Notes under the pieces: model-generated
What the model was told of the DNA's origin: nothing
Seen by the model: the letters and a program-made list of their open reading frames with translations, nothing else
Database searches by the model: none
Assembly (NCBI GenBank): GCA_027484145.1
Contig: JAIXUH010000026.1
Span: 186,001-250,000 of the forward strand
From: Rhodobacter sp.
Lineage (GTDB): Bacteria; Pseudomonadota; Alphaproteobacteria; Rhodobacterales; Rhodobacteraceae
DNA: 64,000 nt
Direction of reading: 5' to 3'
In this document: positions 1 to 64,000 of the stretch, piece by piece
Position numbering within the stretch: the first letter of the stretch is position 1
How the letters are laid out: every line of letters begins with the position of its first letter
Made by a program: the position numbers and the translations under genes

Positions 1-251
1 TTCTGCTCGGAGCGAAGTTTAACTAGCCAGTCATGAGTGTCTTGTCCGTCTGGAGCAGCACTAAACAGATACTTGCGACTTGCTGGTATTGACCGTAGCA
101 GGATTTCCAATGAGTAGAATTTTTTGCAGTCTTCAGCGAGGTTTCGATGCTTGAATGCATCATGAAAACCGTCAGCTACGTTGTCAGCATCGATAAATGC
201 AAAGCATTTTCCTGGACCACCGCTGAGGGAAGAAGCTCCTCTACTACTCAC
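1..251 (-). CDS. NYN-domain protein (LabA/DUF88-like), 3' part beyond window
   Basis: An open frame runs from a GTG start at 251-249 to the left edge, giving 83 residues with no stop. The start is fixed by a strong GGAGGAG Shine-Dalgarno (266-260) and by a GTGA overlap with the parE stop, so translation is probably coupled to parE. The N-terminus reads FAFIDADNVADG, which matches the first strand and metal-binding Asp of NYN (PIN-like) nucleases, followed about 45 residues later by KYLFSAAPDGQD. NYN domains are usually RNA-cleaving or RNA-binding; the function here is inferred from family only. Codon use (AGA, AGT, CTA, GTT) is more AT-rich than parE, suggesting acquired DNA. The other catalytic acids lie outside the window. 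Confidence 0.6.
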   Translation of the reverse strand, partial: MSSRGASSLSGGPGKCFAFIDADNVADGFHDAFKHRNLAEDCKKFYSLEILLRSIPASRKYLFSAAPDGQDTHDWLVKLRSEQ

Positions 252-2203
252 ACATCCAACTCCTCCACAAACCGCGCGTTTTCCTGAATATACTGGAACC
301 GCAGTTCAGGCTTCTTCCCCATCAGGCGCTCCACCAGATCGCTCGTATCCCCCGGTTCATCTTCGTCAATCGACACGCGGATCAGCTTGCGGGTCAGGGG
401 GTTCATGGTGGTGTCTTTCAGGTCTTTGGCGTCCATCTCGCCCAGACCCTTGAAGCGCTGCACGTCGATCTTGCCCTTGCCGCCAATGCCCTTGGCCATC
501 CAGATCTCTTTCTCGGCATCATCGGCCACATAAAGGCGGCGCGGGCCCTGGGTCAGCCGATAGAGCGGCGGGCAGGCGAGGTAGAGGTGCCCCTTGTCGA
601 TCAGCGGGCGCATCTGGGTGAAGAAGAAGGTCATCAACAGGCTGGCGATATGCGCGCCATCCACATCGGCATCTGTCATGATGATGATCTTGTCATAGCG
701 CAGGTCATCAAGGTTGAACCGCGTGCCCATGCTGACGCCAAGCGCCTCACAGATATCGCGGATTTCGGAGTTTTCGTTCAGCTTCGATGAGGCGGCCCCC
801 AGCACGTTCAGGATCTTGCCCTTCAGCGGCAACAACGCCTGTGTCTCGCGGTCGCGCGCGCCCTTGGCCGAACCACCGGCCGAGTCGCCTTCGACGATGA
901 AAAGCTCGGTCCCTTCGCGGGTCTTGCTGGTGCAATCGGTCAGTTTGCCGGGCAGGCGGAGCTTTTTGGTCGCCGTCTTGCGGGCGGTTTCCTTTTCCAT
1001 TTTACGGCGCAGGCGTTCTTCGGCGCGCAGCACCAGAAAATCGAGGATGCTGCCGGCCGATTTCGGGTCTGCCGCGAGCCATGTATCAAAGTGGTCGCGC
1101 ACCGCGAGTTCGACCCAGCGGGCGGCTTCTTCGGTGGCAAGGCGGTCCTTGGTCTGGCCCACGAACTGCGGTTCGCGGATAAAGCACGACACCAGAGCGC
1201 AGCCCCCCGTCAACAGGTCTTCGCGGGTGATCTGGTCGGCCTTGCGGTTCTTGACCCGCTCACCATAGGCGCGGATGCCCTTCAGGATGGCGGCCCAGAA
1301 GCCGTTTTCATGCGTGCCACCTTCGGGTGTGGGCACTGTGTTGCAGTAAGATTGGATGAAACCGTCGCGCGCAGGCGTCCAGTTGATGGCCCATTCCACG
1401 CTGCCCGGCACGTTGAACTTTTCGGTAAAGCCCACCTTTCCGGCAAAGGGGCGGTCGGCGTAGGTGGTGGATTTGGCAAGGCTGTCGGAAAGGTAGTCGG
1501 CCAGACCGCCGGGAAAGTGGAACACCGCCTCCAGCGGGGTTTCGCCATCGTTGACGGCGGTCTTCCAGCGGATTTCGACGCCCGAAAACAGATAGGCCTT
1601 GGACCGCGCCATTTTCAGCATCCGCGCGGGCTTCAGCGTCTGGTGGCCGAAAATCTCGGGGTCCGGATGAAACAGAACGGTCGTGCCGCGACGGTTCGGG
1701 GCAGGGCCAACCTTGGTGACCGGGCCCTTTGGAATGCCGCGTGAAAACTCTTGCACGAAGAGTTCTTTGTTGCGCGCCACTTCCACACGCATCAGGTCAG
1801 ACAAAGCGTTCACGACCGACGCGCCCACACCATGCAGACCGCCCGAGGTGGCATAGGCATCGCCGCCGAACTTGCCGCCTGCGTGCAGGGTGCACAGGAT
1901 CACCTCCAGCGCCGATTTGCCGGGAAACTTGGGGTGCGGGTCCACCGGAATGCCGCGGCCATTGTCGCGCACGGTCACGGAATTGTCGGCGTGCAACTCC
2001 ACCTCGATCCGCGTGGCATGGCCTGCCACTGCCTCGTCCATCGAGTTGTCGAGGATTTCCGCCACAAGGTGGTGCAGCGCGCGCTCATCGGTGCCGCCGA
2101 TATACATGCCGGGGCGTTTGCGCACAGGCTCCAGCCCTTCCAGCACTTCGATGCTGGAGGCGTCGTAAACGGGCGTGGCTCCGGAAAGAAGGTCGTTGGC
2201 CAT
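248..2203 (-). CDS. parE: DNA topoisomerase IV subunit B
   Basis: A 651-residue type IIA topoisomerase B subunit; with ParC it decatenates daughter chromosomes using ATP. The GHKL ATPase domain has RKRPGMYIG (residues 28-36), EILDNSMDEA (catalytic Glu at 49) and DNGRGIP (80-86). The transducer domain contains QTKDRL. The TOPRIM domain has EGDSAGG (438-444) and DADVDG (511-516), the metal-binding acids. Length and the short C-terminus ending in a conserved Tyr/Asn-rich tail fit ParE rather than GyrB, which is near 800 residues. No partner parC is in the window. The stop overlaps the GTG start of the downstream NYN gene. Confidence 0.95.
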   Translation of the reverse strand: MANDLLSGATPVYDASSIEVLEGLEPVRKRPGMYIGGTDERALHHLVAEILDNSMDEAVAGHATRIEVELHADNSVTVRDNGRGIPVDPHPKFPGKSALEVILCTLHAGGKFGGDAYATSGGLHGVGASVVNALSDLMRVEVARNKELFVQEFSRGIPKGPVTKVGPAPNRRGTTVLFHPDPEIFGHQTLKPARMLKMARSKAYLFSGVEIRWKTAVNDGETPLEAVFHFPGGLADYLSDSLAKSTTYADRPFAGKVGFTEKFNVPGSVEWAINWTPARDGFIQSYCNTVPTPEGGTHENGFWAAILKGIRAYGERVKNRKADQITREDLLTGGCALVSCFIREPQFVGQTKDRLATEEAARWVELAVRDHFDTWLAADPKSAGSILDFLVLRAEERLRRKMEKETARKTATKKLRLPGKLTDCTSKTREGTELFIVEGDSAGGSAKGARDRETQALLPLKGKILNVLGAASSKLNENSEIRDICEALGVSMGTRFNLDDLRYDKIIIMTDADVDGAHIASLLMTFFFTQMRPLIDKGHLYLACPPLYRLTQGPRRLYVADDAEKEIWMAKGIGGKGKIDVQRFKGLGEMDAKDLKDTTMNPLTRKLIRVSIDEDEPGDTSDLVERLMGKKPELRFQYIQENARFVEELDV

Positions 2204-2334
2204 GTGTGCTCGATTCTTGTTATGCGGCGGATCGCAGGCATTAGATCACCCACAGGGGGCGGGGCGCAAGATGTGGGGCCATTGCCGTGGCTGGGGCATC
2301 GGCCTAGCTTAGCCCCCAATCAGGAGGATCACCG

Positions 2335-3234
2335 ATGCGCGTATTCTTTACAGGCGGGTCCGGCAAGGCCGGGCGGCATGTCATTCCCTATCTTTTGGGC
2401 AAGGGGCACCGGGTGCTGAACTTTGACCGCGTGCCCTTGGGCGCGGCGGGGGCGCATGATCTGCTGGGTGACATCACCGATGCGGGGCAGGTCTATTCCG
2501 CGATGAACAGCCATGCCGGGTATGACGAGTTGGAGACGGGGCAGGGGGCGCGGCCTTTTGATGCGGTGGTGCATTTTGCGGCCGTACCGCGCATGATGAT
2601 GTGCCCCGATACCGAGACATGGCGCGTGAACGTGGTGGGCACCTATAACGTGATCGAAGCGGCGGTGAAGATGGGTGTCCGCAAGATCATTCTGGCGTCA
2701 AGCGAGACGACCTATGGCGTGTGCTTTTCCGATGGCGTGACCGACCCGCACCAACTGCCGTTGGATGAGGACTACGACATTGACCCGATGGATACCTATG
2801 GCACCTCGAAAAAGGTGAACGAGGTGACGGCCCGCACCTTTGCGCGCCGCTCGGGCGCCGATGTCTATGCCCTGCGGATCGGCAATGTGATTGAACCGCA
2901 TGAATATGAAACGCTGTTTCCGGGCTATTTCGCCAATCCGGCGGTGCGGCGCAGGAATGCGTTCAACTATGTTGATGCGCGCGATCTGGGGCAGATTGTG
3001 GACCTGTGCCTTGGCAAGAATGGCCTTGGCTTTCAGGTGTTCAACGCCTGCAACAGCACCAATGGCATGAACCTGACCAATGACGAACTGCTGGCGCGGT
3101 TCTTTCCGAATGTGCCCGTCACGCGCCCCTTGGACCCGCATGAAAGCCTGATGTCCAACGCCAAGGCGCGCGCCGTGCTGGGGTTCCGTGATGCCCATGA
3201 CTGGCGCGATTATGTGCCGGGGGTCAAGGGCTGA
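2335..3234 (+). CDS. NAD-dependent epimerase/dehydratase (extended SDR)
   Basis: A 299-residue cytosolic extended short-chain dehydrogenase. The Rossmann motif TGGSGKAG is at residues 6-13, the active-site region SSETTYG at 122-128, and the catalytic YGTSK (Tyr155, Lys159) follows; GNVIEP marks the substrate loop. The family acts on nucleotide sugars or related carbonyl substrates; the substrate cannot be told from sequence. AGGAGG lies 9 bases before the ATG. It is convergent with the GST gene, 13 bp away. Confidence 0.85.
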   Translation: MRVFFTGGSGKAGRHVIPYLLGKGHRVLNFDRVPLGAAGAHDLLGDITDAGQVYSAMNSHAGYDELETGQGARPFDAVVHFAAVPRMMMCPDTETWRVNVVGTYNVIEAAVKMGVRKIILASSETTYGVCFSDGVTDPHQLPLDEDYDIDPMDTYGTSKKVNEVTARTFARRSGADVYALRIGNVIEPHEYETLFPGYFANPAVRRRNAFNYVDARDLGQIVDLCLGKNGLGFQVFNACNSTNGMNLTNDELLARFFPNVPVTRPLDPHESLMSNAKARAVLGFRDAHDWRDYVPGVKG

Positions 3235-3247
3235 CCACCGGCTGCGA

Positions 3248-3904
3248 TCACTCCGGCTCGGCTGCGCGTTGGGTCCAGACCTGCTGAAAGGCCGGGCGGG
3301 CCTGACAGGCGGCCAGCCAGCGGCGGACATTCGGATAATCGGCCAGGGCCGGGGCATAGCCCTGAGCATAGCGCAGGCATTCGGCCACGATGATGTCGGC
3401 CACAGTAAAGCGGTCTTGCAACCAGTCACGGCCTTGAAGTGCAAGCTCCAGTCGCTGCAGCGGGCGCTTCAGCTTTTCAGCGGCCACCCGCATGATCCCT
3501 TCGCCTTCGGGCGAGGCACCCATGCCGTCGCGCATGGTATACAGGATCTCGATCGCGGCCGGTTCCACGCTGGTGGCCGCGAACAGTGCCCATTGCTCCA
3601 TGATGGAGGCTTCGTCATCTGACGCAGGCCCGAAGGTGCCGCCATGCTTGCGCGCAATGTGCAGGCAGATGGCAAGGCTTTCGGTCAACAGTAGCGGGCC
3701 ATCGCGCAAAGCGGGCACCTGACCCAAGGGGTTGACCGCCAGAAAGTCGGGCGTCGATGTGTTCAGGGCCGCGCCAGGGGCGGTGGGATCGGTCAGACGG
3801 TAGGCCTGAATCACCGGCACATGGGTAAAGGGTGTTCCCGTCTCGGCCAGCAGCCAAAGGGGGCGCAAGGCGCGAGAGCGGTAGACGCCATAGATCGTCA
3901 GCAC
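3248..3904 (-). CDS. Glutathione S-transferase family protein
   Basis: A 218-residue soluble GST. The start is placed at a GTG (3904-3902) preceded by AGGAG at suitable spacing; the open frame extends further upstream but the extra residues have no GST similarity. The N-terminal thioredoxin-like domain has YGVYRSRALRPLWLL, then NPLGQVPAL with the cis-Pro and LTESLAICLHIAR for glutathione binding; the alpha-helical C-terminal domain has FTVADIIVAECLRYA. The usual role is glutathione conjugation or peroxide reduction; the substrate is unknown. It is divergent from ppk2 with an FNR-type box between them. Confidence 0.88.
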   Translation of the reverse strand: MLTIYGVYRSRALRPLWLLAETGTPFTHVPVIQAYRLTDPTAPGAALNTSTPDFLAVNPLGQVPALRDGPLLLTESLAICLHIARKHGGTFGPASDDEASIMEQWALFAATSVEPAAIEILYTMRDGMGASPEGEGIMRVAAEKLKRPLQRLELALQGRDWLQDRFTVADIIVAECLRYAQGYAPALADYPNVRRWLAACQARPAFQQVWTQRAAEPE

Positions 3905-3983
3905 GGGGGCACTCCTGTCAGGGCTGCTGGTTTGGGTGATGCTACAGCCCGCCTGTCGGGATGCAATGGGCCTTGCGTTGCGC

Positions 3984-3997
3984 TTGACCGGGATCAA
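3984..3997. promoter_or_regulatory. FNR/FnrL-type box upstream of ppk2
   Basis: TTGACCGGGATCAA fits the FNR-family consensus TTGA(T/C)-N4-(A/G)TCAA. It ends 60 bp before the ppk2 ATG and lies 80 bp from the start of the divergent GST gene, so it could serve either. FnrL is the oxygen-responsive regulator of this type in Rhodobacterales; binding itself is inferred. Confidence 0.6.
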
Positions 3998-4057
3998 GGC
4001 GTGGGCGTCACGGGGGTGTTACAATTTCGTCATCAGCGCTGCAAGAAAGGATCATGC

Positions 4058-5011
4058 ATGCAGATCGACGCCCCGGAATTGACCAGCCCCGATGCCACCG
4101 TGCCCGATGCGCCGAACCCTGAGGTGCGGCCAACACCGTCAGCAGGCCCGCGCCATTTCCCGGTGACCGATGCCGCGATTGCCGAGGTGTTCGAGACAGG
4201 CCGCTATCCCTATGGCCGCCTGATGGGGCGGCGCGAGTATGAGGCGGAAAAGGCAAAGTTGCAGGCCGAGTTGCTGAAGGTGCAGATCTGGGCGCAGGAC
4301 ACCGGGCAGAAGTTCGTGATTCTGATGGAAGGCCGCGATGCCGCCGGAAAGGGCGGCACCATCAAGCGGTTCATGGAACACCTGAACCCGCGCTATGCCC
4401 GCGTGGTGGCCCTGACCAAACCCACCGAAACCGAGACCGGGCAATGGTTCTTTCAACGCTATCTGCAGCACCTGCCCACACGGGGCGAAATGGTGTTTTA
4501 TGACCGCAGTTGGTATAATCGTGCCGGGGTGGAACGGGTGATGGGCTTTTGCAGCCCCTCGGAATACCTTGAGTTCATGCGCGAGGCGCCAGAGCTGGAG
4601 CGTATGCTGGTCAGATCCGGTATAAGACTTTACAAATACTGGTTTTCCGTGACCCAAGAGGAACAGCGAAAGCGGTTCGTCGCGCGGGAGACGGACCCGT
4701 TGAAGATGTGGAAACTGTCGCCCATCGACAAAGCCTCGCTCGACAAATGGGACGATTACACCGAGGCGAAAGAGGCGATGTTCTTTTACACCGACACCGC
4801 CGATGCGCCTTGGGTCATCGTGAAATCAAATGACAAGAAAAGGGCGCGGCTGAACTGCATGCGGCATTTTCTGGCGACGCTGGACTATCCGGGCAAGGAT
4901 AGCAGCGTGATCGGTACGGCTGATCCGCTGATCGTGGGCCGCGCGGCGCAGGTGATCGGTGGGGCCGGGCATATTCTGGACGCTGCCCAGCACCCGGCAA
5001 TCCGCCGATAG
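4058..5011 (+). CDS. ppk2: Polyphosphate kinase 2
   Basis: A 317-residue PPK2-family kinase that moves phosphate between polyphosphate and nucleoside diphosphates (class I) in the cytosol. The ATG at 4058 is chosen; the frame stays open upstream without similarity. A Pro-rich 30-residue leader precedes the domain. Walker A is GRDAAGKGG (92-100), the Walker B/lid region is VFYDRSWYNRAGVERVMG (146-163), and WKLSPID is typical of the family. An FNR-type box upstream suggests induction under low oxygen, which is inferred. It is followed by the DUF1007/NicO pair after 87 bp. Confidence 0.93.
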   Translation: MQIDAPELTSPDATVPDAPNPEVRPTPSAGPRHFPVTDAAIAEVFETGRYPYGRLMGRREYEAEKAKLQAELLKVQIWAQDTGQKFVILMEGRDAAGKGGTIKRFMEHLNPRYARVVALTKPTETETGQWFFQRYLQHLPTRGEMVFYDRSWYNRAGVERVMGFCSPSEYLEFMREAPELERMLVRSGIRLYKYWFSVTQEEQRKRFVARETDPLKMWKLSPIDKASLDKWDDYTEAKEAMFFYTDTADAPWVIVKSNDKKRARLNCMRHFLATLDYPGKDSSVIGTADPLIVGRAAQVIGGAGHILDAAQHPAIRR

Positions 5012-5098
5012 GGCCGGCGGTGCGGGCCTTGCCCCTTTTCCCTATGCGCAACGGCGGGTAGTCTGCCCGCACAAGGCAGGTAACAGGGGGGCGCAAAC

Positions 5099-5752
5099 AT
5101 GGCAGGCATTGCAAGAACCGCCCCGTTGGCCATGGTATTGGCACTGGCGGCCTTGCCGGCTGCGGCGCACCCGCACGTCTTTATTGATGCCACCATCGAG
5201 GTGGTCTTTGGCGCCGATGGGCAGGCCGAGGCGCTGCGCATTGGCTGGACCTATGACGACCTTTATTCGCTGACCTACATCACTGAAAATGGCTATGACC
5301 CCGATTTTGATGGCGTTTTGACGGCCGAGGAGCAGGCCCGGCTGGCCGCGTTCGACATGAACTGGGATGCCGGATTTCCCGGCGATACCTATGCCCTTGC
5401 CGGGGCGCAGGCTTTGGGCCTGTCGCCGCCCGAAGCCCCGACCGCGGTCTATGCGGCGGGAAAACTGACCTCGACCCACCTGCGGCGGTTTTCCGCGCCG
5501 GTTGATCCGGCTAAGGCCGAACTGATCGTACAGGTCTATGATCCGTCGTTCTATACCGCCTATACCATCGCGGGCATGCCGGTGCTGATGGGGCGTGACG
5601 GCTGCACCGTGCAGGTGTTCGAGCCTGACCGTGAGGCTGCGGATGCCCGCCTGCAGGCCGCACTGGAAGAGTATTCCGGCGAAGATGCCGAATTCCCGGC
5701 CATCGGTGCCGCCTATGCCGAGGAGGCCCGCATCGCATGCCCCGCACCCTGA
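5099..5752 (+). CDS. DUF1007 family periplasmic protein
   Basis: A 217-residue exported protein. Residues 1-23 form a signal peptide ending AAA just before HPHVF, which is the conserved start of mature DUF1007 proteins and a plausible metal-binding HxH. An EF-hand-like stretch, DPDFDGVLTAEE, lies near residue 70. DUF1007 proteins are typically encoded beside NicO/RcnA permeases and are thought to help metal transport. The next gene starts inside this one (16-base overlap), supporting a two-gene metal-handling operon. The metal cannot be assigned. Confidence 0.85.
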   Translation: MAGIARTAPLAMVLALAALPAAAHPHVFIDATIEVVFGADGQAEALRIGWTYDDLYSLTYITENGYDPDFDGVLTAEEQARLAAFDMNWDAGFPGDTYALAGAQALGLSPPEAPTAVYAAGKLTSTHLRRFSAPVDPAKAELIVQVYDPSFYTAYTIAGMPVLMGRDGCTVQVFEPDREAADARLQAALEEYSGEDAEFPAIGAAYAEEARIACPAP

Positions 5753-6711
5753 CGCTGGCTGGATTGGCCCTTGCGCTGGCCCTGTTTGCAATCTGGGCCG
5801 CCGGATGGTCAGCCCCCCTTGCAGGCTGGGTAACAGACCAGCAGCGTGCCGTGCAGGATGCGCTGGCCGGGGCCGTGCGGGCCTTGCGTGGCGGGCAACC
5901 GGGTGCATGGCTGGCCCTGCTAACGGTATGCTTTTCCTACGGGTTCTTGCATGCGGTCGGACCGGGGCATGGCAAGGCGGTGATCGGCGGCTATGGGGTG
6001 GCGCGGCGGGTGCGGATGGCCCCGCTTGCCGCCCTTGCTCTGGCATCATCGCTGGCGCAGGCGGCGGTGGCCGTTGCCTTGGTGCAGATCGGCGTCCTTG
6101 TTCTGGGACTGACGCGTGAACGGCTGGAGGCGGTGGCGGATGACGCGATGCTGCCGCTGTCGCATGGCCTGATCGCTGTGCTGGGGCTGTGGCTACTATG
6201 GCGCGGCGCACGCGGCCTGCAGCGCCATGCGGCTGACACAGCGGTTGCCAGGGGTGAACATCACCACGCGCAGAACGGGCACGACCATGGGCATGACAAT
6301 GGACACGGGCACCATCACGCACACGAACATGGGCATGACCATGGGGCCGAATGCGGCTGCGGGCATGTTCATGCGCCAACGCCGGAGCAGGTTGCCCGGC
6401 TGTCAGGTTGGCGCGATGGGGCGTTGCTGGTCGGGGCCATCGCGATGCGGCCCTGTTCAGGCGCGCTGTTCCTGCTGGTTCTGACGCAGGCCCTTGGCAT
6501 CGGCTGGGCTGGGATCGTGGGAACCTTTGCAATGGCGTTGGGCACGGCCTGTGTGACGGTGGTGGTTGCGGGGCTGGCGGTCTGGGCGCGGGAGGGCCTG
6601 TTTGCCACGCTGCCCGGCGGTGGGCTGGTGCGGGCGGTTCCGGCGGTTGAACTGGTTCTGGGGGCGGGGATTGCCGCGATGTCATTCCTGCTGATTTTTC
6701 GGGCAATCTAG
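5737..6711 (+). CDS. NicO/RcnA-type nickel/cobalt (or zinc) transporter
   Basis: A 324-residue inner-membrane protein with about six hydrophobic segments. The first is a signal anchor near residues 5-25. FLHAVGPGHGKAVIGGY (near 72-88) is the family signature with membrane metal-ligand His residues. A cytoplasmic loop at about residues 170-210 is packed with His (HHHAHEHGHDHG type), as in RcnA efflux proteins. The second signature, AIAMRPCSGALFLLV, follows. It is translationally coupled to the DUF1007 gene. Nickel/cobalt export is the family default; zinc is equally possible for DUF1007-linked members. Confidence 0.85.
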   Translation: MPRTLTLAGLALALALFAIWAAGWSAPLAGWVTDQQRAVQDALAGAVRALRGGQPGAWLALLTVCFSYGFLHAVGPGHGKAVIGGYGVARRVRMAPLAALALASSLAQAAVAVALVQIGVLVLGLTRERLEAVADDAMLPLSHGLIAVLGLWLLWRGARGLQRHAADTAVARGEHHHAQNGHDHGHDNGHGHHHAHEHGHDHGAECGCGHVHAPTPEQVARLSGWRDGALLVGAIAMRPCSGALFLLVLTQALGIGWAGIVGTFAMALGTACVTVVVAGLAVWAREGLFATLPGGGLVRAVPAVELVLGAGIAAMSFLLIFRAI

Positions 6712-6748
6712 GGTTGCGACCCTGCGCCATGCGCCGTAAATCCGGGGC

Positions 6749-8119
6749 ATGACTCGCAACACAACCACATCTGCCCCGCTGTCGGCGTCGGGCCATGCAC
6801 GCGCCACGCTGGTGCTGGGGCTGCCCCTGATCGGAAGCCATCTGGCGCAGTTCCTGCTGCATGTCACGGATACGATCATGCTGGGCTGGTATGGCGTTCT
6901 GCCCTTGGCCGCAGGGGTTCTGGGGGCGTCGAGTTTCTTTGTTGTGTTCATTTTCGGCTCGGGCTTTGCCAAGGCGGTGATGCCGATGGTGGCGCAGGCC
7001 CAAAGCCAGAGGGATGACCGGCAGGTCCGACGCGTGGCGCGCATGGGGCTTTGGCTGTCGATCCTGTTCGGCCTGTGCACCTATCCGCTGTTTTGGTGGT
7101 CGGGCGATATCTTGCTGCTTTTGGGCCAGAAACCCGAAGTGGCGGCGCTGGGTCAGGAATACCTGCGGGTGGCGGGTCTGGGCATGATACCGGCGTTGCT
7201 GGTGATGGTGCTGAAAAGCTACCTTGCCGCGCTGGGGCGCACGCAGGTGGTGCTGTGGGTGACCGTGGCGGCGGTGCCGATGAATGCTGCGGTCAACTGG
7301 ATGCTGATCTTTGGCAACTGGGGCGCGCCTGAACTGGGCGTGCAGGGATCGGCCATTGCCACGCTGCTGGCGCAGGGCCTGTCGCTGTTGGTGTTGTGCA
7401 TCTATGCGGCCATGCTGCCGTCGTTGCGGCATTTCCACCTGTTTCAGCGCTTCTGGCGGCCCGACTGGCCGGGCTTTCGCGCAGTGTTCCGGCTGGGTTG
7501 GCCCATGGGGCTGACGGGGCTTGCGGAAAGCGGGCTGTTTCAGGCCAGTGCGCTGATGATGGGCTGGATCGGCACCAATGAACTGGCCGCGCATGGCATT
7601 GCGCTGGAGATCACGGCGCTGACCTTCATGGTGCACGTCGGGCTGTCGAATGCCGTGACGGTGCGGACAGGCCGCGCCTATGGGGCCGGTGACGCGACGG
7701 GCCTGCGGACCGGGGCCTGGGTGGCGGTGGTGCTGTCGCTGGGGTTTGCACTGTTGACGATGGTGCTGTTTCTGGCCGTGCCCGCGCCGATGGTGCGGCT
7801 GTTTCTGGACATGTCGGACCCGCAGGCCCAGGCTATCATCGCAACGGGCGTGACACTGCTGGCCTGTGCGGCGCTGTTCCAACTGGCCGATGCCACGCAG
7901 GTCATGGCTCTGGGCCTGCTGGCGGGGGTTCAGGACACGCGGGTGCCGATGGTGCTTGCCTCGGTCAGTTACTGGATCATCGGGATTCCGGCGAGCTATC
8001 TTCTGGCTTTTCCGCTTGGGTTCGGGGCGGTGGGGCTGTGGCTGGGGCTGGTGATCGGGCTGGCCTGTGCGGCGGCCAGCCTGATGTGGCGCTTTTGGAC
8101 CCGCGCACCAAAGGCTTGA
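6749..8119 (+). CDS. MATE family efflux transporter
   Basis: A 456-residue protein with twelve hydrophobic segments arranged as two six-helix halves. The first half starts with GLPLIGSHLAQFLLHVTDTIMLGWYG and the second with FRLGWPMGLTGLAESGLF, the repeated MatE entry motifs. MATE proteins export cationic drugs or metabolites with Na+ or H+ exchange; the substrate is unknown. It begins 37 bp after the NicO gene but has no metal-specific features. A dispersed GC-rich palindromic repeat follows its stop. Confidence 0.9.
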   Translation: MTRNTTTSAPLSASGHARATLVLGLPLIGSHLAQFLLHVTDTIMLGWYGVLPLAAGVLGASSFFVVFIFGSGFAKAVMPMVAQAQSQRDDRQVRRVARMGLWLSILFGLCTYPLFWWSGDILLLLGQKPEVAALGQEYLRVAGLGMIPALLVMVLKSYLAALGRTQVVLWVTVAAVPMNAAVNWMLIFGNWGAPELGVQGSAIATLLAQGLSLLVLCIYAAMLPSLRHFHLFQRFWRPDWPGFRAVFRLGWPMGLTGLAESGLFQASALMMGWIGTNELAAHGIALEITALTFMVHVGLSNAVTVRTGRAYGAGDATGLRTGAWVAVVLSLGFALLTMVLFLAVPAPMVRLFLDMSDPQAQAIIATGVTLLACAALFQLADATQVMALGLLAGVQDTRVPMVLASVSYWIIGIPASYLLAFPLGFGAVGLWLGLVIGLACAAASLMWRFWTRAPKA

Positions 8120-8128
8120 ACCGGCGCA

Positions 8129-8190
8129 GGGGGCGCTGCCCCCAACCCCGCCTGCGGCGGGATTTTCCCCGGGATATTTGCAGAAGGGGA
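8129..8190. repeat. Dispersed GC-hairpin repeat, copy A
   Basis: A GGGGGCGCTGCCCCC hairpin is followed by a GC-rich stem and then CCCCGGGATATTTGCAGAAG. The same order of elements recurs at 24394 and 57823. Such extragenic palindromes are common between genes in Rhodobacteraceae. Here it sits between the MATE gene and hisD. Confidence 0.65.
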
Positions 8191-8268
8191 AGCGGCAAGC
8201 GTGAGGTCTTGCTTGAGGCGGCGTCTTTGCCGCGCTATCTGAGGCGGGCTGCGCCAAGGATCCCTGTC

Positions 8269-9579
8269 ATGCCGATGTTTCTGTCCACCCGCGATGCTGA
8301 TTTCGAGGGCCGTTTTGCGGCGCTGCTGGCGATGAAGCGCGAAGAAGCCGATGATGTGGATCTGGCGGTGGCAGCAATCATTGCCGATGTGCGCGCCCGC
8401 GGCGATGCGGCGGTGCTGGAGCTGACGGCGCGGTTTGACCGCATGACGTTGACGGCGGATCAGCTGCTGTTTTCCGAGGATGAGATCGAGGCGGAGATTG
8501 CCAAGGTGTCGGACGACGACCGGGCCGCGCTGGAACTGGCGGCCACTCGCATCCGCAGCTATCACGAGCGGCAACTGCCCGAGGATGCCAGTTGGACCGA
8601 TGCGGCGGGGGCCACATTGGGCTGGCGCTGGACGCCTGTGACGGCGGCGGGGCTTTATGTGCCGGGGGGACTGGCATCTTATCCGAGTTCGGTGCTGATG
8701 AATGCCATTCCGGCCAAGGTGGCCGGGGTGCAGCGGCTGGTGGTGACCTGTCCGACGCCGGGTGGGGTGGTGAACCCGCTGGTCTTGCTGGCGGCGCAGA
8801 TTGCGGGTGTGGATCAGGTCTTTCGCGTGGGCGGGGCGCAGGCGGTGGCCGCGCTGGCCTATGGCACGGCCACCATTGCACCGGTCGACAAGATCACCGG
8901 GCCGGGCAATGCCTATGTTGCGGCGGCCAAGCGGCGGGTGTTCGGGCGCGTGGGCATTGACATGATTGCAGGGCCGTCGGAAGTGCTGGTGATTGCCGAT
9001 GCGGGCAATGACCCGGATTGGATCGCGCTGGACCTGCTGAGTCAGGCCGAGCATGATGCCAGTGCGCAGGCCATTCTGATCACCACCGATGCAGCGTTGG
9101 GAAGGGCGGTGGCGGCGGCTGTCGAGGCGCGGCTGCAGACCATTGCGCGACGCGACATTGCCGGGGCAAGCTGGCGCGACAACGGCGCAGTGATCGTGGT
9201 CGATACGCTGGATCAGGCGGCGGCGCTGGCCAACCGGATCGCGCCCGAGCATCTTGAGATTATGGTCGAGGATGCCGAGGCGCTGGCCGCGAAGATCCCG
9301 CATGCGGGGGCCATTTTCCTTGGGCCGTGGACGCCGGAGGCGATCGGCGATTATGTGGGCGGGCCGAACCATGTGTTGCCGACTGCGCGCTCTGCCCGGT
9401 TTTCCAGCGGATTGAGCGTGATGGACTTTGTAAAGCGCACAACGATGGCACGGATGACGCCAGCGGCACTTGCAGCCATCGGACCAAGTGCAGAGCGGCT
9501 TGCAATCTCGGAAAGTCTGGAGGCGCACGGCCTGTCGGTGCGGGCGCGTCTGGACCGTCTGAACGAGAGGGCATCATGA
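8269..9579 (+). CDS. hisD: Histidinol dehydrogenase
   Basis: A 436-residue enzyme catalysing the last two NAD-dependent steps of histidine synthesis, L-histidinol to L-histidine. The ATG at 8269 is chosen because AAGGA lies 8 bases upstream. GLYVPGGLASYPSSVLMNA and VDKITGPGNAYVAAAKR are family signatures. Zinc and catalytic residues are visible in LLSQAEHDASAQ, in APEHLEIM and in GGPNHVLPT. The stop overlaps the next ATG (ATGA), giving coupling to the UPF0262 gene, as in related genomes. Confidence 0.96.
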   Translation: MPMFLSTRDADFEGRFAALLAMKREEADDVDLAVAAIIADVRARGDAAVLELTARFDRMTLTADQLLFSEDEIEAEIAKVSDDDRAALELAATRIRSYHERQLPEDASWTDAAGATLGWRWTPVTAAGLYVPGGLASYPSSVLMNAIPAKVAGVQRLVVTCPTPGGVVNPLVLLAAQIAGVDQVFRVGGAQAVAALAYGTATIAPVDKITGPGNAYVAAAKRRVFGRVGIDMIAGPSEVLVIADAGNDPDWIALDLLSQAEHDASAQAILITTDAALGRAVAAAVEARLQTIARRDIAGASWRDNGAVIVVDTLDQAAALANRIAPEHLEIMVEDAEALAAKIPHAGAIFLGPWTPEAIGDYVGGPNHVLPTARSARFSSGLSVMDFVKRTTMARMTPAALAAIGPSAERLAISESLEAHGLSVRARLDRLNERAS

Positions 9580-10055
9580 CAAACCGCATCTGCCATATCG
9601 AGATCGACGAAAAGGGCATCGGTCGCCCGACGCCCGAGATCGAGCAGGAGCGCCGCGTGGCGATCTTTGACCTGCTGGAGGACAACAGCTTTGCCCTGCC
9701 GCCGCGGGAAAGCCGGGTGGCGCCGGATGGGCCATACCGGCTTGGCCTTGCGATCCGCGAGGGGCGGCTTGTGTTCGACATTGCAACCGAGCCCGGCGAC
9801 AAGGTGACCGAGTTCCACCTGAGCCTTGGCCCGTTCCGGCAGGTGGTGAAGGACTACTTCCAGATTTGCGAAAGCTATTTCGGCGCGGTCAAGCGGCTGC
9901 CGCCCAGCCAGATCGAGGCCATCGACATGGCGCGCCGGGGCATTCATAACGAAGGTGCGCGGCTGTTGCAGGAACGGCTGGAGGGCAAGGCGGTGGTGGA
10001 TGCCGATACAGCGCGACGTCTGTTCACGCTGATCTGCGTTTTGCACTGGGGATAG
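9576..10055 (+). CDS. UPF0262 family protein
   Basis: A 159-residue soluble protein starting MTNRICHIEIDE, the typical UPF0262 N-terminus; PFRQVVKDYFQICESYFGAV and IDMARRGIHNEGA are further family blocks. No catalytic motif is apparent and the biochemical function is unknown. It overlaps hisD by four bases and is followed after two bases by the phosphatase gene, an order conserved in Rhodobacterales. Confidence 0.88.
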   Translation: MTNRICHIEIDEKGIGRPTPEIEQERRVAIFDLLEDNSFALPPRESRVAPDGPYRLGLAIREGRLVFDIATEPGDKVTEFHLSLGPFRQVVKDYFQICESYFGAVKRLPPSQIEAIDMARRGIHNEGARLLQERLEGKAVVDADTARRLFTLICVLHWG

Positions 10056-10057
10056 GC

Positions 10058-10513
10058 TTGGGCGATTTTCCCCAATCCGTTTTGTTCTGCTGCGACCATA
10101 ACGCCGTGCGTTCGCCCATGGCCGAGGCGCTGATGAAGAAGCTGTATGGCCAGCGGGCCTATGTCCAATCTGCCGGTGTCAAGAATGACATGGAAGTGGA
10201 TGGCTTTTCGGTGGCTGTCTGCCAGGAACTGGGGATTGAGCTGTCGCGCCACCGGTCGCGGTCGTTCGAGGAAATGCGCGAATGGGGCGATGACCTGTCG
10301 CAGTTCGATCTGATCGTCGCATTGTCACCGGCCAGTCAGCGGATGGCGCTGGAACTGACCCAGCATTATCATCTGGATGTGGAGTATTGGCCCATCCTTG
10401 ACCCGACGGGGCTGGGCGAAAGCCGCGACGCGAAGCTGTCGGCCTATCGGCAGGCGCGCGACCAGATTCGCGACCGCATGGTCAACCGGTTCGGTCCCCC
10501 GTCAGAGCCTTGA
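10058..10513 (+). CDS. Low-molecular-weight protein tyrosine phosphatase
   Basis: A 151-residue LMW-PTP/arsenate-reductase fold protein. The P-loop CDHNAVRS (residues 12-19) fits C-x5-R-S, and the general acid Asp lies in the late DP segment (ILDPTG). A TTG start at 10058 is used, two bases after the previous stop; no internal ATG keeps the P-loop. The role is probably dephosphorylation of a cytosolic phosphotyrosine or related ester. In related genomes infA follows; here a 4.6-kb accessory stretch intervenes. Confidence 0.88.
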   Translation: MGDFPQSVLFCCDHNAVRSPMAEALMKKLYGQRAYVQSAGVKNDMEVDGFSVAVCQELGIELSRHRSRSFEEMREWGDDLSQFDLIVALSPASQRMALELTQHYHLDVEYWPILDPTGLGESRDAKLSAYRQARDQIRDRMVNRFGPPSEP

Positions 10514-10909
10514 TCATTCGGCCGCAATGGTCGGGCGCTCGCCCAGAATGGCTGGCAGATTCCCCTCGATCCAGCCTGCAAGCGCCACAACATGGGCCGA
10601 AGCCTGCTGACCCAGCGGTGTGAGGCTGTAATCCACGTGCGGCGGCACGACATCATGCGCCACACGCAGAACAAACCCATCCGCCTCAAGCTGTTGCAAG
10701 GTCTGGGCCAGCATCCGCTCACTCACCCCGCCAATGCGGCGGCGCAATTGGCTAAAGCGATGCGTGCCTGTCGCCAATGCAATCATGACCAACGTGCCCC
10801 AACGGCTGGTCAGATGCTGCAAGACCTGCCGTGACGGACATTCCGGCACCATGACGTTGGCCTGTTCCATCTGAAGCAGCAGGGATTGTGCGTGTTGTGC
10901 GGGGGTCAT
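10514..10909 (-). CDS. HxlR family transcriptional regulator
   Basis: A 131-residue winged-helix regulator. CPSRQVLQHLTSRWGTLVMIAL (about residues 24-45) is the HxlR signature; its Cys could be a redox sensor as in YodB/QorR-like proteins. FSQLRRRIGGVSERMLAQTLQQLE is the recognition helix region. The ATG at 10909 is chosen over longer options because the upstream residues fall in the operator region. It is divergent from a QorB-like reductase, the same pairing as ytfH/qorB in Escherichia coli, and probably represses both genes. Its stop abuts the phosphatase stop. Confidence 0.88.
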   Translation of the reverse strand: MTPAQHAQSLLLQMEQANVMVPECPSRQVLQHLTSRWGTLVMIALATGTHRFSQLRRRIGGVSERMLAQTLQQLEADGFVLRVAHDVVPPHVDYSLTPLGQQASAHVVALAGWIEGNLPAILGERPTIAAE

Positions 10910-10925
10910 GTGCGCCTCATGTGGA

Positions 10926-10962
10926 TACTTACAAAAATGTATGTACTTCCTAATCGTAAGTA
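10926..10962. promoter_or_regulatory. Two tandem palindromes, probable HxlR operator
   Basis: TACTTAC-N6-GTATGTA (10926-10945) is followed with a two-base overlap by TACTTCC-N5-GTAAGTA (10944-10962); the outer arms TACTTAC and GTAAGTA are exact inverted repeats. The position between the divergent hxlR and reductase genes and the TACTT/AAGTA arms fit known HxlR-family sites. Confidence 0.65.
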
Positions 10963-11002
10963 AAGGCGTATCTAGGGGCCACCAACCGTGAAAGGATACA
11001 TC

Positions 11003-11845
11003 ATGACCACCATCGCCGTTACCGGGGCCACCGGCCAACTGGGCAGCCTTGCCATTTCAGCGCTCAAGGCGCGGGGAGCCACTGTCGTTGCTCTGGCCCG
11101 CAGCCCGGAAAAGGCGGCCGGCTTTGGCGTCGAGGCCCGCGCTTTTGACTATACCAACCCCGAAACCTTTGGCGCGCTTACCGGCGTTGATGTGCTGGTG
11201 TTGATTTCATCGAATGATTTCAACGACCGCGTCGGGCAGCACAAGGCTGCGATCGATGCTGCCAAGGCCGCTGGCGTGGGCCGTGTTGTCTATACCTCGA
11301 TCCTGAAGGGCGATGCCTCGCCCATGCTGCTAGCGCTGGACCACATCGGCACCGAGGCGCATCTGACATCGGCTGGAGTCACCTATACGATCCTGCGCAA
11401 TGGCTGGTACACCGAGAACATGACCGGGTCGCTGGCGGCTTCGGTCGAGCATGGCGCGATGATCGGATCGGCGGGCGAAGGGCGTTTTGCAAGTGCCGCG
11501 CGGGCGGACTACGCCGAAGCCATCGCCGTTGTTGCGGCAGGGGCGGGCCATGACAATGCCGTTTACGAACTGGCGGGCGACGACGCCTACACTATGGCGG
11601 AAATGGCGGCCGAGGTCAGCCGTCAGGTGGGCAAGACGATCCCCTACAACAGCCTGCCCGAAGCTGTTTACGCCGACATCCTGAAAAGCTTTGGCCTGCC
11701 CGAAGGGTTCGCCCACGTTCTGGCCGACTCGGATGTCAAGGCGGCGTCTGGCGCGCTGTTTGATGACAGCAAGACACTGTCCCGGCTGATCGGCCGCCCG
11801 ACCACGCCGATGGCTGTGACGGTGGCTGCCGCGCTCAAGGCCTGA
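11003..11845 (+). CDS. NmrA/QorB-like NAD(P)H-dependent reductase
   Basis: A 280-residue atypical SDR with the NAD(P) motif VTGATGQLGS (residues 6-15) and no YxxxK catalytic pair, like QorB (YtfG). RNGWYTENMTGSL and the C-terminal LSRLIGRPTTP tail match that group. The likely activity is NAD(P)H:quinone reduction in the cytosol; this is a family inference. It is divergent from an HxlR regulator with palindromes in the gap, so induction by quinones or electrophiles is plausible. GAAAGG precedes the ATG. Confidence 0.85.
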   Translation: MTTIAVTGATGQLGSLAISALKARGATVVALARSPEKAAGFGVEARAFDYTNPETFGALTGVDVLVLISSNDFNDRVGQHKAAIDAAKAAGVGRVVYTSILKGDASPMLLALDHIGTEAHLTSAGVTYTILRNGWYTENMTGSLAASVEHGAMIGSAGEGRFASAARADYAEAIAVVAAGAGHDNAVYELAGDDAYTMAEMAAEVSRQVGKTIPYNSLPEAVYADILKSFGLPEGFAHVLADSDVKAASGALFDDSKTLSRLIGRPTTPMAVTVAAALKA

Positions 11846-12013
11846 CAGGCTTTGGCGGGTTCGTGCTGAAAGACGGGGCCGTGGCCATGCAGGCTGCGGC
11901 CCCGACCGTTTACCGGGCGGGCCGATGCGATTTTCGCGTGAACCGCGCTGCTTTGCGTCTTTCGTTGGCCGCGCCTGTCGCTATCCTGCAGCAGAACCGC
12001 AGGGAAGATGTTG

Positions 12014-12436
12014 ATGACCGCAGACGACGCACGCCAGACCATCACCGCCTATTTTGCCGCCTTTAACGCAAGTGCGCCTGCGGCGATGCTGGAATGCGTG
12101 ACCGATGATATCGAACATCGGGTGAATGAGGGGGCGATCCGCCACGGGCGCGACCTGTTTGCCGCCTTTTGCGCCCATATGGGCGTGTCCTACCGCGAGC
12201 AACTGGCCGACATGGTGATCTTCGTCAACGAGGACGGCAGCCGAGGCGCTGCCGAATTCGTGGTGCATGGCGTTTATCTGCAAACCGACACCGGCCTGCC
12301 CGAGGCGAAGGGCCAAACCTATACGCTGCCCGCGGGTTCGTTCTTTGCCCTGCGCAATGGCAAGATCAGCCGCATCAGCACATTCTACAACCTGAACGAC
12401 TGGATCGCGCAAGTTTCGGGCGCGGCATCGGCATGA
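12014..12436 (+). CDS. NTF2-like / SnoaL-type protein
   Basis: A 140-residue single-domain protein of the NTF2-like cone fold: an N-terminal helix (DDARQTITAYFAAFNASA), CVTDDIEHRVNEG, and the late strand pair FFALRNGKISRISTFYNLNDW. ATG 12014 is preferred to 12008 because AGGGA is 8 bases before it. Members include ketosteroid isomerases and many proteins of unknown role; nothing fixes the substrate here. The following GNAT gene overlaps by four bases. Confidence 0.75.
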   Translation: MTADDARQTITAYFAAFNASAPAAMLECVTDDIEHRVNEGAIRHGRDLFAAFCAHMGVSYREQLADMVIFVNEDGSRGAAEFVVHGVYLQTDTGLPEAKGQTYTLPAGSFFALRNGKISRISTFYNLNDWIAQVSGAASA

Positions 12437-13041
12437 CCCGCCCTGACCTGCCCCTTGGGTTGACCGTGCGCGCGCTGACAGGGGCCGCGCTAGAGGACGC
12501 GCTGGATGGCGTGGCCGCCCTGCGCATCGCAGTGTTCCGCGACTGGCCATACCTTTACGACGGCACGCTGGAATATGAGCGCGATTATCTGCAGACCTAT
12601 CGAGACAGCCCCGGCGCGCTATTGGTCGGGGCCTTTGATGGCGACCGGCTGGTCGGGGCCTCGACATCCACGCCGATGGAGGATCACGCCGACGAATTCG
12701 CCGCCCCCTTGGCAGGCATCGGCGTGCCGCCAGAGGCCATCTTGTATGGGGCCGAATCTGTTTTGCTGCCGCCCTATCGCGGGGTGGGCATCGGGCACCG
12801 CTTTTTTGATCTGCGCGAAAACCATGCCAGATCACTGGGTCGCAGCAATGTGGCGTTCTGTTCGGTCATTCGCCCTGACACGCACAGGGCCCGGCCTGCG
12901 ACCTATCGCACCAATGATGCGTTCTGGCAGGGCCGGGGTTATGCGCCGTTGCCGGGCGTTATTGCTGCATTTTCTTGGCTTGATGTAGGGGACACCGCCG
13001 AGACCACGAAACCGCTGCAATTCTGGATGCGCGCGCTGTAA
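12433..13041 (+). CDS. GNAT family N-acetyltransferase
   Basis: A 202-residue predicted acetyltransferase. The core shows LLVGAFDGDRLVGASTSTP (strands 2-4), then LLPPYRGVGIGHRFFDLRENHA, where RGVGIGH is the acetyl-CoA pyrophosphate loop, and YRTNDAFWQGRGYAPLPG near the C-terminus. The N-terminal FRDWPYLYDGTLEYERDYL block is shared by a GNAT subgroup of unknown substrate. It is translationally coupled to the NTF2-like gene, which suggests a joint role. Confidence 0.8.
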   Translation: MTRPDLPLGLTVRALTGAALEDALDGVAALRIAVFRDWPYLYDGTLEYERDYLQTYRDSPGALLVGAFDGDRLVGASTSTPMEDHADEFAAPLAGIGVPPEAILYGAESVLLPPYRGVGIGHRFFDLRENHARSLGRSNVAFCSVIRPDTHRARPATYRTNDAFWQGRGYAPLPGVIAAFSWLDVGDTAETTKPLQFWMRAL

Positions 13042-13176
13042 TCCACGCTGCCATTGGCGCGGGTAAGGCGGGGTATTCGGCTGTCTTTCGTGCCTGTGTT
13101 ACATGGTCATTCTACTTCTTGGGGTGTTGATTCCGCGCGGGGGCGCGGGATGCTGCCAATCTGGAGAGGTGTTCAC

Positions 13177-15102
13177 ATGACAAACCAAAAGCCGAAACTG
13201 TCCGCCGATGAATGGGATGAGCTGAATTTCCCGCGTCCTGACGTTCAGGAATTCGACCGTGTTGTCGAGCGCGCCATTTCCCGTCGTGGTTTTCTGGGCG
13301 GCGTTCTGGCCTTTGGTTCGGGCGCGGCTGTCATGGGCACAGGCCTTTTGAAGGGATCGACGGCGATGGCGCAGCAGGCCAGCCGTTTCGCCTTTGAACA
13401 GATCGCAATTGCCACGGATTCGACCGTGCATGTACCCGCCGGATACAACTGGAAAATCATGGCCAGCTGGGGTGATGCGCTGTTCTCGGACGCGCCGGCT
13501 TTTGACCCGGCAACGGGTATTCCGGCAGCCGGTTCCGACCGCGTGTTTGGTGAAAACACTGACGGGATGGAATTGTTCAACATCGGCGGCAAGGAAGTGC
13601 TGGCGGTGAATTCGGAATATACCAACAACGAAATCAACCTTGGCACGCCCGATGTGGAAGATGCTGTGGCAACCTCGGCCGAAGACGTGACGCGTCTGCA
13701 GAACTTCCAGGGCGTGACTGTCATGGAAATCGCCGAAGGCGCCGATGGCTGGGCCATCGTGAAGGACAGCCCCTTCAACCGCCGCATCACCAACAACACG
13801 CCGATTACCGCCGATGGCCCTGCCGCCGGCCATGACCTGCTGAAAACCGAGGCCGACCCGACCGGCATGGCGATCCTTGGCACGCTGAACAACTGCGGCT
13901 CGGGCCGCACGCCGTGGGGCACCTATCTGACCTGCGAGGAAAACTTCAACGGTTATTTCGGGGCTACCGCCGAAGCAACCTTTGATGACGCCGTCGCCGC
14001 TGGCTACAAGCGCTATGGCGTGTCGACCAAGGTTGATCCGGGCAACTACAACTACCACGGCTTTGACGCGCGGTTCGATGTGACGAAGAACCCGAATGAA
14101 CCGCACCGCCATGGCTATATCGTCGAGATCAACCCCGCAGACGCGACCTCGACCCCGGTCAAGCATACCGCACTGGGCCGCTTCAAGCATGAGAATGCAG
14201 CTTGCGTCGTGGCACCGTCGGGCCAGATCGTTGTCTATATGGGCGATGATGAACGTGGCGAATTCATGTACAAGTGGGTCAGCCGCGATATCTATGTGCC
14301 GGGTGGCGATACCTCGACCCTGTTGGTCGAAGGCCAGCTTTTCGCCGCAACCTTCAAGGATGACCAGACCGGCGCATGGGTTGCCCTGACCCCCGAAGCC
14401 ACCGGCATGTCGGCGGCTGAAATCGCGATCTTTACCCGCACCGCGGCCTCGAAGGTTGGCGCCACCACGATGGACCGCCCGGAATGGGTCGCCGTCAACC
14501 CGGTGTCGCCCGAGGCCTATTGCTGCCTGACCAACAACGCCCGTCGTGGCGCCATGAAGGACGACGGCACCCCGCAGACCAACGCGGGCGGCGAGGTTCT
14601 GGCGCTGAACGCCCCGAACCCGCGCGCGACCAACGAATACGGCCAGATCGTTCGGTGGCGCCCCGAAGGTGGCAACCATGTGTCCGCCGCCTTTACCTGG
14701 GACCTCTATGTGATGGCGGGCAACCCGGCCGTGCACAAGGATGGCCCCTATGCTGGCACCGCCAACATCAACGCTGGCAACCTGTTCAACTCGCCCGATG
14801 GCATGATGATCGACTCGACCGGCATCATCTGGATCCAGACCGATGGCGATGACAGCAACGAGGGCGAATTTGCTGGTATGGGCAACAACCAGATGCTGGC
14901 GGGCGACTCGGTTTCCGGTGAAATCCGCCGCTTCCTGACCGGCCCCATCGGGTCCGAGGTGACCGGCCTGACGTGGTCGTCGGACAAGCGCACCATGTTC
15001 GTGGGCATCCAGCACCCCGGCGCGGGCTTTCCGGCTGCTGACGGCCTGCCGCGTTCGTCGATCGTCGCTGTCAAGCGTGACGACGCCGCAATGATCGGCT
15101 GA
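13177..15102 (+). CDS. PhoX family phosphatase (DUF839), Tat-exported
   Basis: A 641-residue protein. The start at 13177 follows GGAGAGG. A twin-arginine signal ([20 protein letters not shown], residues about 35-55) indicates folded export to the periplasm. The beta-propeller has the PhoX blocks [39 protein letters not shown], and [10 protein letters not shown], which include Ca/Fe-binding acids. PhoX enzymes release phosphate from monoesters. No convincing Pho box was found upstream. A strong terminator follows. Codon use has more C-ending codons than its neighbours, consistent with high expression. Confidence 0.9.
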
Positions 15103-15124
15103 CCAGCCTTTGCCGAAACGGGAC

Positions 15125-15150
15125 AGGACGCGCAGCAGCGCGTCCTTTTC
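15125..15150 (+). terminator. Rho-independent terminator after phoX-like gene
   Basis: A perfect 9-bp stem AGGACGCGC / GCGCGTCCT with loop AGCA is followed by TTTCC. It lies 22 bp after the PhoX stop. Confidence 0.8.
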
Positions 15151-15311
15151 CATTTCCCGTATCAGGGCTGCAAAAAGCATGCGGTCAAAGACCCGCTTTG
15201 GCAAAGCCTGCCAGACACGTTCAGAATCCGCTTGAAAACGGCCCGTTTCGGGCGCATATGGCCCACTTACAGGCCTGCGGTTCCCGCGGGCTAACACGTA
15301 TTGGAGTGACC

Positions 15312-15530
15312 ATGGCCAAGGAAGACATTCTCGAATTCCCCGGTGTCGTCAAGGAACTCCTGCCGAATGCGACATTCAAGGTTGAACTCGACAATGGCCA
15401 TGAATTGATCGCGGTGATGGCGGGCAAGATGCGCAAGAACCGCATCCGCGTTCTGGCAGGCGACAAGGTGCAGGTGGAAATGACCCCCTATGACCTGTCG
15501 AAGGGCCGTATCAACTATCGTTTCAAGTAA
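15312..15530 (+). CDS. infA: Translation initiation factor IF-1
   Basis: A 72-residue OB-fold protein, [19 protein letters not shown] to GRINYRFK, full length. It binds the 30S A site during initiation. GGAG lies upstream of the ATG. It heads the infA, maf, rng, yacG run, with maf only 6 bases downstream. Confidence 0.98.
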
Positions 15531-15536
15531 TCTGTC

Positions 15537-16112
15537 TTGCGTCTGATCCTTGGATCCGCCAGCCCGCGCCGGAAGGACCTTCTGGCGCAGATGGGCATCA
15601 CGCCTGATGCGATCCTGCCCCCCGACATTGATGAAGACCCCAAGAAAGGCGAGTTGCCTCGCCCTTACTGCGCCCGTTTGGCACGGGAAAAGGCCTTGGC
15701 CGTTTCCGCCGAAGCCGACGATATCATTCTTTGCGCAGATACGACCGTCGCCTTGGGGCGACGCATCCTTGGCAAACCCGCAGACGCGGGCGAGGCGGCA
15801 GCCTTTCTGACGCTTCTGGGCGGGCGGCGGCATCATGTCATCACCGCCGTGGCTGTGCGGCGTGGCGCGCGCCTGCTGGTGCGCGAATCTGTCAGCGACG
15901 TGAAGATGAAGCGCCTGTCCGACCTGGAACTGAACGCCTATCTCGACTCGGGCGAGTGGCAGGGCAAGGCGGGCGGCTACGGCATTCAAGGGTTGGCCGG
16001 GGCGTTCATCCCGTGGATCTCGGGCAGCTTTACCGGCATTATGGGCCTGCCCGTTGCCGAAACGACCACATTGCTGGGCGCAATCGGCTACCCAGTCTGG
16101 AGACGAACATGA
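15537..16112 (+). CDS. maf: Maf family nucleotide pyrophosphatase
   Basis: A 191-residue Maf/Ham1-type protein hydrolysing dTTP/UTP or modified nucleotides to monophosphates. [15 protein letters not shown] is the N-terminal P-loop-like signature, CADTTVALG has the catalytic Asp, and KAGGYGIQG the C-terminal block. Start is TTG at 15537, 6 bases after infA; no ATG precedes GSASPRR. The stop overlaps the rng ATG. Confidence 0.92.
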
Positions 16113-17158
16113 AGGGCCGGATCGTCATTCTGGACGAAATCGCAGGACGGCAGGCCGCCGCCCTGATCGTGGATGGGCAACTGGACGAACTGGCGATTGA
16201 CCCGGTGGGCGATGTGCCCTTGCCCGGGGCCATCTATCGAGCTGTCGCGGACCGCCCGGTCAAGGGGCAGGGTGGGCTTTTCGTGAAACTGCCCGAAGGC
16301 TCGGGCTTTCTGCGGCAGGTCAGCGGCATTGCGCCCGGGCAGCGTTTGCTGGTGCAGGTGACGGGCCCTGCCGAACCGGGCAAGGCCACGCCGGTCACCA
16401 CGCGCCTTTTGTTCAAATCGCGCTTTGCGATCATCACCCCCGGTGCGCCGGGTCTGAACATCTCGCGCCGCATCAAGGACGATGATCTGCGCGCCGACCT
16501 TGCCGATATGGCGACCGAAGGCATGGTCGGTGCGTCCGAACAGTTGGGGCTGATCCTGCGATCATCCTGCGACGGGGCGGAAGCGGATGCCGTGACCGAG
16601 GACATCGCCGCAATGCGGGGTCTGGCCGAAGCGGTGCTTGCCGATCTGGCCGGTGGGCCAGAACTTCTGGTCGATGGCCCCGGCGCGCATGACCTTGCGT
16701 TTCGCGACTGGCTTGATCCGGCACCCGATGATGCGGTGATGGACCCGGGCGGATTTGCCATCCATGCCGTGGACGATCAGATTTCGGCCCTGCTGAACCC
16801 GCACGTTACCTTGCCGGGCGGCGGCCACATGATGGTGGAACCAACGCGGGCGCTGATATCGGTTGATGTGAATACAGGCGCGGACACCAGCCCCGCGGCG
16901 GCGCTTAAGGTGAACATCGCGGCGGCACGCGACCTGCCGCGCCAGTTGCGGCTGCGCGGTCTGGGCGGGCAGGTGGTGGTCGATTTCGCCCCGATGGCCA
17001 AGAAAGACCGGGCCATTCTGGATCAGGTGCTGAAAGCGGCCTTCAAAGGTGATGGCGAGGCGAATCTTGCAGGATGGACCACCCTTGGGCTGTACGAAAT
17101 GACGCGGAAACGCGACCGCTTGCCGCTGGCCGAGGTGGCGCAGGGGCTGTTCGCATGA
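16109..17158 (+). CDS. rng: Ribonuclease E/G family protein, short form
   Basis: A 349-residue RNase E/G homologue. The metal-binding acids are seen in SVDVNTG and VVVDFAPM, equivalent to Asp303 and Asp346 of RNase [12 protein letters not shown] and EQLGLILR are further family blocks. It is much shorter than Escherichia coli RNase G (489): the CPxC Zn-link and small domain are missing, and the S1 region is reduced. It is flanked by maf and yacG with ATGA overlaps on both sides, a conserved alphaproteobacterial arrangement. Activity in rRNA or mRNA processing is inferred. Confidence 0.85.
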
Positions 17159-17337
17159 CCTGCCCGATCTGCTCAAGAACCAGCGATCCGAAGTATCGCC
17201 CTTTCTGCTCGCGCCGCTGTGCTGACGTTGATCTCGCCCGCTGGCTGAATGCCAGCTATGCCATTCCCGGCCCGGAGGCCGAGGCGGAAAGCCTGCCGGA
17301 CGATGATGAGAACCCCCGACCACCCCCGCGGCAGTAA
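17155..17337 (+). CDS. yacG: DNA gyrase inhibitor YacG
   Basis: A 60-residue zinc protein with Cys3, Cys6, Cys18 and Cys22 (CPIC...CSRRC) and an acidic, Pro-rich tail. YacG binds GyrB and blocks DNA binding. It overlaps rng by four bases and ends 90 bp before tRNA-Phe. Confidence 0.93.
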   Translation: MTCPICSRTSDPKYRPFCSRRCADVDLARWLNASYAIPGPEAEAESLPDDDENPRPPPRQ

Positions 17338-17427
17338 CCGGCCAAAAAGCCGAAAAAGCCTCTGGACAGCCCCGCGCACCTGACGTATCACCCCGCCACC
17401 CGAAGGTTGCGAGCCATCGGACAAGGT

Positions 17428-17503
17428 GCCCAGATAGCTCAGTTGGTAGAGCAGCGGATTGAAAATCCGCGTGTCGCTGGTTCGATTCCGGCTCTGGGCA
17501 CCA
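17428..17503 (+). tRNA. tRNA-Phe (GAA)
   Basis: A 76-nt tRNA with encoded CCA. The acceptor GCCCAGA pairs with TCTGGGC; the D arm has AGCTCAGTTGGTAGAGC; the anticodon stem GGATT / AATCC encloses GAA (17461-17463); the T loop is TTCGATT. Confidence 0.97.
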
Positions 17504-17881
17504 CTTAAATCATTCTAGATCAACGGGTTATCAGATTTCTGCGGCGCAGCAATCTTGCGTTAGCGCAGCCAAAACAGCTAGCACAGGCCTAGCACAGCAT
17601 CTTTTGGCTCAACAGCTTACCCGCTGAGCGCCGTGCGGCTAGCACGGTTCTAGCACTGTCACCAGCAACGCTCCTTGCCGTGTTTATGGTGCTGTAGGTG
17701 TTATGAAGCGCATTTAACATTTTGATATTGCTGGGGTAAAACTTAGGAAACCGCAGGTTCTTGGCTCAGCTTGGCCCAGCCCAATTTGCAGGCGATTCCA
17801 CCGATCTGAAACCGACAAAACGGTCGCTCTCCCAAAGGTTCCGCCATAGCTGCCCGTGGCAAACCCCACAGGATCCAACAG
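17504..17881. other. Gene-free stretch after tRNA-Phe
   Basis: No frame here looks coding. It is AT-richer than the surrounding genes and holds four CTAGCAC repeats (separate entry). Its position directly at the 3' end of a tRNA gene and next to an insertion-sequence remnant suggests a decayed integration site. Confidence 0.5.
17578..17658 (+). repeat. Four CTAGCAC direct repeats in two 11-bp-spaced pairs
   Basis: CTAGCAC begins at 17578, 17589, 17639 and 17650. Within each pair the spacing is exactly 11 bp; pair to pair is 61 bp. Directly repeated 7-mers of this sort beside a tRNA 3' end resemble arm-type binding sites of tyrosine integrases. Confidence 0.6.
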
Positions 17882-18151
17882 ATGCCAAACGCGCCTGAAC
17901 CCAAGCGCCCCAACAACGAAGGCACCCTTGGACTGATCCTCGACGGGATCATCGGCTTTGTCCTGTTCACGTTGCTGGGCAAACTGATCCGGCGACTCAT
18001 CCTGCTTGCCGTCGTGACCGGCTCGCTGTTCGGACTTTACCAGCACGGTCAGCATCTCCTACGGCAGGACCTGCAACATGTAACGATCCAGACGGTTGGT
18101 ACGGGTATCTGCCCTTCGCCCAGTCCGGCGGTCAACTGCTGTTCCACCTGA
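17882..18151 (+). CDS. Small membrane protein, 3' end replaced by IS remnant
   Basis: An 89-residue frame. Residues 1-60 look real: a polar start ([14 protein letters not shown]) and a long hydrophobic region ([18 protein letters not shown], then [15 protein letters not shown]) that gives one or two membrane spans. From about residue 70 the frame reads out of phase through istB-derived DNA, so the original C-terminus was probably lost. AGGAT sits before the ATG. No family is recognised. Confidence 0.45.
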
Positions 18152-18365
18152 TCAGCCGCCTTTACGAGCGCACCTCGATCATCGTCACCACAAACCTTGC
18201 CTTTGGCGAACGGCCCGTTTGCCATGGGCCTCGGACCAGTGGCGGCTCCATGGTTCACTCTTCGGCGATGTGAAGATGACAGCTGCCTTGCTCGACCGCC
18301 CCACCCACCACTGCGAAATCGTCGAGACCGGCAACGAGTCCTGGCGCTTCAAACACCGCGCCTGA
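18097..18365 (+). pseudogene. istB remnant (IS21-family ATP-binding protein)
   Basis: Conceptual translation gives [19 protein letters not shown], then [18 protein letters not shown], a frameshift with a few odd residues near 18225-18255, and then [27 protein letters not shown] and RFKHRA before TGA. This is the C-terminal third of IstB, the helper ATPase of IS21-type transposition. The upstream ATPase domain and istA are absent, so the element is dead. Confidence 0.82.
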
Positions 18366-18493
18366 CCCCGATCAGGGCCTAACCCGCCTCCACTGTGTGA
18401 TCACTTCCGTCGGCTCAGGCCTTGATCTCGACACCGTACAAGGGGGGCAAAATTGGCTGCGAATACGGGGTCGGCTTTGCGTGCCGATTGACA
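18097..18493 (+). mobile_element. Truncated right end of an IS21-type element
   Basis: The istB fragment is followed by about 130 bp of element-like 3' sequence ending in TGCCGATTGACA (to 18493), whose CA-3' terminus fits IS21-family ends. No left end or target duplication could be found. From 18494 to 18582 no further feature is seen. Confidence 0.55.
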
Positions 18494-18582
18494 CCCCAAA
18501 ACACCACGATCTGAAAGGCCGGGCGCGATGTGTCCGGCTTTATCCATCGAATCTGATCCGATCTAGTTCGTTACCCGCAAAG

Positions 18583-18613
18583 AAAAAGCCCCGCTGCTGC
18601 GAGGCTTTTTTTC
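18583..18613. terminator. Bidirectional-looking hairpin downstream of tRNA-Ala
   Basis: AAAAAGCC-CCGC-TGCT-GCG-AGGCTTTTTT forms a stem flanked by A and T runs. On the minus strand it lies 20 bp beyond the tRNA-Ala 3' end and is its likely terminator. Confidence 0.7.
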
Positions 18614-18633
18614 TTCTAAGTCTTTGTTTTGTT

Positions 18634-18709
<76 letters not shown>

Positions 18710-18825
18710 ACCGGGATATCGTCACGTTTCCGTTTCGATGGGCGGTGTTTAGGCGAGGGCGCGGGCCTGTGCAAGTGGTATTCTGCACGAAAATCCGCGC
18801 CCTTGGATAAATTCAGGCGACGAAA

Positions 18826-19161
18826 TCAGACGTCCTCGTCATCGCCTGCGACATCGGCCAAATCGTCCAGCGACACGTTGTCGTCGGCATCATCTTCCAG
18901 CAGATCATCATCCAGATCGGCATCCTCGGCGGGTGCGCCTTCGAGCAGATCATCTTCTGCTTCAAGATCATCCACCAGAACCTCGTCATCCTTTTCAGGC
19001 GAGACACGGGCGATCACCGCCGCGGCCATCTTGCGACGAACGGTTTCGATATCCACGACCTCGCCCGTGTAAGGGCTGACGATCGGGCTGCGGTTCAGGT
19101 CATAGAAGCGTTTGCCAGTGGTCGGGCAGATACGCTTCGTGCCCCATTCAGGATTGGGCAT
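18826..19161 (-). CDS. FYDLN-acid domain protein (TIGR02300 family)
   Basis: A 111-residue protein. The N-terminus has WGTKRICPTTGKRFYDLNRSP, the FYDLN signature, with PYTGEVVDIETVRRK after it. Residues from about 58 onward are a highly acidic, low-complexity tail rich in Asp, Glu and Leu. The family is nearly restricted to alphaproteobacteria and its function is unknown. AAGGGAA precedes the ATG. Confidence 0.9.
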   Translation of the reverse strand: MPNPEWGTKRICPTTGKRFYDLNRSPIVSPYTGEVVDIETVRRKMAAAVIARVSPEKDDEVLVDDLEAEDDLLEGAPAEDADLDDDLLEDDADDNVSLDDLADVAGDDEDV

Positions 19162-19296
19162 TGTGGTTCCCTTAAGGCTACGGATATCCAGAGTCGGCGT
19201 CGCTTGCCACAAGGGCACGCGCCTGTCAAAGGCTTTTCAGCCCATTGAAGCCAATGTCAAGGTGGCTATGCTGAAGACTGGATTCAAGAGCGACAC

Positions 19297-20001
19297 ATGC
19301 CCCATCTTCCTGGCCTGCCTCCTGTCGAGATTACCCTGCGCCGTTCCGCCCGCACGCGGCGGTTTTCGCTGCGAATCTCGCGGCTTGACGGGCGGGTGAC
19401 GCTGTCGATGCCGCTGCGCGCCCGCGAATCCGAGGCGATGCGCTTTGCCCATGAACAGGCCGACTGGATCCGGTCGACGCTGAAGGAGATGCCAATTGCG
19501 CGGCCCGTGACATTGGGCGATGCGATTCCGGTCGAGGGGCGGATGCTGGCGATTGTGCAGGGTCTTGGCCGTGGTGTGCGGATCGAGGGCGATTCGCTGC
19601 AGGTGCCCGGCGATCCTGCGCAAGCGGGGGCACGCATCGGGGCCTTCCTGAAGGTTCTGGCCCGGGATCGCCTCGCATTGGCCTGCGACCGGCATGCGGC
19701 GGCGCTGGGGCGGCGCTACAGCCGCATAACCCTGCGCGACATGCGCTCTCGCTGGGGGTCTTGTGCGCATGATGCCGCGCTGATGTTCAGCTGGCGGCTG
19801 ATCATGGCCCCGCCGATGGTGCTGGATTATGTTGCGGCGCATGAAGTGGCCCATCTGGCCGAAATGAACCATTCTCCGGCGTTCTGGGCGGTGGTCGAGC
19901 AGCTTTTTCCACGCTGGCAGGTGCAGAGGGCGTGGTTGCACAGCCATGGGCAGGCGCTGCATGCTTATCGCTTTGCTGCCAAAGGCAACACACAGGATTG
20001 A
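19297..20001 (+). CDS. YgjP-like (DUF45) metallopeptidase
   Basis: A 234-residue protein with a zinc motif HEVAHLAEMNHSPAFW (about residues 185-200), where HExxH and a downstream His/Glu fit the WLM/SprT-like metalloprotease fold. The upstream YSRITLRDMRSRWGSCAHDAALMFSWRLI block is the DUF45 core. No signal peptide is seen, so it is likely cytosolic. The substrate is unknown. Confidence 0.87.
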   Translation: MPHLPGLPPVEITLRRSARTRRFSLRISRLDGRVTLSMPLRARESEAMRFAHEQADWIRSTLKEMPIARPVTLGDAIPVEGRMLAIVQGLGRGVRIEGDSLQVPGDPAQAGARIGAFLKVLARDRLALACDRHAAALGRRYSRITLRDMRSRWGSCAHDAALMFSWRLIMAPPMVLDYVAAHEVAHLAEMNHSPAFWAVVEQLFPRWQVQRAWLHSHGQALHAYRFAAKGNTQD

Positions 20002-20033
20002 CCGCCACCCCAACCTGATGCTTGGCTGCGCAG

Positions 20034-20684
20034 ATGCCGATCACACCCCGCCTGACCGACCCCAACGCCGCCGCGCATGAGCGCCTGTACCGCAGTCTGC
20101 GCCAGCAGGTGATGCACGGCGAGTTGTCGCCCGGCCAACCCCTGACGTTGCGGGGGCTGGCCAAGGACTATGGCGTCTCGATGACCCCGGCGCGCGAGGC
20201 GATCCGCCGTCTGGTCGCCGAAGGGGCGCTGACGATTTCGTCGTCGGGCCGGGTGTCGACGCCCGAGTTGAGCCCGGAGCGGATTGAGGAACTGGCGGCG
20301 ATCCGGGCGCTTCTGGAACCCGAGATGGCGGCGCGGGCCCTGCCGCGCGCGCATTTCGCCCTGATTGAGCGGCTGGCGGCGATCAATGCCCTGAATGCCG
20401 AGGCGGCACTGAAGCAGGATGCCGTGGCTTATGTCCGCACGAATCTGGAGTTTCACCGGACCCTCTACCTGCGCGCGCAGGCCCCGGCGATGCTGGCCAT
20501 GTGTGAGACGGTCTGGCTGCAGCTGGGGCCGACGATGCGGGCGGTCTATGCCCGGCTGAAGCGCAGGGAGCCGCCCCAGCACCACCGGATGATTTTGGCA
20601 GCCCTGAAGGCCGGGGATGAGCCCGCGCTGCGGCTGTCGGTCCGCACGGACGTGACCCAAGGACTGCGGCATCTGGCGGGGTAG
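20034..20684 (+). CDS. GntR family regulator, FadR (FCD) subfamily
   Basis: A 216-residue regulator: an N-terminal winged helix (ERLYRSLRQQVMHGELSPGQPLTLRGLA, then VSMTPAREAIRRLVAEG) and a helical FCD ligand domain with the metal-binding His in LEFHRTLY and late His residues (QHHRMILAAL). The ATG at 20034 is preferred to a TTG at 20022; neither has a clear Shine-Dalgarno. No target gene is obvious beside it. Confidence 0.87.
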   Translation: MPITPRLTDPNAAAHERLYRSLRQQVMHGELSPGQPLTLRGLAKDYGVSMTPAREAIRRLVAEGALTISSSGRVSTPELSPERIEELAAIRALLEPEMAARALPRAHFALIERLAAINALNAEAALKQDAVAYVRTNLEFHRTLYLRAQAPAMLAMCETVWLQLGPTMRAVYARLKRREPPQHHRMILAALKAGDEPALRLSVRTDVTQGLRHLAG

Positions 20685-20815
20685 TGTCCCATGCAGGGAC
20701 AGGGTGTGGGTGTTGGAAAATCAAGGGGTTGGGTGGGAGCGTTAACTCTTTGTTAGGGGCTTTTTGATCGTAGCACCGTGAAGCGACTGCATATCTAGTG
20801 TGTCAGCTTTGAGCC

Positions 20816-21220
20816 CTAAGCGGTCGGCGGGCGAGTACGTTCGATCAACCTGACGGCGGCGGTCAGAACAAGCGCATAGCTTAGGACGTAAACATAGCCC
20901 GCGACCTGCACATCCCCGTTAATGATGTAGGGGATGTCGCCGGAAAAGTAGGTTCCACCTTCTAGGTAATTCGAAAACGCTATATGGTGCATCAGAAAGA
21001 CACTGGCTCCGAAAACCGGTGCTGAGCGCAGGACCGAAAAAATCTGAAGTGCAGGAAAGACCGCAGCGAGTAAGTGGAGCGCAAGCGCAAGCGCAGCGAC
21101 GAGTGCCAGCATGGACGCGGTAGAAATAGCCAAGCCATAAAGGCTCGGTTCGGTGACGGCGAGCGAACCGACAATCAGCGCAGCCGCAAATGCCACTCTT
21201 CCCAAGTACACGTTTGGCAC
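20816..21220 (-). CDS. Hypothetical four-helix membrane protein
   Basis: A 134-residue protein with four hydrophobic segments (around residues 8-23, 30-52, 60-78 and 106-122) and a polar loop with YLEGGTYFSGDIPYIINGD between the third and fourth. No family is recognised. Base composition is lower in GC than neighbours and the gene stands alone between regulator and pirin genes, with non-coding DNA on both sides, suggesting an acquired gene. Confidence 0.6.
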   Translation of the reverse strand: MPNVYLGRVAFAAALIVGSLAVTEPSLYGLAISTASMLALVAALALALHLLAAVFPALQIFSVLRSAPVFGASVFLMHHIAFSNYLEGGTYFSGDIPYIINGDVQVAGYVYVLSYALVLTAAVRLIERTRPPTA

Positions 21221-21597
21221 CTCATGGTTTGTTCGAGCATAGGCTAACTGCAGTATCTCGGGAAGTCGCGGTATTCCTCACTGACGCTGTAGGTGTTGTT
21301 CCTCTGACCTCTACCGTCTGCTTTGTCCGCATATCTGCCAAAAGGTGTGGGCCTCTTCCAGCCCGGAAACAAGGCGCTCTTGCGCCGTTGGGCAGCGTAT
21401 CGCCTCAAACTGCGGGGGGAGGCGTTGAACCAAGAAAGCGGCTAGAACGGCTGTTACTGCGCAACCGGCGGTCGGGCGCGGCCATTTGTTGGGCGCTTTA
21501 GTGCATCCCTGCACAGTTGCCTGCCGGATTTGCGCCTTGGCGCGGTGCCTACGTCGCCCCATCTTCATGTAAACCGAATTCCAGTTGGAGACGCCCC
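21221..21597. other. Non-coding stretch upstream of pirin gene
   Basis: No convincing gene. A minus-strand frame at 21311-21568 (85 codons) has no recognised similarity and no good ribosome-binding site. The stretch differs in composition from neighbouring genes and may be remnant DNA. Confidence 0.4.
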
Positions 21598-22509
21598 ATG
21601 TCCATCCGCCCCGTCATTGAGACCCGCCGCGCTGAACCGCATATCGAAGGGGCGGGGGTGCATCTGCACCGTGCGTTTGGCTTTCAGGACCCGACCGAGG
21701 CGGACCCGTTCTTGTTGTTTGACGATTTCCGGGGCGATCATCCGCGCGATTATGCGGCGGGCTTTCCGTGGCATCCGCACCGGGGGATTGAGACGATCAC
21801 CTATGTGCTGGCGGGAACAGTGGAGCATGGCGACAGCCTTGGCAACCGGGGGCTTCTGGGGCCGGGGTCGTTGCAGCTGATGACGGCGGGGCGGGGCATT
21901 CTGCATCAGGAGATGCCGCAGGGGGACGCGCAAGGGCGGATGCATGGCTTTCAGTTGTGGGGCAACCTGCCGCGGGCTCTGAAGATGACGGCGCCGCGCT
22001 ATCAAGACATTCCGGGGGTAGAATTGCCCGAGCGGCATGAGGATGACGGCACCAGCCTTCGCGTGGTGATTGGCGACTATCGCGGCGTGAAAAGCCCGGT
22101 GGAGGGGATTGCGGCGGACCCGCAATACCTTGACATCTTCGTGCCTGCGGGCAAGCGCAAGACCTTTCGGGTGGAGACGCGCCGCCGGGCCTTTGCCTAT
22201 GTGTTCGAGGGGGCGGGGCGGTTTCGTGATGCGGCGCGACCCGAGGGCGTGCTTTTGGAGAAAGAAGTGGCCGGGCAGGAAGTGAACATCCGCGATCTTT
22301 CCGGCAACCGGACGCTGGTGCGGTTTGGGGCGGGTGACGAGGTGACGGTGACGGCAGGGCCGGAAGGCGTGCGGTTTCTGCTGATCTCCGGCGCGCCGAT
22401 CGAAGAGCCGGTGGCTTGGGCCGGGCCGATCGTGATGAACAGCCAAGCCGAACTGGAACAGGCGTTCCGCGAGTTGCGCAACGGCACCTTCATCCGGCCC
22501 GCGCATTGA
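21598..22509 (+). CDS. Pirin family protein
   Basis: A 303-residue bicupin. The N-terminal cupin has FPWHPHRGIETITYVLAG, with the metal-binding His residues, and a later His and Glu in GILHQEMP. The C-terminal cupin starts near FRVETRRRAFAYVFEG. Bacterial pirins are non-haem iron proteins; some have quercetinase activity or act as redox-linked regulators. GGAG lies 7 bases before ATG 21598. It is convergent with the ASCH gene. Confidence 0.92.
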   Translation: MSIRPVIETRRAEPHIEGAGVHLHRAFGFQDPTEADPFLLFDDFRGDHPRDYAAGFPWHPHRGIETITYVLAGTVEHGDSLGNRGLLGPGSLQLMTAGRGILHQEMPQGDAQGRMHGFQLWGNLPRALKMTAPRYQDIPGVELPERHEDDGTSLRVVIGDYRGVKSPVEGIAADPQYLDIFVPAGKRKTFRVETRRRAFAYVFEGAGRFRDAARPEGVLLEKEVAGQEVNIRDLSGNRTLVRFGAGDEVTVTAGPEGVRFLLISGAPIEEPVAWAGPIVMNSQAELEQAFRELRNGTFIRPAH

Positions 22510-22530
22510 GCCGTGCGGGGACCTGTGGCC

Positions 22531-22975
22531 CTAGCCTTTCGTCCAAACCACCCGGAACCGTTCGGCCAGTAGCTTGGTCTTGGGCGTGAAGCCGGGGTCG
22601 ACACTGCGATACCAATCAAGCATGCCTTGGCGGAATGCGGTCGCATCCTCCCACTCTCCATAGGCACGGATGAAGTCACCATCCATCTCGTCCAGCGAGA
22701 GCGGCGTGATCGAAACCGTCTCGACAATTGCGACGGGTCGGTTGCCGCTGGCGTAGAGGAGGGAGAGGCTGCCAGCAACGGGCGGCTTGCCGGGCAGGAA
22801 CTCTGACGGCAGGGCCGAGGTGGCGGTCTTGCGGCCCGACACGACCGCCTCGGCCCCCGCGTCGCTGCCCGAGCCGATGCCAAAGGCGGAGTGGAAGCGG
22901 CGGGCCGCATCCACTGGTGCGCCGGGGCTTTGGCAAAAAGCCTGCCAGAAGGCCGCCTGTTCGGGGCTGAGCCCT

Positions 22976-22983
<8 letters not shown>
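22531..22983 (-). CDS. ASCH domain protein
   Basis: A 150-residue protein with ASCH/PUA-like fold features: [16 protein letters not shown], then [22 protein letters not shown], and [26 protein letters not shown] domains bind RNA or modified nucleosides; some are amidohydrolases on N4-acetylcytidine. The ATG at 22983 overlaps the end of lpd by 8 bases, so it is the last gene of the suc-lpd run. Its link to the TCA genes is only positional. Confidence 0.82.
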
Positions 22984-24364
<1,381 letters not shown>

Positions 24365-24393
24365 GGTAAGCTCCTTTGGCGGGCCGGGAAGGC

Positions 24394-24441
24394 GGGGGCG
24401 CTTCGCCCCCCGGACCCCCCGAGGATATTTTCAGACAGAAA
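24394..24441. repeat. Dispersed GC-hairpin repeat, copy B
   Basis: GGGGGCGCTTCGCCCCC is followed by GGACCCCCCGAGGATATTTT, a diverged version of the element at 8129 and 57823. It lies between the MAPEG gene and lpd, inside the transcription unit. Confidence 0.6.
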
Positions 24442-24447
24442 ATGGCA

Positions 24448-24843
24448 TCACAGAAGAGATGCCAAGATCATTGTGAGGGTTGCGAAGAAGCCCGCCGCCC
24501 AGATGACCGAGCGCCAAGGGCGCAGGCCGAAGAGGTAGGCGGGCACGTAAAGGATGCGGGCGGCGAGGTAGGTCCATGCGGCATATTGGGTCACGGGCGT
24601 GGATTGCTGGCCGAGGGTGACGACGACGACGGCGAGGGTGAAGAGGATCAGCCCTTCGAAATGGTTGTTCATGGCGCGCTGGAGGCGGCCGGTCATCACG
24701 GACATGGGGCGTGATGGCGGGCGGTCGCGCGGGGACGAGGTATAGCCCGGCCCGAGTTCAATGTTGGCGGGGATCGCAAACAGGGTGAACTGCAGGGCCT
24801 GAACGAGGCCCGCGAGGGCGAGGGCTGTGAGTTCGGGGGTCAT
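24448..24843 (-). CDS. MAPEG family membrane protein
   Basis: A 131-residue protein with four hydrophobic helices. MTGRLQRAMNNHFEGLILFTLAVVVV is the MAPEG signature (R-x3-N-x2-E), and YLAARILYVPAYLFGLRPWRS is the second family block. Eukaryotic members are glutathione-dependent; bacterial ones of this type have no assigned role. Its ATG abuts the stop of the upstream AT-rich membrane gene. Confidence 0.85.
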   Translation of the reverse strand: MTPELTALALAGLVQALQFTLFAIPANIELGPGYTSSPRDRPPSRPMSVMTGRLQRAMNNHFEGLILFTLAVVVVTLGQQSTPVTQYAAWTYLAARILYVPAYLFGLRPWRSVIWAAGFFATLTMILASLL

Positions 24844-25410
24844 TTAGTCTTCCAAGTTTCCGAAAATAACCCAGTCGATTGTTGTGAAAGAATATCGCGA
24901 AAATCGGAAAACCAACATCGCTCCCCAGAACAAGCAGAACATAGCGGACGCAATGGTTTGAATGTTGAGATTGAAGGCGCCACTGAGAAAGAGGCTCATG
25001 CCCTGAAGCAATAAAAGTCCCCCTATCCCACAAAACAGTCGATAGCTCGTGTAGGCGTTAGAAAACATCAACATGAGTGCGGAGTTTTCGGCTGCTGCTT
25101 TGACTCGAAGCTTTGCTTTTTTTCCGCCGTCCTTCTTGTCGGGTAGCAGCGACAAAAACTCACCAAATTGGATCAAAAAATAACCAATTGCCATCAGGAA
25201 ACTTAGGAACATAAGTGAAAGCATAAGGCTAGCGACTGTGCCGCCATTCTCGACGAAAGCGAAAAAATCAACTATTTTACCGAACGCGAATGAGAGAGAG
25301 CCATCAGGATCAACTCTTCCGACATAAGGAAGAAAAAATGCTAGCGAACCAACAGACAGCGTAGTCAGAGTGTCCGACCACGATCTAGTTAGTTCGCTAA
25401 TTTGCTGCAT
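24844..25410 (-). CDS. Hypothetical AT-rich membrane protein within suc-lpd run
   Basis: A 188-residue protein with about four hydrophobic segments (near residues 15-30, 55-85, 120-145 and 150-170) and a Lys-rich loop (LPDKKDGGKKAKLRVK). No family is recognised. Codon use is clearly AT-rich (CTA, AGA, ATA, TTT) against GC-rich neighbours, yet the gene is packed tightly: 3 bases after the sucB stop and abutting the MAPEG ATG. This looks like an insertion into an operon that kept transcription intact. Confidence 0.7.
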   Translation of the reverse strand: MQQISELTRSWSDTLTTLSVGSLAFFLPYVGRVDPDGSLSFAFGKIVDFFAFVENGGTVASLMLSLMFLSFLMAIGYFLIQFGEFLSLLPDKKDGGKKAKLRVKAAAENSALMLMFSNAYTSYRLFCGIGGLLLLQGMSLFLSGAFNLNIQTIASAMFCLFWGAMLVFRFSRYSFTTIDWVIFGNLED

Positions 25411-25413
25411 TTT

Positions 25414-26646
25414 TCACAAATCCATCAGCAGCCGACGCGGGTCCTCCAGAGCCTCTTTCACCCGGACCAAGAACGTCACGGCACCTTTGCCGTCGACGAT
25501 GCGGTGGTCGTAGCTGAGGGCAAGGTACATCATCGGGCGGATGACGATCTGGCCGTTTACTACGACGGGGCGGTCCTGGATCTTGTGCATTCCGAGGATG
25601 CCGGACTGCGGGGGGTTCAGGATGGGGGAGGACATCAGCGAGCCGTAGACGCCGCCGTTGGAGATGGTGAAGGAGCCGCCCTGCATTTCGGCCATGATCA
25701 GCTTGCCGTCGCGGGCGCGCAGGCCCAGTTCGGCGATCTTTTTCTCGATGGCGGAAAAGCCCATCTGATCGGCGTCGCGCACGACGGGGACGACGAGGCC
25801 ATTCGGGGTGCCGACGGCGACGCCCATGTGGACGTAGTTCTTGTAGATGATGTCGCCGCCATCAATCTCGGCGTTCACCTCGGGCACTTCTTTCAGCGCA
25901 TGGGTGCAGGCCTTGACGAAGAAGGACATGAAGCCAAGCTTGACGCCGTGCTTTTTCTCGAACGCGTCCTTGTATTCGTTGCGCAGGGCCATGATGCCGG
26001 ACATGTCCACCTCGTTATAGGTGGTGAGCATGGCGGCGGTGTTCTGCGCGTCTTTCAGGCGGCGGGCGATGGTGGCGCGCAGGCGGGTCATCTTGACACG
26101 CTCTTCGCGGGCGGCGTCATCGGCGCTGACCGGGCCGCGCGGCACGGTGGCCGGGGCGGGGGCAGGCGTTGCGATGGCGACCGGGGTGGGTGCCGCGGCC
26201 GGGGCGGCGGTGGCGCGGGCCACGTCTTCCTTCATGATGCGGCCATCACGCCCGGTGCCTTGCACCTGATCGGGGGACAGGCCAGCCTCGGCCATGGCTT
26301 TCTTGGCGGAAGGCGCATCTTCGACCGATTTTGCGGCGGCGGGTGCAGGGGCAGCCTCAGCCTTGGGGGCTTCGGCCTTTGTCGCGGGGGCGGCGGCACC
26401 GGCGGTGATGATGCCAAGCCGGGCCGAGGCCGCCACGGTGGTGCCTTCGGGCGCGAGGATTTCGGCCAGAACGCCAGAGGTGGGGGCCGGAACCTCGACC
26501 GAGACCTTGTCGGTTTCCAACTCGCACAGCATTTCGTCCTGCTTCACCATGTCGCCCACCTTTTTGAACCAGGTGGAAACAGTGGCTTCGGACACGGATT
26601 CACCGAGGCTCGGCACCATCACGTCGGTCATTTCTTGGTCCTCCAC
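25414..26646 (-). CDS. sucB: 2-oxoglutarate dehydrogenase E2, succinyltransferase
   Basis: A 410-residue E2. The lipoyl domain (residues 1-75) has [16 protein letters not shown] with the lipoylated Lys. An Ala/Pro-rich linker leads to the E3-binding domain ([20 protein letters not shown], about 115-135). A second linker precedes the catalytic domain, ending in [16 protein letters not shown] with the active-site His. It transfers succinyl groups from E1 to CoA. It follows sucA by 89 bp. Confidence 0.96.
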
Positions 26647-26735
26647 GCCGGTATCGGCGGTCTTTCGTTGCGGTCAGGCGTGCCATCGGGGGCCGCCGGG
26701 AAGGGTGCCGGGCCAAGGTTTGGCCCGGGAGGGGT

Positions 26736-29693
26736 TCAAAGGGTCAGCGCTTCGGAGACGAGTGCCTCTTGCTCGGCCTTGTGGCGGCTGGCCAGACCCG
26801 TGGCGGGCGAGGCCGATGCCGCGCGACCGACATAGCGCGGACGCGAATGCTTGGCGCCAATCTTGGTCAGCACCCATTCGATATTCGGTTCGACAAAGGT
26901 CCAGTAACCCTGATTCTTCGGCTCTTCCTGACACCAGATGATTTCGGCACCCTTGAAGCGTTCGAGTTCCTTGACCATCGACAGGGCCGGGAAGGGGTAG
27001 AACTGTTCCAGACGCAAGAGATAGACGTCATCGGCGCCGCGCTTGTCACGCTCGGCCAGCAGGTCATAGTAGACCTTGCCCGAGCAGATCACGACACGCT
27101 TGATGGCGGCATCAGGTTTCAGCGAAAGCTCTGAATGGCCCTTTTGGGCGTCATCCCAAAGCACGCGGTGGAAGCTGGAGCCCGAGGTGAAATCTTCGGC
27201 ATCTGACACGCACATCGGATGTCGCAGCAGGGATTTCGGTGTCATCAGGATCAGCGGTTTGCGGAAGGACCGGTGCATCTGGCGGCGCAGGATGTGGAAG
27301 TAGTTCGCCGGGGTCGAGCAGTTGGCGATGATCCAGTTTTCGTTGGCCGACATCTGCAGGAACCGCTCGGGCCGGGCTGAGGAGTGTTCGGGGCCCTGAC
27401 CTTCGTAGCCATGCGGCAACAGGCAGACGAGGCCAGACATCCGCAGCCATTTGCTTTCGCCCGAGTTGATGAACTGGTCGAACATGATCTGCGCGCCGTT
27501 GGCGAAATCGCCGAACTGCGCTTCCCACAGCGTCAGCGTGTTGGGTTCCGACAGCGAGTAACCGTATTCAAAGCCCAGCACGGCGTATTCCGACAGCATC
27601 GAGTCGATGACCTCATACCGCGATTGTCCGGCGCGGATGTGGTTCAGCGGGTAATAGCGTTCCTCGGTGGTCTGGTCGATGAAACCGGAGTGGCGCTGCG
27701 AGAAGGTGCCGCGCGTGCAATCCTGCCCGGACAGACGCACCGGGTAGCCTTCGGTCAAAAGCGAACCAAAGGCCATGGCTTCGGCGGTGGCCCAGTCAAA
27801 ACCCTTGCCGGTTTCAAACATCTTGGCCTTGGCGTCCAACTGGCGGGCGACGGTCTTGTGAATATCGAACCCATCGGGATAGCGGGTCAGGGCGGCACCA
27901 ACATCCTTGAGCAACTCAGGCTTGATGGCGGTATCGCCGGGCTGGTATTCCTCGCGCTCCCGGTCAAGCCCGGACCAGCGGCCATCCAGCCAGTCGGCCT
28001 TGTTGGGCTTGAAGTTCTTCCCGGCCTCGAACTCCTCGTTCAGGCGCGCCTGAAACGCGGCCTTCATATCCTCGATCTCGCCCTCGGGGATCAGGCCGTC
28101 CTTGACCAGACGCTCGGTATAAAGCTGAAGCGTGGTCTTGTGTTTCTTGATGCTGTTATACATCGCCGGGTTGGTGAACATCGGCTCGTCGCCTTCGTTG
28201 TGACCAAAGCGGCGGTAGCAGAACATGTCGATGACGACATCCTTGTGAAAGGTCTGCCGGAATTCGATGGCAACCTTGGCGGCATGCACCACGGCCTCGG
28301 GGTCGTCACCGTTGACGTGGAAGATCGGCGCTTCGACCATCAGGGCAATGTCGGTCGGGTAGGGGGATGAGCGGCTGAAGGACGGCGCGGTGGTAAAGCC
28401 GATCTGGTTGTTGACGACGATATGAATGGTGCCGCCGGTGCGGTGGCCTTTCAGACCCGACAGGCCAAAGCATTCGGCCACAACGCCCTGACCGGCAAAG
28501 GCGGCATCGCCGTGCAGCAGGATCGGCAGCACAGACCCACGCTCGGGGTCGTTGTTCTGATCTTGCTTGGCGCGGACCTTGCCCAGAACCACGGGGTTCA
28601 CGGCCTCAAGGTGGCTGGGGTTGGCGGTCAGCGACAGGTGGACGGTGTTGCCGTCAAACACCCGGTCGCTGGAGGCGCCGAGGTGATACTTCACGTCACC
28701 CGACCCATCCACATCCTCCGGCTTGTAAGAGCCGCCCTGGAATTCGTGGAAAATGGCGCGGTAGGGCTTTTGCATCACATTGGCCAGCACCGACAGGCGG
28801 CCCCGGTGCGGCATGCCAATGACAATCTCTTTCACGCCCAGATTGCCGCCGCGCTTGATGATCTGTTCCATCGCCGGGATCAGGCTTTCGCCGCCATCAA
28901 GACCAAAGCGCTTGGTCCCCATGTATTTGACGTGGAGGAATTTCTCATAGCCCTCGGCTTCGACCAGTTTGTTCAGAATGGCTTTGCGGCCTTCGCGCGT
29001 GAACTGGATTTCCTTGCCGTAGCCTTCGATCCGTTCCTTGAGCCATGCGGCCTGTTCCGGGTCGGAAATATGCATGTATTGCAGGGCAAAGGTGCCGCAA
29101 TAGGTGCGCTTCACGATATCCATGATCTGGCGCATGCTGGCGACTTCCAGACCCAGCACCTTGTCGATGAAGATCGGGCGGTCCATGTCGGCTTCGGCAA
29201 AGCCATAAGAGGCCGGGTTCAGTTCCGGATGCGGGGTCTTGTCGCGCATGCCCAGCGGATCAACATCGGCGATCAGGTGGCCGCGGATACGATAGGCGCG
29301 GATGATCATCAGCGCGCGGATCGAGTCCAGCACGGCGCGCTGAATTTGCGAGTCTGACAGCGAGACGCCCTTTTCTTCGGCCTTGGCGACGATCTTTTGC
29401 GCGGCGGCACGGCTTTCCTTGACGGGTGCCACAGGCCATTCGCCCGTCATCGCGGCGGTCAGGTCATCGGTTGGCTGCGGCGGCCAGTCTGTGCGGGCCC
29501 ATGACGGACCGCTGGCCGCGCGCTTGGCGTCCAACTCGCTGTCACCAAGGCTGCGGAAGAACTCGGCCCAGGCAGCATCAACGGCATTGGGGTCAGAGGC
29601 ATAGCGCGCTGCCAGTTGATCGATGTAGTCCGCATTCGCACCGTCAAGGAAGGACCCGGCACGGAACTGGCTGTTGGGGGATTGTTCGGTCAT
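26736..29693 (-). CDS. sucA: 2-oxoglutarate dehydrogenase E1
   Basis: A 985-residue thiamin-diphosphate E1 that decarboxylates 2-oxoglutarate and succinylates the E2 lipoyl group. The start MTEQSPNSQFRAGSFLDGAN at 29693 matches family N-termini; the frame is open further upstream. GMPHRGRLSVLANV, then HGDAAFAGQGVVAE and NNQIGFTTAP form the cofactor site, followed by MFCYRRFGHNEGDEP. The ATG overlaps the TGA of the small membrane gene upstream. Confidence 0.97.
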   Translation of the reverse strand: MTEQSPNSQFRAGSFLDGANADYIDQLAARYASDPNAVDAAWAEFFRSLGDSELDAKRAASGPSWARTDWPPQPTDDLTAAMTGEWPVAPVKESRAAAQKIVAKAEEKGVSLSDSQIQRAVLDSIRALMIIRAYRIRGHLIADVDPLGMRDKTPHPELNPASYGFAEADMDRPIFIDKVLGLEVASMRQIMDIVKRTYCGTFALQYMHISDPEQAAWLKERIEGYGKEIQFTREGRKAILNKLVEAEGYEKFLHVKYMGTKRFGLDGGESLIPAMEQIIKRGGNLGVKEIVIGMPHRGRLSVLANVMQKPYRAIFHEFQGGSYKPEDVDGSGDVKYHLGASSDRVFDGNTVHLSLTANPSHLEAVNPVVLGKVRAKQDQNNDPERGSVLPILLHGDAAFAGQGVVAECFGLSGLKGHRTGGTIHIVVNNQIGFTTAPSFSRSSPYPTDIALMVEAPIFHVNGDDPEAVVHAAKVAIEFRQTFHKDVVIDMFCYRRFGHNEGDEPMFTNPAMYNSIKKHKTTLQLYTERLVKDGLIPEGEIEDMKAAFQARLNEEFEAGKNFKPNKADWLDGRWSGLDREREEYQPGDTAIKPELLKDVGAALTRYPDGFDIHKTVARQLDAKAKMFETGKGFDWATAEAMAFGSLLTEGYPVRLSGQDCTRGTFSQRHSGFIDQTTEERYYPLNHIRAGQSRYEVIDSMLSEYAVLGFEYGYSLSEPNTLTLWEAQFGDFANGAQIMFDQFINSGESKWLRMSGLVCLLPHGYEGQGPEHSSARPERFLQMSANENWIIANCSTPANYFHILRRQMHRSFRKPLILMTPKSLLRHPMCVSDAEDFTSGSSFHRVLWDDAQKGHSELSLKPDAAIKRVVICSGKVYYDLLAERDKRGADDVYLLRLEQFYPFPALSMVKELERFKGAEIIWCQEEPKNQGYWTFVEPNIEWVLTKIGAKHSRPRYVGRAASASPATGLASRHKAEQEALVSEALTL

Positions 29694-29932
29694 TTCTGCA
29701 CCTTTGATGGGTTGGGACCGTTGGTGGAGCGGACAGGCAGGCGCGTTGGCGCCGCGTGCCCGAAAAGGCTTGCCCCAAGGATCAGGGCGAACAGCAGAAA
29801 GTCGGCCGGCAGCACAGTGGCGGCCGCGCACAGGCCAAGGGCAAACACCACCAAAGCCCCGAGGTGGCGATGCCACCCCAAGGCTGGGCGTTGCTGCAAA
29901 CAGACGCGAAGGATCGCTTGTTGCGGGGTCAT
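29690..29932 (-). CDS. Small membrane protein between sucD and sucA
   Basis: An 80-residue protein: a basic start (MTPQQAILRVCLQQRP), two adjacent hydrophobic stretches (HLGALVVFALGLCAAATVL and DFLLFALILGASLFG), then a polar tail. It overlaps sucA by four bases (ATGA), so it is coupled to sucA translation. No family is recognised; a role in anchoring or regulating the complex is only a guess. Confidence 0.6.
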   Translation of the reverse strand: MTPQQAILRVCLQQRPALGWHRHLGALVVFALGLCAAATVLPADFLLFALILGASLFGHAAPTRLPVRSTNGPNPSKVQK

Positions 29933-29933
29933 T

Positions 29934-30086
29934 TTATTCCATCACGGCCATGATGGCCTTGTGAAGCTTTGCGTTGGTCTCGACCCGGTCAAGGGACAGC
30001 GGAACCGCGAGGGCCAGAAGAACAGTCAAACCGACGAAAGAGGCCGCAGCGGCGCGTGCCCGTCTTGCCTGAACCTGCTCTTCCAT
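29934..30086 (-). CDS. 50-residue single-span membrane protein
   Basis: A short gene from ATG 30086 to TAA 29934. It starts MEEQVQARRARAAAASFVGL, continues with a hydrophobic segment (TVLLALAVPLSL) and ends DRVETNAKLHKAIMAVME. GAGAG precedes the start. Its stop is 1 base from the start of the next small gene, and it begins 12 bases after sucD. Positive residues before the span predict an N-in single-pass protein. No family is recognised. Confidence 0.6.
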   Translation of the reverse strand: MEEQVQARRARAAAASFVGLTVLLALAVPLSLDRVETNAKLHKAIMAVME

Positions 30087-30098
30087 CTCTCGCCCTCG

Positions 30099-30983
30099 TT
30101 ATTGGTTGATTGCCTTCATCACAGCCTCGCCCAATGTGGCAGGGCTGTCTGCAACGACTATGCCAGCCGAGCGCATCGCCTCGATCTTGGACTCGGCGTC
30201 ACCCTTGCCGCCCGCGACAATCGCGCCGGCATGGCCCATGCGGCGGCCGGGGGGCGCGGTGCGGCCCGCGATGAAGCCTGCGGTCGGCTTCCAGCGGCCA
30301 CGCTTTTTCTCATCGGCGAGGAACTGGGCGGCGTCTTCTTCGGCGGCACCGCCGATTTCACCGATCATGATGATCGAATGGGTGTCGGGGTCGGCAAGGA
30401 ACATCTCGAGGATGTCGATATGCTCGGACCCCTTGATCGGGTCGCCGCCAATGCCGACGGCGGAAGATTGGCCAAGGCCCACGTCGGTGGTTTGCTTGAC
30501 GGCTTCATAGGTAAGGGTACCCGAGCGCGACACCACGCCGACCGAACCCTTGGAGAAGATGCTGCCCGGCATGATGCCGATCTTGCATTCGCCGGGGGTC
30601 ATCACGCCGGGGCAGTTCGGCCCGATCAGGCGCGATTTGCTGCCCTGAAGGGCGCGCTTGACCTTCATCATGTCCAGCACCGGGATGCCTTCGGTGATGC
30701 AGACGATCAACTCCATCTCGGCGTCGATCGCCTCAAGGATGCTGTCAGCGGCAAAGGGTGGCGGCACATAGATCACGGTGGCATTCGCTTCGGTCATGGC
30801 TTTCGCTTCATGCACCGAATTGAATACCGGCAGGTTAAGGTGCGAGGTGCCGCCTTTGCCGGGGGTCACGCCGCCGACCATCTTGGTGCCATAGGCGATG
30901 GCCTGTTCCGAATGGAAGGTGCCTTGGCTGCCGGTGAAGCCTTGGCAGATGACGCGGGTGTTTTCGTTCACGAGTACGGCCAT
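30099..30983 (-). CDS. sucD: Succinyl-CoA synthetase alpha subunit
   Basis: A 294-residue subunit that carries the phosphohistidine intermediate when succinyl-CoA is converted to succinate with nucleotide triphosphate formation. [17 protein letters not shown] is the CoA-binding Rossmann start, [20 protein letters not shown] the conserved centre, and [11 protein letters not shown] has the active His. The start at 30983 ([12 protein letters not shown]) is chosen over MQEAP. Confidence 0.97.
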
Positions 30984-31067
30984 CGGGGCCTCCTGCAAAA
31001 TGTAAGTCTTGAACCGGGCGACCGCACTGATCGCCCGTCATGGTGCCGCGTGCCCCGGTCTGGCGGG

Positions 31068-31268
31068 TTACTGGTAGTCGCCGATGCCGTGTTCGGGGCA
31101 GGAAATTGCAATCTCGCCCGACGGAACCTTGCCGTTGCGTGCCATGTCCGACTGCTCTTGGCAGACTTGGATATGGTCATCGTCACCACGGACATCGCTG
31201 CCAACTCCGCTGGCACAGGCGCCAAGCAAGGTCAGACCGACAAGGCCGAAGGCCACAGAGAGTCGCAT
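31068..31268 (-). CDS. Small predicted lipoprotein between sucC and sucD
   Basis: A 66-residue protein with a lipoprotein signal (MRLSVAFGLVGLTLLGAC; lipobox LGAC, Cys18) and a short polar mature part with two more Cys (VCQEQ, ISCPEHG). It starts 5 bases after sucC. No family is recognised. The location inside the suc operon is unusual for an envelope protein. Confidence 0.65.
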   Translation of the reverse strand: MRLSVAFGLVGLTLLGACASGVGSDVRGDDDHIQVCQEQSDMARNGKVPSGEIAISCPEHGIGDYQ

Positions 31269-31273
31269 GAGGG

Positions 31274-32467
31274 TTACCCTTTCACCGCTTTGACGATCTT
31301 TTGCGCCGCATCCGACAGATTGTCGGCGGCGATCACGTTCAGACCGGATTCGTTGATGATCTTCTTGCCGAGATCCACATTGGTGCCTTCAAGCCGCACG
31401 ACGAGCGGCACCTTGAGCCCAACTTCCTTGACCGCCGTCAGAACGCCTTCGGCGATGATATCGCAGCGCATGATGCCGCCGAAGATGTTCACCAAGATGC
31501 CCTTCACGTTGGGGTCCGAGGTGATGATCTTGAAGGCCTCGGTCACCTTTTCTTTCGTAGCGCCCCCACCCACGTCAAGAAAGTTCGCAGGTTCGGCCCC
31601 GTAAAGCTTGATGATATCCATCGTGGCCATGGCCAGACCGGCGCCGTTGACCATGCAGCCGATCTCGCCCTCAAGCGCGATATAGTTCAGGTCAAACTTC
31701 GACGCGGCCAGTTCCTTGGGGTCTTCTTCCGTTTCATCGCGCAGCGCGGCAATGTCGGCATGGCGGTAAAGCGCGTTGGAATCGAAGCCCATCTTGGCAT
31801 CCAGCAGCTTCAGGTTGCCGTCCTTGAGCACGACCAGCGGATTGATCTCCAGCATCTCCATGTCCTTGTCGACAAAGAGTTGGTAAAGCTTCTTGACGAT
31901 CTGCACGCATTGCTTGACCTGCCCGCCCTCCAGCCCGAGGGCAAAGGCGACGCGGCGGCCATGGAAATCGGACAGGCCGGTGGCGGGGTCGATGTCAAAG
32001 GTCAGGATCTTTTCGGGCGTCTCATGCGCCACATCCTCGATCGACATGCCGCCTTCGGTTGAAGCGACGAACGAGATGCGGCTGGTGGAACGGTCGATCA
32101 GGACGGCAAGGTAAAGCTCGCGCTCGATGTCGGAGCCGTCTTCGATGTAGATGCGGTTCACGACCTTGCCGGCGGGGCCGGTCTGGATGGTGACAAGCGT
32201 GCGGCCCAGCATCTGGCGGGCAAACTCGCTGGCCTCTTCCACCGAACGGGCAAGGCGGACGCCGCCCTTTTCGCCGGCCTCGGGTTCCTTGAACTTGCCC
32301 TTGCCACGGCCACCGGCATGGATCTGCGACTTGACCACCCACAGCGGCCCGTCAAGCTCTCCGGCCGCTGTCTTTGCCTCTTCCGCGCGCATCACCACGC
32401 GGCCGTCCGAAACCGGAACGCCGTAAGACCGCAGCAGAGCCTTGGCCTGATATTCGTGGATGTTCAT
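31274..32467 (-). CDS. sucC: Succinyl-CoA synthetase beta subunit
   Basis: A 397-residue ATP-grasp subunit. [19 protein letters not shown] is the family start, [18 protein letters not shown] the nucleotide site, and [17 protein letters not shown] the C-terminal CoA-ligase domain. It is the first gene of a minus-strand run through lpd. Its upstream region carries three GTGATCAC palindromes at 21-bp spacing and a LacI-type half site. Confidence 0.97.
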
Positions 32468-32574
32468 GGGCCGTCCCCTCAGATCGTGATTTTTCCAGCG
32501 TGATGCCACGGAAAAGGGCGGCTGCAAAACCCCAAGTGCCAAGGATGCGTGAAAACCCCGGGAAATCCGACAAA

Positions 32575-32626
32575 TGTGATCACAGTCTTTCTGGCTGTGA
32601 TCACAGTCTGAAAATCCGTGATCACA
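32575..32626. promoter_or_regulatory. Three TGTGATCACA palindromes at 21-bp spacing upstream of sucC
   Basis: TGTGATCACA at 32575-32584 and 32596-32605, and CGTGATCACA at 32617-32626. Start-to-start spacing is 21 bp both times, two helical turns, so proteins bound would share a DNA face. The nearest centre is 112 bases before the sucC ATG. The same motif pair occurs before sdhC. The cognate factor is unknown. Confidence 0.75.
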
Positions 32627-32683
32627 TGGCGCCCCGTGCCTGCGTGCGGCAGTGCGGCATTGCCGGGCTGCGGGTGATTCGAT

Positions 32684-32695
32684 GGTGGCGCTAAC
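32684..32695. promoter_or_regulatory. Degenerate LacI-type site upstream of sucC
   Basis: GGTGGCGCTAAC matches 10 of 12 positions of the palindrome GTTAGCGCTAAC (one half exact). Related sites lie before sdhC and mdh. It resembles sites of LacI-family regulators of central carbon metabolism such as CceR/AkgR of Rhodobacter. It is 217 bases from the sucC ATG, so its role is less certain. Confidence 0.4.
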
Positions 32696-32704
32696 TGAAC
32701 GGAA

Positions 32705-33376
32705 TCAGGGGGTTTCCGCCAGCGGCCGTGCCACGAACAACGCCTGCCCCCGCGGCAGCATGGTTTCAGCGCGCGCCAAAGTCCAGCCTATCGCCATCGC
32801 CTGCACCTGACAGGCCAGCAAATGATAGGGGGGGCGGTCCGGGTGGGTGACCACGCCATCCGGCTGGCGAAGGGGGGTGGCATGGCTGTCTGCGTCAGGG
32901 GCCAGAAAGACGGTGAACAAAAAGGCCGTCAGCCGCGGCAAGCCTGCCCGCGCCGTTGCAAGGGCGGTTTGCAGCGCCGGGGCAGGCAGGTGGGTGAAAA
33001 CACCAAAGGCGATGGCAAAGTCGATCTCCGGCGGGACGCCGGGCAGGGCGAAATCAGCGTCTTCGATCAGGTGCGACAGGGGAAGGCGGTCTTTGGCGGC
33101 AAGTTCTACCTCATATCCCCGCTGCATCAGCGCAAGGCTGGCATCCGTTGCCCAGTAATGCGCAGGTTCCAGCCATGGCACCGCCTTGCAGCCCAACCGC
33201 AGCGACCCGGCGCCAATGTCCAGCAGGCGGTGGTGCGGGCGCAATCCGGCATCTTGCAGGATCTGCATCTGAATGCGGCCCGTTTCCTCCCACCGGCCAC
33301 CGACGATGTCGCGGTGCCGCCCCTTGGCAAGGGCGGTGTCATAAAAGCCGGGGGCAAGATAGGGCGAGGCGGGCAT
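32705..33376 (-). CDS. SAM-dependent methyltransferase
   Basis: A 223-residue class I methyltransferase. HHRLLDIGAGSLRLGCKAVPWLEP is motif I with the SAM glycine loop, YWATDASLALMQRGY the acidic loop after strand 2, and IDFAIAFGVFTHLPAPALQTAL the motif IV region. Start at 33376 (MPASPYLAPGFYD) is preferred; the open frame reaches 33631 without similarity. Substrate unknown. Divergent from the RTX protein gene. Confidence 0.75.
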   Translation of the reverse strand: MPASPYLAPGFYDTALAKGRHRDIVGGRWEETGRIQMQILQDAGLRPHHRLLDIGAGSLRLGCKAVPWLEPAHYWATDASLALMQRGYEVELAAKDRLPLSHLIEDADFALPGVPPEIDFAIAFGVFTHLPAPALQTALATARAGLPRLTAFLFTVFLAPDADSHATPLRQPDGVVTHPDRPPYHLLACQVQAMAIGWTLARAETMLPRGQALFVARPLAETP

Positions 33377-33524
33377 GGTGGCCTTGTCAGAACTGGACGC
33401 CTGATGGTGTAGCCGCCGCCGCGCCGCAGGACCAGCCTTTGCCAGAAATGCCCCGACCTTGCCGCATTGGTGCCAATCTTTCGCAGCATCACCAAAGGGC
33501 TGTGTAAAGCGAGACTGTGAAAGA

Positions 33525-34910
33525 ATGGCTGCACTTACGTCTGTAATGATACCCGTCGCCCGGCCCAAAGCCGCGATTGCGACGCCGTCACCGCTGCTTG
33601 GCGGGCCCTTGGCCAATGTGATCACTGGCACGGCAGCGGCAGATTCGATTCTGGGCGAAGGCGGAACGGATGTGCTTTATGGCGGCGCGGGGCGTGACCG
33701 TCTGTTTGGCGGCCTTGATGCCGATACGCTTTATGGCGGGTCTGACGTCGATTATCTTGATGGCGGCGCTGGCGCTGACCGCCTTTTTGGCGATATCGGC
33801 AGCGACCTGATCTTTGGCGGGGCCGACAACGACTGGCTGTACGGCGGCAATGATCAGGACACGCTTTACGGCGGGTCGGGCCTTGATGTGCTGGATGGCG
33901 GATCGGGCGACGACAGCCTGTATGGCGATGCGGGCAGCGATCAATTGCTGGGCGGCGCGGGCGTGGACGCCCTGTTTGGCGGAACCGAGGACGACACGCT
34001 TTCCGGCGGCGATGGCAACGATAGCCTTGATGGCGGCGCGGGCCGTGACCGCCTGCTTGGCGATGCGGGCGATGACCGGCTGTTTGGCGGTGCGGAGGGC
34101 GATTGGTCCTATGGCGGGGTCGGCAACGACAGCATTTATTCCGGGTCGGGCGATGATGTGGCCGATGGCGGCGCGGGTGACGACGCGCTGTTTGGCGACA
34201 TCGGGCGCGACCTGTTGCAGGGCGGTGCCGGGCGTGACCGGCTTTATGGCGACAATGACGCCGACACGATCTATGGCGGGTCAGATGCCGACCTGATTTA
34301 TGCCGGATCGGGCGATGACAGCCTGTATGGCGAGGCGGGTGTTGACATGCTGGAGGGTGGCGCAGGCATTGACCGGCTGTTTGGCGGGTCCGAAGGCGAC
34401 CGTCTGTTTGGCGGTGGTGACGCCGATGAACTGAACGGCGGCGATGGCGATGACGCCCTGTTCGGCGGCACGGCGGCCGACCGCATCTATGGCGGCGAGG
34501 GCAACGACAGCTTTGACGGCGGCTCGGACGCTGACCGCATGTGGGGCGGCGGAGGGCGCGACCTGATGGCCGGGGGGGCAGGGTCCGACGACATCTTTGG
34601 CGGCGACGGCACCGACACCCTGATCGGCGGCAGCGGCAAGGACCAGCTTTATGGCGGCGAAGGGGCTGATGTCTTTGTCTTTGGCATCGGCGCATCGGAT
34701 GACGTGCTGGGCGACTTCAACCGCTTTGCCGGGGACCGCATCCAGATGGATGACGCCCTGTGGGGCGGTGGGCTGACGGTGCAAGACCTTGTGGCGCAGT
34801 TCGCCACACAGGTCGGCCCGAATGTGGAGCTTGAGTTTGCGACCGGCGAATTGCTCAAGATCCACAATGCCGACCTGTCGTGGGTGGCCAGCGTGATCGA
34901 AATCATCTGA
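33525..34910 (+). CDS. RTX repeat calcium-binding protein
   Basis: A 461-residue protein dominated by glycine/aspartate nonapeptides of the form GGxGxDxLx. I count 40 in-phase units without interruption from about residue 26 (GGPLANVIT) to 385. Such repeats fold into a Ca-binding parallel beta roll. The C-terminal 75 residues are unique (DDVLGDFNRFAGDRIQMDD and on) and probably hold the type I secretion signal; there is no N-terminal signal peptide. No catalytic domain is present and no ABC exporter genes are nearby. ATG 33525 is one of several possible starts. Confidence 0.85.
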   Translation: MAALTSVMIPVARPKAAIATPSPLLGGPLANVITGTAAADSILGEGGTDVLYGGAGRDRLFGGLDADTLYGGSDVDYLDGGAGADRLFGDIGSDLIFGGADNDWLYGGNDQDTLYGGSGLDVLDGGSGDDSLYGDAGSDQLLGGAGVDALFGGTEDDTLSGGDGNDSLDGGAGRDRLLGDAGDDRLFGGAEGDWSYGGVGNDSIYSGSGDDVADGGAGDDALFGDIGRDLLQGGAGRDRLYGDNDADTIYGGSDADLIYAGSGDDSLYGEAGVDMLEGGAGIDRLFGGSEGDRLFGGGDADELNGGDGDDALFGGTAADRIYGGEGNDSFDGGSDADRMWGGGGRDLMAGGAGSDDIFGGDGTDTLIGGSGKDQLYGGEGADVFVFGIGASDDVLGDFNRFAGDRIQMDDALWGGGLTVQDLVAQFATQVGPNVELEFATGELLKIHNADLSWVASVIEII

Positions 34911-34914
34911 CGGG

Positions 34915-36111
34915 TCAGTTCAGGAAAACTGCCATCAGGCCGGCATCACCTGCAACCAGCGCTTCGAACATGCGCCAGTTGGTGCTGCTGACCACGGTGC
35001 CGCGTTCCAGATAGGGCAGTGCACCGGCACCCTGAATCCACGCGATCAGGTTGATCGGGCGCGGTTCGGTGAACATGCGGCCGATGTTGACCCCGGCCGA
35101 CCCCGACACCCGCCAATAGGGCACCAGACGTTCGCCTTTTAGCAAAGCCTCGCCATCGGCCAGCACGTTCAGCCATGTGGCCCCCGTGCCGGGCGGCAAG
35201 GTCAGGCCAAGGGCGGATTGCTGGCCGTCATTGGGCAGCCATTCGCGGTCATTGTCGGTTTCCTGCGCCACGCGCGCCCAGAAGATGCGGTTGTCGGCAA
35301 TGGCGGACAGGAAGTGGTCGCGCGCGGCCAAAAGCTTTGGCGCATCGGGGGTTTGGTCCAGCATCCGGTTGATGACCTGCACCACATCCAGGGCATCCCC
35401 GATCATGGCATTGAAATCGCCCTCTGCCGCCGTGGTGGCCGACAGGGCCTGCAAGGCCGCGCGGGTGGACAGGCTTTCGCTGATGGCGGCGGTCGGGTCA
35501 TAGGCCAGAATGCTGTTCGACAGCCCCGACAGCACATGGGTATAGGCCGACAGCCACGCCGCATCGGCGGCATCAAAACGGATGACGGGCAAGGGTTGCG
35601 CCGGATCGCGGCTTTCCCACTGCCAGCCCAGCAGAATGGGGCCGATGATCGCGCCTGCGTCTTCGCCCGCGTCGCGGGTGCTGTTGGCGTTCACATCGAA
35701 CCACAGGTCCGACAGGGCAATCTCGACCGCAAGGTCTGAACCGTCGCCTATCGGGGCAAGTGCGGTGCGGGCGGTGTCCATTCCCGTGGCCACGTTGGTG
35801 AACAAGGTGCGGATCATCGCCGGTTCAAAAGGCGCGGGTGCAGGGTTTTCCGGAATGGGCAACTGCAAAAACGGCAGAACCTCCATCTGCTTGGTCAGTC
35901 CGACCTGCCAGCGCAATTGCAGCGCCCCTTCGACCGCTTGCAGGAACCGCAGGCCGCCAGTGGCAAAACGATCCGCATCCGTGGGGGCGGGCAAGGCGGC
36001 CAAACGGTCGGCGGTGGGGCCGATGCCGGTGCTGGCAATCTCTTGCGAAAGGGTCTGCGCCATGGCGGGCAGCGGAAGGGACAGCATCAGGGCGAAAAGG
36101 GCGGATTTCAT
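34915..36111 (-). CDS. Exported protein of unknown function
   Basis: A 398-residue protein with a signal peptide (MKSALFALMLSLPLPAMAQ, cleavage after AMA) and a mostly helical, Ala/Leu-rich mature part. Recognisable stretches are LRFLQAVEGALQLRW, then WFDVNANSTRDAGEDAGAI, which resembles a Ca-binding DxNxDGxxD-type loop, and WWR-free C-terminus VSSTNWRMFEALVAGDAG. I do not recognise a family. It converges on the RTX gene with 4 bases between stops and is divergent from the duplicated Cys protein. Confidence 0.7.
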   Translation of the reverse strand: MKSALFALMLSLPLPAMAQTLSQEIASTGIGPTADRLAALPAPTDADRFATGGLRFLQAVEGALQLRWQVGLTKQMEVLPFLQLPIPENPAPAPFEPAMIRTLFTNVATGMDTARTALAPIGDGSDLAVEIALSDLWFDVNANSTRDAGEDAGAIIGPILLGWQWESRDPAQPLPVIRFDAADAAWLSAYTHVLSGLSNSILAYDPTAAISESLSTRAALQALSATTAAEGDFNAMIGDALDVVQVINRMLDQTPDAPKLLAARDHFLSAIADNRIFWARVAQETDNDREWLPNDGQQSALGLTLPPGTGATWLNVLADGEALLKGERLVPYWRVSGSAGVNIGRMFTEPRPINLIAWIQGAGALPYLERGTVVSSTNWRMFEALVAGDAGLMAVFLN

Positions 36112-36276
36112 GACTTTGGCCTTTGTGTCTGCGCCGTGCCATCCTGCGCCCGCTGGTGCAGCCCCGCAAGTCAGGTGTTCCCTATGGAACCGATTGGCGG
36201 GCCGTGACATGCAATCGTTGAAATAAAGACGGATTCAGCACAGCATCGAAAAATGATCGGCGGGGGAGGGCTGAGA

Positions 36277-37815
36277 ATGACCATGTTCGCACGTATTTTG
36301 CCATTGGTGTCGGCAGGCTTGCTGGCGTTTCAGGCCACGCCATCGCTGGCCGATTGGGATGCGATGGACCCGGCACGCGGCTATGGTCAGGGGGCGGCGG
36401 GCTGCTCGACCGACCCCTACAACACCACCTGCCTTGCGCTGCGTTGCACCGCAGGGGCGGCACCGTCGCTTGCGCTAATCGGCACCGGGGGCGATTTTGG
36501 CACGGGTCGGCAGATGCCGGTGTTCCTGCGGGTGGACGGCGGGCGGTTGCATCAAGTGGTGATGCAGCCTGTTTCGACCCGTGGCGCGCTTGAGGCAACG
36601 GTGCCGTTTGACGCGGTCGCCCATGCGGCCCTGATCGAGGATTTGCGCCGTGGGAACGGTTTGGCGGTCAGCCTGTGGCAGGATGAAACGCAGCGGCAGA
36701 CGCCGTCGATCAGCCTTGTCGGGGCCACGCGCGCGCTGGAACAGGCCTTTGACGTCTGCGGGATCAACGCGGCACAAGGCAGCTATGGTTCGGCCGAAGT
36801 CACAGATTGGACGGCCCCTGCCATAGACCCCACCGCCACGCCGCGCTGGTCCACCTTTTCAGGGCTCAGAACGGGGGCGTCCTATTGCCCAGTGCTGGAT
36901 ACCTTTGGCGGAAACACCGCCTGTGTGAATGTGGGCTGCGTGCCGGGGCAGGCGATGGAACTGGACATCGTGCTGGCGGGCACGGTGGGTGGCCTGCCGA
37001 CGGCGGGGATGACGTGGGTCGAGGCGCAGGTATCGGTGGATGGCCGACCGGAGCAGGTGATCCGGCTTGAGCGCGACCTGCAAGAGCGGCAGGCCAATGT
37101 CTATCGCGCCCGTCTGACGGAAGCGGAGCATTTGCCGCTGTTGCAGGCGCTGTCGCGCGGCAATGCCGCAGGCATCGTGCTGACTGGCAGTCGCGGGCAG
37201 GGCGCGCTGGGCCTTGGGTTGGCGGGGTCGTCCAAGACCATCGCGGCGGCGCAGCAGGCCTGCCCGTTTGAGGCTGGCTATACCGGGGGACTTGCCGCAG
37301 GCCATGGTTCGGGCACCCAATCGGCGCTGATCGCGGCTGTTCTTGGGCAAGCGCCAAACCAGACCACATCGACAACCCCCTATAACGGCGAGCGCCCTGG
37401 CCGCGTGGCGACGCTGCGCTTTGTGCCGCTTTTTGACGGCCGCCGTGAGCGTCGGATGGAAGATGCCGCACAGCGCCTGATGGCGGCCGAGATTGCCAGT
37501 ATCGGGGCTAATGTGCAGGTGATTGCCACCAGCCTGCCGATGAGCAGCGGGCGAACCCTGCTGTCGGTGGTCTTGGGGCCAAGCACCGAGATGTATGGCA
37601 TCAGTGGCACCGGCACCGTGATCTGGCTGCTGGACAACACCACCGAGGTCAAGGTGTTCGAGGAACCGGGCGTTGCGATCTGGGCCGATCAGGAAAACGT
37701 CAACGGCGGGATGCCGGACCTGTGGGTGCAGGCGATGCAGGGGTTGGATCAGCCCTTTACGCTGTGGCGGTGGAACGGCGCGGCCTATGTCTTTGCCGAC
37801 AGCATCGCGCCGTGA
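36277..37815 (+). CDS. Exported protein with internal duplication and paired cysteines
   Basis: A 512-residue protein. ATG 36277 follows GGGGGAGGG. A signal peptide ends near PSLA. Two similar units of about 135 residues follow: one from CSTDPYNTTCLALRC to EQAFDVC, the other from YCPVLDTFGGNTACVNVGC to AAQQAC. Each begins with two Cys (second pair C-x4-C), has a VDG-x6 to 10 strand block, then RGN(G/A) and a closing Cys, suggesting disulfide-stabilised domains. A third region (FVPLFDGRRERRMEDAAQRL to the end) looks like a separate domain. No family recognised. Confidence 0.7.
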   Translation: MTMFARILPLVSAGLLAFQATPSLADWDAMDPARGYGQGAAGCSTDPYNTTCLALRCTAGAAPSLALIGTGGDFGTGRQMPVFLRVDGGRLHQVVMQPVSTRGALEATVPFDAVAHAALIEDLRRGNGLAVSLWQDETQRQTPSISLVGATRALEQAFDVCGINAAQGSYGSAEVTDWTAPAIDPTATPRWSTFSGLRTGASYCPVLDTFGGNTACVNVGCVPGQAMELDIVLAGTVGGLPTAGMTWVEAQVSVDGRPEQVIRLERDLQERQANVYRARLTEAEHLPLLQALSRGNAAGIVLTGSRGQGALGLGLAGSSKTIAAAQQACPFEAGYTGGLAAGHGSGTQSALIAAVLGQAPNQTTSTTPYNGERPGRVATLRFVPLFDGRRERRMEDAAQRLMAAEIASIGANVQVIATSLPMSSGRTLLSVVLGPSTEMYGISGTGTVIWLLDNTTEVKVFEEPGVAIWADQENVNGGMPDLWVQAMQGLDQPFTLWRWNGAAYVFADSIAP

Positions 37816-37830
37816 TGCGCGCATGAAAAA

Positions 37831-37852
37831 GGGCCGGGGTTTCCCCCGGCCC
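37831..37852. terminator. Hairpin between convergent genes, serves mdh
   Basis: GGGCCGGGG, loop TTTC, CCCCGGCCC, with an A run on the left side that gives a T run on the minus strand. It lies 23 bases beyond the mdh stop and 15 beyond the convergent gene's stop. Confidence 0.75.
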
Positions 37853-37875
37853 GATTGCGCTGTGCCCTGTGGCAG

Positions 37876-38841
<966 letters not shown>

Positions 38842-38972
38842 TCATGTCTCCCGTATGGTGATGAGTCGCGGCATGGGGTAGCCCCTTGGGCTGAGTCTGG
38901 CAAGCGCCGCAATGTGGCGTCGGTATACAATTGTGTGCGGCAATTTCGGCAATGGGCTGGCCGCAGGCGCCT

Positions 38973-38984
38973 GTTTGCGCTAAC
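38973..38984. promoter_or_regulatory. LacI-type palindrome between mdh and TauE/SafE gene
   Basis: GTTTGCGCTAAC differs from GTTAGCGCTAAC at one position. It could act on mdh (135 bases upstream of its ATG) or on the divergent permease (25 bases). The related site before sdhC favours mdh. Confidence 0.5.
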
Positions 38985-39009
38985 CCGGCCTGAACACGCG
39001 GAGACGATG

Positions 39010-39756
39010 ATGGACGGCGCATTCTTCTGGACGGTCGCGGTTCTGGCAGCCATTTTTGTGGGCATGGGCAAAGGTGGTTTGCCGGTGGTGGCCATGCTGG
39101 CCGTGCCGACGTTGGCCCTTGCCATGTCGCCCGTTGCTGCGGCGGGGTTGCTGCTGCCTGTGTATGTGCTGTCCGATATCTTTGGGCTTTATGCCTATCG
39201 CCAGTCGTTCAACGGCCGGGTGCTGGCGATCATGGTCGTGGCGATGACCATCGGCGTGACCATTGGCTATTTTTCGGCCGCGCGGGTGTCGGAGGCTTGG
39301 GTGACCATCATCATCGGGGTGATCGGGGTGGTGTTCGCGCTGAACCTGCTGATCCGGCGTCAGGTGCAATCAGAGCCGCGGCGGGCCGAGGTTGTGCCGG
39401 GCCTGTTCTGGGGGGCCATTGCAGGGTTCACCAGCTTTGTCAGCCATTCCGGCGGGCCGCCCTATCAGGTTTATACCCAGCCCTTGGGGATGTCGAAAGC
39501 AATGTACGCGGGCACGGCAACCATCGCGTTTGCCTATGTGAATGCGATCAAACTGATTCCTTACTACGCTCTGGGCCAGATCAATCTGCAAAGCCTTGAA
39601 ACCGCGGCGCTGCTGATGCCGGTGGCGGCGGTTTCGGTCTTTACCGGCGTGCGCCTTGTGAATTGGCTGCCCGAGCGGGTGTTCTTTCAGCTTGTGACCT
39701 GGGCGCTGCTGGCCGTGTCGGTCAAGCTGATCTGGGATGGTGCGGTGGCGATCTAG
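39010..39756 (+). CDS. TauE/SafE family permease
   Basis: A 248-residue inner-membrane protein with eight hydrophobic segments. The N-terminal FVGMGKGGLPVVAMLAVPTLAL and the second-half GFTSFVSHSGGPPYQVYTQPLGM are the paired TauE/SafE motifs. Family members export sulfite, sulfoacetate or related anions; the substrate is unknown. ATG 39010 is spaced 6 from GGAG; 39007 is an alternative. Its stop overlaps the stop of the convergent gene. Confidence 0.85.
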   Translation: MDGAFFWTVAVLAAIFVGMGKGGLPVVAMLAVPTLALAMSPVAAAGLLLPVYVLSDIFGLYAYRQSFNGRVLAIMVVAMTIGVTIGYFSAARVSEAWVTIIIGVIGVVFALNLLIRRQVQSEPRRAEVVPGLFWGAIAGFTSFVSHSGGPPYQVYTQPLGMSKAMYAGTATIAFAYVNAIKLIPYYALGQINLQSLETAALLMPVAAVSVFTGVRLVNWLPERVFFQLVTWALLAVSVKLIWDGAVAI

Positions 39757-40064
39757 GCGGGCTCGCCGCTTGCGGGCAGGTCTTCGGCCACCGCTTCGAA
39801 CCCCTGACCCGAGGCGACAAGGCAGGTCACACCGTTGGGCATGGTCACGGTGATGGTCCAGCTGCCGGAAGAGGTCGAGGCAAACACCTCCATCACTGAA
39901 TTGTTGCTGGCCAGACCCATGCCGCGCCGGGTTTCGCCATAGGTCTTGGCCAGTTGGGCCAGAACCGTATCGCGCTGGGCGCATTGCGGGGCGGCAATGG
40001 CCGCCGTGGTGGCAAAGATCAACCCGGCCACGCCGAGCGAGAGGGCAAAGAGTTTTTCAGTCAT
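39753..40064 (-). CDS. Small exported hypothetical protein
   Basis: A 103-residue protein with a signal peptide (MTEKLFALSLGVAGLIFATTAAIAAPQC). The mature part has two Cys, a KTYGETRRGMGLASNNSVMEVFAS stretch and a WTITVTMPNGVTCLVASGQGFE strand pair, a pattern seen in small Rhodobacterales periplasmic proteins of unknown role. The stop (TAG) overlaps the stop of the permease gene on the other strand. Confidence 0.75.
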   Translation of the reverse strand: MTEKLFALSLGVAGLIFATTAAIAAPQCAQRDTVLAQLAKTYGETRRGMGLASNNSVMEVFASTSSGSWTITVTMPNGVTCLVASGQGFEAVAEDLPASGEPA

Positions 40065-40316
40065 CTGTCTGCCTTTCCGGGCCATCTGGCCCTGTGGTGC
40101 TGCTGTCTTGGTCGCGTCTCCTGTCAGTGCGTCCGGGTTTGGGCGAATTGGCTTTGCCCGTGGGGCCTGTCTGCAAATCCTGCGCCAAGATTCGCGCAAA
40201 AAGCGTTAATGGCGCGGCCTGCTATCCGCCCAATGCTGCGCTGCGGCAAAATTGCCCTTGCGGGTTGTGACCAAATCGTGATCGGTGGCGCAAGAAAATT
40301 ACTCAAAGGCCGAATC

Positions 40317-41171
40317 ATGACCCATGCCGCGCGCCCCTTCCGCTCTGTCCTTTACATTCCGGGGTCAAAAGAGCGTGCGTTGGAAAAGGCGCGGGAACTG
40401 GCCGCCGATGCGATCATCTTTGATCTGGAAGATGCGGTCGCGCCCGATGAAAAGGAAAAGGCACGGGCCACGCTGGCCATGATGCTGGATGCAGGCTTTG
40501 GCCGGCGGTTCCGCATCGTGCGGATCAATGGGTTGGATACAGCGTGGGGTGCCGCGGATGCCGCCGCCTTTGCCAGCCACGCCCATGCCGATGCCATTCT
40601 GGTGCCAAAGGTATCAGACCCTGCCGATCTTGAGGCCGTGGCGCGGATCGCCCCCGGCAAGCCGCTGTGGGCCATGATGGAAACCGCGCGCGGCATGCTG
40701 AACGCCGCGTCTATTGCCGCGCATCCGGCGCTGCAGGGTATGGTCATGGGCACCAATGACCTTGCCCGCGAACTGGGCAGCCGTTTTCGTGCCGACCGTC
40801 TGCCCTTGCAGGCAGGCCTTGGCCTGTGTGTTCTGGCGGCCCGCGCGCAGGGCCGCATCATCATTGATGGCGTGTTCAATGCGTTCCGGGATGACGAGGG
40901 TCTGCGCGCCGAATGCGAACAGGGGCGCGACATGGGGTTTGACGGCAAGACGCTGATCCATCCGCTGCAACTGGATGTTGCCAATACCGCCTTTGCCCCC
41001 AGCGCCGCCGAGGTGGATCTGGCCCGCCGACAGATTGCGGCCTTTGGTCAGGCGTTGGCGCAGGGGCAGGCCGTGGCGGTGGTGGACGGCAAGATTGTGG
41101 AAAACCTGCATATTGTGACCGCCAAGGCAACACTTGCCAAGGCCGAGGCGATTGCGGCCATGGCGGTTTGA
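40317..41171 (+). CDS. mcl2: (3S)-malyl-CoA thioesterase / CitE-like lyase
   Basis: A 284-residue HpcH/HpaI-CitE family protein. SVLYIPGSKERALEKARELAADAIIFDLEDAVAPDEK is the N-terminal block with the metal-binding acids, VRINGLDTAWGAADAAAF, then MMETARGMLNAA (metal Glu) and MGTNDLARELG follow. In Rhodobacter sphaeroides the paralogue next to mch and sdh is Mcl2, which hydrolyses malyl-CoA to malate; position and length (shorter than Mcl1) support that here. A citrate-lyase-like role cannot be excluded. AAAGG precedes the ATG. Confidence 0.82.
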   Translation: MTHAARPFRSVLYIPGSKERALEKARELAADAIIFDLEDAVAPDEKEKARATLAMMLDAGFGRRFRIVRINGLDTAWGAADAAAFASHAHADAILVPKVSDPADLEAVARIAPGKPLWAMMETARGMLNAASIAAHPALQGMVMGTNDLARELGSRFRADRLPLQAGLGLCVLAARAQGRIIIDGVFNAFRDDEGLRAECEQGRDMGFDGKTLIHPLQLDVANTAFAPSAAEVDLARRQIAAFGQALAQGQAVAVVDGKIVENLHIVTAKATLAKAEAIAAMAV

Positions 41172-41207
41172 CGGCAAGGTGCCGCCAAACAACGGCGGAG
41201 GTAAGCT

Positions 41208-41750
41208 ATGACGTTCCTGATCCTTGGTGTCGCCCTGTGGTGGGCCGCACATCTGTTCAAGCGCATTGCGCCAGATGCCCGCGCCGGGATGGGCGAAGCG
41301 GGCAAAGCTGTGGTGGCGGTGCTTTTGGTGCTGTCCGTCGTGCTGATGTATATCGGCTATGATCCGGCGGCCGGCCCGGTCTGGTGGAGCCGCAACAGCG
41401 CATTGGTGGGCATCAACAACCTGCTGATGCTGGGGGCTGTGTTCCTTTATGCCGCAGATGGCATGCGTGCGCCGATCGTCGGCAAGATGCGGCACCCGCA
41501 ACTGACAGGCTTCAAGCTGTGGGCGACGGCGCACCTTTTGGTGAACGGCGATCTGGCCAGCTTTATCCTGTTCGGTGGCCTGCTGGCATGGGCCGTGGTC
41601 GAGGTGATTGTCATCAACCGCGCGCAACCTGTCTGGACGCCAAAGCCTGTCAAACCGGGCCGCACGCTGATGGCATTGGTTGCCTCTGCAGTGGCCCTGT
41701 TGATCCTTATGCTGATCCACAACTGGTTGGGCGTGCAGCCATGGGGCTGA
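41208..41750 (+). CDS. NnrU family membrane protein
   Basis: A 180-residue protein with five to six hydrophobic segments. ALWWAAHLFKRIAPDAR at the start and LVGINNLLMLGAVFLYAADGMRAPIVGKMRHPQLTGFKLWATAHLLVNGD in the middle are NnrU blocks; conserved His residues could bind haem or metal. NnrU was named from nitrite/NO reductase clusters, but no denitrification gene is nearby. It sits in the mcl2-mch run. Confidence 0.85.
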   Translation: MTFLILGVALWWAAHLFKRIAPDARAGMGEAGKAVVAVLLVLSVVLMYIGYDPAAGPVWWSRNSALVGINNLLMLGAVFLYAADGMRAPIVGKMRHPQLTGFKLWATAHLLVNGDLASFILFGGLLAWAVVEVIVINRAQPVWTPKPVKPGRTLMALVASAVALLILMLIHNWLGVQPWG

Positions 41751-41777
41751 TTGCGGAACCGACCTTGAGGGCATGAC

Positions 41778-41981
41778 ATGAAACTGTATCGCTTCCTGTC
41801 CGAAGATGACACGTCGGCGTTTTGCCACAAGGTGACGGCCGCGCTGAACAAGGGGTGGTCGCTGCATGGCGACCCCACCTATGCCTTTGATGCGGCAAAG
41901 GGTGTCATGCGCTGCGGTCAGGCCGTGGTGAAAGATGTGCCGGGCATTTACACGCCCGAAACCAAACTGAGCGAGCAATAG
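41778..41981 (+). CDS. DUF1737 family protein
   Basis: A 67-residue soluble protein, MKLYRFLSEDDTSAFCHKV through LNKGWSLHGDPTYAFD, typical of DUF1737 in length and motifs. Function unknown. It lies 16 bases upstream of mch. Confidence 0.85.
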   Translation: MKLYRFLSEDDTSAFCHKVTAALNKGWSLHGDPTYAFDAAKGVMRCGQAVVKDVPGIYTPETKLSEQ

Positions 41982-41997
41982 CGGCGGAAAGACACAG

Positions 41998-43029
41998 ATG
42001 AAGACCAATCCTGGCCGCTTTTTCGAGGATTACCGTTTGGGCGAAACCATCGTCCATGCGGTGCCACGCACCATTTCGGGGGGCGAGCGTGCGCTGTATC
42101 ATGCGCTTTATCCGGCGCGGCACGCCCTGTATTCCTCGGACCAGTTCGCGCGGTCTTGCGGGCTGGCGACATCGCCGCTGGATGATATGGCGGCGTTTCA
42201 TTTGGTGTTTGGCAAGACCGTGCCCGATGTCAGCCTGAACGCGGTGGCCAACCTTGGCTATGCCGAGGGGCGGTGGCTGCATCCGGTTTATCCGGGCGAT
42301 ACGTTGCGCAGCGAAAGCACGGTGATCGGGCTGAAGGAAAACTCCAACGGCAAGTCGGGGGTGGTCTATGTCCGCACCCGCGGGTTCAATCAGGATGATG
42401 AGCCCGTGCTGGAATATGTTCGCTGGGTGATGGTCCGCAAGAACCGCCTTGATGCGCCCGCCCCGGCGGCGGTGGTGCCGCAACTGGCGCAGGTGGTGGT
42501 GCCCGAGGCGCTGCCCATCCCAAAACGGCTGGATTTCACCCGCTATGATTTTGCCCTTGCGGGCGAACGTCACCGCTGGGGCGATTATGCGGTGGGCGAA
42601 AAGATCGACCATGTCGATGGCGTGACGGTGGATGAGGCCGAGCATATGCTGGCCACGCGGCTGTGGCAGAACACCGCCAAGGTGCATTTCGACGCGACCT
42701 TCCGTGAGGATGGCAAGCGACTGGTCTATGGCGGCCACGTCATCAGCCTTGCGCGGACCTTGTCATTCAACGGGCTTGCCAATGCCCAGATGGTGGTTGC
42801 CCTGAACGCGGGCAGCCACGCCAACCCCTGCTTTGCGGGTGATACCGTGCGCGCATGGTCCGAGGTGCTGGACAAGGCCGAGACATCCGCGCCGGGGGTT
42901 GGGGCCCTGCGCCTGCGCCTTGTGGCCGCCAAGCAAGGTGCCGCACCCTTTGCCCTGAAGGGCGAGGATGGGAAGTATCTGCCCGAAGTGCTGCTCGACC
43001 TCGATTATTGGGCGCTTTTACCGCTTTAG
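41998..43029 (+). CDS. mch: Mesaconyl-CoA hydratase
   Basis: A 343-residue double hot-dog hydratase of the ethylmalonyl-CoA pathway, hydrating mesaconyl-C1-CoA to methylmalyl-CoA. FFEDYRLGETIVHAVPRTISGGERALYHALYPARHALY opens the first MaoC-like domain; the second starts near DFTRYDFALAGERHRWGDYAVGEKIDHVDGVTV. Later FSFNG-like SFNGLANAQMVVALNAGSHANPCFAGDTV is conserved. Neighbouring mcl2 acts in the same pathway. Confidence 0.92.
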   Translation: MKTNPGRFFEDYRLGETIVHAVPRTISGGERALYHALYPARHALYSSDQFARSCGLATSPLDDMAAFHLVFGKTVPDVSLNAVANLGYAEGRWLHPVYPGDTLRSESTVIGLKENSNGKSGVVYVRTRGFNQDDEPVLEYVRWVMVRKNRLDAPAPAAVVPQLAQVVVPEALPIPKRLDFTRYDFALAGERHRWGDYAVGEKIDHVDGVTVDEAEHMLATRLWQNTAKVHFDATFREDGKRLVYGGHVISLARTLSFNGLANAQMVVALNAGSHANPCFAGDTVRAWSEVLDKAETSAPGVGALRLRLVAAKQGAAPFALKGEDGKYLPEVLLDLDYWALLPL

Positions 43030-43069
43030 GGGGCTTGAACGGCGGCGCGGAACGGTGAATCGTGCCGTC

Positions 43070-43846
43070 ATGAGATACATATTTGCCCTTCTGCTGTCGC
43101 TGCTGCTGGCCCCCGTGGCCACGGCTCAGGTCTGGTCATCCCCCGACGGCCCTGCCGAGGTGACGGATGACGAGCAACTGGCCAACGCACAGGATGCCTT
43201 CCTTGCGGTGTTCTATCACGAGATGGGCCATGCCCTGATCGACATCATGGAACTGCCGGTTCTTGGCCTTGAGGAGGACGCGGCAGATGTTCTGTCGGTT
43301 GTCCTGATCAATGAGTTGTGGGAGGCCGAGGACAGCGAGAAAAAGGTGCGCGCTGCCGCCGGGTTCTGGGCACAAAGTGCGGCAGAATGGGCAGGCAGCG
43401 GCGAGGCCCCCGATTATGGCGGCGTGCATTCGCCCGATGAACGGCGCTATTACACCTATGTCTGCCTCTATTACGGGGCCGACCCCGAGGCCCGCCAATC
43501 CCTTGCCGCTGACCTGAGCCTGAGTGAGGACAGGGCCGAGTCATGCCCCGATGAATACCAGTTGGCCAATGATAGCTGGGGCCCTTACCTCGATGAGCTT
43601 TACGAGGCTGGCAAGGGCGAGTCTCTGGTCTGGGTCGAAGGCCAGGATGAGGACGACCCCTTTGTTGCCATGATGAAGGACGAGGTGGACTATCTGAACT
43701 CGATCCTCACGCTGCCGAAGCCGCTGACGGTGCAGGTCACGTCCTGCGGTGAGGCGAATGCCTATTACAGCCCTTCGGATGTGTCCGTGACCATGTGCAC
43801 CGAACTGGCTGATTGGATGTTGAACGGTGAGTCGGCCGATATGTGA
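43070..43846 (+). CDS. DUF4344 family putative metallopeptidase
   Basis: A 258-residue exported protein. The signal peptide is MRYIFALLLSLLLAPVATAQ. A zinc motif FYHEMGHALIDIMELPVLGLEEDAAD (mature N-terminal part) contains HExxH and a downstream Glu. Several Cys and many acidic residues follow. The family is a predicted gluzincin; the substrate is unknown. It ends just before the sdh regulatory region and is probably the last gene of the mcl2-mch run. Confidence 0.85.
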   Translation: MRYIFALLLSLLLAPVATAQVWSSPDGPAEVTDDEQLANAQDAFLAVFYHEMGHALIDIMELPVLGLEEDAADVLSVVLINELWEAEDSEKKVRAAAGFWAQSAAEWAGSGEAPDYGGVHSPDERRYYTYVCLYYGADPEARQSLAADLSLSEDRAESCPDEYQLANDSWGPYLDELYEAGKGESLVWVEGQDEDDPFVAMMKDEVDYLNSILTLPKPLTVQVTSCGEANAYYSPSDVSVTMCTELADWMLNGESADM

Positions 43847-43872
43847 TCACGCCTTAAAAAATCGTGATCACA
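43842..43872. promoter_or_regulatory. Two GTGATCAC palindromes at 21-bp spacing upstream of sdhC
   Basis: TGTGATCACG (43842-43851) and CGTGATCACA (43863-43872) are 21 bp apart start to start, the same motif and spacing as upstream of sucC. The first overlaps the end of the DUF4344 gene. The second centre is 160 bases before the sdhC ATG. Confidence 0.75.
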
Positions 43873-43891
43873 AAGCCTGAAAATCTGAAAG

Positions 43892-43903
43892 GTTAGCGCT
43901 AAA
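43892..43903. promoter_or_regulatory. LacI-type palindrome upstream of sdhC
   Basis: GTTAGCGCTAAA contains the perfect 10-bp palindrome TTAGCGCTAA. It is the best of three related sites in the window (sdhC, mdh, sucC) and fits LacI-family operators such as those described for CceR/AkgR. It is 124 bases upstream of sdhC. Confidence 0.6.
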
Positions 43904-44027
43904 ATGCGGTGCATGCGGCGTTGCAGCGCGTGACTTGCGCCAAAAATCATTTATTCAGAAAGCGAAAATCGAAGCGCGCCCCGGACCGGAACTGCGACGG
44001 GACAAGCCAGCGACGAAGGGAACCAGC

Positions 44028-44414
44028 ATGGCAGACGTTAAGCGGGTCGAACGACCCCTTTCTCCACATCTCCAGATTTACCGTCCGCAACTGACATCCT
44101 TGACCTCGATCCTGACGCGGATCACCGGCAATGGCATCATCGTGGCGGTGGTGCTGGCGGTGTGGTGGCTGTTGGCGGCGGCGACATCGGATGCGTATTT
44201 CGCAACGGCGAATGCGGTGGTGACAAGCTGGTTTGGCGATCTGGTGTTCACAGCCTCGCTCTGGGCGGTCTGGTATCACTATCTGGCCGGGCTGCGGCAC
44301 CTTTATTTCGATGCGGGCAAAGGGCTGGATGTGCCCACCGCCGAAAAGCTGGGCATCGCCTGCCTGATCGGGTCAGTCGTGCTGACCGTGATCATGATCG
44401 TACTGGTTCAGTGA
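44028..44414 (+). CDS. sdhC: Succinate dehydrogenase cytochrome b556 subunit
   Basis: A 128-residue membrane anchor of complex II with three hydrophobic helices. RPLSPHLQIYRPQLTSLTSILTRITG is the SdhC signature (quinone-site Ser and Arg), and HYLAGLRHLYFDAG carries the haem-ligand His. GAAGGGAA precedes the ATG. First gene of the operon. Confidence 0.96.
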   Translation: MADVKRVERPLSPHLQIYRPQLTSLTSILTRITGNGIIVAVVLAVWWLLAAATSDAYFATANAVVTSWFGDLVFTASLWAVWYHYLAGLRHLYFDAGKGLDVPTAEKLGIACLIGSVVLTVIMIVLVQ

Positions 44415-44421
44415 GGGCATC

Positions 44422-44793
44422 ATGCGGTATTTGACAGATCGTAAACGCGCCGTCGGCAAGGGTGCTTCGGGCACCGGCACGGAACATCACTGGGCCATGC
44501 AGATTTCTTCTGTCGGTCTGGCTTTCCTTGTGCCCTCATGGCTTTACATCTTCGGCTCTGCGCTGGGGCAGGGGCGTGAGGTGGTAGTTGCCACCTTTGC
44601 CCATCCGTTCCCGGCCATTTTGACCGCGCTCTTGCTGATTGTGGGCATGCGCCACTTTGCCAGCGGGGCCACGATGATGATTGAAGATTATGCCCATGGA
44701 ACCGCCCGGAAACTGGCGATCATCGGCGTTACCTCGCTGTCTTGGGTCGTCGCGGCGACGGGGCTCTTTGCCCTTGCGCGCATGGCGCTGTGA
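44422..44793 (+). CDS. sdhD: Succinate dehydrogenase membrane anchor subunit
   Basis: A 123-residue three-helix anchor. GKGASGTGTEHHWAMQISSVGLAFLVP is the alphaproteobacterial SdhD start; MRHFASGATMMIEDYAHG carries the likely haem His and quinone-site residues. It starts 7 bases after sdhC and ends 24 before sdhA. Confidence 0.95.
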   Translation: MRYLTDRKRAVGKGASGTGTEHHWAMQISSVGLAFLVPSWLYIFGSALGQGREVVVATFAHPFPAILTALLLIVGMRHFASGATMMIEDYAHGTARKLAIIGVTSLSWVVAATGLFALARMAL

Positions 44794-44817
44794 CCTGCGG
44801 GCGGGAAAGGAAAGAAC

Positions 44818-46620
44818 ATGACTGCCTATCCGTATGAAGTGCATGACTATGACGTGGTCGTTGTCGGGGCCGGTGGTGCCGGTTTGCGCGCCACGCTGGG
44901 CATGGCGGAGCAGGGCCTTCGCACGGCCTGCGTGACCAAGGTGTTCCCGACGCGCAGCCACACGGTGGCCGCACAGGGTGGCATCGCGGCCAGCCTTGGC
45001 AACATGGGGCCCGATAGCTGGCAATGGCACATGTATGACACCGTAAAGGGGTCTGACTGGCTGGGCGATACCGACGCGATGGAATATCTGGCGCGTGAGG
45101 CGCCCAAGGCTGTGTATGAGCTGGAGCATTACGGCGTGCCGTTTTCCCGCACGGAAGAGGGCAAGATCTATCAGCGCCCGTTTGGCGGCCATACCACCGA
45201 ATACGGCGAAGGCCCGCCCGTGCAGCGCACCTGCGCCGCAGCCGACCGCACCGGGCACGCCATTTTGCACACGCTGTATGGCCAAAGCCTGAAGAACAAC
45301 GCCGAATTCTATATCGAATACTTCGCGCTTGATCTTGTGATCACAGATGGGCGCTGCACCGGCGTTGTGGCATGGAAGCTGGATGACGGCACCATGCATG
45401 TCTTCAACGCCAAGATGGTGGTGCTGGCAACGGGTGGCTATGGCCGCGCCTATTTCAGCGCAACCTCGGCCCACACCTGCACCGGCGACGGTGGCGGGAT
45501 GGTGGCCCGTGCTGGGCTTCCGTTGCAGGACATGGAGTTCGTGCAGTTCCACCCGACGGGCATTTACGGCTCGGGCTGTCTGATCACCGAAGGCGCGCGG
45601 GGCGAAGGCGGCTATCTGACCAACGCCAATGGCGAGCGGTTCATGGAACGCTATGCGCCGCACTACAAAGACCTTGCGCCGCGCGACTATGTCAGCCGCT
45701 GCATGACGCTGGAAATCCGCGAAGGCCGTGGTGTGGGCGAACATGGGGACCATATCCACCTGCACCTGAACCACCTGCCCAAGGCGACGCTTGACCTGCG
45801 CCTGCCCGGCATTTCGGAATCTGCCCGCATCTTTGCTGGCGTTGACCTGACCAAGGAACCGATCCCGGTGCTGCCGACCGTGCATTACAACATGGGCGGT
45901 ATCCCGACGAACTATTGGGGCGAGGTGTTGAACCCCACCCATGACAACCCCGATGCCGTGTTCCCCGGTCTGATGGCCGTGGGCGAGGCGGGCTGTGCCT
46001 CGGTGCATGGCGCGAACCGTCTGGGCTCGAACAGCCTGATCGACCTTGTGGTGTTTGGCCGTGCTGCCGCCATCCGCGCAGGCGAGATCGTGAACCCCAA
46101 GGACCGCAATGTGCCGGTCAATGCGGCCGAGGTGGACAAGGCCCTGTCGCGCTTTGACGCGATGCGCCATGCCAGCGGTGCCACGCCGACCGCTGATTTG
46201 CGGTTGGAAATGCAGCGCACCATGCAGGCCGATGCCGCCGTGTTCCGCGCTGAAGAAACCTTGGCCGCAGGCGAGAAGAAGATGACCGCCATCGCCGCCA
46301 AGATGGCGGACATCAAGGTGACCGACCGCAGCCTTGTGTGGAACAGCGATTTGATGGAAACGCTGGAACTGACCAACCTGATGCCGAACGCGCTGGCCAC
46401 GATCTATGGCGCGCATGCCCGCACCGAAAGCCGCGGCGCCCATGCGCACGAAGATCACCCGACGCGCGATGATGCCAACTGGCGCAAGCATTCGCTGGCT
46501 TGGGTCGATGGCGCCAAGGTCACGCTGGATTATCGGGCCGTGCATACCGCACCCCTGACGTCCGAGGCGGATGGCGGCATCAGCCTGAAGAAAATCGCCC
46601 CGGCAGAGCGGAAGTTCTGA
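44818..46620 (+). CDS. sdhA: Succinate dehydrogenase flavoprotein subunit
   Basis: A 600-residue subunit that oxidises succinate to fumarate and passes electrons to Sdh[18 protein letters not shown] binds [19 protein letters not shown] carries the His for covalent FAD attachment, [21 protein letters not shown] the active-site loop, and [15 protein letters not shown] the C-terminal FAD block. Length is typical. A single GTGATCAC occurs in the coding sequence at 45337, without tandem partner. Confidence 0.98.
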
Positions 46621-46742
46621 TGGGGCAGATCGCGGCACATCGGCCCCTTTCCGCCATCGCGCGCACTTGTGCGGCGAAAGGGGCTGCCGCCGCGGCGGGC
46701 TTGGGCCATCCTGCGGGCAAAAACCTGCACAGGATGCCAACC

Positions 46743-47054
46743 ATGCGCTATGTTGCCCCGATCTTCCTTCTAATGCTTGCCGCCTGCGACCCGCAGCAGA
46801 TTGCCGACAGTGTTGGCCGCCGTGCCGCCGCATCGGTTGTTCTGCCGGTGGTGCAGAACGACATGCCCACCCCCGTGGCGCGCAAGGCCACCGATTGCAT
46901 CGTGTCAAACGCCTCGGCCGCCGAAGTGCAGGCCCTTGCCCGCGATGTGGGTGTTGTGGCGGGCACGCTGACCAAGGCCAATATCCGCACCATCGCCCTG
47001 CGCCCCGAAGCGCAGGCCTGCTTTGCCGCCGCTGGCGTGCCCCCGGTGCGGTGA
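46743..47054 (+). CDS. Predicted lipoprotein between sdhA and sdhB (first)
   Basis: A 103-residue protein with lipobox LAAC (MRYVAPIFLLMLAAC, Cys15). The mature part has DCIVSNASAAEVQALARDVGVV and a closing Cys near QACFAAAG, so one disulfide is possible. ATG 46743 is 9 bases from AGG; longer starts exist. Four bases separate it from the second lipoprotein gene. The same two-gene insertion between sdhA and sdhB is seen in relatives as far as I recall, but no function is known. Confidence 0.7.
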   Translation: MRYVAPIFLLMLAACDPQQIADSVGRRAAASVVLPVVQNDMPTPVARKATDCIVSNASAAEVQALARDVGVVAGTLTKANIRTIALRPEAQACFAAAGVPPVR

Positions 47055-47058
47055 CAGC

Positions 47059-47352
47059 ATGAAACGCGCAGCCCTTCTTGTTGCGGTTCTGTTGTCAGCC
47101 TGTGGGCCGATCCCGCTGGATCAGGCCGAACGGCAATGCCTTGACCGCGCCCGCCTTGCGCAGCAACCGCGCGGCGAAATCGGGGTTGGCGTCACCTCGG
47201 ACGGCAAGGCTGCAGGCAGTTTCGAAGTGAACATTAGTTCCGACTTCATCATGGGGCGCGACCCGTCGGCGGTGTACGACATGTGCGTCTATCAGAAATC
47301 AGGGCTGGCCCCCAGCCGCCCGCTTTACTCGTTCCCGGAATGGAAGGGATAA
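47059..47352 (+). CDS. Predicted lipoprotein between sdhA and sdhB (second)
   Basis: A 97-residue protein with lipobox LSAC (MKRAALLVAVLLSAC, Cys15). The mature region has CLDRARLAQQPRGEIGVGVTSDGK, then a strand-like FEVNISSDFIMGRDPSAVYDMCVYQKSG. It ends 3 bases before sdhB. No family is recognised; the DP-x-x-VY-x-x-CV block recurs in small Rhodobacterales lipoproteins. Confidence 0.7.
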   Translation: MKRAALLVAVLLSACGPIPLDQAERQCLDRARLAQQPRGEIGVGVTSDGKAAGSFEVNISSDFIMGRDPSAVYDMCVYQKSGLAPSRPLYSFPEWKG

Positions 47353-47355
47353 GAC

Positions 47356-48132
47356 ATGGTCCAATTCACGCTTCCCAAAAACTCGACCGTCCGCACTGGC
47401 AAGACATGGCCAAAGCCGGACGGCAAGAATGTGCGGAAATTCCAGATTTACCGCTGGAACCCCGACGATGGCAAAAACCCGCAGGTCGACACCTATTTCG
47501 TCGATATGGACAAATGCGGCCCCATGGTTCTGGACGCGCTGATCAAGATCAAGAACGAGATTGATCCCACGCTGACCTTCCGCCGGTCGTGCCGCGAAGG
47601 GATTTGCGGGTCTTGCGCCATGAACATCGACGGCATCAACACGCTGGCCTGTATCTATGGGCTGGATGAGGTGAAGGGCGATGTGAAGATTTATCCCTTG
47701 CCCCATATGCCGGTGATCAAGGACCTGATCCCCGATCTGACGCATTTCTATGCCCAGCATGCCAGCATCATGCCGTGGCTGGAGACCAAGACGAACCGCC
47801 CCGCCAAGGAGTGGCGCCAGTCGATCGATGACCGCAAGAAACTGGACGGTTTGTATGAATGTGTGATGTGCGCCTCATGCTCTACCTCGTGCCCGTCGTA
47901 CTGGTGGAACGGCGACAAATACCTTGGGCCGGCCGCGCTGTTGCATGCCTATCGCTGGATCATCGACAGCCGGGATGAGGCGACGGGCGAACGGTTGGAC
48001 AATCTGGAAGACCCGTTCAAGCTCTATCGCTGCCACACGATCATGAACTGCGCCAAGACCTGCCCCAAGGGGTTGAACCCCGCCAAGGCGATTGCCGAGA
48101 TCAAGAAGATGATGGTCAGCAGGGTGGTCTGA
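47356..48132 (+). CDS. sdhB: Succinate dehydrogenase iron-sulfur subunit
   Basis: A 258-residue subunit carrying three clusters. The plant-type 2Fe-2S site is [15 protein letters not shown] plus a later Cys; the C-terminal ferredoxin-like domain has [16 protein letters not shown] and [17 protein letters not shown] for the 4Fe-4S and 3Fe-4S clusters. It links SdhA to the quinone site. Last enzyme gene of the operon. Confidence 0.97.
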
Positions 48133-48133
48133 C

Positions 48134-48421
48134 ATGCCAGATGCGCCGCGATTTGACTCGGCCGAGGAACTTGCGGCGCTGATGGAGGCGATTGGTCTGG
48201 CCCTGCACGGCAAGAACCGTATGGGGCTGGGCGAACAGCACTTTGCCTGGGAATTGGCGCAGGTGATCCGGGCCTGTGGCGTGGTCGCGGGGGCGCATCT
48301 GACCGATTCGCGCACACAGGCAGAGTTTGGCGATGCCTATGCCAAGGGCAGCCTGCCGGACCGGGAACGCCGCGCCACGCTGCTGGCGATGATCGGCCAG
48401 GCCATGGACGCTTTAGATTAA
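48134..48421 (+). CDS. Small hypothetical protein downstream of sdhB
   Basis: A 95-residue soluble, largely helical protein (RFDSAEELAALMEAIGLALHGK, then ERRATLLAMIGQAMDALD). It starts one base after the sdhB stop, so it is probably part of the operon. No family is recognised. Confidence 0.7.
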   Translation: MPDAPRFDSAEELAALMEAIGLALHGKNRMGLGEQHFAWELAQVIRACGVVAGAHLTDSRTQAEFGDAYAKGSLPDRERRATLLAMIGQAMDALD

Positions 48422-48509
48422 GCGCTGGTGGCAAAAGGAAAATCGGCCTAGTCTGTGTAAAGAGTGTGGCGATGTTTTCGATGCACCTTCACAAAAAGGT
48501 TCAATCCCC

Positions 48510-48917
48510 ATGCCGCTGTTGCAACTGACCTATGCGTCACGTCCCTTTGGCTTTGATGCCGGAACCCTGACCGGCATTCTGTTTGATGCGCGGCGCTGCA
48601 ATATGCGCGATGGGATCACCGGGGCGCTGATCTGCCGGGATGATCTGTTCCTGCAATTGCTGGAAGGGCCAGAAGCGCTGGTCAATGCGGCCTATGCGCG
48701 GATCTGCAACGACGGGCGCCACGTCGAGGTGCGGCCCCTGACCCGCCGCATGATTGCAGACAGCGGGCGGATGTTCGGGGCATGGGCCATGCGCGATGAT
48801 CCGGCGCAGACATGGGTCTGGTCGCGGGCCGAGGTTGATGCCGGTATGCCGGAACGCGCCTCGGAAGAAGAAGTGCTGTCGATGTTCCGCAGGCTGGCAG
48901 CGATTCCGACAGACTAA
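48510..48917 (+). CDS. BLUF-domain blue-light sensor
   Basis: A 135-residue stand-alone BLUF protein. The flavin photocycle residues are all present: Tyr8 (LTYAS), Asn31 (RRCNMRDGITG) and Gln49 (FLQLLEG), matching Tyr21, Asn45 and Gln63 of AppA. RICNDGRHVEV and the RMFGAWAM tail with Trp and Met complete the domain. No output domain is fused, so signalling must go through a partner protein. It lies 88 bp after the sdh operon on the same strand. Confidence 0.9.
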   Translation: MPLLQLTYASRPFGFDAGTLTGILFDARRCNMRDGITGALICRDDLFLQLLEGPEALVNAAYARICNDGRHVEVRPLTRRMIADSGRMFGAWAMRDDPAQTWVWSRAEVDAGMPERASEEEVLSMFRRLAAIPTD

Positions 48918-48926
48918 GGTTCGCAT

Positions 48927-49118
48927 ATGCCGCTGTTATTGCTTGTTCTTTTGATCGGGGTGCTGACCTATCTGTGGGTCGTGCGCCGCCGGTCCTCGCT
49001 GACGCGGGCCTGCCTGTGGCGGCAGGAACGCAGCGCCGGGCAATGGCGCTGTGCGGCCTGCGGGGCCGTTCAAGCGGGGCAGGCGACCCCGCGCAATTGT
49101 CTGCGCCCAAAGGATTGA
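48927..49118 (+). CDS. Small membrane protein with CxxC motif
   Basis: A 63-residue frame: a hydrophobic N-terminus (MPLLLLVLLIGVLTYLWVV), a basic stretch, then CAACGAVQAG and a closing Cys, resembling a small zinc ribbon. It starts 9 bases after the BLUF stop. No family is recognised; real but uncertain. Confidence 0.55.
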   Translation: MPLLLLVLLIGVLTYLWVVRRRSSLTRACLWRQERSAGQWRCAACGAVQAGQATPRNCLRPKD

Positions 49119-49161
49119 CCATGGCCCGCCGGATGGCGAAGGTGGGCGCAAGAGGTGCCCG

Positions 49162-50022
49162 ATGAAGCCAGACCAGCCCGCCCATGCCGCCCCGCCCGAT
49201 GCTGCCGCACGCAAGGCCGTTGCCCCGGTGATCTGCTATCCGGTTGATGGGCTGCCCGCCCCGGACCTTGCGCCCTATCTTGCCGCGCGGGAAAACTGGA
49301 CGCAGGTGGCCGAAGTTCTGGTGCCTGCCCGCGATGCCCGCTGTTTTGACGTGCCCGCCGGGCATTTCTTTCGTATCACCAGTGTGGATGGCCCGCAGGT
49401 GGGCGATCTGAACCTGTGGAACGCCCATGATGTGACGGAGCGGTTCTTTTCCGGCAAGACCCGCGCCTTGCACGGCACGCACCTGAGTGCGGGGGACAGG
49501 ATGTGGTCGAACCTGCCGCATTTGCGGCCGATGGCGCTGATCACGGCAGATACGCTGGATTGGTATGGCTTTGATGCCTTTGGCGGCGCGGTACATGACG
49601 TGATCGGCACACGCTGCGACCCCTATACGCATAACCTTTTGTCGGGCGGGCAGTATCACCAGTGCTGCCATTCGAACTTGACCCGTGCGTTCAGCGACAA
49701 GACCGGGATGCCCCTGCATCAGGCCGAGATGCATGTCCATGATGTGCTGAATGTTTTCATGTGCACCGGGTTTACCCGTGACACCGGGCAATACTTCATG
49801 AAGGCGAGCCCCGTGCGCCCCGGCGATTTCATCGAGTTCTTTGCCCAGATTGATCTGCTGGGGGCTTTGTCCGCCTGTCCGGGTGGCGATTGTTCATCCG
49901 AACACTCCTCGGATCAGGCGGCCTGTCACCCGCTGCTGGTCGAAGTGTTTCGCCCGCAGGCCCCGCCCGCCGGTTGGCAGGGCCCGGCGGCGAACGGATA
50001 TGACCGCAGCCATGGGCGCTGA
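49162..50022 (+). CDS. DUF1989 (urea carboxylase-associated) family protein
   Basis: A 286-residue protein of DUF1989. FFRITSVDGPQVGDLNLWNAHD, then GTHLSAGDRMWSNLPHLRPMALI, and GTRCDPYTHNLLSGGQYHQCCHSNL are family blocks with conserved Cys and His. Members occur beside urea carboxylase genes or in amino-acid clusters; none of these is here. Catalytic activity is not established. AGAGG precedes ATG 49162. Confidence 0.82.
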   Translation: MKPDQPAHAAPPDAAARKAVAPVICYPVDGLPAPDLAPYLAARENWTQVAEVLVPARDARCFDVPAGHFFRITSVDGPQVGDLNLWNAHDVTERFFSGKTRALHGTHLSAGDRMWSNLPHLRPMALITADTLDWYGFDAFGGAVHDVIGTRCDPYTHNLLSGGQYHQCCHSNLTRAFSDKTGMPLHQAEMHVHDVLNVFMCTGFTRDTGQYFMKASPVRPGDFIEFFAQIDLLGALSACPGGDCSSEHSSDQAACHPLLVEVFRPQAPPAGWQGPAANGYDRSHGR

Positions 50023-50047
50023 CTGCGCCTGACCGGGCAGGACACGC

Positions 50048-51031
50048 TTAGCAGTATCGCTCGACCGACCACGCCATGGCATCATTGTAGCGGTCGCCAT
50101 GGGCCCAACCCAAAGGCAGGGCCGTTTCGATGGCGGCCATGTCAGCATCGGTCAGCGTGATTTCGGGCGCGGTAAGCCATGCGCGCAGATGGTCGGCGCT
50201 GCGGGTGCCCGGAATGGGAATGATATGCGGCCCCCGGTGCAACAGCCAGGCCAGTGCAAGTGCGGGAGGGCTGTAGCCCATGTCGGCGGCAAGGGCGCGG
50301 AATTGCTGAATTGGCCCGCGGTTCAGCGGCCAGTTTTCCGGCGAAAAGCGGGGGATCTGCACGCGGAACCCATCAAGCGGATGGGTGTCGGGCGAAAACA
50401 TCGGCTCGCCCAGCACTCCGCGCGCCAAGGGCGAAAACGGCACGAAGGCCACCCCAAGGGCGGCACAGGCCTGCACAAGACCCAGTTCGGGCTGGCGCGT
50501 CCACAGGGAGTATTCGTTTTGCACGGCGGTCACCGGGTGCACCGCATGGGCGCGGCGCAGGGTATAGGGTGCCACTTCGGACAGGCCATAGCCGCCGATT
50601 TTCCCCTCGGCGACCAGTGCCGCCATGGTTTCGGCCACCTCTTCAATCGGGCGGCCCTGCTCGCGGCGATGCAGATAGAACAGATCGACGTGATCGACCC
50701 CCAGCCTGAGCAGCGACCCTTCCAACTCGGCCCGCAAATAGGCCGGGTCGTTGTTGATGCCGCGCTGCGCGCCCGCCACGATGCCCGCCTTGGTGGCGAT
50801 CACCGGGCGGTGCTTGCGCGTGGCCAGCCATTCGCCGATCCGCTCCTCGGAGACGCCGCTGCCATAGACATTGGCGACATCAAGGAAGGTGATTCCGTGC
50901 TCCCATGCTGCATCAAGGCAGCACAGCGATTCCTCTGCCGTGGTGGCACCAAAAAGCCCGCCGAAGGACAGGCACCCCAGTCCGAGGGCCGAGACCATCG
51001 GGCCTTTGGCCCCAAGTTGTCGTTGTTTCAT
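50048..51031 (-). CDS. Aldo/keto reductase
   Basis: A 327-residue TIM-barrel NADPH-dependent reductase. The catalytic tetrad is seen in FLDVANVYGSG (Asp, Tyr), VIATKAG (Lys) and DLFYLHRRE (His). VPFSPLARGVLG and IIPIPGTRSADHL form the NADPH site. It resembles the AKR group of general stress or pyridoxal reductases (YghZ/AKR13-like); substrate unknown. Confidence 0.88.
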   Translation of the reverse strand: MKQRQLGAKGPMVSALGLGCLSFGGLFGATTAEESLCCLDAAWEHGITFLDVANVYGSGVSEERIGEWLATRKHRPVIATKAGIVAGAQRGINNDPAYLRAELEGSLLRLGVDHVDLFYLHRREQGRPIEEVAETMAALVAEGKIGGYGLSEVAPYTLRRAHAVHPVTAVQNEYSLWTRQPELGLVQACAALGVAFVPFSPLARGVLGEPMFSPDTHPLDGFRVQIPRFSPENWPLNRGPIQQFRALAADMGYSPPALALAWLLHRGPHIIPIPGTRSADHLRAWLTAPEITLTDADMAAIETALPLGWAHGDRYNDAMAWSVERYC

Positions 51032-51087
51032 CGCTATCCCCGCGCAATCACCGCAGGGAAGCGTGAAACAGCAAAGACGTCAACCTG

Positions 51088-52407
51088 TTACGGCAGGATA
51101 TGGTGCAATCCCTGAAACCTTGCGCGCAGGGCCGCCGTGCGCGGGGCAACGGTTTCGGGCGCGTTGGATCGCAACCCTTCGGCAATCAGCGCGGCAAGGG
51201 CGGGTGCATCGGCTGGGGTGACGCCTCGGCGCACCAGTTCCGGCGTGCCGATCCGCAGTCCGTTCAGATCGCCCGCCACGTCTTCGATCGGCAAGCCGAT
51301 GCCGCAGGCCAGAAAGCCCGCTTTTCGCAGGGTTTTCGATGCGGCCTGTCCGCCGCCAAAGCCTGCGGCCTGCACAGCAAACTGGTGCGATTGCGTGGCC
51401 CCCTTGTCAGCGGCGAACACGGGCAGGCCAAGCGCTTGCAGCGACGCGGCCAGTGCTTGAGAAAGATCGACCATCGCCTTGGCATAGCCGCGCCCATGCA
51501 CGCGCCAATCCAGCAGTGTGATGGCCAACGCTGCAGATTTCGCCGCATCGAAATTGGCGGTCATGCCGGGAAAGGCGATGGTATCCAGCCGCTCGGCAAT
51601 CTCTGCATCATTGGTGACGATCAAGCCACCCGCCGGACCGCCAAGCGATTTATAGGTGCTCATTGTCATCAGGTGGGCACCCATGGCCAGCGGGTTGGAC
51701 CAGACACCCCCGGCAATGATGCCGCATTGATGCGCCGCGTCGAACAGCACCTTCGCGCCGACTTCATCGGCGATGGCGCGAATTTGCGGCACCGGGTGCG
51801 GGAACAGATTCAGCGACCCGCCGATGGTGATGATCTTAGGCCGCACGCGGTGCGCCAGTGCCCGCAACGCCTCCAGATCAACGGTATAGCCGTCGGCATC
51901 GACCGGGGCAGGGTGGGTCACAAGGCCGTAAAGCCCGGCGCAACCTGCGGCATGGTGGGTGACATGGCCGCCAACGGCCGGGGGCGGGGCGATGATGGCA
52001 TCACCCGGTTTGGCCAGTGCCATAAAGCCATACAGGTTGGCCAAGGCCCCCGATCCAACCCGGATTTCTGCATAGCGCGCGCCAAAAATCTCGCAGGCCA
52101 GTTCGGCGGCGATGACCTCGATCTCTTCGATCGCCTCAAGCCCCATTTCGTATTTGTCACCCGGATAACCAAGCGATGGGCGCGCGCCCAACCCGCGGGA
52201 AAGGGCGGCTTCAGCGCGTGGATTCATCACGTTGGTGGCGGGGTTCAGGTTGAAACATTCGTCATCATGGATGGCCGCGTTGCGCTGAATCAACGCTTCG
52301 ATCCGTGCGTTGACCACATCGGCGGGCGCCGTCGCGGCGGTGGCCAGCGACTGGATATAGCTTTCGCAGGTGACAGGCACCCAAGGGCGGTGGGCAAGGT
52401 GGGGCAT
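51088..52407 (-). CDS. Serine hydroxymethyltransferase family protein
   Basis: A 439-residue PLP enzyme of fold type I. ECFNLNPATNVMNPRAEAALSRG, then SLGYPGDKYEMGLEAIEEIE and the PLP-lysine loop MTMSTYKSLGGPAGG identify the SHMT family. It differs from housekeeping GlyA, notably lacking the canonical VVTTTTHK motif at the PLP lysine, so it may act on a modified serine (such as 2-methylserine) or as an aldolase. ATG 52407 is best spaced from AAAGG; 52413 is possible. A divergent LysR gene lies 106 bp away. Confidence 0.82.
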   Translation of the reverse strand: MPHLAHRPWVPVTCESYIQSLATAATAPADVVNARIEALIQRNAAIHDDECFNLNPATNVMNPRAEAALSRGLGARPSLGYPGDKYEMGLEAIEEIEVIAAELACEIFGARYAEIRVGSGALANLYGFMALAKPGDAIIAPPPAVGGHVTHHAAGCAGLYGLVTHPAPVDADGYTVDLEALRALAHRVRPKIITIGGSLNLFPHPVPQIRAIADEVGAKVLFDAAHQCGIIAGGVWSNPLAMGAHLMTMSTYKSLGGPAGGLIVTNDAEIAERLDTIAFPGMTANFDAAKSAALAITLLDWRVHGRGYAKAMVDLSQALAASLQALGLPVFAADKGATQSHQFAVQAAGFGGGQAASKTLRKAGFLACGIGLPIEDVAGDLNGLRIGTPELVRRGVTPADAPALAALIAEGLRSNAPETVAPRTAALRARFQGLHHILP

Positions 52408-52513
52408 CGGCATGGCCTTTCGGGCAAAGTGCGGTTGCCCAACGGGACCACGCCACCCGCTTGCGCGCAACGCAGTTTTGCGAAATATTAGGCTTAGAAA
52501 ATCTGAGGCATAG

Positions 52514-53383
52514 ATGGCCGTCTCTCCACCCAAACCGAAAGACATGCCGCTGAACGCCTTGCGCGCCTTGGAGGCGGCGGCGCGTCTGGGTGGTTTTGCC
52601 GCCGCGGCCGATGAGCTGGGGGTTACCCCGGCCGCCGTGACCGCGCATGTCAAGGGATTGGAGGCCGAGCTTGGCGCGCCGCTGTTCGCGCGCGGCGCCA
52701 AGGGGGTGGAACTGACCGCCCTCGGCAAGCGCACGGCACCCGCATTTGCACAGGCGTTTGACGCGCTGTCGCAGGCTGTGCGTGACCTGCGCGAAGAGGC
52801 TTTGCCGCAAGTGGTGCATGTGGCGGCCCTGCCTGCCATTGCGCAATTGTGGCTGTCGCCGCGATTGCCCGCGCTGCGGGCCGAGGCCCCGGATATTGCC
52901 GTCTCGATCACCGCGATGGAGGCCCCGCCGAACCTGAAGCGGTCGCCCTATGATCTGTGCTTGTTCTACGGTGACGGGGCTGTGGGCCGCATCACCGATG
53001 ATGCCTTGTTTCCCGTCTGCGCGCCCAGTTTTCTGCCGCGTTTGCAGGGCGTTGAGGATCTGGCCGCCGTGCCTTGCCTGAGTGACGCAACATGGTGTGA
53101 TGATTGGGCAAATTGGCTGGCAGTGGCCGTGCCCGATGGCCGCGTGGTGCCGCGTGGCCCGGTGTTTTCGCTCTACGCCCTTGCGGTGGAAGAAGCGGTC
53201 AACGGCGCGGGCGTGCTGATGGGGCGTCGCGCGCTGATTGCGGCCCATGTGGCACGCGGCGCGCTGGTTCAGCCTTTTGGCCCGCAGGTGCCCATTGCCG
53301 AAGGGTTGCACCTGTGGGCCGCGCGGCCCTTGCGGCGCAGCCACCCAATCTGGCGGGTGGCGCGCCTTTTGGGTCAGGGTTGA
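52514..53383 (+). CDS. LysR family regulator, GcvA-like
   Basis: A 289-residue LysR regulator. LNALRALEAAARLGGFAAAADELGVTPAAVTAHVKGLE is the winged-helix region (residues about 13-50). RLPALRAEAPDIAVSI and DLCLFYGDG belong to the effector domain and resemble the GcvA subgroup. Divergent from the SHMT-like gene, which it probably controls. It converges with and slightly overlaps the oxidoreductase gene. Confidence 0.88.
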   Translation: MAVSPPKPKDMPLNALRALEAAARLGGFAAAADELGVTPAAVTAHVKGLEAELGAPLFARGAKGVELTALGKRTAPAFAQAFDALSQAVRDLREEALPQVVHVAALPAIAQLWLSPRLPALRAEAPDIAVSITAMEAPPNLKRSPYDLCLFYGDGAVGRITDDALFPVCAPSFLPRLQGVEDLAAVPCLSDATWCDDWANWLAVAVPDGRVVPRGPVFSLYALAVEEAVNGAGVLMGRRALIAAHVARGALVQPFGPQVPIAEGLHLWAARPLRRSHPIWRVARLLGQG

Positions 53384-54309
53384 CCGGTGTAAAGCACGAT
53401 CTTGCCGGTCATGCGCCCCGCCTCGCTGGCCAGATGCGCGCGCGCCGCATCATTCAGGCTGAATTCGGCCCCGATCAGCGGGCGCACCTGCCCAAGGTCC
53501 ACGAGTCCGGCCAATTGGGTCAGGATGGCGGCATTTGGTTGGATGAACACAAAGGCGCTGCGCTTGCCTTCGGCACGGGCGCGATCCTCGGACGGGCGGT
53601 CGGTGATCGACACAAGGATGCCATTGGGCCTGAGCGTTGCCCAGGACGCCGCCTGCACCGCGCCGCCCACGGTGTCGAACACAACATCCATATCCTTGGC
53701 CTGTTTGGCAAAATCGCCTGCGGTGTAGTCAATCACCTCATCCGCGCCCAGCGATTTGACCAGCGCCATCTTGGCCGTGGATGCTGTCGCTGTGACATGC
53801 GCCCCGCGCGATTTCGCCAGTTGAATCGCGATGGACCCGACGCCGCCCGCCCCGGCATGGATCAGCACGCGCTGCCCCTGTGACAGACCACCCGCCGTGA
53901 ACAGGGCTTCCCATGCGGTGATGGACACCAGCGGCAGCGACGCGGCCTCGACATGGCTGATCGTGCTGGGCTTGAAGGCGATCTCGCTTTCGCGCACCGC
54001 CACATATTCGGCATAGGTGCCGTTGCGGGCAATATCGGGGCGGGAATACACGGCATCCCCCGGTTTGAAGGCCGTGACAGCCGTTCCGACCCGTTCAACC
54101 ACACCAGAGACATCCCAGCCCAAGGTCAGCGGCATGGCATAGGGGATCATCTCTTTCAGATAGCCCGCGCGGATCTTCCAGTCGACCGGGTTGACCGAGG
54201 CAGCGACGGCCCGGATCAGCACATCATCGTCGTTCAACACCGGCATCGGGGCATCTTCAATCTGAATGCGGTTTGCATCGCCATAGGCGTGAATACGGGC
54301 AGCTTTCAT
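53374..54309 (-). CDS. NADP-dependent zinc-free alcohol dehydrogenase / quinone oxidoreductase
   Basis: A 311-residue MDR family protein. It starts MKAARIHAYGDANRIQIED; ASVNPVDWKIRAGYL is the quinone-reductase entry motif; HAGAGGVGSIAIQLAKSRGA is the NADP Rossmann loop. Zinc-ligand Cys residues are absent, placing it in the QOR group. Its end overlaps the LysR gene by 10 bases on the opposite strand. Confidence 0.88.
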   Translation of the reverse strand: MKAARIHAYGDANRIQIEDAPMPVLNDDDVLIRAVAASVNPVDWKIRAGYLKEMIPYAMPLTLGWDVSGVVERVGTAVTAFKPGDAVYSRPDIARNGTYAEYVAVRESEIAFKPSTISHVEAASLPLVSITAWEALFTAGGLSQGQRVLIHAGAGGVGSIAIQLAKSRGAHVTATASTAKMALVKSLGADEVIDYTAGDFAKQAKDMDVVFDTVGGAVQAASWATLRPNGILVSITDRPSEDRARAEGKRSAFVFIQPNAAILTQLAGLVDLGQVRPLIGAEFSLNDAARAHLASEAGRMTGKIVLYTGQP

Positions 54310-54445
54310 GGCTTTTCCTTTTCAAACAGGACGAAACGGCCCATCGGCGGGCGTCAGGCGTCCTTCTGCCATCGACATGGCGCGTTGCAGCGTGCGGAAC
54401 AAGCGACTCTCACGTGAGTGTGCGCGGGATTGGCGTTATCGGCGG

Positions 54446-55150
54446 TCAGGCAAAGGCCGCTTCCAAGGCCATCTCGACCATGGCGCCAAAACTGCGCTCA
54501 CGCATATCAGCGGGCAGGGCTTCGTTGGTCAGGATATGGTCCGAGATGGTCAGCACCGCCAAGGCGCGGCGCTGATAGCGGGCGGCCAGCATGTAAAGCT
54601 CCGCCGCCTCCATTTCGACGCACAGGGTGCCATGGCGCTGCAACTGGTGCGACAGGTCTTCGCGTTCGTCATAAAAGGTGTCCGAGGAATAGATGCCGCC
54701 CACATGCACCGGCACGCCGATCTTTTGGGCGGCGGCATGGGCGGCCGACATCAGCCCGAAGTCGGCACAGGGCGCAAAGTTCAGGTCACGGAAGATCGAT
54801 TGCGACGGCGACCCATAGGTCGATGCCGATTGCGCGATCACCACATCGCGGACCTTTACATGGTACTGCAGGGCCCCGGCAGAGCCGATGCGGATCAGCG
54901 TCTGCGCGCCATAATCCTTCATCAGTTCCGTGGCATAGATTGACATCGACGGCATGCCCATACCGGACCCGTGGATCGTGACCCGGTGGCCCCGCCACGT
55001 GCCGGTATAGCCCAACATGCCGCGCACCTCGTTCACCAGCACGGGGTTTTCAAGGTAGGTCTGCGCGGCCCAGCGGGCGCGGTACGGGTCGCCCGGCAGC
55101 AATACGGTTTCGGCAATCTCGCCCGGCTTTGCCCCAATGTGAACGGTCAT
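54446..55150 (-). CDS. deoD: Purine nucleoside phosphorylase DeoD-type
   Basis: A 234-residue hexameric-type PNP. It has the start [25 protein letters not shown] with the phosphate-binding Gly and Arg, [27 protein letters not shown], and [13 protein letters not shown] that binds ribose. It splits purine nucleosides with phosphate in salvage. A basic or AT-rich operon partner is not seen. Confidence 0.95.
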
Positions 55151-55254
55151 CTGTCTTGCTCCCAGCCTGCGCCTGCGCGGATAACATCCTGTCGACTGCC
55201 ATTAACAGGGCCTGTGGGGGCAGGTGCAAGGGGGGCTGCGCGAAAGGCGCGGCT

Positions 55255-55611
55255 CTAGTTCGTCTGCCAGCCAGAGGCAAAGCCGGAGGCATTGGGGCAG
55301 AAGGCCGCGTCATCCGGACGGGCGTCTGTGCCCCTGCCGATGACCCGCGCGCACTTCGACCGGTCCGCGCAGGCGCCGCAAACCTCCAGCCGTTCTATCC
55401 ATGTGCCGTGATCGGTTTTGAGCTGCCGTTCGGTCAGGCCAAAAATCTTGCCCATGGCAACCAAGCGTTCAGGCACATCTTGAGGCATGCGCAGAAAATT
55501 CAGCACCTGATCCCGGCTCATGCCCAGATCGGCAAGGTCGCGTTCGGTCAGGGCATCAGCGGCCTTACCATCGCGCCAGCGGTTCAGCATGGACTTGTAT
55601 CGCTCCAGCAT
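55255..55611 (-). CDS. DUF6455 family protein
   Basis: A 118-residue protein. LTERDLADLGMSRDQVLNFLRMP is a helical DUF1127-like segment; the C-terminal CGACADRSKCARVIG and FCPNASGF are the Cys signature of DUF6455, probably a small metal or haem site. The start at 55611 follows GGGAGG. Function unknown; frequent in Rhodobacterales. Confidence 0.8.
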   Translation of the reverse strand: MLERYKSMLNRWRDGKAADALTERDLADLGMSRDQVLNFLRMPQDVPERLVAMGKIFGLTERQLKTDHGTWIERLEVCGACADRSKCARVIGRGTDARPDDAAFCPNASGFASGWQTN

Positions 55612-55748
55612 CGCATCCTCCCTGAGTTCGGTATCACCCTGAACAGGAACGGCTGGGCGCGCCTTGATCTGGCGCAAAGACCGGCACCAGAACGGAGGGG
55701 ATTACCTGACCAATCGGGTCGGGTGGTGCGACAAAGGTCCGGGTTGGA

Positions 55749-57707
55749 CTATTCTGCCGCCATCGGGGCGCGATCGACCAGCCCCACGATGTCCATCATG
55801 ATGCGGTTCAACTCGAAATCCTTGGGGGTATAGACGGCGGCCACGCCCATGGCGCGCAGGGCGGTGGCGTCGTCCTCGGGGATGATGCCACCCACCACGA
55901 CGGGCACATGGCCAAGACCGGCCTCGCGCATCAGGGCAAGGGTTTCGCGGATCAGCGGGATATGGCTGCCTGACAGGATCGACAGGCCCACCACATGCGC
56001 CTCTTGGTCGACGGCGGCGTTCACGATTTCCGAAGGCGTCAGGCGGATGCCTTCGTAGTGGATATCCATGCCGCAATCGCGGGCGCGGGCGGCGATCTGT
56101 TCGGCCCCGTTGGAATGGCCATCCAAGCCCGGCTTGCCGACAAGGAATTTCAACTGGCGGCCAAGTTTTGAGGAGACAGCGGCCACAGCCTCACGGATCG
56201 GCTCCAGCCCTTCGGTCCGGTTTGAGGGGCTGCGCGAGACGCCCGTGGGGGCGCGGTATTCGCCAAATGCGGCGCGGATCACGGCGCCCCATTCGCCTGT
56301 GGTCACGCCCGCGCGGGCGCAGGCGATTGAGGCGGTCATGATATTGGCGCCACTCTGCGCGTCGCTGCGCAGCGCTGCGAGCGCGGCCTCGACAGCCGCG
56401 GCGCTGCGGGCCCCACGCCACGCCTGCAGGCGGGCGATCTGGTCGGCCTCGGCCTCGGGGTCGGCCATCATGATGGACCCATCGCCTGTGGTCAGGGGCG
56501 AGGGTTCGGTGGTGGTAAAGCGGTTCACGCCGACCACAGTGGTTTCCTTGGATTCGATGCGGGCGATGCGGTCAGCGTTCGCCTCAACCAACCGGCCTTT
56601 CATGTATTCAATGGCGGCCACAGCGCCACCCATCGCGTCGATTTGTGCCAGTTCAGTGCGGGCCCCTTCCTTGAGCGCGGTCACCTTGCGGTCAATCGCG
56701 GGGTTGCCGTCGAAGAGATCGTCATATTCCAGAAGGTCCGTCTCATAGGCGAGGATCTGCTGCATCCGCAGCGACCACTGCTGATCCCATGGGCGGGGCA
56801 GGCCAAGCGCCTCGTTCCACGCAGGCAGTTGCACAGCGCGGGCGCGGGCGTTTTTCGACAGGGTCACCGCCAGCATTTCAATCAGGATGCGGTAGACGTT
56901 GTTTTCGGGCTGCGGTTCGGTCAGGCCAAGGGAGTTCACCTGCACGCCATAGCGAAAGCGACGGTATTTGGCGTCTGTGATGCCGTAGCGGTGTTCGCAA
57001 ATCTCATCCCACAGATCGACGAAGGCGCGCATCTTGCAGAGTTCGGTCACAAAGCGGATGCCTGCGTTCACGAAGAAACTGATGCGGCCCACCATGCTGG
57101 GGAAATCGGCGGGGGCGACCTTGGTCTTCAGGTCATCCAGCACGGCGCAGGCGGTGGCGAGCGCGAAGGCCAGTTCCTGTTCCGGCGTGGCCCCGGCCTC
57201 TTGCAGGTGATAGCTGCAGATGTTCATCGGGTTCCACTTGGGCAGATGTTCGCGGGTATAGGCCGCGACATCGGTGATCATGCGCAAGGAGGGTTTCGGC
57301 GGGCAGATATAGGTGCCGCGGCTGAGGTATTCCTTGATGATGTCATTCTGCACGGTGCCGTTCAGGGCGGCGATGTCTGCGCCCTGTTCCTCGGCCACCG
57401 CGATATAAAGCGCCAAGAGCCACGGGGCGGTGGCGTTGATGGTCATCGAGGTGTTCATCTGGTCGAGCGGGATATCGGCAAAGAGCGTGCGCATATCGCC
57501 CAAGTGCGCGACGGGCACGCCGACCTTGCCAACCTCGCCCGCAGCAAGCTTGTGGTCACTGTCATAGCCGGTCTGGGTAGGCAGATCGAAGGCGACAGAG
57601 AGACCCGTCTGCCCCTTGGACAGGTTGTTGCGATACAGCGCATTCGATGCCTTTGCCGTGGAATGGCCGGCATAGGTGCGGAAAAGCCAGGGGGCGTCTT
57701 TGGTCAT
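55749..57707 (-). CDS. ecm: Ethylmalonyl-CoA mutase
   Basis: A 652-residue B12-dependent mutase converting ethylmalonyl-CoA to methylsuccinyl-CoA. The barrel has WLFRTYAGHSTAKASNALYRNNL (start), GLSVAFDLPTQTGYDSDH and NTSMTINATAPWLLALY; the C-terminal B12 domain has KPGLDGHSNGAEQIAARA (D-x-H-x2-G, the cobalt-ligand His) and GLSILSGSH. The single-polypeptide form without a second subunit and the neighbouring ccr separate it from methylmalonyl-CoA mutase. Confidence 0.94.
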   Translation of the reverse strand: MTKDAPWLFRTYAGHSTAKASNALYRNNLSKGQTGLSVAFDLPTQTGYDSDHKLAAGEVGKVGVPVAHLGDMRTLFADIPLDQMNTSMTINATAPWLLALYIAVAEEQGADIAALNGTVQNDIIKEYLSRGTYICPPKPSLRMITDVAAYTREHLPKWNPMNICSYHLQEAGATPEQELAFALATACAVLDDLKTKVAPADFPSMVGRISFFVNAGIRFVTELCKMRAFVDLWDEICEHRYGITDAKYRRFRYGVQVNSLGLTEPQPENNVYRILIEMLAVTLSKNARARAVQLPAWNEALGLPRPWDQQWSLRMQQILAYETDLLEYDDLFDGNPAIDRKVTALKEGARTELAQIDAMGGAVAAIEYMKGRLVEANADRIARIESKETTVVGVNRFTTTEPSPLTTGDGSIMMADPEAEADQIARLQAWRGARSAAAVEAALAALRSDAQSGANIMTASIACARAGVTTGEWGAVIRAAFGEYRAPTGVSRSPSNRTEGLEPIREAVAAVSSKLGRQLKFLVGKPGLDGHSNGAEQIAARARDCGMDIHYEGIRLTPSEIVNAAVDQEAHVVGLSILSGSHIPLIRETLALMREAGLGHVPVVVGGIIPEDDATALRAMGVAAVYTPKDFELNRIMMDIVGLVDRAPMAAE

Positions 57708-57822
57708 GGCATGCTCCGGTGAATCATTGCTCGCAACTTTGTTTCGTCATTGGTCAGATAGGCGAAATATTATGGCGGTGTCAATTCGCTGCATTGCGGC
57801 ATCGTCTGATTTTTGCGGCAGA

Positions 57823-57884
57823 GGGGGCGCTGCCCCCGCCGCGCGTGCCGCGCGGCCCCCCCGGGATATTTGGAGAAGGGGAAA
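57823..57884. repeat. Dispersed GC-hairpin repeat, copy C
   Basis: GGGGGCGCTGCCCCC, a second GC-rich stem and CCCGGGATATTTGGAGAAG repeat the layout of the 8129 element almost exactly. It lies between ecm and the divergent acyltransferase gene. Confidence 0.65.
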
Positions 57885-57921
57885 TGATTGATCGCGCCCT
57901 GCGATCGGATAGGTTGAGGGC

Positions 57922-59277
57922 ATGTTCCAGACGATAGATGTTCCGGTATGGTTGCTTGTGGTTGCCGGTGTGCTGGCGGCCATGTCTGCCTTGGAGCGGA
58001 TCATCGGGCCCGGTCTGCGCTGGCTGATGCGCGGACGGGTCGAGCGGGTGGTGGCGCGCGTGAATGCGCGGCTGGAGCGCAAGGTTGAGCCGTTCAAGCT
58101 GATGCGCCGCAAGGATATGGTGGTGCGGCTGCTGTATGACCCGGCGGTGCTGGAGGCCGTGGGCGAGCATGCGGCCGCAACTGGCGTGCCGGGCGAGGTC
58201 GCGCTGGAGGAAGCGCGCGGCTATGCGCGCGAGATTGTTCCGGGGTTTTCGACGCTGTTCTATTTCGGGTTTGCCACACGGGCGGCGCGGGCCCTGTCGC
58301 GCGTGTTTTTCCGGGTGCGTGTCGGGCAGGTGGCGCAGGAATTGTCGGACATCGACGCAAGGGCCACGGTGATCTTTGTGATGAATCACCGCAGCAACAT
58401 GGACTATGTGCTGGTGACATGGCTGGTGTCGGGGCGGGCGGCGATTTCCTATGCAGTGGGGGAATGGGCGCGGGTCTGGCCTCTGGCGCCGCTGATCCGG
58501 TCGATGGGCGCTTATTTCATCCGGCGAGGCAGCCGCAACGCGCTCTATCGCCGGGTGCTGGCGCGCTATGTGCAGATGGCCACCGCCGAAGGCACGACGC
58601 AGGCGATATTTCCCGAGGGGGGGCTGAGCCTGAATGGCCGGGTTGGAGCGGCGAAGATGGGGCTTTTGTCCTATATCGTGGGCGATTTCGATCCTCGGGG
58701 CCGAGACGTGGTCTTTGTGCCGGTTGGGTTGGCCTATGACCGGGTGCTGGAGGACGGCTTGCTTGTCGCGGCCGCCCGCACGGGCGAACGGCGGTTCCGG
58801 CCACGGTTGCTGCGTGTGGCGTGGGAAGCGCTGCGCATTGCCATCAAGCGGGCGGGCGGGCGGCTGTTCCTGTTCGGAACGGCGGCGGCTGGCTTTGGGC
58901 CGCCCCTTTCGTTGCGGGCGCATCTTGCCACGGGCGGAGATGTCGAATCCCTTGGTGCGCGTCTGATGGGCGAGGTGGAGCGGGTGGTGCCCATCCTGCC
59001 GGTGCCCCTTGTGGCGGCGTCGTTGACGCTGGGAATACCCCCGGCTGAATTGGTGGCGCGTCTGGGTGATATGGGGGCGGTGCTGAAACTGCCGCCGGGG
59101 GGCGTGGCGCAGGCCGAAACCGATGGCCGGGCGATGCTGCAGTTGCGCGGCGTTCTGGATGCGTCCGGGCAGCCGGACCCGGCGCGCGCAGATGTGCTGG
59201 CCTTTTACGCGGCCTCGGTGCTGCAACGGCTTGAACCGGTGTCTACGGCGGAACATTCTGCGGCGCGGCAGACATAA
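57922..59277 (+). CDS. Glycerol-3-phosphate / lysophosphatidate acyltransferase family protein
   Basis: A 451-residue acyltransferase with an N-terminal membrane span (VPVWLLVVAGVLAAMSAL). The PlsC-type motifs are VMNHRSNMDYVLV (H-x4-D, near residues 153-165), GAYFIRRGSRNALYRRVL and IFPEGGLSLNGR. The C-terminal half is longer than in PlsC and is closer to PlsB-like proteins. It acylates a glycerophosphate substrate in phospholipid synthesis; the exact acceptor is unclear. Confidence 0.83.
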   Translation: MFQTIDVPVWLLVVAGVLAAMSALERIIGPGLRWLMRGRVERVVARVNARLERKVEPFKLMRRKDMVVRLLYDPAVLEAVGEHAAATGVPGEVALEEARGYAREIVPGFSTLFYFGFATRAARALSRVFFRVRVGQVAQELSDIDARATVIFVMNHRSNMDYVLVTWLVSGRAAISYAVGEWARVWPLAPLIRSMGAYFIRRGSRNALYRRVLARYVQMATAEGTTQAIFPEGGLSLNGRVGAAKMGLLSYIVGDFDPRGRDVVFVPVGLAYDRVLEDGLLVAAARTGERRFRPRLLRVAWEALRIAIKRAGGRLFLFGTAAAGFGPPLSLRAHLATGGDVESLGARLMGEVERVVPILPVPLVAASLTLGIPPAELVARLGDMGAVLKLPPGGVAQAETDGRAMLQLRGVLDASGQPDPARADVLAFYAASVLQRLEPVSTAEHSAARQT

Positions 59278-59388
59278 AATTACAAAACAGACCAAAATTG
59301 TATTGCAATATTGCGTGGCCATTCCTATTCCTAGGCCATCGCGCGCCGATTCTGCGGTGCGGCACAACTTTGATCCCGGAGGATACCC

Positions 59389-60681
59389 ATGGCTTTGGAC
59401 ACGCTAGCCGCGATTGCCGCCTATGATGCGCCCAAGAAAGACCTGTATGAGATCGGTGAGATGCCGCCTTTGGGGCACGTTCCCAAGCAGATGTATGCTT
59501 GGGCCATCCGCCGCGAACGCCATGGCGAGCCTGAGGTTGCCATGCAGCAGGAGGTTGTCGACACTTGGGCCATCGACAGCAACGAGGTTCTGGTGTTGGT
59601 GATGGCGGCCGGGGTGAATTACAACGGGGTCTGGGCGGGTCTGGGCGTGCCGATCAGCCCCTTTGACGGCCACAAGCAGCCCTTCCACATTGCCGGATCG
59701 GATGCTTCGGGCATTGTCTGGGCGGTGGGCGACAAGGTTAAGCGCTGGAAGGTCGGGGATGAGGTGGTGATCCACTGCAATCAGGACGACGGCGACGACG
59801 AGGATTGCAACGGGGGCGACCCGATGTATTCGCCCAGCCAGCGGATCTGGGGCTATGAGACGCCTGACGGGTCGTTCGCCCAGTTCACGCGCGTGCAGGC
59901 ACAGCAGTTGATGCCGCGGCCCAAGCACCTGACGTGGGAGGAATCGGCCTGCTATACCCTGACGCTGGCCACCGCCTACCGGATGCTGTTCGGTCATGAG
60001 CCGCATGATCTGAAGCCCGGTCAGAACGTGCTGGTCTGGGGCGCGTCGGGGGGCCTTGGATCCTATGCCATTCAGTTGATCAACACCGCGGGCGGCAATG
60101 CCATCGGGGTCATCAGTGACGAATCGAAGCGCGCCTTCGTGATGTCGATGGGCGCAAAGGGCGTGATCAACCGCAATGAGTTCAAGTGCTGGGGGCAGAT
60201 GCCCACGGTAAACACGCCCGAGTACAATGACTGGCTGAAAGAGGCGCGCAAGTTCGGCAAGGCGATCTGGGACATCACCGGCAAGGGCGTGAACGTGGAC
60301 ATGGTGTTCGAGCACCCCGGCGAGGCGACCTTTCCGGTGTCGGCGCTGGTGTGCAAGAAGGGTGGCATGGTGGTGATCTGTGCGGGCACCACGGGTTTCA
60401 ACTGCACCTTTGACGTGCGCTATATGTGGATGCACCAGAAGCGTCTGCAGGGCAGCCACTTTGCCCACCTGAAGCAGGCGGCGGCAGCGAACAAACTGAT
60501 GTGCGAGCGGCGGCTTGACCCTTGCATGTCGGAGGTGTTCCCATGGGGCGATATTCCAAAATCGCACACCAAGATGCTGCGCAATCAGCACAAGCCGGGC
60601 AACATGGCCGTGCTTGTGCAGGCCCCGCGCGCCGGGTTGCGGACCTTTGACGACACGCTGGAAGCCAGCCGCGGCCTGTGA
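59389..60681 (+). CDS. ccr: Crotonyl-CoA carboxylase/reductase
   Basis: A 430-residue MDR enzyme that reduces crotonyl-CoA with NADPH and fixes CO2 to give ethylmalonyl-CoA, the key step of the pathway. YEIGEMPPLGHVPKQMYAWAIRRERHGEP is the Ccr-specific start, VMAAGVNYNGVWAGLG follows, VWGASGGLGSYAIQLINTAGG is the nucleotide site, and FEHPGEATFPVSALVC and HFAHLKQAAAAN are late Ccr blocks. GGAGG precedes the ATG. A strong terminator follows. Confidence 0.97.
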   Translation: MALDTLAAIAAYDAPKKDLYEIGEMPPLGHVPKQMYAWAIRRERHGEPEVAMQQEVVDTWAIDSNEVLVLVMAAGVNYNGVWAGLGVPISPFDGHKQPFHIAGSDASGIVWAVGDKVKRWKVGDEVVIHCNQDDGDDEDCNGGDPMYSPSQRIWGYETPDGSFAQFTRVQAQQLMPRPKHLTWEESACYTLTLATAYRMLFGHEPHDLKPGQNVLVWGASGGLGSYAIQLINTAGGNAIGVISDESKRAFVMSMGAKGVINRNEFKCWGQMPTVNTPEYNDWLKEARKFGKAIWDITGKGVNVDMVFEHPGEATFPVSALVCKKGGMVVICAGTTGFNCTFDVRYMWMHQKRLQGSHFAHLKQAAAANKLMCERRLDPCMSEVFPWGDIPKSHTKMLRNQHKPGNMAVLVQAPRAGLRTFDDTLEASRGL

Positions 60682-60716
60682 CCGCGCCGAGCTGACACGA
60701 AACGCTCGGCAGATAA

Positions 60717-60754
60717 CCGCCAGAAGCTAAGCTTCTGGCGGCACTGTTTTGTTT
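60717..60754 (+). terminator. Rho-independent terminator after ccr
   Basis: A perfect 12-bp inverted repeat, CCGCCAGAAGCT / AGCTTCTGGCGG around one A, is followed by CACTGTTTTGTTTT. Confidence 0.85.
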
Positions 60755-60852
60755 TCGCTGAATACATTTCAATTTAAGGTTGAGACGCGCCTATACTCGG
60801 GAGAATCGTCAGATTAGGCTGGTTCAGGACAACCGCATTTTCGGATGACGCC

Positions 60853-61035
60853 ATGAAGCATGACTGGATCTTCGACGTGCTGGAAGACCTTCGGTCTTAT
60901 GCCCAGAGGAACGGATTGTCTGCGACGGCGGCCAAGGCCGAAGAAGCCCTGCGCACGGCGCGTGCCGAAATCGAGGCAGAAGGTATTCCACGCCGCGGTG
61001 GCACGGGTTTGCCGTCAAAGGGCCGCCCGAACTGA
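60853..61035 (+). CDS. Small conserved hypothetical protein
   Basis: A 60-residue soluble protein: MKHDWIFDVLEDLRSYAQRNG, a helical centre with many Ala, and a basic tail. MKHDWI-L-DVL-DLR starts are common to small Rhodobacterales proteins of this size. Function unknown. It precedes the helicase gene by 49 bp. Confidence 0.7.
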   Translation: MKHDWIFDVLEDLRSYAQRNGLSATAAKAEEALRTARAEIEAEGIPRRGGTGLPSKGRPN

Positions 61036-61084
61036 TCCGGTTGCGTCTGGCATCTGCGCCGGCAAGCCCTTATGGTCGCGGCCC

Positions 61085-62644
61085 ATGACACCCTCCCCCG
61101 CCCGCGTCACGGCTACCCTGACCCTGTCTGATGATCAGGCCGAAGCGCATGACCGCGTGGCGGCCGAATTGCTTGTGGCGGGCATCGATCTTGAGGGCGG
61201 CGGTCTGGAGCCGCCGGGTGAGGGCAAGTCTGCCGTGCTGGCCGTCATGGGCAAGGCCGGGTCCGGCAAGACGATGCTGCTTGCGGAACTGACCAAGGCG
61301 ATGATCGCAGCGGGGGTCGATGTGATCTCGGGCGATTATGAGGGGAAAAAGCGCAAAGACCGCCGCACCCTTGCGATTCTGGCCCCGACGAACAAGGCGG
61401 CCAGCGTGCTGCGGATGCGCGGCGTGCCGGCCACGACGATTCACCGTATCCTCTACACGCCGGTCTATGACCCGCAGTATGAACGGATCGCCGAATGGCT
61501 GACCGGCGCCGGGACCCGCCCCGAAGTGGAAGGGCTGGCCGATACGGCGCTGGACCGGGCCTTTGCGTTTTTCCAGCAGGTGGCGTCGATCCCGGGAGCG
61601 CTTGCGGCCGCCGGATTGCGCGGATCGGATTTCATCAAGGGCTGGAAACGGCGGGATGAGCCGCTGGATGTGGGCTTTATCGACGAAAGCAGCATGCTGG
61701 ACGAACGCCAGTTTGATGACCTGCGCGAGATTTTCCCGACGCTTGTGCTGTTTGGTGACCCGGCGCAGCTGGCCCCGGTTGGGCAATCGGGCAGCATGGT
61801 CTTTGACAAGATGGCCGACAGCCGCAAGCTGATTTTGAGCCGTATCCACCGGCAGGCGCAGGATAACCCGATTCTGGACCTTGCCCATGCCTTGGCCGAT
61901 GACCGGCTGGGGTTTGAGGATTTCGAAGCGATGGTGGAAGCTGCTGCCCGCAAGGATGATCGGGTGGTCTGGGCCGAAAGGGCAGATGCCGACCTGATGG
62001 CGCGCAGCCCGGTTCTGGTCTGGCGCAATGCCACACGGATCCGGCTGATCACGGCCTTTCGCGCCGCCCAAGGTGCGCCGGAAGACCAGTTGCTGCCCGG
62101 CGAGCCGCTGATTTGCGATGGCATCGAATTGCCGCTGAAGCACCGCAAAAAGCGGATTGACCTTGAGGCGCGCGGCCTGATCAAGGGGGCGCAGGTCATC
62201 TATCTTGGTCCCGGCAGCCGTGATGGTTTTGCCAAACTGCATGTGGTGGGGGCAGAAGACCCGCAGGTGTCCGCCGCCAGCATCATCAAGATCGAAAGAC
62301 CGGATGAGGAAGAACCCTTTATCCCGCAAGCCGCCAAGATGGGGGCCGCCTTTCTGCATGGCGCGGCCGTGACCATCCACAAGGCACAAGGCAGCCAATG
62401 GGAAAATGTGCAGGTCTTTGCGCCCGATCTTTTCGCCGCCGCACAGGCCGGCCGAAGCGAAGCCGGACTGCCGCTGTGGAAGCGTCTGGCTTACGTCGCG
62501 ATCACGCGGGCCGAAAAGCGGCTGTTCTGGGTGGTGCGCAACCGTCTGGCGCGGCCAAGGTTTGCCCTGTCGGTCGATGACTTGCGCCCGGCCTCGGTTC
62601 CCTTGGTGCTGACGCCGGATCAGGGGCGCGACGCGGCGGGCTAG
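61085..62644 (+). CDS. RecD/UvrD-like ATP-dependent helicase
   Basis: A 519-residue superfamily 1 helicase. Walker A is MGKAGSGKTMLL (near residues 54-65), motif Ia is LAPTNKAASVLRMRG, Walker B is FIDESSMLDE, motif III is LFGDPAQLAPVGQSGSM, motif IV-V region is SRIHRQAQDNP, and motif VI is LAYVAITRAEKRL preceded by HKAQGSQWENVQV. It is shorter than RecD2 and lacks nuclease parts; resembles stand-alone AAA_30/UvrD_C_2 proteins probably acting in DNA repair. Confidence 0.87.
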   Translation: MTPSPARVTATLTLSDDQAEAHDRVAAELLVAGIDLEGGGLEPPGEGKSAVLAVMGKAGSGKTMLLAELTKAMIAAGVDVISGDYEGKKRKDRRTLAILAPTNKAASVLRMRGVPATTIHRILYTPVYDPQYERIAEWLTGAGTRPEVEGLADTALDRAFAFFQQVASIPGALAAAGLRGSDFIKGWKRRDEPLDVGFIDESSMLDERQFDDLREIFPTLVLFGDPAQLAPVGQSGSMVFDKMADSRKLILSRIHRQAQDNPILDLAHALADDRLGFEDFEAMVEAAARKDDRVVWAERADADLMARSPVLVWRNATRIRLITAFRAAQGAPEDQLLPGEPLICDGIELPLKHRKKRIDLEARGLIKGAQVIYLGPGSRDGFAKLHVVGAEDPQVSAASIIKIERPDEEEPFIPQAAKMGAAFLHGAAVTIHKAQGSQWENVQVFAPDLFAAAQAGRSEAGLPLWKRLAYVAITRAEKRLFWVVRNRLARPRFALSVDDLRPASVPLVLTPDQGRDAAG

Positions 62645-62647
62645 GGC

Positions 62648-62670
62648 CAAGTTCCCGCTGCGGGAACTTG
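62648..62670. repeat. Inverted repeat after helicase gene
   Basis: CAAGTTCCCGC and GCGGGAACTTG are exact 11-bp arms around a single T. It starts 3 bases after the helicase stop and may act in termination or mRNA protection together with the next palindrome. Confidence 0.75.
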
Positions 62671-62671
62671 A

Positions 62672-62693
62672 CAAAAGTTTTCGAAAACTTTTG
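62672..62693. repeat. Perfect 22-bp palindrome
   Basis: The half CAAAAGTTTTC is followed directly by GAAAACTTTTG, a perfect palindrome with no loop, 1 base after the previous inverted repeat. The AAGTT...AACTT core is shared with the first repeat, so they look like a composite element. Confidence 0.75.
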
Positions 62694-62752
62694 CCCGCCC
62701 TTGCGGATACGGTGCCAACCGCTACCCTTGCCTTCAGTCCAAGGAGACCCCG

Positions 62753-62989
62753 ATGCGCTGCGTTTTTGTCCAGTTCCGCTGCACCCCCGGCAAGACTTAT
62801 GAGGTGGCCAATGCCATCTGGGACCGCGAAGCGGTGTCGGAGATGTATTCGACCAGTGGTGAATATGACCTGATCGCCAAGGTCTACATTCCCGACGAGG
62901 AGGATGTGGGCCATTACCTGTCGTCGCGCCTGTTCGACATTCCGGGCATCGTCAAGACGTTGACCACGATGACGTTCAAGGCATTCTGA
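62753..62989 (+). CDS. Stand-alone Lrp/AsnC ligand-binding (RAM) domain protein
   Basis: A 78-residue protein equal to the C-terminal RAM domain of Lrp/AsnC without the DNA-binding helix-turn-helix: VFVQFRCTPGKTYEVANAI, SGEYDLIAKVYIPDEED and GIVKTLTTMTFKAF. Such proteins form amino-acid-sensing oligomers and can modulate partner regulators. AAGGAG precedes the ATG. Confidence 0.88.
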   Translation: MRCVFVQFRCTPGKTYEVANAIWDREAVSEMYSTSGEYDLIAKVYIPDEEDVGHYLSSRLFDIPGIVKTLTTMTFKAF

Positions 62990-62998
62990 CCCGACCTT

Positions 62999-63087
62999 CC
63001 ATATCGGCCCGCCGCCGTAGGCCCCCTGCAGGGGCCCGTGCGGACTGGCCCGAGGCTTGCAGGGCCCGGGGCGGGCGACCATATCGG
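62999..63087. repeat. Direct CCATATCGG repeats flanking a GC-rich palindromic region
   Basis: CCATATCGG at 62999-63007 and 63079-63087. Between them lie the 12-bp palindrome CCCCTGCAGGGG (63023-63034) and complementary CCCGCC and GGCGGG near the two copies. A structured leader or a protein site before the downstream gene are both possible. Confidence 0.45.
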
Positions 63088-63110
63088 ATGAAAGACCGAG
63101 AGGATTGAAT

Positions 63111-64000
63111 TTGGACCGCATCCGACTGCCCGAACGCCCCGACTGGCGCGCCGAAGCTGAAAAGCTGGGCTTCACCTTTGCCGATATGCATGGCGAGCCC
63201 TATTGGGATGAGACGTCGGCCTATTCCTTTACGCTGACCGAGATCGAGGACCGGATCGAGGACCCCAGCACCGAGTTGCATGCGATGTGCCGCGAGGCCG
63301 TGGCGGCGATTCTGGCGGATGAGGCGCTGATGGCGCGGATGGGCGTGCCCCCGGCGCGTTGGGATCTGGTCGCCGAAAGCTGGCGCAGTGGCGCGGGCGA
63401 GCTCTATGGCCGCTTTGATCTTGCCTATGACGGGCATGGTCCGGCAAAGCTGTTGGAATACAACGCCGATACGCCGACCTCGCTTTATGAAAGCGCGGGC
63501 TTTCAATGGCTGTGGTTCGAACAACAGCAGGCTGCGCGCGTGCTGTCCGATGGGACCGATCAGTTCAATGGCATTCACGAGGCGCTGGTGGCGCGGTTGT
63601 CAGAACTCTTCGCGCCCGACACCGATGTGCATTTTGCAGCCGTTGCCGGAAACCCCGAAGACTATGCCACTGTCGAAACGCTGGCCTGGGCCGCGCGTGA
63701 GGCGGGCCTTGGCGCGCATTACACTGATCTGGACAAGATCGGCATCACGGCTGAAGGCCAGTTCGCTGATGCCGAGGACCGCGTGATTGGCGCGCTGTTC
63801 AAGCTCTATCCATGGGAAGACCTGCTCCGCGATCCCTTCGCCGATCATGTGGCCACATCCGGTTGCCGCTTTCTGGAACCGGCATGGAAGGCGCTGGTGT
63901 CGAACAAGGCGATTCTGCCCGTGTTGTGGAACCTGTTTCCGGGCCATCCCAACCTGCTGCCCGCGTTTTTCGAAGATGACAAGTCCGGCTTGGCCAAGGC
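63111..64000 (+). CDS. Glutathionylspermidine synthase family protein, 3' part beyond window
   Basis: The frame from a TTG at 63111 is open to the right edge (296 codons). GAGAGGA lies upstream, and no ATG opens the frame before conserved sequence. FADMHGEPYWDETSAYSFTLTEIE is the family N-terminus; RFDLAYDGHGPAKLLEYNADTPTSLYESA and the LYPWEDLLRD block match the GSP-synthase/YgiC-YjfC group, an ATP-grasp ligase family. The ATP-grasp core lies past the edge. The substrate in this subgroup is not established. Confidence 0.85.
   Translation, partial: MDRIRLPERPDWRAEAEKLGFTFADMHGEPYWDETSAYSFTLTEIEDRIEDPSTELHAMCREAVAAILADEALMARMGVPPARWDLVAESWRSGAGELYGRFDLAYDGHGPAKLLEYNADTPTSLYESAGFQWLWFEQQQAARVLSDGTDQFNGIHEALVARLSELFAPDTDVHFAAVAGNPEDYATVETLAWAAREAGLGAHYTDLDKIGITAEGQFADAEDRVIGALFKLYPWEDLLRDPFADHVATSGCRFLEPAWKALVSNKAILPVLWNLFPGHPNLLPAFFEDDKSGLAK

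Follow-up and report, generated by a model that had tools for sequence, protein, structure and literature searches.

Tandem palindromes before sucC and sdhC in Rhodobacteraceae: probable operators of the GntR-family regulator AkgR

Background

The window analysed here, a 64,000-nucleotide stretch of a Rhodobacter sp. genome, carries three copies of one short palindrome, regularly spaced, upstream of the succinyl-CoA synthetase gene sucC. Such an arrangement raises the question of whether it is a regulatory element of the tricarboxylic acid (TCA) cycle and, if so, which factor recognises it and how it acts. A first-pass annotation had proposed an unknown, possibly new, TCA-cycle regulator or, alternatively, a methylation-sensitive site.

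Results

Palindromic sites and genes of the locus

Re-reading of the sequence bore out the positions and the exact spacing of the three palindromes. GTGATCAC is found at 32576-32583, 32597-32604 and 32618-32625, with spacings of 21 and 21 bp, upstream of sucC. The centre of the proximal site lies 112 bp upstream of the ATG, and the middle and distal sites follow at 133 and 154 bp; no strand is assigned to any of them. The proximal and middle sites form the pair which is kept in most of the relatives examined, the distal one being a third site. The longer word used to title the array in the first-pass annotation holds only in part: the GTGATCAC core is present in all three copies, but the context is TGTGATCACA at 32576 and 32597 and CGTGATCACA at 32618.

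A second 21-bp pair, absent from that annotation, is located before sdhC, with the distal site at 43843-43850 (181 bp upstream of the ATG) and the proximal one at 43864-43871 (160 bp), again with no strand assigned. The sucC triple and the sdhC pair make up five of the eight exact GTGATCAC copies in the window, where shuffled sequences contain 0.94 on average and none of 100 shuffles reached eight. A lone copy, in the form of TGTGATCACA, lies at 45337-45344, within the sdhA coding region.

The gene sucC, encoding the succinyl-CoA synthetase beta subunit, extends over 31274-32467 on the minus strand (ATG at 32467) and contains ATP-grasp and CoA-ligase domains. It is followed on the same strand by sucD (30099-30983), named from its position and by eye from its sequence, and further downstream by the 2-oxoglutarate dehydrogenase E1 gene sucA (26736-29693), also named by eye from sequence; sucA thus stands behind the sucCD genes whose sites precede sucC. 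The gene for the succinate dehydrogenase cytochrome subunit, sdhC (44028-44414, plus strand), was recognised by its Sdh_cyt domain and is followed by the other sdh genes, among which sdhB was included in the profile scan. At 20022-20684, on the plus strand, a GntR/FCD transcription factor is encoded (PF00392 and PF07729; likely start ATG 20034), the AkgR orthologue discussed below. Next to the site array lies an open reading frame with a weak, below-cut-off methyltransferase match, and beyond it a protein containing 15 stretches of RTX calcium-binding repeats is encoded (33459-34910), which looks ordinary.

Across all 4,966,842 bases of the genome there are just three exact 21-bp pairs, of which two overlap within the sucC triple and the third is the sdhC pair; when two mismatches are allowed, three further places are added. 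The word with its letters reversed forms no pair in the genome, a weak control since it contains CTAG. TGTGATCACA is found 10 times in this genome, and at the seven of these that lie outside the window GTGATCAC is solitary within its 3-kb locus, with no TCA gene noticed by eye beside it. The geometry of sites spaced 21 bp apart is compatible with binding to the same face of the helix.

Conservation of the site pair

The survey of the family included 149 genomes from 148 genera, 133 of which contain a GTGATCAC pair with a gap of 1-30 bp; the reversed word yielded no pair in the same 149 genomes, a control again weakened by the CTAG inside it. SucC was matched in 140 of the 149, the remaining nine having no match at 1e-120. 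One genome, G021, was left out, its SucC being only a 54% match, and 139 regions were examined, i.e. 138 upstream stretches and the window. These include one stretch oriented by eye (L275) and that of genome G136, where SucC was located through a match of only 66%.

An exact pair at 20 or 21 bp was found upstream of sucC in 125 of the 139 regions. Within 600 bp of the gene, exact sites number three in 2 regions, two in 123, one in 1 and none in 13, and the spacing between neighbours is 21 bp in 115 cases and 20 bp in 12, with no other value. The region with one exact site (G040) contains a single-mismatch site 21 bp away, and two of the site-less regions, G017 and G109, have a one-mismatch copy near the usual place. 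Similarly, sdhC could be located in 103 of the 139 stretches and is preceded by an exact 20/21-bp pair in 91; ten of the 12 genomes lacking it carry a pair, or an exact and a one-mismatch site, at sucC. Taken together, the counts at the two genes show that the link to the TCA cycle is real, in support of the original suggestion of a TCA-cycle regulatory element; the possibility, raised at the outset, that the motif might be absent upstream of sucC orthologues does not hold.

Pairs are not scattered over unrelated places either, as had been considered. Eighteen relatives have at least three pairs with a gap of 1-30 bp; in 16 of them the 20/21-bp pair is present at two places. The remaining two have it at three: in G135 these are an overlapping triple and one more pair, and in G042 the extra one is a 21-bp pair before the TCA gene fumC (L324:1501-1529). 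In G136 a pair stands before sucA (L296:9754/9775), with the akgR orthologue about 6 kb away. Extra or moved pairs are still found before TCA genes, as at fumC in G042 and sucA in G136. A single GTGATCAC is also present in G136 just before the akgR orthologue (L296:3531) and might reflect self-control.

Three sites at sucC were observed in the window and in G135 only (2/139), both of the window's genus, probably Pseudotabrizicola; the third site is thus a genus-level addition. Three sites were likewise seen in three named loci of Pseudotabrizicola (L065, L079 and L083) and in one related MAG (L073). At sdhC, 22 of the 103 regions (L194, L198, L211 and L239 among them) contain a third GTGATCAC, located 99-270 bp further up in 17 of them, 56-57 bp in four and 13 bp in one.

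A sample drawn across the class, limited to genomes of 90% completeness or more, showed a 20-22-bp pair in all five family members and in 4 of 284 genomes from outside the family. Two of these four pairs precede TonB-receptor genes and two are contained within open reading frames of unrelated genes; no TCA gene was seen at any of them, and they were set aside as chance occurrences or sites of another regulator. The two TonB-dependent receptor cases, with 21/22-bp pairs (L292:5009-5038, L293:992-1020), belong to two genomes of another alphaproteobacterial family.

AkgR as the candidate regulator

A 2015 mBio paper on CceR and AkgR reportedly defined AkgR and named it a direct activator. A literature search for TGTGATCACA in combination with alphaproteobacteria gave no match, and the motif was reached through papers naming AkgR. 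In a passage of PMC6365646, the motif GtgATCAC is attributed to AkgR of Rhodobacter sphaeroides, a GntR-family protein (RSP_0981) which is termed a transcriptional activator there. According to an excerpt of PMC4344238, RSP_0981 is predicted to control sucCD (RSP_0967-6), sdh (RSP_0974-6) and 2-oxoglutarate dehydrogenase (RSP_0965-62); in the available portion of PMC7471390, a paper on R. sphaeroides transcription starts, AkgR is named in the reference list only. The locus has both features: the operator word is present in three exact copies before sucC and two before sdhC, and these two genes match the AkgR target set. Since motif and targets are already ascribed to AkgR in these sources, the regulator is not an unknown one, and the earlier notion of a new factor is not supported.

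The GntR/FCD protein of the window is 82% identical to its orthologue in G051, a genome in 7 contigs, of which the one used (3,188,524 bp) is presumably chromosome 1 of C. sphaeroides 2.4.1. There the orthologous gene follows sdhB at a distance of 0.75 kb and is the only GntR gene found within 57 kb, a position which fits RSP_0981 following RSP_0974-6, the link being made by gene order and the presumed genome identity. Among 80 named loci with an akgR relative, the stored flank contains lpd or suc genes in 51, sdh genes in 2 (both Gemmobacter, L134 and L140) and neither in 27; the gene labelled mdhQ by the script used for this survey is probably lpd, as judged from its sequence.

Co-occurrence of the gene and the sites was evaluated by taking as orthologues all matches of at least 62% identity (E <=2e-78), a line drawn after seeing the gap in the table, plus the G033 protein, 47% identical and counted by synteny, since it is encoded on the same contig as sucC. 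An orthologue is present in 123 of the 126 genomes with sites (125 with at least two exact sites, and G040). The three in which a pair is present and no orthologue was found are G019 (91% complete, 210 contigs), G096 (77%, 50 contigs) and G114 (listed as 100% complete, 320 contigs). The orthologue is missing in 12 of the 13 genomes without an exact sucC site, the thirteenth being G136; eight of the 12 have no match at 1e-20, and in the other four the relatives found are weaker (1e-26 to 2e-47). The Fisher test, uncorrected for relatedness, gives 7e-15 without G136 and 3e-13 with both G136 and G033 counted against the association. A SucC tree of 36 sequences, from the 12 genomes lacking sites and from 24 that have them, shows six label changes; only 6 of its 33 inner branches are well supported, but these require at least three of the changes, so that sites and orthologue were jointly absent through more than one event.

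Promoter geometry

Promoter profiles and A/T tests were restricted to the 21-bp pairs (113 at sucC, 81 at sdhC). When regions are aligned on the proximal site, the flanks are T-rich beyond the distal site and A-rich after the proximal one, and the centre of the spacer is rich in A/T.

Downstream of the pair, a -35-like GTGAC[ATC] occurs in 80 of the 91 sdhC regions, against 6.5% of shuffles; where several were present, the one nearest to the gene was used. It lies 61-64 bp from the proximal centre in 68 of the 80 regions, and the others are found at 51-53 bp (4), 74-75 (2), 90 (2) and 40, 65, 84 and 218 (1 each). A TA-rich -10 element follows 22 bp after GTGAC[ATC]. In the window, the predicted sdhC core promoter spans 43930-43957 on the plus strand (-35 GTGACT at 43930-43935, -10 TATTCA at 43952-43957), and its -35 lies at 62 bp, the position conserved in relatives. 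For sucC, TATA is found at 74-76 bp in 31 of 125 regions and T[TC][TG]A[AC] at 50-52 bp in 29, both occurring together in 16, compared with a background in which no separate 3-bp span exceeds 6; the core promoter is thus matched in a minority of sequences, and the -10 of the window's own sucC is poor. The distance from the proximal centre to the -35 is nearly fixed, at about 51 bp for sucC and 62 bp for sdhC, and the two promoters therefore differ by about one helical turn, sdhC being the longer.

Between the sites and the promoters, A/T content peaks at the same positions in both sets, namely 5.5, 14.5, 24.5-25.5, 35.5 and 45.5-46.5 bp from the proximal centre. The periodicity signal at the best period is 5.7 for sucC (10 bp) and 5.6 for sdhC (10.5 bp); AT-matched windows (300 draws each) reach 1.7 at most. 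When the four bases after the site are removed, signals of 4.6 and 5.1 persist for sucC and sdhC, with phase coherences of 0.85 and 0.89; on the far side of the pair, used as control, signal and coherence are 1.3-1.7 and 0.26-0.32. Kinship inflates coherence within one promoter, but fails to explain a phase shared by two unrelated promoters. In the window, the A/T tracts recur about every 10 bp over 32467-32575 and 43872-44027, as in the relatives, in the same phase to the proximal site. As far as can be read from sequence, these phased tracts suggest curved DNA between activator and polymerase, and the layout suggests activation from upstream.

Alternative explanations

The sites could instead form mainly a repressor array, bound by AkgR and released by a metabolite. 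Many GntR/FCD proteins are indeed repressors, as a matter of general knowledge, but the pair is placed well upstream of the predicted -35 (by about 51 and 62 bp) rather than over the core promoter, and AkgR is called an activator in the text cited above (PMC6365646); such a role is regarded as improbable. Only slightly less credit is due to the proposal that another, unnamed factor uses the word and that the akgR orthologue is merely co-inherited. The window genome encodes 15 FCD proteins, paralogues about 40% identical occur in a number of genomes, and three genomes have sites and no orthologue found. Set against this are the published assignment of the motif (again PMC6365646), the absence of the orthologue from all site-less genomes except G136, which has its pair before sucA, and the three or more separate label changes on the SucC tree, which make this explanation improbable too, marginally more so than repression.

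The least probable by a clear distance is a methylation-sensitive switch in which the embedded GATC is the functional element. GATC does lie inside each site, and the genome has one Dam-type methyltransferase gene (PF02086). The full 8-bp word is conserved, however, together with its T-rich preceding and A-rich following flanks, the word being exact there by selection and the flanks not. The sole D12/Dam-type adenine methyltransferase gene (G000:C22:11049-11750; L320:308-1102) scores 84.4 bits, below the cut-off of 114.85 of the NCBI Dam model (TIGR00571). No positive evidence thus emerged for the methylation-sensitive site initially suggested.

Discussion

The sites before sucC and sdhC are, with high probability, operators of AkgR, a GntR-family activator of the FCD subfamily that would be encoded at 20022-20684 and drive sucCD and sdh. 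In the proposed mechanism, one AkgR dimer would bind each 8-bp perfect palindrome, placing two dimers (three at sucC in the window's genus) 21 bp apart on one face of the helix, about 85-95 bp ahead of the predicted start of transcription. From there AkgR would contact RNA polymerase across A/T-phased, probably bent, DNA and would activate the sdh operon as well as sucCD, with sucAB-lpd, lying behind on the same strand, possibly co-transcribed.

A more specific version is offered tentatively, and is held with less than even confidence: the tandem sites would act as a cooperative two-turn array which reaches the polymerase from about 50-60 bp upstream of the -35, by way of A/T-curved DNA phased with the sites, the sucC and sdhC layouts being one turn apart and the third Pseudotabrizicola site tuning sucC. 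If true, this would represent a long-range, helically phased mode of activation for a GntR/FCD regulator. Proteins of this group have mostly been studied as repressors, and a conserved activator layout would be useful for that reason.

These results indicate that the circuit of AkgR, sucC and sdhC predicted for R. sphaeroides controls the TCA cycle widely across the family, and they provide a precise promoter architecture for it, in terms of tandem spacing, distance to the -35 and phased A/T tracts. What may be new is the family-wide geometry and not the regulator, as judged against literature searched for the motif and the regulator rather than for spacing or phasing.

Comparison with known systems

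CRP/FNR-type sites consist of the half-sites TGTGA and TCACA with 6 bp between them; this type was rejected, as the two half-sites abut here with no spacer. PMC4344238 states that no CRP-like proteins are predicted for R. sphaeroides. The LacI-family regulator CceR (RSP_1663) of R. sphaeroides is also predicted, in the same source, to regulate central carbon genes including sdh, and an excerpt of PMC11323563 lists succinate dehydrogenase, 2-oxoglutarate dehydrogenase and fumarase in the R. sphaeroides CceR regulon, but not in that of Paracoccus denitrificans. The predicted CceR motif, [AGT]GTT-N6-8-AAC[ACT], differs from GTGATCAC (PMC4344238), and CceR sites were discarded as a candidate, the three repeated words not being of that form.

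A further counterpart is PS417_07240 of Pseudomonas simiae, described in a section of PMC6365646 as 32% identical to AkgR, with GTGATCAC as predicted palindrome. It is the predicted regulator of a deoxyribonate oxidation cluster, with targets other than those in the window, and its site is described as a single palindrome placed at -47 to -40 relative to the start codon.

The AkgR regulon of Rhodobacter (Cereibacter) sphaeroides resembles the present locus in the 8-bp word, in the targets sucCD and sdh with sucA downstream on the same strand, and in having the GntR-family regulator gene in the same neighbourhood. The window differs in its third tandem sucC site and in the location of akgR, which is on the suc side of the cluster and not beside sdhB. 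In short, the locus represents an already known regulon, found in a new species and enlarged by one operator.
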